NCBI GenBank assembly: GCA_031279555.1
Contig: JAITIK010000185.1
Span: forward strand, 1 to 34,428
Length of the DNA stretch: 34,428 bases
Direction: 5' to 3'
Source: Treponema sp.
GTDB lineage: Bacteria; Spirochaetota; Spirochaetia; Treponematales; Breznakiellaceae
Shown piece after piece: positions 1-34,428 of the stretch. The notes below the pieces were generated by a model. That model searched no databases and was not told where the DNA came from. It saw only the letters and a list, made by a program, of their open reading frames with translations. Position numbers and translations under genes: made by a program. Numbering within the stretch: the stretch's first letter is position 1; each line of letters opens with the position of its first letter.

Positions 1-70
1 CAGCTACGCTGGGGCGCGCAGCGGAATGACCTAGCCACACGGAACCCCGATCCGCCAACGGCGGCGAAGC

Positions 71-107
71 GTATACAGTCCCGTCATGCGCAGTGCGCCC
101 TGTATAC
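71..107 (+). terminator. Inverted repeat, possible terminator of a gene left of the window
   Basis: GTATACAG (71-78) and CTGTATAC (100-107) are a perfect 8-bp inverted repeat around a 21-base loop. On the + strand it is followed by a T/A-rich stretch (105-130), which suits a terminator read rightwards from outside the window. It also lies just past the 3' end of the leftward pseudogene at 137-801. No gene is recognisable in 1-136. Confidence 0.3.
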
Positions 108-136
108 TATTTATTCTATTATTTTCTTATTCAATA

Positions 137-801
137 CTAAAACTGCCGGCAGGCACGAACGCTATATTGTCCAGTTGCATCTAAACATTTTTAGTCTCCA
201 GTAGAAAAATCTTCCGACCACCATGTGGTTACCCACCTACCATTATCGTTCTCATTAAACGATGATGACCAATATACTCCGCCTTTGAAACTCCCCAACC
301 CTTGCAAACACAGATTGCCATACATATAGTGCAGCTCATCCCTGCTGGGAAGAAAACAATCATCAAAACCATTAATTACTAGGGCATCACATGCTTGCGC
401 CGCCCAGCCGAAACCGCCGCCCTTGTCGCTTGCTTCCGCCATAATAATTTTTGTGTTTGGTTTTCCTTTTCCCACAGCACGTTCCATAAGGGTTCTGTAA
501 CTACCAATATATTCCGACACCGCCCTTAACCTACGGTCAATATCCGATGGCGCCGCATCAAGAAACGCCAGCCATCCGGGTTGTTTCCCTTATCGAAAAA
601 GATAATGCCACCTGCGGGTCCAGTGTCACCGATCTTGTAGTCTGATGTCGCTGTTTTTTGATGTGTTTGAACAAATAGCAGCAGATCATTAAAGGGAACA
701 CCAAGAACATCCGCCGCTTGTCTGATTTTTTCATCAGTTGTTTGAGCGAATAAGCCATTCCACATAATTGCGAAAAAAAACAAAAGAAAAGTCTTTTTCA
801 T
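137..801 (-). pseudogene. Broken exported DUF1566 (Lcl C-terminal-like) protein
   Basis: The N-terminal part (801 to about 559) starts with a signal peptide (MKKTFLLFFFAIMWNGLFAQ) and continues into the typical GDTGPAGGIIFFDKG and DGWRFL motifs of DUF1566-type proteins. At about 558-560 the reading frame shifts: restoring one base gives DAAPSDIDRR and joins the second frame, which carries FLPSRDEL and GVYWSSS, the core of the domain. That frame then meets a TAA at 191-193. Directly beyond it, in frame, lies KCLDATGQYSVRACRQF and a stop at 137, matching the expected C-terminal VRAxRxF strand of the family. The gene therefore carries two independent lesions, one frameshift and one nonsense codon. 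It still has a good ribosome binding site (GGAGG near 812-816) and promoter. The family is common in treponeme and other host-associated genomes as cell-surface proteins. The function is unknown. Confidence 0.8.
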
Positions 802-827
802 AAGATTATCCCTCCAATAATTCCTAT

Positions 828-856
828 GATATATAATTTCTATTGATTTTTGTCAA
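828..856 (-). promoter_or_regulatory. Sigma-70 promoter of the DUF1566 pseudogene
   Basis: Reading the minus strand, TTGACA (856-851) is followed after exactly 17 bases by TATATC (833-828), with a GGAGG ribosome binding site and an ATG (801) downstream. The -35 element is a perfect consensus. Confidence 0.65.
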
Positions 857-1260
857 TCCTTTTTTAATTATTTTACAAAATATTTAGGGGCGCATTGCAT
901 ATAACTGCGCTCTATACGAAACCCGGAGCGCTCCAGGAATGTCAGGCGAAATCCAAACGCCAAACATTGTCTGGGCCGTTTATTTTATTAAAATGAATAT
1001 CCTATTTTAAGCTTTATTTGAGGAAGCTAGCCGGAAAATCCTCCGCTGTCGCCAAATGGTATGAAATGATTATAGGCCACGCTTGGAATAAAAATCCAAA
1101 GGTCAGCAGTCCGACATTCGCTCCGCCGGCAACCGTATCTTTCGCCCTCCCCTTTTACGCCAAAACCGAACCGGCGGCAAGCGCCGCATCTTTTCCATCC
1201 TGTTTCTTATCTATGTTCTTAAAAAAATCGTATGGAAAACGGAACGCGCCGTCCTCCGCA
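857..1260. other. Intergenic stretch without a recognisable gene
   Basis: This stretch lies between the divergent DUF1566 pseudogene and glycogen phosphorylase. The phosphorylase reading frame happens to stay open leftwards to a TTG at 1018, but the translated 93 residues match nothing in the family. A minus-strand frame (1337 to 1014) reads as hydrophobic peptide interrupted by one TAA at 1155 and may be a gene scrap. I cannot support any gene here. Confidence 0.4.
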
Positions 1261-1289
1261 TTGACAAATTTCAAATACAAGCATAAACT
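1261..1289 (+). promoter_or_regulatory. Promoter of glgP placing +1 at the start codon
   Basis: TTGACA (1261-1266), 17-base spacer, TAAACT (1284-1289), then seven bases to the ATG at 1297. No Shine-Dalgarno sequence precedes that ATG. A transcript from this promoter would begin at or within one or two bases of the start codon, so the mRNA would be leaderless. This also argues for the 1297 start. Confidence 0.55.
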
Positions 1290-1296
1290 ATATGGC

Positions 1297-3834
1297 ATGA
1301 ATATTTCTACATATACAGTAAAACCGAAACTTCCCAATGCCCTAAAACCATTGGAAGAAATAGCCCGAAATCTTTGGCTATCATGGAATTTTGACGCGGT
1401 ACAGCTCTTTATCCGTTTGGATTACGATGTCTGGCTCCAATCCCAGCAGAATCCGGTGCGGACATTAGGCATGGTTAGTCAAGAACAGCTTGCCAAAATG
1501 GCGTCGGATGATTCTTATCTCGCCGCTTTGAATCATGTGTACAGCCGTTTCCTTAAATACAAAAAAGGCGACACCTGGTACAAAGGCCCTAAAAAAGATG
1601 TTGTGGCGTATTTTTCTATGGAATACGGCATGGACGTGAGCCTTCCCATTTATTCAGGAGGTCTCGGCATCCTTTCAGGCGATCACATGAAGACATCTTC
1701 GGACTTAGGGTTGCCGTTGGTAGGCGTGGGGCTTCTCTACCGGCAAGGCTATTTCGTGCAGAAGCTCAACGCCGACGGCTTCCAGCAGGAATCCTACCCG
1801 GAAAACGACTGGTACAACATGCCGGTTGAGAAAAAAGTTGACAAAAAGGGGGAGCCTGTCAAGATATGCGTTGATCTTGCCGGACGGAACACCGTCGCCC
1901 AGATTTGGGAGGTCAAAGTCGGGCGTTCCTCACTCTTCCTCCTTGACACCAACATTGATGAAAACGCCCCGGATCTCCGCGACATCACCGCGGCGCTCTA
2001 TGGCGGCGACAAGGAAACCCGCATCCAGCAGGAAATCCTGCTCGGCATAGGCGGCGTCAGGGCGTTGCGGGCGCTCGGAATCAATCCGGCGGTAACGCAC
2101 ATGAACGAAGGACACTCCGCGTTCCTCGGTCTTGAACGTATGCGCGAGAGCATAGCGGAAAAAGGATTCAGCTTTGACGAAGCCCTCGAAGCCGTTTGGC
2201 CCACTAATATTTTCACCACCCATACGCCGGTGCCGGCGGGAAACGAACGCTTTGACATTGGGCTTATGGAAAAATATTTCAAGAATTGGACGCACATTCT
2301 TGGCGTTTCATGGAAAGACTTCCTCGCGCTTGGACGCATCAACCCCGATGACGACAACGAGACGTACTGTTTGACGGCGCTTGCGCTGAAGCTCGCCGCA
2401 TACGCGAACGGCGTTGCGAGACTGCATGGCGTTGTGTCCCGCGCCATGTGGAAAGATCTGTGGCCCCAGCTTCCGCTTGATGAGATTCCCATTCACCACG
2501 TCACCAATGGCGTACATCCCCGTACATGGCTTTCCAATGACATGAAAGATCTGCTTGACCGGTACTTTGGCCCCCGTTTTGAGGATGTGCCGAGCGATCT
2601 TTCAATATGGAACACAATAGATCATATTTCCGATGAAGAACTGTGGCGGACGCACGACCGCCGCAGGGAGCGGCTTGTGGCTTTTGTACGCAACAGGATA
2701 AAGTTGCGCATGGCCCACACCGGCGAAAGCGAGCGCCGCATCCAACAGGCGGAAGACGCGCTCTCCCCGTATGCGCTCACCCTGTGTTTCGCCCGCCGTT
2801 TTGCGACCTACAAACGCGGCAACCTGTTGCTGCGAGATCCGGAGCGCCTGTTGCGGCTTGTTAAAGACAACGCCAGACCCATCCAACTCATTTTTGCGGG
2901 AAAAGCCCATCCCCATGACCTGCCCGGCAAGGATCTCATCCGTGACATCATACACTTTGCGGAAAAATACGATGTTACGAGCCGCATCGTGTTCATAGAG
3001 AACTATGACATGACGGTAGCCAAGTACCTCACGTCAGGCGGAGACGTATGGCTCAACACGCCGCGCCGCCCCCTCGAAGCGTCCGGCACGAGCGGCATGA
3101 AAGCGGCCATAAACGGCGTACTCAACTGCTCCATCAAAGACGGCTGGTGGGACGAAGCCTACACTCCGGAAGCCGGCTGGGCTATAGGACAAGGGGAAGA
3201 ATACGCCGACACGCTCTTGCAGGATGATATTGAAAGCAAAGCCTTGTACGATCTGTTGGAACGGGACATCGTTCCCCTATTCTACCAGCGCGGACGGGAC
3301 GGACTGCCCCGGGAGTGGATCAAAAAAATGAAGGCGAGCATGAAAGAAATCGGACAATCCATGTCCTGCCACCGCATGCTCATGGGTTATTCAAACAACT
3401 TCTACTTTCCGGCGTTAAAGAATTATAAGGACATGGTGAGAGACAACTTCGCCGACATAAAATCGCTCGCCACGTATCTTGTAAAACTCAGACAAAACTG
3501 GCGGCGGCTTGGCATCTCCCGCATTGAGTCTAACGCAAGACCGGTGATGCAACGCGGGGATTCCCTGACGGTAACCGCGTTTATCGAGTTGGGCGGGCTT
3601 ATACCGGACGAGATTCAGGTGGAGTTGTACCACGGCGCAATGTCAAGCGGCGGTTTTATTGTAAACGCCAGACGTTCGCCCATGAGAGCGATAGGGCATG
3701 ACGGATCGATTTTTGAATATCAGGTGAAGATTGAATGCGCCAATACGGGTATGCAGGGACACACCGTACGTCTCCTGCCAAAGCATAACGCTTTGATTCA
3801 TCCGTATCGTACGGGTCTTATTAAATGGGCGTAA
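1297..3834 (+). CDS. glgP: Alpha-glucan (glycogen) phosphorylase, GT35 with DUF3417 N-terminus
   Basis: Cytoplasmic enzyme that releases glucose-1-phosphate from alpha-1,4-glucan ends by phosphorolysis; it mobilises glycogen or maltodextrin. The 845-residue protein starts with the DUF3417 domain (about residues 1-115, with PLEEIARNLWLSWN) that marks the bacterial/archaeal short-type phosphorylases. The catalytic GT35 domain follows, with FSMEYG, YSGGLGILSGDH and HMNEGHSAF. The PLP-binding motif EASGTSGMKAAINGV is intact; the PLP lysine is about residue 602. Length fits the family. The frame is open 93 codons upstream to a TTG at 1018, but family alignment and the promoter at 1261-1289 favour ATG 1297. 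The ABC half-transporter starts one base after the stop, so the two are probably co-transcribed. No other glycogen gene is in the window. Confidence 0.95.
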   Translation: MNISTYTVKPKLPNALKPLEEIARNLWLSWNFDAVQLFIRLDYDVWLQSQQNPVRTLGMVSQEQLAKMASDDSYLAALNHVYSRFLKYKKGDTWYKGPKKDVVAYFSMEYGMDVSLPIYSGGLGILSGDHMKTSSDLGLPLVGVGLLYRQGYFVQKLNADGFQQESYPENDWYNMPVEKKVDKKGEPVKICVDLAGRNTVAQIWEVKVGRSSLFLLDTNIDENAPDLRDITAALYGGDKETRIQQEILLGIGGVRALRALGINPAVTHMNEGHSAFLGLERMRESIAEKGFSFDEALEAVWPTNIFTTHTPVPAGNERFDIGLMEKYFKNWTHILGVSWKDFLALGRINPDDDNETYCLTALALKLAAYANGVARLHGVVSRAMWKDLWPQLPLDEIPIHHVTNGVHPRTWLSNDMKDLLDRYFGPRFEDVPSDLSIWNTIDHISDEELWRTHDRRRERLVAFVRNRIKLRMAHTGESERRIQQAEDALSPYALTLCFARRFATYKRGNLLLRDPERLLRLVKDNARPIQLIFAGKAHPHDLPGKDLIRDIIHFAEKYDVTSRIVFIENYDMTVAKYLTSGGDVWLNTPRRPLEASGTSGMKAAINGVLNCSIKDGWWDEAYTPEAGWAIGQGEEYADTLLQDDIESKALYDLLERDIVPLFYQRGRDGLPREWIKKMKASMKEIGQSMSCHRMLMGYSNNFYFPALKNYKDMVRDNFADIKSLATYLVKLRQNWRRLGISRIESNARPVMQRGDSLTVTAFIELGGLIPDEIQVELYHGAMSSGGFIVNARRSPMRAIGHDGSIFEYQVKIECANTGMQGHTVRLLPKHNALIHPYRTGLIKWA

Positions 3835-3835
3835 C

Positions 3836-5578
3836 TTGTCTCCTACGAAGTGGCTTTTACATTACATGGGGAAAAAGCGGCTGAACCTCCTTGCGGGGTT
3901 GGTCTTGTCCGCTGTTTCCTCAGCGACGATCATCATCAATCCTATGCTCTCGCAGCGTCTGATTGATGATGTGGTGCTTCCCCAAAATACGGAGCCGTTG
4001 CTCCGTATTTTGGGGATTATGTTGATTGTACAGGTTCTACGCTTGAGCCTGCGCTATCTCATGATTGTCATATTGGAATTGAACAGCACAGATATGATGA
4101 CAAACATAAGACAGCGCATGTACGACATTATACAGGATCAGGACTACAAATTTCTCGATCAGTTTCGTACCGGCAACTTGATGACCCGTATGACAAGCGA
4201 TCTTGAGATGGCGCGTCACTCTCTTGCGTGGGTTTCTTCTCAGGTGGTGGACTCGATCTCTTTGTTCGGGTCGGCGCTTGTTTTCCTGTTGTTTGTCAAC
4301 TGGAAACTCGCGCTGTGCCTTGCGGTGACAACGCCCGTCATTTTATTTATAAGCTGCCGTTTTATCAGGCGGTTTCGTCCCCGCACCATGCTTCTGCGTA
4401 AAAAGCTCACCGAGTTGAGCGCCAAGGTGATGGAAAATATCGGAGGCAACCGCGTTGTCAAAGCGTTCGCCCGCGAGGAGTACGAGAAAGAGCGGTTTGA
4501 GCGTCATAACGCCGATTACCGCGACACGAGTTACGACAACGCCGTCATATCCGCGAAGTACCAGCCCTTGCTGGATATGTTGAGCCAACTGCTGCCGGTC
4601 ATCACCCTTATCGCGGGCGGTCTCTTCCTCATTGACGGCAGCATGACGCCTGGGCAGTATTTGGCGTTCTCCTCGCTGACTTGGGCTTTATCAAACCCCC
4701 TGCGTATGCTCGGCATGCTTCTTGCCGATTTGCAGCGCTTTCATGCCGCCGCGGCCATGATCATTGAGGTGTTCGAATCAAAGAGCGGCATTGTGGACAA
4801 GCCCGGCGCCATTAAGCTCATCCGTCCGTGCGGACGCATTGAGTTCAAACAAGTGTGTTTTTCCATTGACGGAAACCCGATTCTTGAAGACATTTCTTTT
4901 AAGGCTGAACCGGGTCAAACCATAGGCGTCCTGGGCGGCACGGGCGCGGGCAAAACTTCGCTCATCAATATGTTGCTGCGCTTTTATGAACCGACAAGCG
5001 GCGTAGTGTCGCTTGACGGAGTGAGCGTCGACAAGTACACGCTTTCCTCTCTGCGCAGGCGCGTGGGGCTTGCCATGCAGGATGTGTTTCTTTTCTCCGA
5101 TTCGGTTGAAGGCAACATTTCCTATGGAAGACCCGATCTTGATCACGATTCTATACGCACACGGGCTGTCCAGGCGGATGCCGATGGTTTCATCAGCGCG
5201 ATGGAAGACGGCTACAACACCCTTGTGGGAGAGCGCGGCGTGGGGCTGTCCGGCGGACAAAAACAACGCATCTCCCTTGCCCGCGCTCTTGCGGTGAAAC
5301 CGGCGGTTCTCATTCTCGATGACACCACGTCGGCGGTTGACAGTGAAACCGAGCGGTACATTCAGGAGCAACTTCGCCGCCTTGACTTTCCCTGCACCAA
5401 AATCATCATCGCCCAGCGCATCAGCAGCTTTCGGGGCGCGGACCTTATTCTCGTCATGGACAAGGGGCGCATCATTGAGCGCGGAACGCATGAAGAGTTG
5501 CTTGCGAACAAGGGCTTCTACCACTATATCTGGACGTTGCAATATGGCGTAGACGGCTCCGCTGGCGGCTTGGAATAG
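3836..5578 (+). CDS. ABC exporter half, degenerate-site subunit of a heterodimer
   Basis: Fused membrane and ATPase protein of the multidrug/lipid exporter type (MsbA/LmrC-like), 580 residues: six-helix transmembrane domain (about 1-310), then the nucleotide-binding domain. Walker A GGTGAGKT lies at about 367-374 and the signature LSGGQ at 471. Walker B reads LILDD, so the catalytic glutamate is replaced by Asp (about 496). The H-loop reads AQRIS, with Gln (about 527) in place of the switch His. These two replacements together are the mark of the degenerate-site subunit in heterodimeric exporters such as TM287/288 or LmrCD. The partner with complementary changes is encoded at 9011-10822. Start: TTG 3836 is one base after the glgP stop and would be translated by coupling; ATG 3866 is the alternative. 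Substrate cannot be told from sequence. Confidence 0.9.
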   Translation: MSPTKWLLHYMGKKRLNLLAGLVLSAVSSATIIINPMLSQRLIDDVVLPQNTEPLLRILGIMLIVQVLRLSLRYLMIVILELNSTDMMTNIRQRMYDIIQDQDYKFLDQFRTGNLMTRMTSDLEMARHSLAWVSSQVVDSISLFGSALVFLLFVNWKLALCLAVTTPVILFISCRFIRRFRPRTMLLRKKLTELSAKVMENIGGNRVVKAFAREEYEKERFERHNADYRDTSYDNAVISAKYQPLLDMLSQLLPVITLIAGGLFLIDGSMTPGQYLAFSSLTWALSNPLRMLGMLLADLQRFHAAAAMIIEVFESKSGIVDKPGAIKLIRPCGRIEFKQVCFSIDGNPILEDISFKAEPGQTIGVLGGTGAGKTSLINMLLRFYEPTSGVVSLDGVSVDKYTLSSLRRRVGLAMQDVFLFSDSVEGNISYGRPDLDHDSIRTRAVQADADGFISAMEDGYNTLVGERGVGLSGGQKQRISLARALAVKPAVLILDDTTSAVDSETERYIQEQLRRLDFPCTKIIIAQRISSFRGADLILVMDKGRIIERGTHEELLANKGFYHYIWTLQYGVDGSAGGLE

Positions 5579-5594
5579 CCACGGCTATTCCAAG
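5569..5594 (+). terminator. Perfect hairpin over the stop codon of the first ABC gene
   Basis: CTTGGAATAGC (5569-5579) pairs perfectly with GCTATTCCAAG (5584-5594) around a four-base loop; the TAG stop lies in the left arm. There is no T-run after it, so this is either a factor-assisted terminator or an mRNA 3'-end stabiliser. Confidence 0.45.
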
Positions 5595-5646
5595 TTCAGG
5601 GGGCAAGATATTCTTTCTATGATTAAACAACGCTATTTATTCTATA

Positions 5647-5756
5647 AATGAATCTCCCCGCCCTTGAAGGGCGGGTGTCTTGTACGTGGCGCTTTATGTA
5701 CGAGGTTCGGCGAACCTTCGGTTCGACTGTACGGAAATTATGCGCCTGTGAGTCCC
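5647..5756 (-). mobile_element. IS200/IS605-like 3' end relic (copy 1)
   Basis: On the minus strand a reading frame ends in QAHNF..VEPKVRRTS, followed by a hairpin of CCCGCCC (5658-5664) and GGGCGGG (5670-5676) in + coordinates. The same peptide and hairpin arrangement occurs at 24211-24334 in the opposite orientation (VEPNVRRIS). A short C-terminal transposon-protein tail followed by a GC-rich end hairpin resembles the right end of IS200/IS605 (TnpB-type) elements. No transposase body remains. The family assignment is by resemblance; the homology of the two copies is read directly from the sequence. Confidence 0.45.
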
Positions 5757-5793
5757 GCCGCCATTTTTTGTTGATGGATTTTTTATTAAGCGC

Positions 5794-5820
5794 GCTTGGA
5801 TCACCCATCTTGATCCAAGC
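5794..5820. repeat. Perfect 10-bp inverted repeat at the left edge of the array
   Basis: GCTTGGATCA (5794-5803) and TGATCCAAGC (5811-5820) are exact inverted copies around seven bases. The right arm is part of array unit 1, so the array begins with one extra, better-conserved palindrome. Confidence 0.7.
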
Positions 5821-6587
5821 GGGTGAACCGCCTTGATCCAGGCGGATCAAACGCCTTGATCCATTCGGATCAAACACCATGATCCAAGCGGGTGAACAGC
5901 CTATATCCAGACGGATCAAACGCCTTGATCCAGGCGGGTGAACAGCCTTGATCCATGCGGGTGAACAGCCTTGATCCAGGCGGATCAAACACCTTGATCC
6001 ATGCGGGTGAACAGCCTTGATCCATGCGGATCAAACACCTTGATCCAAGCGGATCAAACACCTTGATCCAAGCGGGTGAATAGCCTTAATCCAGACCGAT
6101 CAAACATCTTGCTCCACTCGGATCAACATCTTGCTCCAGACGGATCAACATCTTGCTCCAGACGGATCAAACGCCTTGATCCAAGCGGGTGAACCGCCTT
6201 GATCCAAGCGGATCAAACATCTTGCTCCAGACGGATCAAACGCCTTGATCCAGGCGGATCAAACACCTTGATCCAGGCGGATCAAACGCCTTGATCCAAG
6301 CGGGTGAACCGCCTAGATCCAGACGGTTCAAACATCTTGCTCCAAGCGGATCAAACACCTTGATCCGAGCGGGTGAACAGCCTTGATCCAGGCGGATCAA
6401 ACGCCTTGATCCATGCGGGTGAATCGCCTTGATCCAGACCGATCAAACATCTTGCTCCACTCGGATCAACATCTTGATCCAAGCGGGTGAACCGCCTTGA
6501 TCCAAGCGGATCAAACACCTTGATCCAAGCGGGTGAACCGCCTTGATCCAGACGGATCAAACGCCTTGATCCAGGCGGATCAAACGC
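5809..6587. repeat. 34-copy tandem array of 23-bp palindromic, GATC-rich units
   Basis: Counting by eye gives 34 head-to-tail units with no spacers: 31 of 23 bp and three of 22 bp (units 14, 15 and 29, starting at 6108, 6130 and 6451). Each unit is CTTGATCC, a four-base ANNC loop, and an 11-base right half. The right half comes in two classes: GGATCAA with an ACRC linker (class A), which pairs perfectly with TTGATCC, and GGGTGAA with a CMGC linker (class B), which pairs with one mismatch and one wobble. Class B is at units 1, 4, 6, 7, 9, 12, 17, 22, 25, 27, 30 and 32. A subset has TTGCTCC for TTGATCC, nearly always after a unit ending in CAT. Units 13-14 and 28-29 are almost identical pairs, so blocks of units were duplicated. 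About 47 GATC sites lie in 779 bp, 11 or 12 bp apart where both halves keep one. Function unknown; it lies between two halves of an ABC exporter. Confidence 0.95.
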
Positions 6588-6646
6588 CTTGCGCTTATTG
6601 ACCGGCTCGCCCCATTCCCGCTTTCTAACAAGCGCAGTCTACTAGA

Positions 6647-6671
6647 TATAATGCGCCGCGTAGATTATAAT
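6647..6671 (+). promoter_or_regulatory. Possible promoter -10 boxes ahead of the small protein and CLC gene
   Basis: TATAAT occurs at 6647-6652 and again at 6666-6671, between the end of the array and the ribosome binding site at 6703-6708. No good -35 box stands at the right distance from either, so this is only a candidate. Confidence 0.25.
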
Positions 6672-6714
6672 AAGATATTGAAATACGTACGTAATGAAAG
6701 AAAAGGAGCGACCC

Positions 6715-7137
6715 ATGACAAAAAAAATGAAAAGAACGGGCGCCGCGCCGCGCATGACGTTATGGATCGGGGCGGCTCTTTGCCGACAGAGCGCGAGGTT
6801 TCCCGATTTTCCCGCCGGCGGGTTCGGATGTGGAAAAGCCATGACGCTGGCTGATATGGCGTTGATGAAGCTGAACAAACTCACCTCCATGCGGTTCGCC
6901 AACGCGCTGGATGGGAAGGCTATAGCGGAGGCGCGGGTGGAAATACCCGGCGCCGGCGGCTTTGTTACGGCGATCAACAACCGGCATTCCATTTCAGCCG
7001 GATTGGACGGAGTGTTCCGGTTCGCGCTGGATTGGGGGAAAAGCCCGCCGGCTTCTTTACGCCGCGTTCACCGCGAAACGAAGAAAATGCCGGAAGAAAC
7101 CTCGCAACCGCCGGCGAATGTGACGGAGATCGCATAA
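6715..7137 (+). CDS. Small protein of unknown function, coupled to the CLC gene
   Basis: This 140-residue protein is not recognised. The ATG at 6715 has a good ribosome binding site (AAGGAG, 6703-6708, six bases away); an in-frame ATG at 6694 lacks one. The N-terminus is basic (MTKKMKRTG) with a short hydrophobic stretch (LWIGAAL) but no convincing signal peptide or lipobox. The middle part (GKAIAEARVEIPGAGGFVT, then SAGLDGVFRF) loosely resembles the beta-sandwich of carboxypeptidase-regulatory-like domains, where a GxxxxxARVEI strand is followed by a DGxFxF strand. That is a weak resemblance only. The stop is three bases before the CLC start, so the two genes are likely one transcript. It could be a regulatory or envelope partner of the antiporter, or a truncated remnant. 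Confidence 0.55.
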   Translation: MTKKMKRTGAAPRMTLWIGAALCRQSARFPDFPAGGFGCGKAMTLADMALMKLNKLTSMRFANALDGKAIAEARVEIPGAGGFVTAINNRHSISAGLDGVFRFALDWGKSPPASLRRVHRETKKMPEETSQPPANVTEIA

Positions 7138-7140
7138 CGT

Positions 7141-8505
7141 ATGGATTATCCGCGATTGATTCATTTTACACCCCGTCCTGATTCAAAGGGGCGGATAAAA
7201 CGGACGCTCGATGCATGGTACGCCTCCCGTCTGGCGGTTATTGTTGAAAGCGTCATTATCGGGTTGGCCGCCGGTTTCGTGATCGCCGGCTTCCGCTTCG
7301 CGTTGCGTCAAGCTGACAGCTTCCGTCCGCGGCTGTATGACGCGCTCAAAACGTTCCCCGCCTATTGGACGGTTTTGTGGGCGTTTGCCCTTGCGGCGCT
7401 CGGCGCGGCGCTTGGACTGGCGGCGCGCCGGTTTCCCATGATAAAGGGCAGCGGCATCCCACAGATCAAAGGCAGCCTGACGGGGCGGATGGCGCTTGCG
7501 TGGGCGCCGGAGTTGCCGCTGAAACTCATCACCGGCATTGCGGGACTCGGCGCGGGGCTGTCGCTTGGACGGGAAGGCCCCTCAATTCAGATCGCCGCGT
7601 ATGTGGGCATTGGAATTCTCACCCTTTTCAGACGCCCCCGCGCGGAGCGTAAAGTCCTTGTCAGCGCAGCCGCCGCGGCAGGTCTTTCCGCGGCGTTCAA
7701 CGCGCCCCTCGCGGGCGTCCTTTTCGCGCTTGAGGAGATGCGATTGCGTTTTTCGCCGCTTTCTCTGGCGTGCGCGATGGGATCTTCCATATCAGCGGCG
7801 GCGGCGGCCAGTTTCTTTTTTGGACAGGCGCCGGTTTTCGATTTCCGCTATGTCGCCCCGTTGCCCTTGCGCCATATCCCGTGGATAATCCTGTTGGGCA
7901 TACTCTGCGCGTTGCTGGGGGATGTTTTCAAACGCTCGCTGTATCTTTCTCAAGACTTTTATCAGAAACTCCGTATCCATCAAATTATCCGCCCTATTTT
8001 GCCATTGCTGCTCTCCATTCCGCTCGGTCTTTACCTGTATGACAGTACCGGCGGCGGGCATACTGTAATCGAATCGCTTTCCATAGAAAACCGCACCCTA
8101 CAAACGTTGATGACGCTCTTTGTGGGAAAGCTGCTTTTTACGGCGGTTAGTTACGGTTCCGGCGCGTCGGGAGGCATTTTTCTGCCGCTTCTTACCTGCG
8201 GCGCGCTTCTAGGCGACCTATCGGGCGATTTGCTCTACAAGTCCGGTTTTATTGCAGACGGGCAAAACTTGAATTACATGATTCTTGGCATGGCGGCTTT
8301 TTTCTCGGCTGTGGTAAAAGCTCCGGTAACTGGCGTGGCGCTCATTTTGGAGATGAGCGGCAACTTCAACCACTTGGGCAGTCTTGTACTCGCAAGCCTC
8401 GCGGCGTTTGTCACCTCGGAACTCATCGCTTCGCCTCCGGTGTATGCCGCGCTTTTGGAGCGGATGCTGGCGGGGCTGAGAAAAAGCGGGAATGCCGCCG
8501 GATGA
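7141..8505 (+). CDS. CLC-family H+/Cl- exchange transporter
   Basis: Inner-membrane protein of 454 residues in the CLC family, whose bacterial members exchange two chloride ions for one proton and serve pH or acid tolerance. The selectivity motifs are visible: GSGIPQIKG near the N-terminus, GREGP with the gating glutamate at about residue 145, GGIFLPLL, and a tyrosine in PPVYAALL (about 435) at the position of the chloride-coordinating Tyr445 of the E. coli protein. LFALEEM (about 195-200) keeps both glutamates, the second (about 199) corresponding to the internal proton glutamate E203. An antiporter is therefore more likely than a channel. There is no C-terminal CBS domain, as usual for bacterial transporters. 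Start ATG lies three bases after the upstream stop. Confidence 0.93.
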   Translation: MDYPRLIHFTPRPDSKGRIKRTLDAWYASRLAVIVESVIIGLAAGFVIAGFRFALRQADSFRPRLYDALKTFPAYWTVLWAFALAALGAALGLAARRFPMIKGSGIPQIKGSLTGRMALAWAPELPLKLITGIAGLGAGLSLGREGPSIQIAAYVGIGILTLFRRPRAERKVLVSAAAAAGLSAAFNAPLAGVLFALEEMRLRFSPLSLACAMGSSISAAAAASFFFGQAPVFDFRYVAPLPLRHIPWIILLGILCALLGDVFKRSLYLSQDFYQKLRIHQIIRPILPLLLSIPLGLYLYDSTGGGHTVIESLSIENRTLQTLMTLFVGKLLFTAVSYGSGASGGIFLPLLTCGALLGDLSGDLLYKSGFIADGQNLNYMILGMAAFFSAVVKAPVTGVALILEMSGNFNHLGSLVLASLAAFVTSELIASPPVYAALLERMLAGLRKSGNAAG

Positions 8506-8784
8506 GCGGCATCCGCTTTCAAACATGGTAAAAACACGTCTAGCATGAGCCAAGCTATGATCCATCCCGCAACGCAAACTCCGCGCGTTAGTCTCACCCT
8601 GCGCGTCATCCACACGCGCGCGTGGCAGCCTCGCGCAAGAGCGGCGGAGTGTCAAACCTTCGCCGCAAATGAAAACTGTCCGCGGATTGCGCTGATTTAA
8701 CGGATTAAGAATATTTCCACATACATGAAACATCTGCAATCTGCGGACGTTAGCAAGGAACTAGTTATAACGCTCCATTCGAGA
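8506..8784. other. Intergenic stretch without a recognisable gene
   Basis: Between the CLC gene and the structured leader of the second ABC gene I see no supported gene, tRNA or terminator. Short open frames on the minus strand lack ribosome binding sites and family motifs. Confidence 0.4.
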
Positions 8785-8970
8785 TATACTAGAGGCGTTA
8801 AGGGAGCGCGTTGGCAACGCGGGTTCCGGCGCCCCGTTCGGCGGCGGCGGCCGTCAGGGTGTATATGACAATCGCGCTTATACACCTTCACGGCTCCGTC
8901 TTCGGGGAACGGGCGCCGGCGGACGCGCGCGGCATCGTTCAAAAGCAGATCGCGCCGGTGAACATGATAG
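8785..8970 (+). promoter_or_regulatory. Highly structured leader ahead of the second ABC exporter gene
   Basis: TATACT (8785-8790) could be a -10 box, though the -35 region is poor. Downstream are a perfect hairpin CGCGTT/AACGCG (8807-8821) and then a long two-storey stem. Its outer arms are 8826-8839 (CCGGCGCCCCGTTC) and 8907-8919 (GAACGGGCGCCGG), perfect apart from one extra C. Its inner arms are 8850-8864 and 8880-8894, 15 positions with one mismatch and one wobble, around a 15-base loop. The ABC start codon is at 9011. It does not carry the motifs I know for RNase P RNA, tmRNA or SRP RNA. It may be a cis-acting regulatory RNA of the exporter or a separate small RNA. Confidence 0.4.
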
Positions 8971-9010
8971 GACAGTAAAAAGGCGCGTTTCCAAGAGGAA
9001 GTATGAAGAA

Positions 9011-10822
9011 ATGAAAAAAGCCGGCAAACAGACCGAAACGCAGGATCGGCGCAACCGCTATGATGTCGATGAATACCTAGATGAAAAAATATCATTGGCG
9101 AATTTCAAGGGTTGCATCAAATATTTAGTCAGGGTCAGGTGGCGTATGCTTCTCGCCTTGTCGTTGAGCGTCTCAAGCAGTCTCATCGGGCTTATGGGGC
9201 CGCTGTTCATACAGCATGCCCTTGACGTTTCCATACCCAACAAGGATGTTCGGGAGCTTTTCATTATGGCTCTCTTTGTAACGGGTACGATAGTCGTCAG
9301 CATCGTTTTTGGGACTATGAGAAATCTGCTCGTAGCGAAGGCGGGGCAGACCATCATCCACGACATACGCTACGATCTCTACGCGCATTTACAGAAACTG
9401 CCCTTTTCCTATTATGACAGCCGTCCGCACGGGAAAATTTTCGTCCGCGTTGTGCCGTATGTGAATAGCGTGTCAGACGCGCTTTCAAACGGCATCCTGA
9501 ACTTTGTCGTGGAATTGCTCAACATCGTTTTCATCATTTTCTTTATGTTCAAGGTGAGTCCGCAACTTGCAAGCGTAACCATTACAGGGCTTCCCATACT
9601 CGCCTTCTTCATGCTGCTCACCAAGACAAGGCAGCGCAGGGCGTGGCAACGGGTGTCCAACAAAAACTCCAATATCAACGCTTATGTACAGGAATCCATT
9701 GACGGCGTAAAGGTGACGCAGGCTTTCGGACGGCAGGAGCGCAACAGCGGCATTCTCGCGCGGCTTGCGAAAGAACGCAATATCGAGTGGATGCGGGCGA
9801 TCTACATCAGCAACTCGGTATGGTTCACTTCGGAAACGATCAGTCAGCTCGTGTTTTCGCTGGTGTACATTTGCGGCGCGTACTGGATGCGCCCTGTGGC
9901 GAGTTTCGGCATGCTCCTCGTTATGGGCAATTACGCATGGCGTTTCTGGCAGCCCATCATCAATCTTGCGAATATTTATAATACGTTTGTTACGGGCATG
10001 AGCTACCTTGACCGCATCTTTGACGCGCTCGCCGAACCGGTGGTGATCGAAGACGCGCCCGATGCAAAGGAATTGCCCCGAATTCGGGGGCATGTCGCCT
10101 TTGAAAACGTGAGCTTCAGTTACGACAAAGAACATCAGGTGTTGAAAAACGTGTCCTTTACCGCGGAACCGGGCGAAAGCATCGCCCTTGTGGGTCCGAC
10201 GGGCGCGGGCAAGACGACTATTGTGAATCTGCTCTCACGGTTTTACAATGTCGAGCGGGGCAGGATACTCATCGACGGGTTTGACATTATGAAGCTGACT
10301 ATACCGTCCCTACGCGGGCAGATGGGCATCATGCTCCAGGACAGTTTTATTTTCACCGGTACTATCGCCGACAATATCCGCTATGGCAAACTCGACGCCA
10401 CCGATGCGGAAGCGCGGGCCGCGGCGGAGCTTATCGGCGCGAATCTCTTTATTGAGAAACTCCCCCAAGGCTATGAAACCGTTGTTACGGAACGGGGCGG
10501 CGGTATAAGCCACGGCGAAAAACAGCTTCTCGCCTTCGCCCGCGTCTTGATTTCTGACCCGCGGATACTCATCCTTGATGAAGCTACGAGCAGCATTGAC
10601 ACCGGTACGGAACAGCTTGTGCAGGAAGGCATCAAAACGTTGATGAAGGGGCGCGCCTCGTTCATAATAGCGCACCGGCTTTCAACTATCCGGGACTGTT
10701 CGCGCATCATGTTCGTCAATAACGGGGAAATTATCGAAAGCGGACATCATGAGGAACTCATGGCAAAAAAGGGCGCATACTACCAGCTTTGCGTGGCGCA
10801 GTATGGGGACATGGAGTCGTAA
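9011..10822 (+). CDS. ABC exporter half, catalytic-site subunit of a heterodimer
   Basis: Fused six-helix membrane domain (about residues 40-345) and nucleotide-binding domain, 603 residues, of the LmrD/TM288 type. Walker A GPTGAGKT lies at about 395. Walker B ILILDEATS keeps the catalytic glutamate (about 524), and the H-loop IIAHRLS keeps the switch His (about 555). The signature motif is ISHGE (about 499-503) in place of LSGGQ. This is the mirror image of the first ABC gene (3836-5578): the consensus ATP site would be built from Walker A/B and His of this subunit plus LSGGQ of the other. The two probably form one heterodimeric multidrug or lipid exporter. Start ATG 9011 is preceded by AGAGGAAG; a four-codon minigene (ATG 9003, stop TGA overlapping the start) sits just before it. 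Confidence 0.9.
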   Translation: MKKAGKQTETQDRRNRYDVDEYLDEKISLANFKGCIKYLVRVRWRMLLALSLSVSSSLIGLMGPLFIQHALDVSIPNKDVRELFIMALFVTGTIVVSIVFGTMRNLLVAKAGQTIIHDIRYDLYAHLQKLPFSYYDSRPHGKIFVRVVPYVNSVSDALSNGILNFVVELLNIVFIIFFMFKVSPQLASVTITGLPILAFFMLLTKTRQRRAWQRVSNKNSNINAYVQESIDGVKVTQAFGRQERNSGILARLAKERNIEWMRAIYISNSVWFTSETISQLVFSLVYICGAYWMRPVASFGMLLVMGNYAWRFWQPIINLANIYNTFVTGMSYLDRIFDALAEPVVIEDAPDAKELPRIRGHVAFENVSFSYDKEHQVLKNVSFTAEPGESIALVGPTGAGKTTIVNLLSRFYNVERGRILIDGFDIMKLTIPSLRGQMGIMLQDSFIFTGTIADNIRYGKLDATDAEARAAAELIGANLFIEKLPQGYETVVTERGGGISHGEKQLLAFARVLISDPRILILDEATSSIDTGTEQLVQEGIKTLMKGRASFIIAHRLSTIRDCSRIMFVNNGEIIESGHHEELMAKKGAYYQLCVAQYGDMES

Positions 10823-10849
10823 CCAGCCGCTCCTTAGAGACGGCGCGGA

Positions 10850-10919
10850 ATAGCCCGCAGGCGCACTAAGACGCGATTCTTTTTTCGCAATCAAACGCGC
10901 CTGTTTCTGCTTGGGCTAT
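10850..10919. terminator. Nested inverted repeats between convergent genes
   Basis: ATAGCCC (10850-10856) pairs with GGGCTAT (10913-10919), and inside it CAGGCGC (10858-10864) pairs with GCGCCTG (10897-10903). The element separates the second ABC gene from tsaB, which converge here, and could end transcription from both sides. Confidence 0.45.
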
Positions 10920-10927
10920 GCCGGCGC

Positions 10928-11620
10928 CTACTTGCCGGCCTCTATTTCGGCGTCGCTTTTCCTGATGTATTCGGGAGCGGACAGGGGATTTTTTTCAATA
11001 TAGCGAGGCGCAAGGGCGAGCAACTCCTTCGCATAACCGTGGCGGCGATCTTTTAGACAACACCCATCAAGACGCAGCCTTTCCGCCGGCAGATAGCGCG
11101 CCAACTCCTCATAGAGCGGCGCCGCGTCAACGCCGGTCAGTAGTATCGGGCTTTCAAGCGCGGCGGAGGAATCCGCTTCGGCAATACATGCCGCAATACG
11201 CTCAACGCCCGCATCCATATCGTCCGAGAGCCGGACGCCCTTTTCAAAAAGCGCCGTAAAATACGCGCGTTTCCTCGCGTCAATGGCCGGCGCTACATAG
11301 CCATTCCACTCTCTGCGAGAGTACGCCATGCAGTCCAGCGTGCCAACCGCCGCCATCGCAACGCCGAAAGGCAGGCAAAGCCCTTTCGCAATCGAATATC
11401 CTATCCGCAATCCCGTGAAAGAACCTGGCCCCTTCATACAGGCCGTCATATCCAAGTCTTTGCTTTGCATGCCCGACTTGGAAAGGAGCAGATCAACGGC
11501 ATCCATGATGATTTCAGAATGTCTGTTGCCGGCGTCCGCTTCAAAATACCATGCGTGTTCCCCATCGGAAAGCGCTATTGACAAAACCGGCGTCGCCGTA
11601 TCAAGGGCAAGTATCTTCAT
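10928..11620 (-). CDS. tsaB: TsaB, tRNA t6A37 threonylcarbamoyladenosine biosynthesis
   Basis: Inactive ASKHA-fold paralogue that, with TsaD and TsaE, transfers the threonylcarbamoyl group to A37 of tRNAs reading ANN codons. The 230-residue protein begins MKILALDTATPVLSIAL and has the family hallmark KGPGSFTGLRIG near residue 65-75, at normal family length. Its ATG overlaps the tsaE stop (ATGA, 11620-11617), so it is translationally coupled to tsaE. Partners tsaC/tsaD are not in this window. Confidence 0.95.
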   Translation of the reverse strand: MKILALDTATPVLSIALSDGEHAWYFEADAGNRHSEIIMDAVDLLLSKSGMQSKDLDMTACMKGPGSFTGLRIGYSIAKGLCLPFGVAMAAVGTLDCMAYSRREWNGYVAPAIDARKRAYFTALFEKGVRLSDDMDAGVERIAACIAEADSSAALESPILLTGVDAAPLYEELARYLPAERLRLDGCCLKDRRHGYAKELLALAPRYIEKNPLSAPEYIRKSDAEIEAGK

Positions 11621-12090
11621 AGTTTGGCGGTATCCGCGCGGCGGCGTCCGCTAATTCTCCGCCCGCCGTTTTCCAACGTCTCTATGTCAATGAAAACAGC
11701 GTCTTTCGGAATGGACGCGGGGATTCGCTCGCTCCACTCGATAACGGCGACGCCATCGCCATAGAGGAATTCCTCCGCGCCTAACGCGGCGAAATCGTCA
11801 TCGTCATTGAGGCGGTAGGCGTCTATATGATAAAGAACCGCCTTGCTCCCATCCGCCCATGTTCCCTCGTATTCGCTTATAATGGTGTAGGTGGGGCTTG
11901 TCACCGTCTCGGAGACGCCGAGTCCCGCGGCGACGCCTTTTGTGAAACAGGTCTTCCCCGCGCCTAAACCGCCGCGCAAAGCCACAACGCTTCCCACGTC
12001 CAGCAACAGGGACAGAGAACGCCCGCACTCTTGAGTTTCTTCTTCCGAAGATGAGACAATGTCAAAGGGGAGGGAGATTTCCATTGGCAT
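11617..12090 (-). CDS. tsaE: TsaE, ATPase of t6A tRNA modification
   Basis: Small P-loop ATPase that drives turnover of the TsaBD complex in t6A synthesis. Walker A is GGLGAGKT; downstream are the conserved TSPTYTI and YHIDAYRL motifs and VIEWSER near the C-terminus, all typical of the family. There is no Shine-Dalgarno sequence; the 5' end overlaps the 3' end of the upstream small gene, so translation is probably coupled. Possible starts in frame are TTG 12102, ATG 12090 and ATG 12084 (MEISLPFDIV); the exact one cannot be decided from sequence. The next gene, tsaB, overlaps by four bases. Confidence 0.93.
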   Translation of the reverse strand: MPMEISLPFDIVSSSEEETQECGRSLSLLLDVGSVVALRGGLGAGKTCFTKGVAAGLGVSETVTSPTYTIISEYEGTWADGSKAVLYHIDAYRLNDDDDFAALGAEEFLYGDGVAVIEWSERIPASIPKDAVFIDIETLENGGRRISGRRRADTAKL

Positions 12091-12328
12091 CAAGTTTGTC
12101 AATATGTTTCTTCAATTCCTTGATAATGGGTATCAGCGGGTAATCAACAGGCTCCGCGATGGTAATCAAAATTTCTTTTTGACCGGTCGGTTTTATTTCG
12201 ATAGAAAAATCAATTTTCCGTTCAACGGACTTATTGATTAACTCCATGATAGCAATACCTGAATAATACATTCGGTAATAAATCGGGACATCTTTTCTAA
12301 CAATATTTTTTATTTCAAGTATTTGCAT
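12062..12328 (-). CDS. Small conserved-looking protein upstream of tsaE
   Basis: An 88-residue protein with a strong ribosome binding site (AAGGAG seven bases before the ATG at 12328). It starts MQILEIKNIVRKDVPIYYR, with alternating hydrophobic residues and an amphipathic segment near the C-terminus (PLIPIIKELKKHIDKL). It has no signal peptide or membrane segment and is probably a cytoplasmic alpha/beta protein. I do not recognise a family. Its 3' end overlaps the tsaE start region, so it leads a three-gene operon with tsaE and tsaB. From memory, pathogenic treponemes also have small unknown genes between their fliD region and the tsaE/tsaB pair, which would make this a conserved spirochaetal gene. 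Confidence 0.75.
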   Translation of the reverse strand: MQILEIKNIVRKDVPIYYRMYYSGIAIMELINKSVERKIDFSIEIKPTGQKEILITIAEPVDYPLIPIIKELKKHIDKLDANGNLPPL

Positions 12329-12759
12329 ATATTACTCCTTGCCGATCATAAGAAACTGTCATTTGCTCGCGCCATGAGAATCGCGCCGATCTCTGCGACG
12401 GTTTAAAGTCCGCGTCACATAACGCGCTATATGACAGGCGCCAGACTTCCGGCATACATACGTTCCTCTTGAACGCGATGGCGTCTTCTCTGAAAACACG
12501 CCGTTTCCCACACAAACGAGTGTATGGCGGCCATTTTACAGTTTATTCGAATTTTAAAATCAAAAACCACCGCGTTTAAGACATTACCGGATTTCTGGAG
12601 CATCTTTAATTTATATGCGCTCTATGCCGCATCTCTTCTTTCTTGATCTTTATCATCTGTCAAAGATATGACATATAATAATAGCATTATCATCGGAATA
12701 TAACAAGGGTATCTTTAATGTATTGGAATGCGTCCGTCGCGCCGCGCGTTCCGCAACGC
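12329..12759. other. Intergenic stretch between divergent tsaE-operon and alpha-galactosidase
   Basis: Apart from the ribosome binding site of the 88-residue gene, I see no gene. A TATAAT-like box occurs around 12673-12680 near a short inverted repeat (TGTCA..TGACA), without a matching -35 box. A 66-codon minus-strand frame (12515-12315) lacks a ribosome binding site and overlaps the start of the real gene. Confidence 0.4.
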
Positions 12760-12788
12760 TTGACTTGTACCGCAAACCGCTCTATACT
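12760..12788 (+). promoter_or_regulatory. Sigma-70 promoter of the alpha-galactosidase gene
   Basis: TTGACT (12760-12765), 17-base spacer, TATACT (12783-12788). This is among the best promoters in the window. Transcription would start around 12795, inside the palindrome that follows. Confidence 0.75.
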
Positions 12789-12820
12789 TGCAGCGTATCA
12801 ACGCGCGTTGACACGCTGCA
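12789..12820. promoter_or_regulatory. 32-bp palindrome at the transcription start, probable operator
   Basis: Outer arms TGCAGCGT and ACGCTGCA enclose a perfect 14-bp palindrome TCAACGCGCGTTGA; a single A/C pair is the only break in the whole 32-bp dyad. It begins one base after the -10 box, so a bound dimer would block initiation. The central AACG..CGTT is reminiscent of LacI/GalR-type sugar-repressor sites, but no regulator gene lies nearby. Confidence 0.6.
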
Positions 12821-12876
12821 GTCGCGTCCGGCGACGGCGCATCCCGCCTTTTTAGAGGTTTTTAGAGGAGTATGTT

Positions 12877-15096
12877 ATGCCGATTAGTTTTGATCAAGAA
12901 AACAAAGAATTTCATCTGTACAACAGTTCTTTGAGCTATATTATCAAAGTTCTGTGTACCGGCTCTGTTGGGCAAGCGTACTGTGGCGCGCCGCTTGCGC
13001 CGTACCGCTTCCATCCTTTCTTGGCGGCGGCAGCTTCAGGCGACGCTTTTCAGCCTGATAAATCCACCACGCGCTTTGAGTATCCGGCTTTTGGAACAGG
13101 CGATTACCGGACGCCCGCTTTTGTTCTCCAACTCCCGGACGGCTCCACCGTAACGGAGCCGGTGTATCACAGCCACGCGCTGTATGCCGGAAAGCCGGCG
13201 ATTCCAGGATTGCCGGCGCTGTACGCCGAGCGTACCGGCGAAGCCGACACCTTGGAGCTAACGCTCTCCGACGCGCCTTCCGGTCTGCGCATTATCCTGT
13301 ACTACACCATTTTCGCAGACCTGCCGGCAATCGCCCGGCGCAGTCGTTTTGCTAATGAAGGGAACGAGCCGCTGTTTTTGCGTAAAGCTATGAGTCTTAG
13401 CCTTGACCTGCCGGACAGCGACTGGCGCATGATTAGCGTTGCCGGCGCGTGGGCGCGTGAATTTCAGATAATCGAAAGCCCGCTTGTTTTCGGCTTCCAC
13501 GGCGTGAAGAGCTGCAAAGGCAATTCCGGGCATCAGCAAAATCCCTTCCTGCTTCTCAAACGGCCTACTGCCGGCGACTGTTCCGGCGAAGCGCTCGGTT
13601 TTAGCCTGTTATACTCAGGCAATTTTACCGCCGCCGTAGAAGTCGATAGCTGTAGTTCAAGCCGGGTTCAGCTTGGCGTCAATGATGAGACCTTTTCATG
13701 GAAACTGGAAAAAGGCGCCTCTTTTGATACGCCTGAAGCTGTACTGGCGTATTCCAGAAACGGTCTTAACCATCTGTCACAGGTGTTCCATAGCTTGTAC
13801 CAAAGCCGGCTTGTTCGAGGAATGTGGCGTGATAAAGAAAGACCAGTGCTGCTAAACAACTGGGAAGGGACGTACTTCAATTTCACCGAGCGAAAACTCC
13901 TTGATATGGCGGCGGTCGCCAAAGAACTCGGCATAGAATTGTTTGTACTTGATGACGGCTGGTTTGGGCGGCGCGACAGCGACACTTCTTCTTTGGGCGA
14001 TTGGTTTGCCGATACCCGCAAGCTCCCTTCCGGCATTGCCGGCCTTGCGGAAAAAATTACCGCTCTGGGCTTGCAATTCGGCTTGTGGATAGAGCCAGAG
14101 ATGATCAGCAAAAAGAGCCGGCTCTTTGAACAGCATCCTGATTGGGCGGTCGGCGCGCCAGGGCGCTCTCGCACCGAACAGCGCCACCAGTACGTACTGG
14201 ATATGTCAAGGCGGGAAATTGTCGACTATATATTCACGGTTATTGCAAAGGTCATCGCCTCCGCGCCCATCTCCTACATTAAGTGGGACATGAACCGGTC
14301 TATCACCGAACCCTTCAGTCTCGGCCTTGCGCCGGATCGTCAAGGCGAATTCTTTCACCGGTACATGCTTGGAGTCTATAATCTGTACGAACGCTTGACT
14401 AAGGCTTTTCCCCACATACTCTTTGAGTCCTGCGCCAGCGGCGGCGGAAGGTTTGATCCGGGCATGCTTGCCTTTGCGCCGCAAGCGTGGCTCTCGGACA
14501 ACACCGACGCGGTGGAGCGACTTAGGATACAGTCCGGCGCAAGCTTGGTGTATCCGCAAAGTTCGTGGGGTTCCCATGTCTCGGCTGTTCCCAATCACCA
14601 AACCGGACGAAAGATCGCCCTTAGCTTTCGGGCGATGGCCGCCTTCTTCGGCGCCCTCGGCTTCGAACTGGACCCTACGGAGCTTTCCCCGGAAGAAAAA
14701 CAGCAGATCATGACGTACATCGCCTTTTACAAAGCGCATCGGAAGACCTTTCAATACGGACGCTTTTTCCGCCTCGCCTCGCCTGATCCCGCCTTTTACA
14801 CAGCTTGGCAAGTGTCTTCAGAGGAAGAAAGCGTGGCCGGTTTTTACAAATTGCTGGCGCAACCAAACCGCCCGCCTGTCAGACTGCGCCTCGCCGGTCT
14901 CGATCCTGAGCTTTTATACAGCGTTTCACTCTGGGAAGAAGGCGGCTTTGAAGCGAACGATAAAACCTATAATTGCGGCTTGCGTGGCGGCGATGAGCTT
15001 ATGTACGCTGGACTGCTGCTTGACACTACGTATGTTACAAAGCGGGGAGATTTTTTTGGGGAGCTTTTTATTATTAAAAAAACCGGCGCGCAATAG
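12877..15096 (+). CDS. Alpha-galactosidase, GH36
   Basis: Cleaves terminal alpha-1,6-galactose from melibiose, raffinose-type sugars or galactomannan fragments. The 739-residue length and three-part build match GH36: N-terminal beta-sandwich (about 1-320), catalytic barrel (about 320-640), C-terminal beta domain. DDGWFG marks the start of the barrel. The nucleophile is the Asp in YIKWDMNR (about residue 471); the acid/base is the Asp in CASGGGRFD (about 527). No signal peptide is present, so the enzyme is cytoplasmic and acts on imported oligosaccharides. The start ATG has a good ribosome binding site (AGAGGAG). It stands alone behind its own promoter and palindrome, which suggests control by a sugar-responsive repressor encoded elsewhere. 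It is inserted between the tsaE operon and the flagellar block and points opposite to both. Confidence 0.95.
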   Translation: MPISFDQENKEFHLYNSSLSYIIKVLCTGSVGQAYCGAPLAPYRFHPFLAAAASGDAFQPDKSTTRFEYPAFGTGDYRTPAFVLQLPDGSTVTEPVYHSHALYAGKPAIPGLPALYAERTGEADTLELTLSDAPSGLRIILYYTIFADLPAIARRSRFANEGNEPLFLRKAMSLSLDLPDSDWRMISVAGAWAREFQIIESPLVFGFHGVKSCKGNSGHQQNPFLLLKRPTAGDCSGEALGFSLLYSGNFTAAVEVDSCSSSRVQLGVNDETFSWKLEKGASFDTPEAVLAYSRNGLNHLSQVFHSLYQSRLVRGMWRDKERPVLLNNWEGTYFNFTERKLLDMAAVAKELGIELFVLDDGWFGRRDSDTSSLGDWFADTRKLPSGIAGLAEKITALGLQFGLWIEPEMISKKSRLFEQHPDWAVGAPGRSRTEQRHQYVLDMSRREIVDYIFTVIAKVIASAPISYIKWDMNRSITEPFSLGLAPDRQGEFFHRYMLGVYNLYERLTKAFPHILFESCASGGGRFDPGMLAFAPQAWLSDNTDAVERLRIQSGASLVYPQSSWGSHVSAVPNHQTGRKIALSFRAMAAFFGALGFELDPTELSPEEKQQIMTYIAFYKAHRKTFQYGRFFRLASPDPAFYTAWQVSSEEESVAGFYKLLAQPNRPPVRLRLAGLDPELLYSVSLWEEGGFEANDKTYNCGLRGGDELMYAGLLLDTTYVTKRGDFFGELFIIKKTGAQ

Positions 15097-15181
15097 CCGC
15101 GTTAGTTGCGCTGAATCGTAGACCATGAGGTATAATCATGCGCCCAAGCGCCCGCATAAGCGCCGCCCACTTCTCATATTT

Positions 15182-16018
15182 TTACATCTTCTCCGCCACA
15201 TCTTTCAGTGTTGAATATAACGACACGAGGCGCGGCGCCATTTCATATTCCGCCAAATCTCCGGTCAGCACAGTGTCTTTCGCTTCATAAGCCGACAAGA
15301 GTTCATTAAGCGCATTGGTGAAATCGTCAATAAACCGGGTCAAAGGAACGGAATCTATAGCAATGGCGTCTATTTCAAGACCGGTTTGTTTCAGCAGGGA
15401 CAACAATCTCAAGAGTTTTTCCGTGACATGGGAGAAAAGCCGCGTGGTTTCCCAAGCCCTCTTGTCTTTGCCGGTCTGCAAGTCAAGGGGCAGGTCTTCC
15501 AACCGTGAAACGATTTCTGACACCAACACGCTGCAGTTGAGAATTTCCCGCTTCGGCTCCTCAAACTCCCTCGCCCGTTCCTCCAGCAGTTTCAAGGCGC
15601 CGATTGGGGAAAGCCCTTCGCCCGCTAAACTGGCGTCAACGGATGTCGCAATATCCCCTAGTTGCTCTTTAAGAAAGTTAGCCGCCGCGCTCGATTCAAA
15701 GTCGGCTCTTATCATTTTTTTCTCTTCAAAGGAGGCGTTTTCCGAGGCTTCCAATGCGGATTTTGCGCTCATAAGCGCTTCAAACGCGAAATCCCGCAAT
15801 GAAGAGATGCGTATATTGACTGATTGGAACCCGCTTAATTCCCGTTCAAACGCCGCGGGAATGTCTTCAACCTGAAGAGGTTCGGCGTCCAGTATAACGC
15901 CGCTGATACGGCTGCCCGTACCGTCAAGCCAGTTTTCTATGCCCGCAAGCAAATCGCCTATAGTTTTTTCGTTTTCAAGGATAATGCCGGCGTCTTGTCC
16001 ATTAATGAGTATTTCCAT
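15182..16018 (-). CDS. Unknown helical protein downstream of fliD
   Basis: The 278-residue protein is not recognised. ATG 16018 lies one base after the fliD stop (16020), so it is co-transcribed and probably coupled; a longer frame to 16144 would overlap fliD by 125 bases and is unlikely. It starts MEILINGQDAGIILENEKTI and is mostly predicted helical and acidic, with no membrane segment or signal peptide. Its place at the end of a flaB-flaB-flaG-fliD run is where other bacteria carry the flagellin chaperone gene fliS. Its length and sequence do not match FliS, which is about 130 residues. A flagellar assembly or chaperone role is inferred from position only. Confidence 0.75.
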   Translation of the reverse strand: MEILINGQDAGIILENEKTIGDLLAGIENWLDGTGSRISGVILDAEPLQVEDIPAAFERELSGFQSVNIRISSLRDFAFEALMSAKSALEASENASFEEKKMIRADFESSAAANFLKEQLGDIATSVDASLAGEGLSPIGALKLLEERAREFEEPKREILNCSVLVSEIVSRLEDLPLDLQTGKDKRAWETTRLFSHVTEKLLRLLSLLKQTGLEIDAIAIDSVPLTRFIDDFTNALNELLSAYEAKDTVLTGDLAEYEMAPRLVSLYSTLKDVAEKM

Positions 16019-16019
16019 A

Positions 16020-18068
16020 TCATCTGCCGCCATTGCTGTTTTGCCGGCTGAAATTTTCCAAAGAGTTTGACATTTGCTCCATCCGGTTATAGGCGTTCTC
16101 CATCTGGCTGTATTGCATGCGCAACGCGGCTTCTTTTTCCGCAAGCTGCTTGTCTAACGTCGCTATGCGTTGCTCATCCGCCTTAATGCGGGAATCAATG
16201 GTCGCGGTTCTTATAAAGATAAGCCCGCCGCTTTCCACATAGGGTTTGGTAAAGCTTTCGAGCGAGTACGCTACGCCGCTGTCAACGATAAGGTCGCCAT
16301 TGGAGTCAAAACCGAAAAGCTGTTGCAGTCCGGCAAGGTTCATTTCCAAGGCTTCGTCAAATTTCTTTTCGTCAATTTCAAGGTAGCCCCGCAAACGGGA
16401 CGGATCATAGCCGCCGCCGCTCATGCGCATATCAGTGCCAATGCCGTATTTGGCAAGCATCTCCGTTCCGGTTGCGGTGGGATACGGCGACGTAACGGCG
16501 TTCTGCACGGCGTTTTTATATTGGGTCAAGGTAGAATCCCCGGCGAACGCGCCCATACGGTTGCGCATCGCCTCTTGCTCTTCTTCCGATAAATAGGAAA
16601 GTTCCTCCACAATGCGGTCGTCGTTACGGGTAAGGACATTTATTTCCGCCATGACTCTGTTGTAATTGCCTACAAAACTAATGATGGCGTTTTTTATGGT
16701 CTCTCTGTCAGCTTCAACCGCTATGCGTACCGGCGTCTCGGATGGTTTCTTTACCGTTATGGTGATGCCGGGCAGAAGGTCGTCAATGGTGTTGTTTACG
16801 CGAGACACATTGATTCCGTCCATAGAGACAACCGCGTCTTGCGCAACGGAAACAGGATTCACCGGCTTATAGTTGATGGGATCGCTCGGATCCATGATCT
16901 GAATGCGCCGGATCGATACGTCGCGATGTGTATTCTTATTGACGATGTTGAGAGAAACAGCGGTCTTGCCGCTCTCGGAATCAGGAATCTGAAAAGAAGC
17001 CCGCGTAAAGTCGGCTGCATCTTCTATCGGCGCAAGCTCAATACTCGTACCATCCGAGAAAGTCAAGGACAACACGTTCATATCGTCAATACGCTCAGGC
17101 GGTTCAGGCGGTTTCCATTCAGGAATGGGAACCGAAGAGGGCGCGCTGTCAATGACAATGCCGTTGAATGTTACAGAACCCGTCTTGGGTATGGAGGGAC
17201 CGGGCGGAGGTTCCACTTTAGGCGGAGGCTCAGTCGGAAGGACTTTTACAGCCGTCTCAAAAAAGATCGTCAATCCCTGGCTTACGACCGTGTTATCAGG
17301 AAAAGCTATGGAAGCGCCGCCTGTCGCGTTTACTTTGAGGCTGTCATTGTCAAGAGAGACCAATTGCGCCTCAACCTGTTCTCCGGGTTGTCCTGCGTCT
17401 TGTACAACATCATCTGCGCTAACGAGCGTTATGGCGACATCTTGCAAGTTGATCTGTTGTTCCAATATGCCGCTTTTGAGCGCCATATCTAACGCCGCGC
17501 CGGAGAAAACAAGCTTGTTCTCCCCTCCACTGATTTTTGATTCGATAAGGAGGGACTTTTTTCCGCTCTGCACCGTTACAAAACTTGCCTCTATCTTGCC
17601 TTTGCCTCGCCGGTTAAGGGCATCGACAAACTCTTTGAGAGAGCCGCCCTTGAAATCAAACGAGATATGTTCTGGCCCTGAATCAAAGGTATAGGTACCC
17701 GCTTCTACTGTAAACGAATCATCCAAAGGCGGGGAAAGAAACCGGTCCGCCTGCGCAATTTGCTTGACCGTGAATTCTTTTGTCTGGGGCGCGGTTTGGC
17801 GTACTGCGATGCCTGTCAACACCGAAGCGTCAGAAGAGGTAATAATTCGGTCGTTAAAGGGGTTTTGAAAGGAATAAAGCTGACGGGCGCTGTCCCGCAG
17901 GGAAACCATGCGTCTGTTTACATCTTGCCAATAGGTTTTTTGCGCTTGTAACTGTTCTTTTTCCTGCTCTGAGCGATCCCGCGGGATGCGCTCTATTTTC
18001 ATGAGACCTTCTACGATTCTATCGGTGTTAAACCGGCTTGAAACGCCGGGCATGTAAACATCTGACAC
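16020..18068 (-). CDS. fliD: Flagellar filament cap protein FliD
   Basis: Forms the cap at the tip of the filament and directs flagellin folding during growth; in spirochaetes it acts in the periplasm. The 682-residue protein has the FliD N-terminal domain (MSDVYMPGVSSRFNTDRIVEGLM onward within the first 110 residues) and a C-terminal FliD_C region ending in a long coiled coil (ADEQRIATLDKQLAEKE..). Between them, about residue 275-295, is a proline-rich linker (LPTEPPPKVEPPPGP). Start is GTG 18068, sharing its G with the flaG stop (TAGTG), so translation is coupled to flaG. The next gene follows after one base. Confidence 0.93.
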   Translation of the reverse strand: MSDVYMPGVSSRFNTDRIVEGLMKIERIPRDRSEQEKEQLQAQKTYWQDVNRRMVSLRDSARQLYSFQNPFNDRIITSSDASVLTGIAVRQTAPQTKEFTVKQIAQADRFLSPPLDDSFTVEAGTYTFDSGPEHISFDFKGGSLKEFVDALNRRGKGKIEASFVTVQSGKKSLLIESKISGGENKLVFSGAALDMALKSGILEQQINLQDVAITLVSADDVVQDAGQPGEQVEAQLVSLDNDSLKVNATGGASIAFPDNTVVSQGLTIFFETAVKVLPTEPPPKVEPPPGPSIPKTGSVTFNGIVIDSAPSSVPIPEWKPPEPPERIDDMNVLSLTFSDGTSIELAPIEDAADFTRASFQIPDSESGKTAVSLNIVNKNTHRDVSIRRIQIMDPSDPINYKPVNPVSVAQDAVVSMDGINVSRVNNTIDDLLPGITITVKKPSETPVRIAVEADRETIKNAIISFVGNYNRVMAEINVLTRNDDRIVEELSYLSEEEQEAMRNRMGAFAGDSTLTQYKNAVQNAVTSPYPTATGTEMLAKYGIGTDMRMSGGGYDPSRLRGYLEIDEKKFDEALEMNLAGLQQLFGFDSNGDLIVDSGVAYSLESFTKPYVESGGLIFIRTATIDSRIKADEQRIATLDKQLAEKEAALRMQYSQMENAYNRMEQMSNSLENFSRQNSNGGR

Positions 18069-18418
18069 TACATCAACTCGTCAAATAAACCGCCTAAGGT
18101 TTCTTTGATTTTACTATGAACTCTGCGCAATTCTTCCGGCGGCAGGATATTCACCACTTTGTTAGTTTCAGGATCAATCACCTTGACGAGTATCTCACGG
18201 GATTTATGATCCACCGTAAATCTGAGTTTTTTACTCAGTGTAGAACTTATCCGTCCCAGATCCTTCGCCGCTTTGTCAACATCCAACGGCTCTACATTTT
18301 TCTTGGGTATGGATAAACTTGAATTATAATTTTTTGCCGCCGAAATTTTCGCCGCCCTAGTTAGAACTAACTGAGCGCCATCGCTTCCTTGCGTATACGC
18401 TGATATGTGCAGGTTCAT
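18068..18418 (-). CDS. flaG: FlaG-family flagellar protein
   Basis: FlaG is thought to affect filament length or assembly; it is usually found next to fliD. The 116-residue protein has the FlaG core LRFTVDHKSREILVKVIDPE followed by VVNILPPEELRRV. The ATG at 18418 has a good ribosome binding site (AAAGGAG). Its stop overlaps the fliD GTG by one base. It lies between flaB and fliD, matching the usual spirochaete order. Confidence 0.88.
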   Translation of the reverse strand: MNLHISAYTQGSDGAQLVLTRAAKISAAKNYNSSLSIPKKNVEPLDVDKAAKDLGRISSTLSKKLRFTVDHKSREILVKVIDPETNKVVNILPPEELRRVHSKIKETLGGLFDELM

Positions 18419-18476
18419 AGCGTATCTCCTTTTATTTATTTCTTTTATTTTCGGCTATTTTTAACAAGAACTCAAG

Positions 18477-18509
18477 GGCAACTCTAAAAACGATGTTTTT
18501 AGAGTTGCC
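18477..18509 (-). terminator. Strong hairpin downstream of flaB
   Basis: GGCAACTCTAAAAAC (18477-18491) and GTTTTTAGAGTTGCC (18495-18509) form a perfect 15-bp stem with a three-base loop, between the flaB stop (18572) and flaG start (18418). No clean T-run follows. It may cut or protect the abundant flaB mRNA from the flaG-fliD part. Confidence 0.5.
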
Positions 18510-18571
18510 GGGCCTATAAAGAGACGACATCCAGAAGTCTCTTCACACATTTCAGTTTTTAATAAAAGCGG

Positions 18572-19396
18572 CTATAAAAGCTGCGCCGCCATCTGAGGTT
18601 GCGTATTAGCTTGCGCGAGAAGCGCGGTTCCAGTACGCGCCAGAATAGTATTTTTGGTGTACAACACGGTTTCAGCGGCGATATTGGTATCCCGTATGCG
18701 TGATTCCGCGCTTTGCAAATTTTCCGCCCCAATTTGAACGCCACCGAAAGCCATCTCAAGTCTATTTTGGAACCCTCCCAGATCGGCGCGTTGTTTGGAA
18801 ACTATATGCAAAGCATCGTCCAGCATTTTAATAGCGCCGTTCGCTTCATCGGCGGATGTAAGCGTAAGACCTTCAATACCTAGCGCCTCTGCATTCATGT
18901 TTTCCACATAGAAACGCTCATTCTGGTTTTCATTGGCGCCAACTTGAATCTGCATAACTGTTGACGATTCTCTGCCGAATGCGCCGGTTAAAAGCGCCAT
19001 CCCATTAAATTGGGCATGAGACGCGATCCGGTTCACTTCGTCAACAAGCTGGGAAACTTCAACTTGAATTTGCTTACGGTCATCTTCGGTGTAAATGCCG
19101 TTCGCCGCCTGCACGGAAAGCTCTCTCAACCGCTGTAAGATATCTTCTGTTTCCTGAAGATAGCCCTCGGTTGTCTGGATAAAAGACACGCCGTTCTGGA
19201 TATTTCTATCCGCCTGATTCAAGCCGCGTATCTGACTTCGGAGTTTCTCGGAAACCGCAAGCCCCGATGCGTCATCGGCGGCTCTGTTTATCCGTTCTCC
19301 CGAACTAAGTTTCTCAATATTGCCGGTTATCCGATCTTGTACAATACCTAATGAGCGGTCGGCGAATTGAGCGCTTAAATTATGATTTATTATCAT
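18572..19396 (-). CDS. flaB: Periplasmic flagellin FlaB (downstream copy)
   Basis: Core filament flagellin, 274 residues. The N-terminal D0/D1 region is typical ([14 protein letters not shown], then [36 protein letters not shown] split over residues 28-62). The C-terminal D1/D0 part carries [11 protein letters not shown] and ends AAQLL. The variable middle domain is short, as in all spirochaete FlaBs. An ATGATG occurs at 19399; the second ATG (19396) gives the family start MIINHN and the better distance to GGGGGG. It differs clearly from the upstream flaB (19617-20459), so both are probably filament components rather than a recent duplication. Confidence 0.95.
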
Positions 19397-19453
19397 CATT
19401 TCCCCCCAATAATAACAAAAGGATCACCTGTCAATTTTTACTTGGCTAAAAGG

Positions 19454-19480
19454 TTATAACACCCAGCCAGTCAGCTTTTA
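19454..19480 (-). promoter_or_regulatory. Possible sigma-28 promoter of the downstream flaB
   Basis: On the minus strand TAAA (19480-19477) is followed after 15 bases by TGTTATAA (19461-19454). The spacing and the TAAA and ATAA parts fit the flagellar sigma-28 pattern TAAA-N15-GCCGATAA; the first half of the -10 element does not match. Confidence 0.35.
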
Positions 19481-19565
19481 ACTGATCGAATAACGACCGG
19501 CTCACGCTAATCGCTATTCACTTGACAAGTGATCCCTCACACATTGCATACACCCCTCATGTAGA

Positions 19566-19600
19566 CCGCGTGGCTCCGACTTGAAGACGGAGCCACGCGG
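19566..19600 (-). terminator. Hairpin after the upstream flaB
   Basis: CCGCGTGGCTCCG (19566-19578) and CGGAGCCACGCGG (19588-19600) form a perfect 13-bp stem 17 bases past the flaB stop (19617, minus strand). No T-run follows; it may still end or stabilise the transcript. Confidence 0.55.
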
Positions 19601-19616
19601 GGGCTACGCCGCCCGG

Positions 19617-20459
19617 CTACTGAAGCAATTGAAGAACAGACTGGGACCTCTGGTTCGCTTGGGCAAGCAACGCGATGCCGGACTGGGACAGAATCTGATT
19701 CTTGGTGTAGGCGACAGTTTCCGCCGCAATGTTGGTGTCGCGGATGCGAGATTCGGAAGCCTGCAAGTTTTCCGCCCCAATGTCAATGCCGCGAATAGCA
19801 TGTTCCAGACGATTCTGATATGCGCCGAGATCAGCCCGTTGTTTGCTGATAATCTTGAGGGCATCGTCAATGATGCCGATAGCGGCGTTTGCATCATCCG
19901 CGCTCTGGAGGGAGATTGACCCCTGATCGCCGCCAAGGTTGAGAGAATTTGCGGTTATTTCACCAATAAAGACCTGCTCACGCTGATCCATGTTGGCTCC
20001 AATATGAAGATACAGAGCTTTCGAGCCGCCCTCTTGGGCATAGCTTCCGGTAAGCAGGTTCAAACCGTTGAACTGGGCGTGAGAAGCAATGCGGTTCACT
20101 TCATCAACAAGCTGAGAAACTTCAACCTGAATCTGCTCGCGATCCTCTTCGGTATAAATGCCGTTGGCGCTCTGCACTGCAAGTTCGCGGAGGCGCTGGA
20201 CAATGTCTTGGGTTTCTTGCAGATAGCCTTCAGTCGTCTGGATGAAGGAAATGCCATCCAAGGCGTTTGCGGATGCGCGGTTCAAACCACGAATCTGGCT
20301 GCGGAGTTTTTCAGAAACAGCGAGACCGGAAGCATCATCACCAGCGCGGTTAATGCGAAGACCGGAAGAAAGTTTCTCGATGTTTTTGTTAATAGAAGTT
20401 TGGGTAACACCCAAAGAGCGATCAGCAAACTGAGCGCTTAAATTATGGTTGATGATCAT
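19617..20459 (-). CDS. flaB: Periplasmic flagellin FlaB (upstream copy)
   Basis: Core flagellin of 280 residues. It begins [18 protein letters not shown] and has the conserved [18 protein letters not shown] block, [19 protein letters not shown], and a C-terminus with [12 protein letters not shown] and VLQLLQ. Two in-frame ATGs are possible (20465 region and 20459); ATG 20459 is chosen because GGGAGG lies six bases upstream and the protein then starts like other FlaBs. It has its own strong promoter (20553-20581) and a long 5' leader with two hairpins, which suggests high expression and possible post-transcriptional control. A second flaB follows downstream. Confidence 0.95.
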
Positions 20460-20481
20460 AATCATCCTCCCTGAAAGAATA

Positions 20482-20528
20482 TGCCGGTAACATCCGTGCA
20501 ACCGGCAGGGATTAAGACCAAAGGTCTT
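20482..20528 (-). promoter_or_regulatory. Two hairpins in the flaB 5' leader
   Basis: TGCCGGT/ACCGGCA (20482-20488 with 20501-20507) and AAGACC/GGTCTT (20514-20519 with 20523-20528) are perfect stems within the roughly 85-base leader between the promoter and the flaB ribosome binding site. They could stabilise the message or bind a translational regulator. Confidence 0.4.
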
Positions 20529-20552
20529 TTATTTCACCCCTTAATAATTATA

Positions 20553-20581
20553 AATATAACATTACTAGATTTTTTTTGCAA
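20553..20581 (-). promoter_or_regulatory. Sigma-70-type promoter of the upstream flaB
   Basis: On the minus strand TTGCAA (20581-20576), 17 bases including an A-tract, then TATATT (20558-20553). The A-tract between the boxes is typical of strong promoters. In the rest of the gap (20582-20859) I see only a weak rightward TATAGT box near 20684 and no gene. Confidence 0.65.
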
Positions 20582-20859
20582 GCCTTCCATTTAATTTTTT
20601 TTACGAATTTTCTACATTTTACGTGTAAAACGCGCTGTTCTAACCTTTAAATTCCTTACTTAACGCACTTCAACACTCTATGGTATAGTTAAAAAACTTC
20701 ACAGATGGAAACGCGCGCAAGACAACGCAGAGCGGCGCAAGGCGGCGGCCAATTGGCGCATCGCTTGCGAAGTTCGTTCCGCAAAAGGAAAATCGCGCAT
20801 CTGCTGAGGAGGCGCAGGCGTTGCGCCCGCATTCCAATGAAGCGATCAGGTGGAAAATA

Positions 20860-21832
20860 ATGTATAGTGGTGAAGAAAATGAAAAAACGGCGGATGTCGC
20901 AACGAACGCCGCGATTGATGGGAAGCGGACGTCCTCTCAGTTCACGGCGTTCGTTCCGTTGCGCAAGTCTACGATACATCTGGCAAAACGGGTGGCGCTG
21001 GTCGTCACCGGCGCCGCATTGATGGCTTTTAACATCAATACATTTGTGCATGCGGGCGAGCTTGTGCCAGGCGGCTTTACTGGTCTTACGCTGCTTATTC
21101 TGGAAGTGTTCTGGCAATTTTTTCATATATCTCTGCCTTTCAGCGTTGTACTCTACCTATTAAATGTGGCGCCAGTTCTCGTCTGCTTCAAACTCATTGA
21201 GAAGCGTTTCACCCTGCTCTCCGTACTGATGGTGTTTGTTTGCGGACTTTTGACGGATTGGATGCCAAAGTTGTTCATCGAGCTTATTCAACTGCACGAT
21301 CCCCCTGCTTTCGGCGGTTTTTGGCGGCATTTTGAATGCGATGTCGATAAGCCTGCGCCTACTCGCCGACGCCACAAGCGGAGGCGCGGATTTTATCGCG
21401 GTTTTTATTTCCGAAAAATACGGCAAGGATGCGTGGAACTACATCTTCACGGGCAACTGCGTGATACTTGTTCTCGCCGCATCCCTCTTTTCATTAGATA
21501 AAGCGCTCTATTCCGTTATTTTTCAGTTTGCGACGACTGTTGCGCTTAGCTCTTTCTACCACAGGTATCAACAAAAAACCTTGCTCATTATTACCAGCAA
21601 TCCGGATGAGATATACTATCTTATCCGCGATAAGACTCGGCATGACGCGACAGCTTTCAAAGGTGTAGGCATGTACCGTATGGCTGAGAAAACGCTGCTC
21701 TACTCGGTGGTCGCGGCAAACGAAGACGCATCTCTTACCGCCGCCATCAAAAAAATTGATCCGGACGCTTTCATCAACATATTAAAGACTGAGCAAATAA
21801 AAGGAAGATTTTACAAGCCTCCCAAAGATTAA
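20860..21832 (+). pseudogene. YitT-family membrane protein, frameshifted at a C5 run
   Basis: The first frame (ATG 20860, ribosome binding site AGGTGG) gives a YitT-like membrane region: LVPGGFTGLTLLILEVF and several hydrophobic helices. It is then thrown out of frame near 21301-21305, where the sequence has five Cs. With four Cs the frame would continue DPLLSAVFGGILNAM and join the second frame. That frame carries the family motif SGGADFIAVFISEKYGKDAWNY, more helices, and the C-terminal DUF2179 domain (LLIITSNPDEIYYLI to the end at 21832). Without the shift the gene would encode an intact protein of about 323 residues with five or six membrane helices. Members are of unknown transport function. 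The lesion could be a real mutation, a slippage-based on/off switch, or a base-calling error in the C run. Confidence 0.8.
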
Positions 21833-21872
21833 TGGCGCCGTCGGCGTCGCGTTTGCCTCCAAAAGAAACGCA

Positions 21873-21902
21873 TTGCCTTTGACCGCCGGCTTATAGTATA
21901 CT
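21873..21902 (+). promoter_or_regulatory. Promoter of the radical SAM gene placing +1 at its GTG
   Basis: TTGCCT (21873-21878), 18-base spacer, TATACT (21897-21902), then six bases to the GTG at 21909. There is no Shine-Dalgarno sequence. The expected transcription start coincides with the start codon, so the mRNA would be leaderless. Confidence 0.5.
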
Positions 21903-21908
21903 GATTGT

Positions 21909-22856
21909 GTGAATGACACCTTATCTTCATACAAAAACTGCCGCCTTTGTCCCCGCAAATGCGGCGTTGACCGTTCGGCTGGAAAAAAAGGCTTTTGCGG
22001 AGAAACCTCGGCGCTCCGCGTCGCCGCCGCATCCATCCACCGAGGAGAAGAACCTCCCATTACCGGAACTGGCGGCTCCGGCGTTGTCTTTGTGAGCGGT
22101 TGCGCTCTCCAGTGCGCGTTTTGTCAGAATTATCAGATTTCTCAACAAGGTATGGGCAGAACGGTGACCGAAGCTGAATTTGTACGGATATGCCTTGCGC
22201 TTCAAGAAAAAAACGCGGAAAACATCAACATCGTCACCGGAAGCCACGCGGCGCCGGCGCTTGCCGCCGGAATAAAAGCCGCCCGGAAACAAGGGTTGGT
22301 CATTCCGGTTCTGTGGAATTCTTCTGGATATGAAACGCTCGAAACCCTGTCTCCGCTTGAAGATGTGATTGATGGGTACCTGCCGGATTTAAAGACGCTT
22401 GATTCCGCGCTGGCGGAGCGCTTTTTCAAAGCCGCTGACTACGGCGAGGCGGCGTCTATGGCAATAAAAAAAATGCTGGAATTTCGGGATATGCGCTATG
22501 AGGGAGCCATTCTGCGTTCAGGCGTCATTGTACGGCACCTTGTACTGCCCGGACGCCTTGACGCTACGCGGGATGTCCTTCGCTGGTTTGCGGAAAACGC
22601 CATGGGAAAAGGTTTGCTTTCACTTATGACACAATACACGCCGGTTCGTAGCGGAGATATGCCCGACCGCTCCGTAAACGAAGCGGAATATGAGGTTGTT
22701 CTCAACTGGCTTGATGAATTCGGCATAGACGACGGTTTTTATCAAGAATTGACGCTGTCCGCAGATAGTGAGTGGCTGCCCGATTTTAAGCGCGTCAATT
22801 CTTTTTCGTCAGAGCTATCAACACCGGTCTGGCACTGGCGCGCGGGGTTTGTGTGA
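21909..22856 (+). CDS. PflA-like radical SAM protein (COG1313 type)
   Basis: Iron-sulfur enzyme of 315 residues that resembles pyruvate-formate-lyase activating enzymes but belongs to the group with an extra N-terminal cysteine cluster (CRLCPRKC, residues 11-18, and GFCGE near 29). The radical SAM cluster CALQCAFC uses Cys 65, 69 and 72. Family motifs SGCALQCAFCQNYQIS, NIVTGSHAAP and GYLPDLK follow. The substrate of this group is not established. The start is GTG 21909: MNDTLSSYKNCRLC then fits the family N-terminus. It stands alone, convergent with the ATC-hydrolase gene. Confidence 0.88.
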   Translation: MNDTLSSYKNCRLCPRKCGVDRSAGKKGFCGETSALRVAAASIHRGEEPPITGTGGSGVVFVSGCALQCAFCQNYQISQQGMGRTVTEAEFVRICLALQEKNAENINIVTGSHAAPALAAGIKAARKQGLVIPVLWNSSGYETLETLSPLEDVIDGYLPDLKTLDSALAERFFKAADYGEAASMAIKKMLEFRDMRYEGAILRSGVIVRHLVLPGRLDATRDVLRWFAENAMGKGLLSLMTQYTPVRSGDMPDRSVNEAEYEVVLNWLDEFGIDDGFYQELTLSADSEWLPDFKRVNSFSSELSTPVWHWRAGFV

Positions 22857-22907
22857 GGCAATGTTCACAGGCGCAAGCGTTGGAAGGAGTATCCCCCACA
22901 TCGCCCT

Positions 22908-23414
22908 TCATATCCGCTTAAAGCGTATCTCGCAGATTCCGTCGCCTTTCGCAATGGTCTTTTGCAGATCAAGGACGCAGCCGAAACTCTCCGCTATGCC
23001 GCGGTCGCCCCACATGGCGAAATCGCAGAGCCGCGCCATTTCTTCTACGGAGCAACCCTGCTTTTGCCATGCGTTGACCAGCGGACAATAGTGAAAATCA
23101 ACGTCAAAATTGTCATCCGTTACACGCTGGATTTTCATTTCAAAAATAAGTCTTCCAGGCAAGCCGAAGAGCTTTTTCTGCAAGGTTTTAAGGCTTGGTT
23201 TTCCGGCGCTGGCGCTTGCCGCGGTTTCGGCTATGGCCCCTCCCTGAAAAAGCCCGCACCGGCGTATGGCGTCTGGCGCAAATGCTTCAGGGGCAAAGCC
23301 TTTTTTCTTCGCTTCATCGCACAAAAGGTAAAGCCACAAAGCCCTATGCTCAAAAAAGTTTCGTAATTGCCGTATCAACCACGATTTGTTTTTAGGTTCA
23401 TTTTTAACGGTCAT
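22908..23414 (-). CDS. L-2-amino-thiazoline-4-carboxylic acid hydrolase-like protein
   Basis: The 168-residue protein matches the ATC-hydrolase family (named after the enzyme that opens the thiazoline ring on the route to L-cysteine in Pseudomonas). The recognisable block is FDVDFHYCPLVNAWQKQG followed by EEMARLCDFAMWGDRG, with the conserved Cys and GDRG. Many members in anaerobes have unknown substrates, so the exact reaction is not certain. ATG 23414 has GGGAGG just upstream; a longer frame to 23492 lacks a ribosome binding site. It follows atpF after 37 bases and probably ends the V-ATPase transcript, although a functional link is not evident. Confidence 0.82.
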   Translation of the reverse strand: MTVKNEPKNKSWLIRQLRNFFEHRALWLYLLCDEAKKKGFAPEAFAPDAIRRCGLFQGGAIAETAASASAGKPSLKTLQKKLFGLPGRLIFEMKIQRVTDDNFDVDFHYCPLVNAWQKQGCSVEEMARLCDFAMWGDRGIAESFGCVLDLQKTIAKGDGICEIRFKRI

Positions 23415-23451
23415 ACATCCTCCCTGGCAAAATGCCGGCGGCATTTTGCCG

Positions 23452-23790
23452 CTACACGTGAATTCCAATCGCCTCCCGAATCGAATCCACAAGAGACTTC
23501 CTGCCCTGTATTTTCCCCAACATTCCGGGCAGTTCTACAATGAGGGGATATTGAGCGCCAATCTGCCAGTCAATAAGTTTTTCACCAAGCCAATCGGCGA
23601 CTTCCTGCGTCAAAATGAGGATGCGGCAGCCTTCAGTGGGAACAGCCGCGTTTGTCACTTCATCAAAACCTTCGGTGATGCGCCGAAACACACGGCGGGC
23701 TTCCGCTTCATTATTAGCGGCTACGCCGTCAATACCTACAAACTTGAAGCCCGTAACCAACTCCGGGTCGCCGATGAAAAAATAGTCCAC
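23452..23790 (-). CDS. atpF: V/A-type ATPase subunit F
   Basis: Central-stalk subunit of the V/A-type ATPase, 112 residues. It starts MDYFFIGDPELVTGFKFVGI and has the TEGCRILILTQEVAD and YPLIVELPG motifs of the family. Its start is six bases after the stop of subunit K, and its reading frame is compact. In most operons subunit F sits next to A, B and D; here the next gene is an ATC-hydrolase-like protein. Confidence 0.9.
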   Translation of the reverse strand: MDYFFIGDPELVTGFKFVGIDGVAANNEAEARRVFRRITEGFDEVTNAAVPTEGCRILILTQEVADWLGEKLIDWQIGAQYPLIVELPGMLGKIQGRKSLVDSIREAIGIHV

Positions 23791-23796
23791 AGACGG

Positions 23797-24102
23797 CTAT
23801 AGAATGAGTATAAGCAGCCCAACCAGAAAGCCCCACAGACAGATTCCTTCCGCAAGACCGACAAAAGGCATGGCTTTTCCCGAAAGATCGGCGTTTTCGC
23901 TCATCGCGCCCATTGCCGCGGATCCAATTTGACCCACCGCAAGACCGCCGCCAATACAAGCGATACCCACCGCGACCGCCGCCGCGATGTACTTAACCGC
24001 CGAACCGGATCCTTGCTCCGCCGCCGCTTCTTCCTGAGCAAACGAACACACCGCAGCGACGGCAAACAGAACAAACGCAATAATAATCACCTTACATTTC
24101 AT
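23797..24102 (-). CDS. atpK: V/A-type ATPase subunit K (proteolipid)
   Basis: Ring-forming membrane subunit that carries the transported ion. It is 101 residues: a signal-like N-terminal hydrophobic segment (ending CSFAQ) and then a single two-helix hairpin. The ion-binding glutamate is in GLAEGICLWG of the last helix. Many V-type K subunits have four helices; this single-hairpin form with a leader resembles that of Thermus. The ribosome binding site is AAGGAGG. H+ versus Na+ specificity cannot be decided by eye. Confidence 0.9.
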   Translation of the reverse strand: MKCKVIIIAFVLFAVAAVCSFAQEEAAAEQGSGSAVKYIAAAVAVGIACIGGGLAVGQIGSAAMGAMSENADLSGKAMPFVGLAEGICLWGFLVGLLILIL

Positions 24103-24160
24103 ACAATTCCTCCTTAAAAAGATGTTGGATGTATATTCCCAGAGGAGTCCATTACCGCAA

Positions 24161-24182
24161 CCTAAAAGGAGACTCTTTTAGG
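24161..24182 (-). terminator. Small hairpin between subunits I and K
   Basis: CCTAAAAG (24161-24168) and CTTTTAGG (24175-24182) pair perfectly around six bases in the 227-base gap upstream of atpK. It may set the high relative expression of the K subunit by processing or partial termination. Confidence 0.35.
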
Positions 24183-24210
24183 ACGGTTGGAATTGGCGAC
24201 GCCAATAAAA

Positions 24211-24334
24211 AATGACCCCACAGTTACATAATTTCATTCTAGTCGAACCGAATGTTCGCCGAATCTCATCAATGACACAACGCTTGCAAATACCCCGCGC
24301 TTGAATCGCGGCTTGAAGGGCGGAGAGGTTCATT
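24211..24334 (+). mobile_element. IS200/IS605-like 3' end relic (copy 2)
   Basis: On the + strand a frame reads QLHNFILVEPNVRRISS and stops at 24299-24301, followed by a GC-rich imperfect hairpin and a GGGCGGAGAGGTTCATT end. This aligns with copy 1 at 5647-5756 read in reverse: the peptide (HNF..VEPxVRRxS), the hairpin region and the terminal TTCATT are all shared, with many substitutions. It lies inside the V-ATPase gene run, between atpI and atpK, pointing against them; its end touches the atpI stop (24330). Confidence 0.45.
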
Positions 24335-26405
24335 CCTTACGGAACCTGAATGGAGCGAACCGTACGCCGGTTTCAGTAAAGAATTTGCTGAAAAATTCGT
24401 AATATTGAAGACGTGTAACCTGAATAGCCACGATCATCCCTTCAAGTACGATGATGATTCCGTTTCCAAAAATGATGACGACCAGTGAAAATACGGGCCC
24501 GAATGACGAACCACGCGACACAATGCCGGCCATGGTAAACGTAATGAATGATAGAACCGTATGAGACAGCGCGAAAGCCCCCACACGAAGGAAACTGACG
24601 CTGTTCGAGATATAACTGGAAAGCGTTTCGAGTATCTCTACGATCCCTTCTATAATAAAAACCATAAACCCTTCTTTGAGAATGGGGCGCTCGCCGGAAA
24701 TAAGCCGCCCCAACGCCTTGCCAAAGAAAATGGCCAAAAGTGGGATTGCAAGGCACGGGATGTCAAACCAATGCAACCTGCCGTTCAAGATGATCCGCAC
24801 CGCTATGCCGACGACGTACCAGAAGAACAATGCGCCGACAATTCCGGTTTTTGAAAAAAGGGCTTTTTCGTAATTTTTTTTGATCAACTGATTTATGATG
24901 TTAAAAACGAGGCCTGTGGAGTTGAGGATGACGCCCAACGCCAGCGTGAAGCCGAAGAAATAAAAGAGTTTGTCGAGGCTCCCCTTCTCAGGCATGAGGT
25001 GTAGAATTTTTGGAACGGCGCTCCAGCCAAAATACGCGCCGACAGGCGTATTGGCAAGAAAACCAGTGACAGCAAGAGTTGGCGCCTCCAGAAGCGTCTC
25101 GTTTGAGAACACCGCGCCATACAAAAGCCCCATGATCATTGATGATATCCCCACCGCGACAAGGGGGCCGCCAAAGTTTTTATAACTTCGCGTAAATTTT
25201 GAGTCCTTTTGTAGGAGAAGAAGCCCCACAAGCGACAGTACAAACCCCTGACCCACATCGCCGAACATGACGCCGAAAAGCAGGGTAAAGAACACGGCGA
25301 CAAACAAAGTGGGATCTATCGCGCCATAAAGCGGCGCGCCGTAAGAGAAGACAAGCGGCTCAAAGCTCTTCACGAATTTGCCGTGGCTCAAGGCGGTGGG
25401 AACTTTCTCGCTTCCGTCCCGTACCGAAGGCACCTCGTCCGGGTTCAGGGTGCATATGCCGATTCTGCCGGACGTAATCGCAACAAGCTCTGCGGCAATG
25501 GAATTCAGACTATCCGCAGGCATCCAGCCCGTTAGAAGATACGTGCTTTTTGTAGCCACGAGTTTCTGTTTCACCTGTTCCGTGACATTTGCCATGGCGT
25601 AAGAAGCGGAGAGCGAGAGAAGGGGGCGCCTGTATTCACTGAGCATTTTGTTCTTTTCTTCTGTTATGGCTTCCAGGTTGCTTTCTGTGAGTTTTTGCCG
25701 CGATTCAAGGCTTGCAAGCAACTCCGCCGGTATGCCGAGATAGTCTTTTGGAATGGCAATGGGCGTGAACGACCGCTTTTTAAGCTCGGAATCCAAGGCG
25801 AAACGCCCGATACGGGAAGACGCCGCAAGTATTTTATCGTCATCCAGCGGGATGATCGCCGCCCTGTCCGAGAGGTTCTTTCTGACTTCACCCTGCCCTC
25901 TCACATCAAGCCGTCCGACGCGCAACGTCAGGTAAGAAAGCTGATCCAGTTCTGAAAATGGCGCGTTGAGCGCCGCAAACGCCTTCGCCTCCGTCAGAGC
26001 GTTTTCCAATTTCTGTTTCTCGTTCTTTTCTTCGGCTTCACGGGCGCGTAAACCGAGCGCATAGGAGCATATCTTTCCGCGCAAAATTTCATCGTCCGCA
26101 GTCGGTAGGCGGCTTGTCTCGTACGGTTCTGCCGGAAGTTCCAGCCCAAGATATGCGGCCGCTTCCCTGATTTCTTCAAGTTTTTCTTCTATATCATTGG
26201 CTTTCTTTTTTTCATTTTCTTCTAATTGCTGAAATTCCGCTAATTTTTCAGGACTCTCAAGCCTCTCGTCATTTATTACCGCTTGTTCCTCGTACTGTTC
26301 GGTGAACTGCATAAGGCTCCGCCTGCCCAGATATTCAACAACCGCGTCAATGTCTTTTTCAAGCGCCGTAAGTTCTACGCGCTTCATTCTCCGGGGCATG
26401 ATCAT
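24330..26405 (-). CDS. atpI: V/A-type ATPase subunit I
   Basis: Static membrane subunit (subunit a equivalent) that forms the ion half-channels and anchors the peripheral stalk. It has 691 residues: cytoplasmic N-terminal half with coiled coils (about 1-350), then about seven membrane helices beginning at LFVAVFFTLLFGVMFGD. The C-terminal helices contain ETLSSYISNSVSFLRVGAFAL, including the essential arginine region of the channel. ATG 26405 overlaps the atpC stop by four bases (ATGA). Length and layout match the family. Confidence 0.93.
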   Translation of the reverse strand: MIMPRRMKRVELTALEKDIDAVVEYLGRRSLMQFTEQYEEQAVINDERLESPEKLAEFQQLEENEKKKANDIEEKLEEIREAAAYLGLELPAEPYETSRLPTADDEILRGKICSYALGLRAREAEEKNEKQKLENALTEAKAFAALNAPFSELDQLSYLTLRVGRLDVRGQGEVRKNLSDRAAIIPLDDDKILAASSRIGRFALDSELKKRSFTPIAIPKDYLGIPAELLASLESRQKLTESNLEAITEEKNKMLSEYRRPLLSLSASYAMANVTEQVKQKLVATKSTYLLTGWMPADSLNSIAAELVAITSGRIGICTLNPDEVPSVRDGSEKVPTALSHGKFVKSFEPLVFSYGAPLYGAIDPTLFVAVFFTLLFGVMFGDVGQGFVLSLVGLLLLQKDSKFTRSYKNFGGPLVAVGISSMIMGLLYGAVFSNETLLEAPTLAVTGFLANTPVGAYFGWSAVPKILHLMPEKGSLDKLFYFFGFTLALGVILNSTGLVFNIINQLIKKNYEKALFSKTGIVGALFFWYVVGIAVRIILNGRLHWFDIPCLAIPLLAIFFGKALGRLISGERPILKEGFMVFIIEGIVEILETLSSYISNSVSFLRVGAFALSHTVLSFITFTMAGIVSRGSSFGPVFSLVVIIFGNGIIIVLEGMIVAIQVTRLQYYEFFSKFFTETGVRFAPFRFRKE

Positions 26406-27421
26406 GACGCCACCCCCAAAATTCCCAACGTTTCACGGCAGGACAAACCAAAGCCAAAGCCTTCGGCGATACTAGTGAGAAGGTCTTCTTCGGATTGCTT
26501 AAGGCGTATGAAACAGAACGCCGGAAGAAGCGAAAAAGGTTTGGCATGAAAACTTTGATAGGCGCATTTATAAAGATGCCGGGAAGCCTTGTTTTGAAAA
26601 TAACGAGGGTCTACCGTCCAATATGAAGAAGACGGCGTTGTTATTTCGCTGTTCACAAATTCCGCCCATTTCCAATGCGCCCAATCACCGGGGGCGTCCA
26701 ACGAGAAAGCGGACGAAGCGATCGCGTCACTGGTCAAGTCTTTTTTCCCGTCTATTGTTATGAGCATAGTTTTGATCCTTTCAACAGGCATGTTGTAATA
26801 GGTTCTAAGCCGCAATGTCCATGATGCGTTCCTAAGTTGAATCTCGTTGTCAATAATTTTTTCAATGCCAAAACGATCAACGCGGGAAAGCCGTTCAAGC
26901 GCCGTGTAAAGCCGCGTATAATAATGCTTGTCAAGTTTAGTTTGCAACGCAATCGTATCTTGAAGCGTTTCCGCCGATTCTTTTAAATCGTTTAATAGAA
27001 ACGCGAATTCCGTATTTTTAAGCATACCTTCAATATCGGGATAGGCTTCGAAGTTGACGGTACGGAATTTCCCTATATCAGTGATGCGCGAAGGCTTCGC
27101 CTCGTTATTGGCGAGGGCGGCAAGCGCATTTTTGAGGTTCTCGTACTCATACGATTGAAGCATGATCACAAGCAATTCCGGCGGATTCCGGAAACATCCG
27201 ATAATCGTTTCAATCTGCGCAATAGAACGGGCTATAATACGTTTTTCGAGATCAGGAAGAAGCTCCCGTTCGGGAAGCTCTCTGCTCCCTTCCGGAAATA
27301 CAAGCCTGTCCAATTCGGCAAGACGATTCACGTTCATAAGGGAGAGGACGCGCTTGCCCACAAAGGAGTTGCCGATGATTCCGCATGTTTTTGCATAAAT
27401 ATACGCGCGCTCCCCGGACAT
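26402..27421 (-). CDS. atpC: V/A-type ATPase subunit C (AC39/d family)
   Basis: Funnel-shaped central subunit that connects the rotor ring to the central stalk, 339 residues. The N-terminal part has SGERAYIYAKTCGIIGNS and LPDLEKRIIARSI, and the SYEYENLKNALAAL motif is typical of the family. Helical throughout, without membrane segments. The start overlaps the stop of the stalk gene (TAATG) and the stop overlaps atpI, so the genes are tightly coupled. Confidence 0.85.
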   Translation of the reverse strand: MSGERAYIYAKTCGIIGNSFVGKRVLSLMNVNRLAELDRLVFPEGSRELPERELLPDLEKRIIARSIAQIETIIGCFRNPPELLVIMLQSYEYENLKNALAALANNEAKPSRITDIGKFRTVNFEAYPDIEGMLKNTEFAFLLNDLKESAETLQDTIALQTKLDKHYYTRLYTALERLSRVDRFGIEKIIDNEIQLRNASWTLRLRTYYNMPVERIKTMLITIDGKKDLTSDAIASSAFSLDAPGDWAHWKWAEFVNSEITTPSSSYWTVDPRYFQNKASRHLYKCAYQSFHAKPFSLLPAFCFIRLKQSEEDLLTSIAEGFGFGLSCRETLGILGVAS

Positions 27422-27840
27422 TATTTTCCCCGCCCGGTTTTATTAGAAGGAGCAAACAACGTTTCGTTGTCCAACGGAGCGTTGTCCGCCGTTCTTTCTG
27501 TTTTCTTGATTTTTTCTTTCTTCTCTTCGCGGCTGTCATTTGCAAACAGCAGGCTTTCAAGCAATTGCGAAAACCGCTCGTTATTCACCTGCATGATGTT
27601 AAGCCTCCCGGTAAAGTCCTCAAGCTGCTTTTGATACTCACCCTTAACCGCGGCAATATCGGACTTGTACTTTTCCTCAAGCGCCGCCGCTTCCGCAATA
27701 TAGGCGTCCTCATAACGCTGCCGGTTCTGTTTTTCCGCTTCAGCGATACGCTTGCCAGCTTCCGCAGCCGCGTCTTTTACAAGCGCCGCCGCTTCCGCCT
27801 CCACTTTCAACAAACGCCGCAAAACATCTGAGTCTTCCAC
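27421..27840 (-). CDS. V/A-type ATPase peripheral-stalk subunit (G/H-like)
   Basis: A 139-residue, strongly charged protein that is almost entirely coiled coil: an alanine/glutamate-rich helix (AEAAALVKDAAAEAGKRI) as in the G/H stalk subunits that pair with subunit E. The start is GTG 27840 with GGAG five bases upstream; an out-of-frame ATG overlaps it. It opens the stalk-C-I-K-F gene run. Coiled-coil proteins evolve fast, so the exact subunit letter is uncertain. No subunit E gene is visible in the window. Confidence 0.75.
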   Translation of the reverse strand: MEDSDVLRRLLKVEAEAAALVKDAAAEAGKRIAEAEKQNRQRYEDAYIAEAAALEEKYKSDIAAVKGEYQKQLEDFTGRLNIMQVNNERFSQLLESLLFANDSREEKKEKIKKTERTADNAPLDNETLFAPSNKTGRGK

Positions 27841-27891
27841 ATTTACTCCTATAAACCGAACGGCGCATCGTCATATCTATCTTCGCGCCGC

Positions 27892-28362
27892 TTACATCAT
27901 TTCTATGAAGTGATCCTCATATTCTTTAAGAGTGGTGTAAACGCCCTCAACATCCCTCTGGGAACACATGTCCGTATAAAATTGCGGGTTCAGAAGCAAT
28001 TCGGCGAGATTTTTAAGCGCCTTGAGATGTTTGTCCGTTTCGTCCGGCACCAGAAGCATAAAGATAAGGTGGACCGGACGCCCGTCTAGAGCCTCGTATT
28101 CAATGCCTTTCTTTGAAACGCCGCATATCCCTCGTATATCATCAAGAAGGAGTATCTTTCCGTGCGGGATTGCGACACCGGGTTTAATGCCCGTTGACAT
28201 GAGCTTCTCCCTCTCTCTCAGGCTTTTCAATATTTCTTCACGCGCATTCGAATTTCTAACGGTACAAAAAAATTCAACCAGTTCCTCAAAAGCCTCGTCT
28301 TTATCCTCGGCTTCTAAATTAACCTTGATGAGATCTTTTGTGAACACCTCGCTTAGAAGCAT
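27892..28362 (-). CDS. PTS IIA domain protein (fructose/nitrogen type)
   Basis: Stand-alone phosphotransfer domain of 156 residues resembling PtsN or fructose IIA. The phosphorylated His lies in GVAIPHGK, preceded by the STGI motif; LIFMLLVPDETDKHLKAL is the second conserved block. No IIB or IIC domain is fused, so a regulatory role is more likely than sugar transport. In several spirochaetes incomplete PTS sets are thought to be regulatory. Start ATG 28362 follows GGAGG; a longer frame to 28395 is less likely. It lies 51 bases upstream of the V-ATPase stalk gene and may share its transcript. Confidence 0.9.
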   Translation of the reverse strand: MLLSEVFTKDLIKVNLEAEDKDEAFEELVEFFCTVRNSNAREEILKSLREREKLMSTGIKPGVAIPHGKILLLDDIRGICGVSKKGIEYEALDGRPVHLIFMLLVPDETDKHLKALKNLAELLLNPQFYTDMCSQRDVEGVYTTLKEYEDHFIEMM

Positions 28363-28381
28363 AATTCCTCCATTTTCGGAA

Positions 28382-28425
28382 CCAATAACGCCCATCGCAT
28401 ATCTGCAATGGGTGTCTCTATTGTA
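28382..28425 (-). promoter_or_regulatory. Possible promoter and leader hairpin of the PTS IIA gene
   Basis: On the minus strand TACAAT (28425-28420) is a fair -10 box without a clear -35. Just downstream a short stem pairs CCCAT-GCA with TGC-ATGGG (28391-28412) with one mismatch. Confidence 0.25.
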
Positions 28426-28458
28426 CTAGAAATCACGCTTCACTGGTTCCGCAATACG

Positions 28459-28812
28459 TTATTCCGCTGTAACATCGGACTGCTCATTGTCCGCGCCGCC
28501 TAAAGCTTCATCCACCCAGTTGCCTGCGGACGATTCGGTGGACAATTGCCTTCCCGCAGCTTCAACACCTGATCCGCTGTCAGACTTGCTCACAAGAGCA
28601 AGCCCTAAACTCAAGATCAGAAACAACGCGCCTAAAACGGATGTCGCCTTGGTGAGTATGTTGCCCGAACGCGAGCCAAACGCGGACGAACTTCCACCGG
28701 CAAATATGCCGCCTAAACTATCACCTTCTTCATCTTGAATAAGGACAAGAAACACCAGCAAAATTGCCACTATTATAAAAAACACCAACAAAACAATACC
28801 TAAAACTTCCAT
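28459..28812 (-). CDS. secG: Preprotein translocase subunit SecG
   Basis: Inner-membrane partner of SecY and SecE in protein export. The 117-residue protein has two membrane helices (about 3-25 and 55-78) joined by the conserved loop GGIFAGGSSSAFGSRSGN, and an acidic C-terminal tail (ADNEQSDVTAE) longer than in most homologues. It has its own promoter (28855-28883). The start ATG is at 28812 with a GAGG site. Confidence 0.93.
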   Translation of the reverse strand: MEVLGIVLLVFFIIVAILLVFLVLIQDEEGDSLGGIFAGGSSSAFGSRSGNILTKATSVLGALFLILSLGLALVSKSDSGSGVEAAGRQLSTESSAGNWVDEALGGADNEQSDVTAE

Positions 28813-28854
28813 CGCATAACCTCATCATTAGGAAATCGGAATATCTTTTTATTA

Positions 28855-28883
28855 ATCTTACATCACAAACAAAATTTATGCAA
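28855..28883 (-). promoter_or_regulatory. Sigma-70 promoter of secG
   Basis: On the minus strand TTGCAT (28883-28878), 17 bases, TAAGAT (28860-28855). The start codon is at 28812, leaving a leader of about 40 bases. Confidence 0.55.
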
Positions 28884-28919
28884 GATGGGTTCGCAAGATG
28901 GCTTCGCAAAAGGCCGCGG

Positions 28920-30167
28920 CTATTCCAAGATAGTAATCTCCACTCTGCGGTTGCGGGCGCGTCCCGCCTCCGTCCCATTGTCGTCAACGGGTTTGGTCCC
29001 GCCCCACCCCTTGTACAAAAACCTCTCTGCGGGTATGCCACGCTTTACAAGCTCTTCGATCATACGCAACGCTCTTTTGATGGAAAGCTCCATCTCCAAA
29101 ACCGGCTGCCCCGTATGCGCCGTGTGTCCTTCGACCATGAAGATGCGATCCGGCGTCCGCATGAGCATTGCGGCAATCGCGTCAAGACGGTCTTTTTCTT
29201 CCGGAATAAACTCATCGGAATCCGGAATGAACCGTAAATCTTTGATTGTGAGTTTTACGCCCTCAAGCGCTTCGGCGACATCAACGCCTCCTCCCAGCCC
29301 CGCCGATTCCAGCGATGACGGATTGCGCGGCGCCCCGGTGATGGCGGCGACAACGACATTCCTGTCCATGGGGATCAATCTGTCGGTAAAGGTGAGCGTA
29401 AACCCCACGAAACGAAGCGTGGCGTTGTCTTTTAACGTATAAGTTTCGTCCATTTGATCCCGCATAAGCGCGGGAAGTCCGTTGTCCGCCCGGATCAGGA
29501 TGTCAACGTCATGGTTGCCCCGCACCTGTTTAAAATCAGCCGCGTTGACGGCTTCCTGCGTGTTTGAAGGCGCGATATCCCGCGTCGAATACTGCGCTTT
29601 TATGCGGTGGACGGCGATTTTTTTGTACATTTCAACGCCGAGATAGGTGTACTCAACGTATATGCGCATCACCATCAAATGCCCTGAATTGAGCGGATCA
29701 ACGACTCGCTCGGCGACATCCGTCCATGTGGCGCCCGGCGTTATTTTTTGCGCCGGAAATACGGGAAATCCCCGCAACGAAGGAAACCCGCTCTCCTGTT
29801 CCAGCGTAAAATTTCCCCGTCCGTTCACCTTGAACCGTACCGGAAACATGGCGTTGACCGCCTTGGCGCTTTGTCTCATATCACGAACCGTCTGTTCAAG
29901 CACGATGCAATGTCCCGCATAGCGCGTCTCGCCGGCATCGTGTTGATCCGTTTTATCTTGCAGTATCGAAGCCCTCACCTCCCGAAATACCAGCCCTCTG
30001 TAAGTCCCATTATCGTAACGCCGCCAGTTCGACCGTTCGACAAAAGAATAGTCGCCCGCGCTTTGCATGGAGAGGATCGTCTCGCCGGACTGCGCGAACA
30101 GAAAAAACGGAATGCAAAAAAAGCTCGTATATAATAGTAGAAAACACTTGCAAAAAAGAAGTTTCAT
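28920..30167 (-). CDS. Exported OmpA-domain protein
   Basis: A 415-residue envelope protein with a long signal peptide (MKLLFCKCFLLLYTSFFCIPFF, cleavage near FAQ). The C-terminal part (about 300-415) is an OmpA/MotB-like peptidoglycan-binding domain: VEGHTAHTG, LSIKRALRMIEELVKRGI and NRRVEITIL include the conserved peptidoglycan-contacting Asp/Arg positions. The N-terminal 270 residues, rich in beta strands, are not recognised and appear treponeme-specific. It probably links outer membrane or periplasmic parts to the cell wall. The ATG has no ribosome binding site but lies six bases after a perfect TATAAT, so its mRNA may be leaderless. It is divergent from the coiled-coil gene with only 26 bases between. 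Confidence 0.88.
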   Translation of the reverse strand: MKLLFCKCFLLLYTSFFCIPFFLFAQSGETILSMQSAGDYSFVERSNWRRYDNGTYRGLVFREVRASILQDKTDQHDAGETRYAGHCIVLEQTVRDMRQSAKAVNAMFPVRFKVNGRGNFTLEQESGFPSLRGFPVFPAQKITPGATWTDVAERVVDPLNSGHLMVMRIYVEYTYLGVEMYKKIAVHRIKAQYSTRDIAPSNTQEAVNAADFKQVRGNHDVDILIRADNGLPALMRDQMDETYTLKDNATLRFVGFTLTFTDRLIPMDRNVVVAAITGAPRNPSSLESAGLGGGVDVAEALEGVKLTIKDLRFIPDSDEFIPEEKDRLDAIAAMLMRTPDRIFMVEGHTAHTGQPVLEMELSIKRALRMIEELVKRGIPAERFLYKGWGGTKPVDDNGTEAGRARNRRVEITILE

Positions 30168-30173
30168 ACATAC

Positions 30174-30202
30174 ATTATAATAAAGGAATCAAAATGCCTC
30201 AA
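30174..30202 (-). promoter_or_regulatory. Promoter of the OmpA-domain gene placing +1 at its ATG
   Basis: On the minus strand TTGAGG (30202-30197), 17 bases, TATAAT (30179-30174), then six bases to the ATG at 30167. The -35 box lies inside the start of the divergent gene. ATTATAAT (30174-30181) is self-complementary and so offers a TATAAT on both strands, though no fitting -35 for the rightward direction is seen. Confidence 0.6.
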
Positions 30203-30730
30203 GATACAGAAAGCGCAATAAATAAAGATACGGCTTCCGTCCAAAGCGCCCGGCGCGTTTACGCCGATGACGACATTTCGGGCATGGATCCGACTTCCGC
30301 GCGGGAGTACATCGCCCGCTACATAACGACGCTGAAATTACAGGAAAAAGAAAGCGAAAAGTTAGCCGCAGACATTTCCCGCTGGGAATCCCGCGCGACC
30401 CTCGCCCGCTCCAAGGGAGCGGAAGAGCTTGCCCTGCAAGCCGAAAAAGAATCCGCTCTTATACGGTCGCGGAAATCCGTGTTAGACGCGGATATCGACA
30501 CGCTTAAACTCCAGATCGATAAGATGAAGAAACAGCTTCCTCTTCTTGCGTCGCGGACGCGGAGCGTAGACCCGGATATTCTTGAACAGGAGCTTCTCAT
30601 GGCCGCGGGGCATCTTCCCGGCGACGAAGAAAAAGCCGCCCTTGAGCGGGATTTGAAAACACTGGAAAAAGATGCGTCCGCAGACGCCGCGCTCGCGGCG
30701 CTCAAGATGAAGATGGGGAAAGGTTCTTAA
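30194..30730 (+). CDS. Coiled-coil protein of unknown function
   Basis: A 178-residue cytoplasmic protein, not recognised. The ATG has a nearby AAGGA ribosome binding site. From about residue 45 to 115 it is a charged heptad-like helix (LKLQEKESEKLAADI, then LDADIDTLKLQIDKMKKQ); the C-terminal part (EEKAALERDLKTLEKD) is helical as well. There is no signal peptide or membrane helix. It is divergent from the OmpA-domain gene and convergent with the Maf-like pair. Structural or scaffold roles are possible but not supported by a motif. Confidence 0.75.
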   Translation: MPQDTESAINKDTASVQSARRVYADDDISGMDPTSAREYIARYITTLKLQEKESEKLAADISRWESRATLARSKGAEELALQAEKESALIRSRKSVLDADIDTLKLQIDKMKKQLPLLASRTRSVDPDILEQELLMAAGHLPGDEEKAALERDLKTLEKDASADAALAALKMKMGKGS

Positions 30731-30744
30731 AGGAGCCTTTCCCC
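30715..30744. terminator. Bidirectional hairpin between convergent genes
   Basis: GGGGAAAGG (30715-30723) and CCTTTCCCC (30736-30744) form a perfect 9-bp stem that contains or touches the stop codons of both converging genes (30728-30730 and 30746-30748). Confidence 0.55.
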
Positions 30745-30745
30745 A

Positions 30746-32257
30746 TTACAGCCGCTTCATACACCATTCCCGCGCGGCTTCCAATAAACGTTCTCCGCCT
30801 AGTTCAGGGTTGCGGTGTTTGAGCGCCGCAGCCGTGGGCAACAACGTGGCAATGACTGCCGCGCCTTCCGAGTCAGGAAACCGGGCGTCAAGGCGCCGGA
30901 AAGAAAGCGCGCGCAACTTCTCGCGGTATGCCGTAAGGAATTCGGCGCCTAGCGCGGCGCCGGGCGTTTTCTCCAAACGGTACCAGGGAGCGGACGCCGT
31001 TTTTTGCGGCCTCCACGGTCGCTCCGCAAGTTTTGCGCGATACATGGCGAGCGTTGGCGTCTCGTAATGCCACGAGCCGTTTGCATACCGTTTTTCAAGC
31101 GGAGTTCTGTACATCAAGTGTGAAAAAAACGTTTCGGTTGGAGAGAAACGGTTTTGCCGCTTGTCGTAAAACGGGTGCAGCCATGTTCCTCGCGCATAGG
31201 CGACGCCCAAGGGGTAGGAGAAATCCGCGCCGAACAGTTCCACGGTTTCCGCGCCAAGCGCTTCCGCCAATGAAACCGCCGCATAGGTGACGTTGCCGCC
31301 GGAAACATCCAACTCAGGTATATCCGTTCCCGCTCTGGAAAAAAGCCGGCTGAGGGGATGTCCGCCTGAGAAAAAATACGGCGCGGCGGAACGTTCGGCC
31401 AGCATGGGAGGGCTTGCCAAATCAAGAAACAGAGGAATGCGCGTACGGCGGAAAAAGTGGTTGTAACTCCAAAGTTGGCAATCAATGGAAACAACGGCGT
31501 CAGGCTCAATGCCAGCGGCAAGCAGGGCGGAAAGGCTCGTGTCAGTCGCTATGATGAAGCGGCGCATCCGCTGTTCTCGCAACAGGGGCAGGCTGCGATC
31601 CAGCGACGGACCCGCCGCAGTTATGGATACGCGCTTCACAGAACGCCCCTCAAAACAGCCCTGCCAGTGAAATGCGTTTTTGCGCGCCGGCCCCATGTTC
31701 TTGATATTTTGAATATTCTGAATAATGTTGGAAAACCAGCGAAGACCGAAATGCGCCTGCACGGAATAATCCGCGCTCACTTTTTTAAGCGCTCCGCCGA
31801 TTGCCGCTTCCGCCGCTCTGAAGGGCTCGCTCTCAACATCAATACGCGCCCTCAATGGGAAGACGCGCATCCCGTTCATCAACGCGGGTTGGTAGTGTTC
31901 CAGAATAAACGATTCAATTTCCACAGTGGATGGATCAATAAGAAGAAACACGCGCGGATCGTTCATAATGGAAGAATAATCAATGACGCTAAAAAGCTCT
32001 TCAAGCCCTTCCCGTCCGTAATCCACTATCATGACGAGGCGTATGTCCTTGTCGCAAGCTAATGACTGAGCGGCGGAAAATCCGCCGCCTAAACCGAGAA
32101 AAACAAGAAAACCTTCGTCTTTTCGGACGCCAAGAAGCCGCTCCGCTTCTTTTTGCGGATCAATAAGAGAGTGGAGGGCGTGTTCCACGCCATTGTCGTC
32201 GACTATCGCCGGTACAATGCTATTGTTACGGGCAGTTTTGATTGTATATTTTTTCAT
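30746..32257 (-). CDS. Maf-like (DUF115) flagellin glycosylation protein, first of two
   Basis: The 503-residue protein belongs to the motility-accessory-factor / DUF115 family, which in Campylobacter, Helicobacter and others attaches nonulosonic sugars to flagellin. The conserved core starts at about residue 210 with ITAAGPSLDRSLPLLRE and continues RRFIIATDTSLSALLAAGI, EPDAVVSIDCQ and FGADFSYPLG. The N-terminal part (FLVFLGLGGGFSAAQSL) is a nucleotide-binding-like fold. It overlaps the upstream paralogue by four bases (ATGA). The two flaB genes in the window are likely substrates; treponemal FlaB flagellins are known to be glycosylated. Confidence 0.82.
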   Translation of the reverse strand: MKKYTIKTARNNSIVPAIVDDNGVEHALHSLIDPQKEAERLLGVRKDEGFLVFLGLGGGFSAAQSLACDKDIRLVMIVDYGREGLEELFSVIDYSSIMNDPRVFLLIDPSTVEIESFILEHYQPALMNGMRVFPLRARIDVESEPFRAAEAAIGGALKKVSADYSVQAHFGLRWFSNIIQNIQNIKNMGPARKNAFHWQGCFEGRSVKRVSITAAGPSLDRSLPLLREQRMRRFIIATDTSLSALLAAGIEPDAVVSIDCQLWSYNHFFRRTRIPLFLDLASPPMLAERSAAPYFFSGGHPLSRLFSRAGTDIPELDVSGGNVTYAAVSLAEALGAETVELFGADFSYPLGVAYARGTWLHPFYDKRQNRFSPTETFFSHLMYRTPLEKRYANGSWHYETPTLAMYRAKLAERPWRPQKTASAPWYRLEKTPGAALGAEFLTAYREKLRALSFRRLDARFPDSEGAAVIATLLPTAAALKHRNPELGGERLLEAAREWCMKRL

Positions 32258-33639
32258 TTGTTCAACGCGCTGTGTATTTCCTCGAGCAGTTCTTCCTCTG
32301 TCTGAACGGATAGAAGATCGCGCAGTTCCTTCTTGATAAGCGCGTTGCGCAACGCGCCGGCAAGGAGGGTTTTCGCTCTTCCCGCTATATCGCTTTCACC
32401 GCTATTTTGCGCCGGCAAACGCACCGCCAGACCCTCGCCGCCCGCTTCGTTTGTCCAACCCGCCGCTTCATAGGAAGGAAGGCTTGAGAAAATGGCGTTG
32501 TTTTTTCCAATGGTATAGAGTCGTTTGGGATACGCCGGAAGCTGTTTTTTAAACCACTCGGCGTAGATATTCATGCTTCTTGCGGCTTCCATGGTACGGG
32601 CAAAGGCCGTCGAGTATGCGCACGTAAGGCGGTCCGCGTTTTCCATGAAAATATCTAGCGGATACGGACGCGCATGAGCGCGGACATCGTTATTCGCAAG
32701 GTCTATGCCCGCAATAAAAACGTTCCCCTGAAAGACAGTGAAAGCCAGATCCAACGCGGACGCCGTAACGGTTCCTCGTTGCGTCATGTTGAGAAAAGGA
32801 ATGCCTAGTCCCGCAAGTACGGTTTTCTGCCAAAGACTCCCGTCTGTCATAAGGAGAACTGGAAAGGAAGCGGCTTGCGAAGGCAGGGCAGCGAAGGCGC
32901 TTGCGGCAAGGATGGTTTTCCCCTCCCCTCCCCCATATCCTCCATGAGGGCGCAGAGTCGAAAACAGGTGAAACAACGCCCAGTTGCCGCCATCAGTTGC
33001 GACAACTATGTCGGGCTTCACATTCGCATGAAAAAGCGGCTCCACAGCGGCAGAAGCCGCCAGTACGAATATCTTTTTTGTTTCCTTCAATTTTTTTATG
33101 ACCGGCAAGGCTTCTTCAAGGCTGGGTCCGGCGCCCGCAATGACACAGGAGCCGGCGTGTTTCTCCGGCGCAAGAAATGTGTCAATAATGGCGATGTTCC
33201 TGAAGAAATTCTGAAACCATTTTCTACCAAAATACGCGATTGTTCTCTTATTGGCGTCGATTCTCTTGACAAACGCAACAGTTTCCGCCATCAAACGGAC
33301 GTATCGCTCTTTATAAAAGAAGAGGCTTGGCCTCCATTCGATAATTCGTATGGTTGAGGCTTCCGTATCGGGTATGGCTTTTTCCAGCAAGGATTGAACG
33401 CCGTTTCCCCGGTTGGCGTCTTCAACATGCAACGCAAGTATCTTTGCATCGGGGAACTTTTTCTCTAGCACGGGGATCATATAGCCCATACCGGGTTCTA
33501 TCAGGATAAAAAAACGAATTCCCTGCCGCAACGACAGGGAATTAATGTACTTCTCCGCTTCCGCAAGCGGATTATAGCGGGAGTGAAGTCTTTTTTTCTC
33601 TTCCATCCCGCTTTTTTCCATTTGAACAGGGTTGTTCAT
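32254..33639 (-). CDS. Maf-like (DUF115) flagellin glycosylation protein, second paralogue
   Basis: A 461-residue paralogue of the downstream gene. The core begins near residue 165 with CVIAGAGPSLEEALPVIKK, followed by IFVLAASAAVEPLFHANV, KPDIVVATDGGNWALFH and NVFIAGIDLANNDVRAH. Overall sequence is quite different from the first copy, so this is an old duplication with likely divided roles. Start ATG 33639 has a poor ribosome binding site; internal ATGs at MEKSGMEEKK are alternatives. It lies 15 bases after the acidic repeat protein and is probably in the same operon. Confidence 0.8.
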   Translation of the reverse strand: MNNPVQMEKSGMEEKKRLHSRYNPLAEAEKYINSLSLRQGIRFFILIEPGMGYMIPVLEKKFPDAKILALHVEDANRGNGVQSLLEKAIPDTEASTIRIIEWRPSLFFYKERYVRLMAETVAFVKRIDANKRTIAYFGRKWFQNFFRNIAIIDTFLAPEKHAGSCVIAGAGPSLEEALPVIKKLKETKKIFVLAASAAVEPLFHANVKPDIVVATDGGNWALFHLFSTLRPHGGYGGGEGKTILAASAFAALPSQAASFPVLLMTDGSLWQKTVLAGLGIPFLNMTQRGTVTASALDLAFTVFQGNVFIAGIDLANNDVRAHARPYPLDIFMENADRLTCAYSTAFARTMEAARSMNIYAEWFKKQLPAYPKRLYTIGKNNAIFSSLPSYEAAGWTNEAGGEGLAVRLPAQNSGESDIAGRAKTLLAGALRNALIKKELRDLLSVQTEEELLEEIHSALNK

Positions 33640-33654
33640 GGCAATTATGTCGCT

Positions 33655-34428
33655 CTATACCAAACCCAACTCCGAGAAGAGTTTTTTATAGGTGTCAAAA
33701 TATTTTGACGCCGCGAATTCTTCAATTTTTTCTTCGGGCAAAGATTCCAGCAACTGATCCATGTAGGAAAGAACGGTCTTGAGTTCCTGTTGAATGGTGG
33801 ACGGTATTGCGTTCAACTTTGCGACTGGCCCGGCTGAAGCCGCAGGTCCGGAAGCCGTTTCAGCCGGAATAGCCGCGCTTTCCGTAGGTTCTTTCCCTGT
33901 GGGAAGGGATTCTTCAACCGGATGTTTTTCCGTTGCCGACTCCGCCGGTTCTTCTTCGGAAATGGCCTCCCTAGCGGAATATTCTTCCGCAACCGGGCGC
34001 TCCGTAGATTCTTCCTCTTCGAAAATAGGTTCCTCAACGGAATATTCTTCCGCCGCCGCCTCTTCCTCTTTGGGAAGGAATTCCTCAGCGGAGTATTCTT
34101 CCGCAACCGGGCGCTCCGTAGATTCTTCCTCTTCGAAAATGGGTTCCCCAACGGAATATTCTTCCGCCGCCTCTTCTTCAGGCATTTCCTCTAACGGCTC
34201 TTCCCCGGTATCTTCCCGCTCGGAAATCTCCACTGTTTCTCTATCCACAGGCAGATGATCTTCATCGGAAAGGTTCAAAGGCATATCATCAAAGGCAATA
34301 GCTTCAAGAACAGGTTCCTGCAATGGATTTTCCTGCAATTGGCCTGAAAGATCCGGCTCATCTATGATCACATCAGAAAGATCGATGTCTTCGGCCTCCA
34401 GTTCATGCTCTGCGGCGGGATCCGCTTC
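33655..34428 (-). CDS. Acidic repeat protein, 5' end beyond the window
   Basis: The frame is open to the window edge, so the protein is partial (258 residues visible). It is extremely rich in Glu, Pro and Ser, with a 38-residue repeat (EEYSV.EPIFEEEESTERP) present twice and shorter EEYSAEE-like echoes, then a small, better ordered C-terminal domain (LNAIPSTIQQELKTVLSYM, then LPEEKIEEFAASKYFD). The first 150 or so residues are probably disordered. No catalytic motif or signal is visible. Position upstream of two Maf-like genes hints at a flagellar or envelope link, by context only. A GTG at 34371 could be an internal start. Confidence 0.7.
   Translation of the reverse strand, partial: EADPAAEHELEAEDIDLSDVIIDEPDLSGQLQENPLQEPVLEAIAFDDMPLNLSDEDHLPVDRETVEISEREDTGEEPLEEMPEEEAAEEYSVGEPIFEEEESTERPVAEEYSAEEFLPKEEEAAAEEYSVEEPIFEEEESTERPVAEEYSAREAISEEEPAESATEKHPVEESLPTGKEPTESAAIPAETASGPAASAGPVAKLNAIPSTIQQELKTVLSYMDQLLESLPEEKIEEFAASKYFDTYKKLFSELGLV
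33977..34171. repeat. 114-bp tandem duplication within the acidic protein gene
   Basis: Two 81-bp copies, 33977-34057 and 34091-34171, differ at only a few positions and are offset by 114 bases (38 codons). Near identity at DNA level shows a recent duplication or ongoing slippage; the offset keeps the reading frame. Confidence 0.85.

Follow-up and report, generated by a model that had tools for sequence, protein, structure and literature searches.

In bacteria of two phyla, from the gut, termites and the mouth, arrays of 23-bp palindromes usually lie just 3' of a gene for an HU/IHF-like protein, and the long array in the Treponema contig analysed here very probably belongs to this gene-linked class, whose period is 22-24 bp. 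The protein, designated here as HU-DUF4469, joins an IHF/HU-like N-terminus (HU-DNA_bdg, PF14848) to an Ig-like DUF4469 domain (PF14734), and its association with arrays in both phyla offers a first concrete and testable partner for a family of unknown function. Moreover, arrays stand ahead of surface genes, such as lrrA in T. denticola and fimbrillin-like genes in Parabacteroides, and may bear on how the cell surface is set; they also present a case where the palindromicity of the DNA, not its sequence, appears to be kept by evolution. Within the open-licence literature the class is apparently undescribed, and it would be new as a gene-linked repeat class: no mention of DUF4469 was found in open-licence papers, while one 2025 paper on T. 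denticola assigns PF14848 and PF14734 to TDE_2259 and, in the portion of its text available, names no array there. An earlier reading of the sequence alone had presented the array as one without a known class, which holds in that no description of such a class was found in the literature and gives way in that the array belongs with those that follow HU-DUF4469 genes.

The array in the window and its neighbourhood

The window, that is the whole stretch of 34,428 nucleotides under analysis, is contig C171 of a Treponema MAG, read here as one from the termite gut (G000; 2.9 Mb in 207 contigs, 93% complete), and the features around its array are collected in Table 1. TRF gave the array a period of 23, 34.2 copies, 78% matches and a score of 789, and the pattern TTGATCC-N4-GGATCAA with at most two mismatches was matched 33 times in the window versus 0.15 expected by chance, so the claimed tandem array is real, although the exact copy number of 34 and the order of units are, in a short-read MAG, as assembled and not confirmed. 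GATC occurs 47 times in 779 bp versus 2.9 expected. There are 22 distinct units, and three of the units are 22 bp long. The left half, which had been stated to be TTGATCC in every unit, is so in only 24 of the 34, with TTGCTCC in six and other forms in four; the right half is GGATCAA in 19, GGGTGAA in 12, CGATCAA in two and GGTTCAA in one. The two proposed classes of right half are thus indeed present, but GGATCAA pairs with TTGATCC at all seven positions while the GGGTGAA class pairs at only 4-5 of seven, so that class B is a broken palindrome and not a second symmetric class. Likewise the two interlocked palindrome sets described before (N4 inside units, N5 over their borders) are real, but they are the automatic outcome of repeating one palindrome in tandem. 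The similarity between units peaks at lags of 3, 5, 8, 10, 13 and 15 units, which shows duplication of multi-unit blocks.

Table 1. Array region of the window: features, positions and strands.
Feature	Positions	Strand	Sequence or remark	Basis
ABC transporter permease/ATPase (MsbA-like)	3836-5578	+	left neighbour, not HU-DUF4469	
Intergenic spacer left of array	5579-5808	.	expected HU-DUF4469 site; no gene or remnant found; hairpin 5657-5675	
Partial unit preceding array at left edge	5798-5809	+	GGATCACCCATC (= GGATCACCC-ATC)	read directly
Tandem array, 34 units	5809-6591	+	unit (ACRCC linker)-TTGATCC-N4-GGATCAA	TRF, palindrome pattern, unit table
Class B unit, example	5810-5832	+	TTGATCC AAGC GGGTGAA CCGCC	12/34 units; 4-5/7 arm pairs
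Class A unit, example	5833-5855	+	TTGATCC AGGC GGATCAA ACGCC	perfect 7-bp arms
Class C unit, example, 22 bp	6131-6152	+	TTGCTCC AGAC GGATCAA CATC	unit table
Right neighbour ORF	6694-7137	+	truncated copy of ~270-aa signal-peptide protein family	
ClcA-like chloride/proton antiporter	7141-8505	+	close homologue in G006	

No open frame crosses the array, which is noncoding, and no Rfam covariance model matched in the window. Terminator-like sites in the region number four versus 2.3 ± 1.6 by chance, two of them being weak calls on the - strand inside the array, where no + strand site with a GC-rich stem and a T-run was found. As the sequence-only reading had it, neither CRISPR spacers nor an IS nor a REP/BIME layout fits this array: its units abut with no unique spacers, and in its own genome the unit forms three array loci, with single matches at about the level of a reversed-pattern control.

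The suggested search for the unit consensus in the own genome and in relatives brought out several further loci, some of them HU-linked. In the own genome these are C192 (6 copies) and C133 (5 copies): the C133 array begins 63 bp past the stop of an intact gene for HU-DNA_bdg plus DUF4469, and at C192 a degenerate HU-DUF4469 copy directly borders the array. Among relatives, the unit stands beside an HU-DUF4469 gene in G002 and beside an HU remnant in G006, and its other copies have no HU-DUF4469 gene nearby, as in the window. All public-genome contigs with this repeat come from Treponema MAGs, whose isolate codes we read as termite codes. The + strand of the window carries the linker in the orientation of the gene-sense strand at the HU-linked C133 copy (comparison with L117/C133).

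As to its place in the class, the window array has a period within 22-24 bp and a palindromic unit (fully so in class A, partly in class B), and no HU-DUF4469 gene or remnant adjoins it. It is best read as an orphan of the class, expanded here or contracted in G006, a name that follows from sequence kinship, since copies of its unit at C133 and in G002 do adjoin an HU-DUF4469 gene. The ClcA protein of G006 is 88% identical to that of the window, and upstream of its gene there is one repeat unit versus 34 here; the right flank of the single unit matches that of the window (CCTTGATCC-GGCT-GGATCAAGCGACCTGCGCCTATTAACCGGCTCGC) and the left side differs, so the orthology of the locus is supported on the right only. 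Such an orphan could still serve as a binding site for HU proteins encoded elsewhere, or could be relaxed debris, as the lost pairing of class B units would suggest.

Other observations were made around this locus. The ORF at 6694-7137, without a Pfam domain match, is a probable pseudogene, intact copies of its family being found in relatives. Left of the array there is a perfect 8-bp hairpin, CCCGCCCTTGAAGGGCGGG, and G006 has a similar sequence, CACCCTTGAAGGCGGG, on the left of its single unit; the window hairpin resembles IS200/IS605-type ends. Far from the array, a 63/114-bp coding repeat (33949-34179) lies inside a Glu-rich ORF (33655-34371, -).

Linkage of the arrays to HU-DUF4469 genes

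About 13 DUF4469 matches were found in the own genome, and at least eight HU-DUF4469 genes there have a 23-bp array directly after them, with a different unit at each. In 30 genomes of the host's family, which otherwise consists largely of fragmented drafts, a 22-24 bp array was found at 70 of 98 distinct HU-DUF4469 genes (62 of exactly 23 bp), starting at a median of 15 bp past the stop codon. Of 519 other ORFs with 150 or more codons, drawn from 0.74 Mb of the window's genome, no more than six had such an array; these six include the one in the window, and two more are HU-linked arrays seen from the convergent gene. The odds ratio is about 220, and Fisher's test, run with 97 genes, gives a p of about 5e-62, a value that overstates independence because HU-DUF4469 genes within a genome are paralogs. 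Moreover, a 23-bp autocorrelation of at least 0.65 is seen in 60 of 92 downstream flanks versus 2 of 70 upstream flanks of HU-DUF4469 genes.

The same arrangement extends beyond the host's family. In a neighbouring family (f3), which we read as Treponemataceae, 23 of 41 HU-DUF4469 loci have an array, many of them in complete genomes including G278, taken here as T. denticola ATCC 35405. In one strain of Parabacteroides distasonis all five HU-DUF4469 genes are followed after the stop by a 23- or 24-bp array, on records that are labelled plasmids and look like contigs of one assembly. No TRF array was detected at about 28% of the HU-DUF4469 genes in the host's family and at 18 of the 41 Treponemataceae loci; some of the array-less loci show a decayed 23-bp periodicity and some are truncated where the contig stops.

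A profile of eight HU-DUF4469 proteins matched 4FMR in the PDB with E = 7e-63, and its N-terminal domain weakly matched IHF-beta, HU and TF1 (E 0.013-0.8). Paralogs diverge mostly towards the 3' end of the gene, beside the array, and their differences show no adenine bias.

On the other side of the array, the next ORF is codirectional in 62 of 85 chosen cases. Among these 62 ORFs, 35 resemble signal-peptide genes and 21 carry a lipobox, versus 78 and 17 of 498 control genes, as judged by a crude hydropathy rule with control genes from one genome. Pfam matches in the downstream genes include BspA-type leucine-rich repeats, FGE-type domains, fn3 and fimbrillin-like proteins.

Several further observations touch on these genes and repeats. 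The 3' end of FGE-domain lipoproteins occurs at ten places in G278 (among them the gene downstream of L275, and 2304677-2305158), two such ends lie 170 bp apart, which suggests a DGR template/variable pair, and HU-array modules stand upstream of some members. A scan of viral contigs with two HU-DUF4469 proteins found no relatives. Two unannotated 'Bacteriophage sp.' records, L234 and L235 (MT836435.1, MT838150.1), carry HU-DUF4469 genes with no TRF array after the stop, L234 having a lipoprotein-like ORF downstream, and are possibly bacterial DNA in phage records. At L133 (G000:C22) and L140 (C188), HU-DNA_bdg genes with no DUF4469 match detected run to contig ends, and one of them adjoins an 81-bp coding repeat of an adhesin-like gene. 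Further arrays of 21-23 bp with other units occur in the own genome (L057, L058, L068, L085, L089, L091, L111) and in relatives (L027, L046, L048, L053, L055), several at contig ends; a reading frame is often open through those of 21 bp, which may be coding repeats. A 34/35-bp repeat family (CCCCAAAGGGGCTATGTTGCC...) is found at L039:18531-18756 and L092:13548-13905, at one of these upstream of the C133 HU-DUF4469 gene.

Conserved complementarity and its possible causes

The consensus units are more palindromic than shuffled units, with a mean of 6.87 best pairs versus 5.82 ± 0.10, and changes within arrays comprise 56 compensated double changes versus 161 single ones. Alignment of 55 units of the T. 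denticola clade on the loop RCRTAR shows pairing at 0.51-0.73 over stem positions 4-9, versus 0.22-0.35 once arms from different loci are matched with each other (z 3-8); each position uses several types of pair, the loop being kept while the arms change in compensated pairs. Three paralogs in G100 (L142, L170 and L171) have near-identical HU domains and array arms of TTGATC/GATCAA, TTCACA/TGTGAA and TTTAAG/CTTAAA, respectively, which indicates that complementarity persists and sequence does not. RCRTAR also coincides with the last codon and stop codon of the HU-DUF4469 gene in 22 of 41 genes, and the loops of the array keep an exact 23-bp phase with it at 10 of 24 loci, hence the end of the gene is often unit zero of the array.

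The best model overall, to which we give somewhat less than an even chance, is that of cruciform- or hairpin-prone sites bound by an HU-like protein and acting in cis. HU proteins bind kinked and cruciform DNA. Each unit would be a kinkable palindrome able to extrude a hairpin or a cruciform, and the neighbouring HU/IHF-family protein would bind it by reading its shape and not the sequence of its arms; the regular 23-bp spacing would allow an ordered complex of bound dimers to form in the stretch that separates the HU gene from the next gene, and this complex would set the expression of the latter, often a secreted protein or a lipoprotein. That the unit is a DNA-structure site for the HU-like protein is quite plausible, if slightly short of an even bet; that the array controls the downstream surface gene is possible and should be held more loosely. 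We regard it as rather unlikely, and still worth stating, that HU-DUF4469 and its array form a widespread two-part chromatin module in Spirochaetota and Bacteroidota that switches adjacent surface-protein genes, and we are similarly doubtful that in such a module a nucleoid-type protein builds an ordered complex on its own cruciform array, recognised by structure. The joint fall of TDE_2259 and TDE_2258 in a trtA mutant, given below with the RNA element, counts for the best model too. Counting against the best model, the window array has no HU gene and a third of its units are imperfect-armed.

The earlier proposal of two half-site types for a dimeric protein stands in so far as an HU/IHF-like protein, of a dimer-forming type, is genetically linked to the arrays, but not as regards the two half-site types. 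A conventional operator array, with fixed half-sites for a sequence-specific dimeric regulator, would agree with the linked DNA-binding gene and with a palindromic symmetry whose arm centres are about one helical turn apart; yet arms that are wholly different between loci with near-identical HU domains, free as long as they are complementary, mean that fixed half-sites are not kept, and class B breaks the palindrome, which makes this reading very improbable. For a recombination hotspot, a segregation site or a protein sink, also named at that time, no direct support was found; an attenuating array, named there as well, stays among the possible, if unlikely, readings. A site of recombination or mobility, where the array and the HU-like architectural protein promote the exchange or movement of surface-protein cassettes, would account for 0-16 copies per genome, for the concentration of paralog divergence beside the array, for the integrase adjoining one P. 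distasonis locus and for the FGE/TvpA-like lipoprotein paralogs downstream in G278. However, homology between close paralogs stops near gene boundaries with no shared element ends, no recombinase is common to the array neighbourhoods and no reverse transcriptase was found in the genome of the window, so that we think it improbable.

More weight, although still as unlikely readings, is given to an RNA element and to a non-adaptive minisatellite. In the former, the HU and surface genes would form one operon with the array as its transcribed spacer, whose hairpins would act on the mRNA by attenuation, stabilisation or processing. The arrays come after the stop on the coding side and occupy the whole interval before the next ribosome site in T. 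denticola, and the loop GCATAR is read 37 times from the coding strand and seven times in the opposite orientation, both in favour of such an element. So is the joint change of TDE_2259 (HU-DUF4469) and TDE_2258 (lrrA) by -5.18 and -5.69 log2 in a trtA mutant (PMC12724145), as well as a 20-fold fall of TDE_2258 in another mutant (PMC7586716); locus L273 is probably this pair, as assigned from position and domains and not from an annotation record. On the other hand, selection on mRNA hairpins would give more G.T than A.C mismatches on the coding strand, and no significant excess is seen (90 versus 63, in 30 versus 20 arrays, p = 0.20; 17 versus 21 in the T. denticola clade), therefore an RNA-like bias is not supported. 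Sense and antisense folding of the arrays show no significant difference, RNA hairpins need no constant 23-nt spacing, and the window array has no + strand intrinsic-terminator layout with a T-run. As for the minisatellite, hairpin-driven slippage would multiply a functionless unit and template switching would keep its arms complementary; indeed complementary arms of free sequence could arise without selection by template-switch correction of quasi-palindromes, which yields compensated arms without strand bias. The block duplications in the window, the single unit of G006 beside the 34 here and the fast turnover of unit sequences are all in line with this, but it leaves unexplained why arrays of the same 23-bp period follow HU-DUF4469 stops in two phyla, and why the loop is conserved and its phase agrees with the stop codon at 10 of 24 loci.

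Comparison with known systems

The DGR target of the Bordetella phage BPP-1 has a 24-bp inverted repeat at the stop codon (Guo et al. 2011, PMC3240598), and it is like the present arrays in that the stem matters by structure with its sequence free, the loop is sequence-dependent and the structure forms in supercoiled DNA. It differs in being a single copy that needs a reverse transcriptase with TR/VR, the arrays here being tandem. A free stem with a conserved loop near the stop is seen in the T. denticola clade and not in the window array. For the genome of the window a DGR was rejected, as reverse transcriptase (PF00078) is absent at E <= 1e-3 in G000 (93% complete) and paralog differences show no adenine-specific variation.

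REP/BIME elements with RAYT are also short palindromes tied to a particular gene, but there the linked protein, RAYT, is a Y1 transposase and the REPs number many scattered copies, unlike the window unit with three loci in its genome; no transposase or RAYT was recognised among the window neighbours. The parR/parC centromeres share tandem repeats beside the gene for a dimeric DNA-binding protein, whereas here there are many chromosomal copies with a different repeat sequence at each locus, and no shared partition NTPase emerged in the clustering of array neighbours. With bacterial minisatellites (VNTR) the arrays have in common a tandem unit, block duplications and a copy number of 1 versus 34 between relatives; they differ in being gene-linked across phyla, with a fixed period and compensated palindromes. 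Finally, the sites of IHF/HU (DNABII) proteins are comparable through the HU/IHF-like N-terminal domain of the array-linked protein, and ATCAA-N5-TTGAT in the window unit resembles what we take to be the IHF half-consensus WATCAA...TTR; the arrays here are distinguished by linkage to the gene of their own presumed protein, by a regular 23-bp period, by variable arms and by a protein with an extra Ig-like DUF4469 domain.
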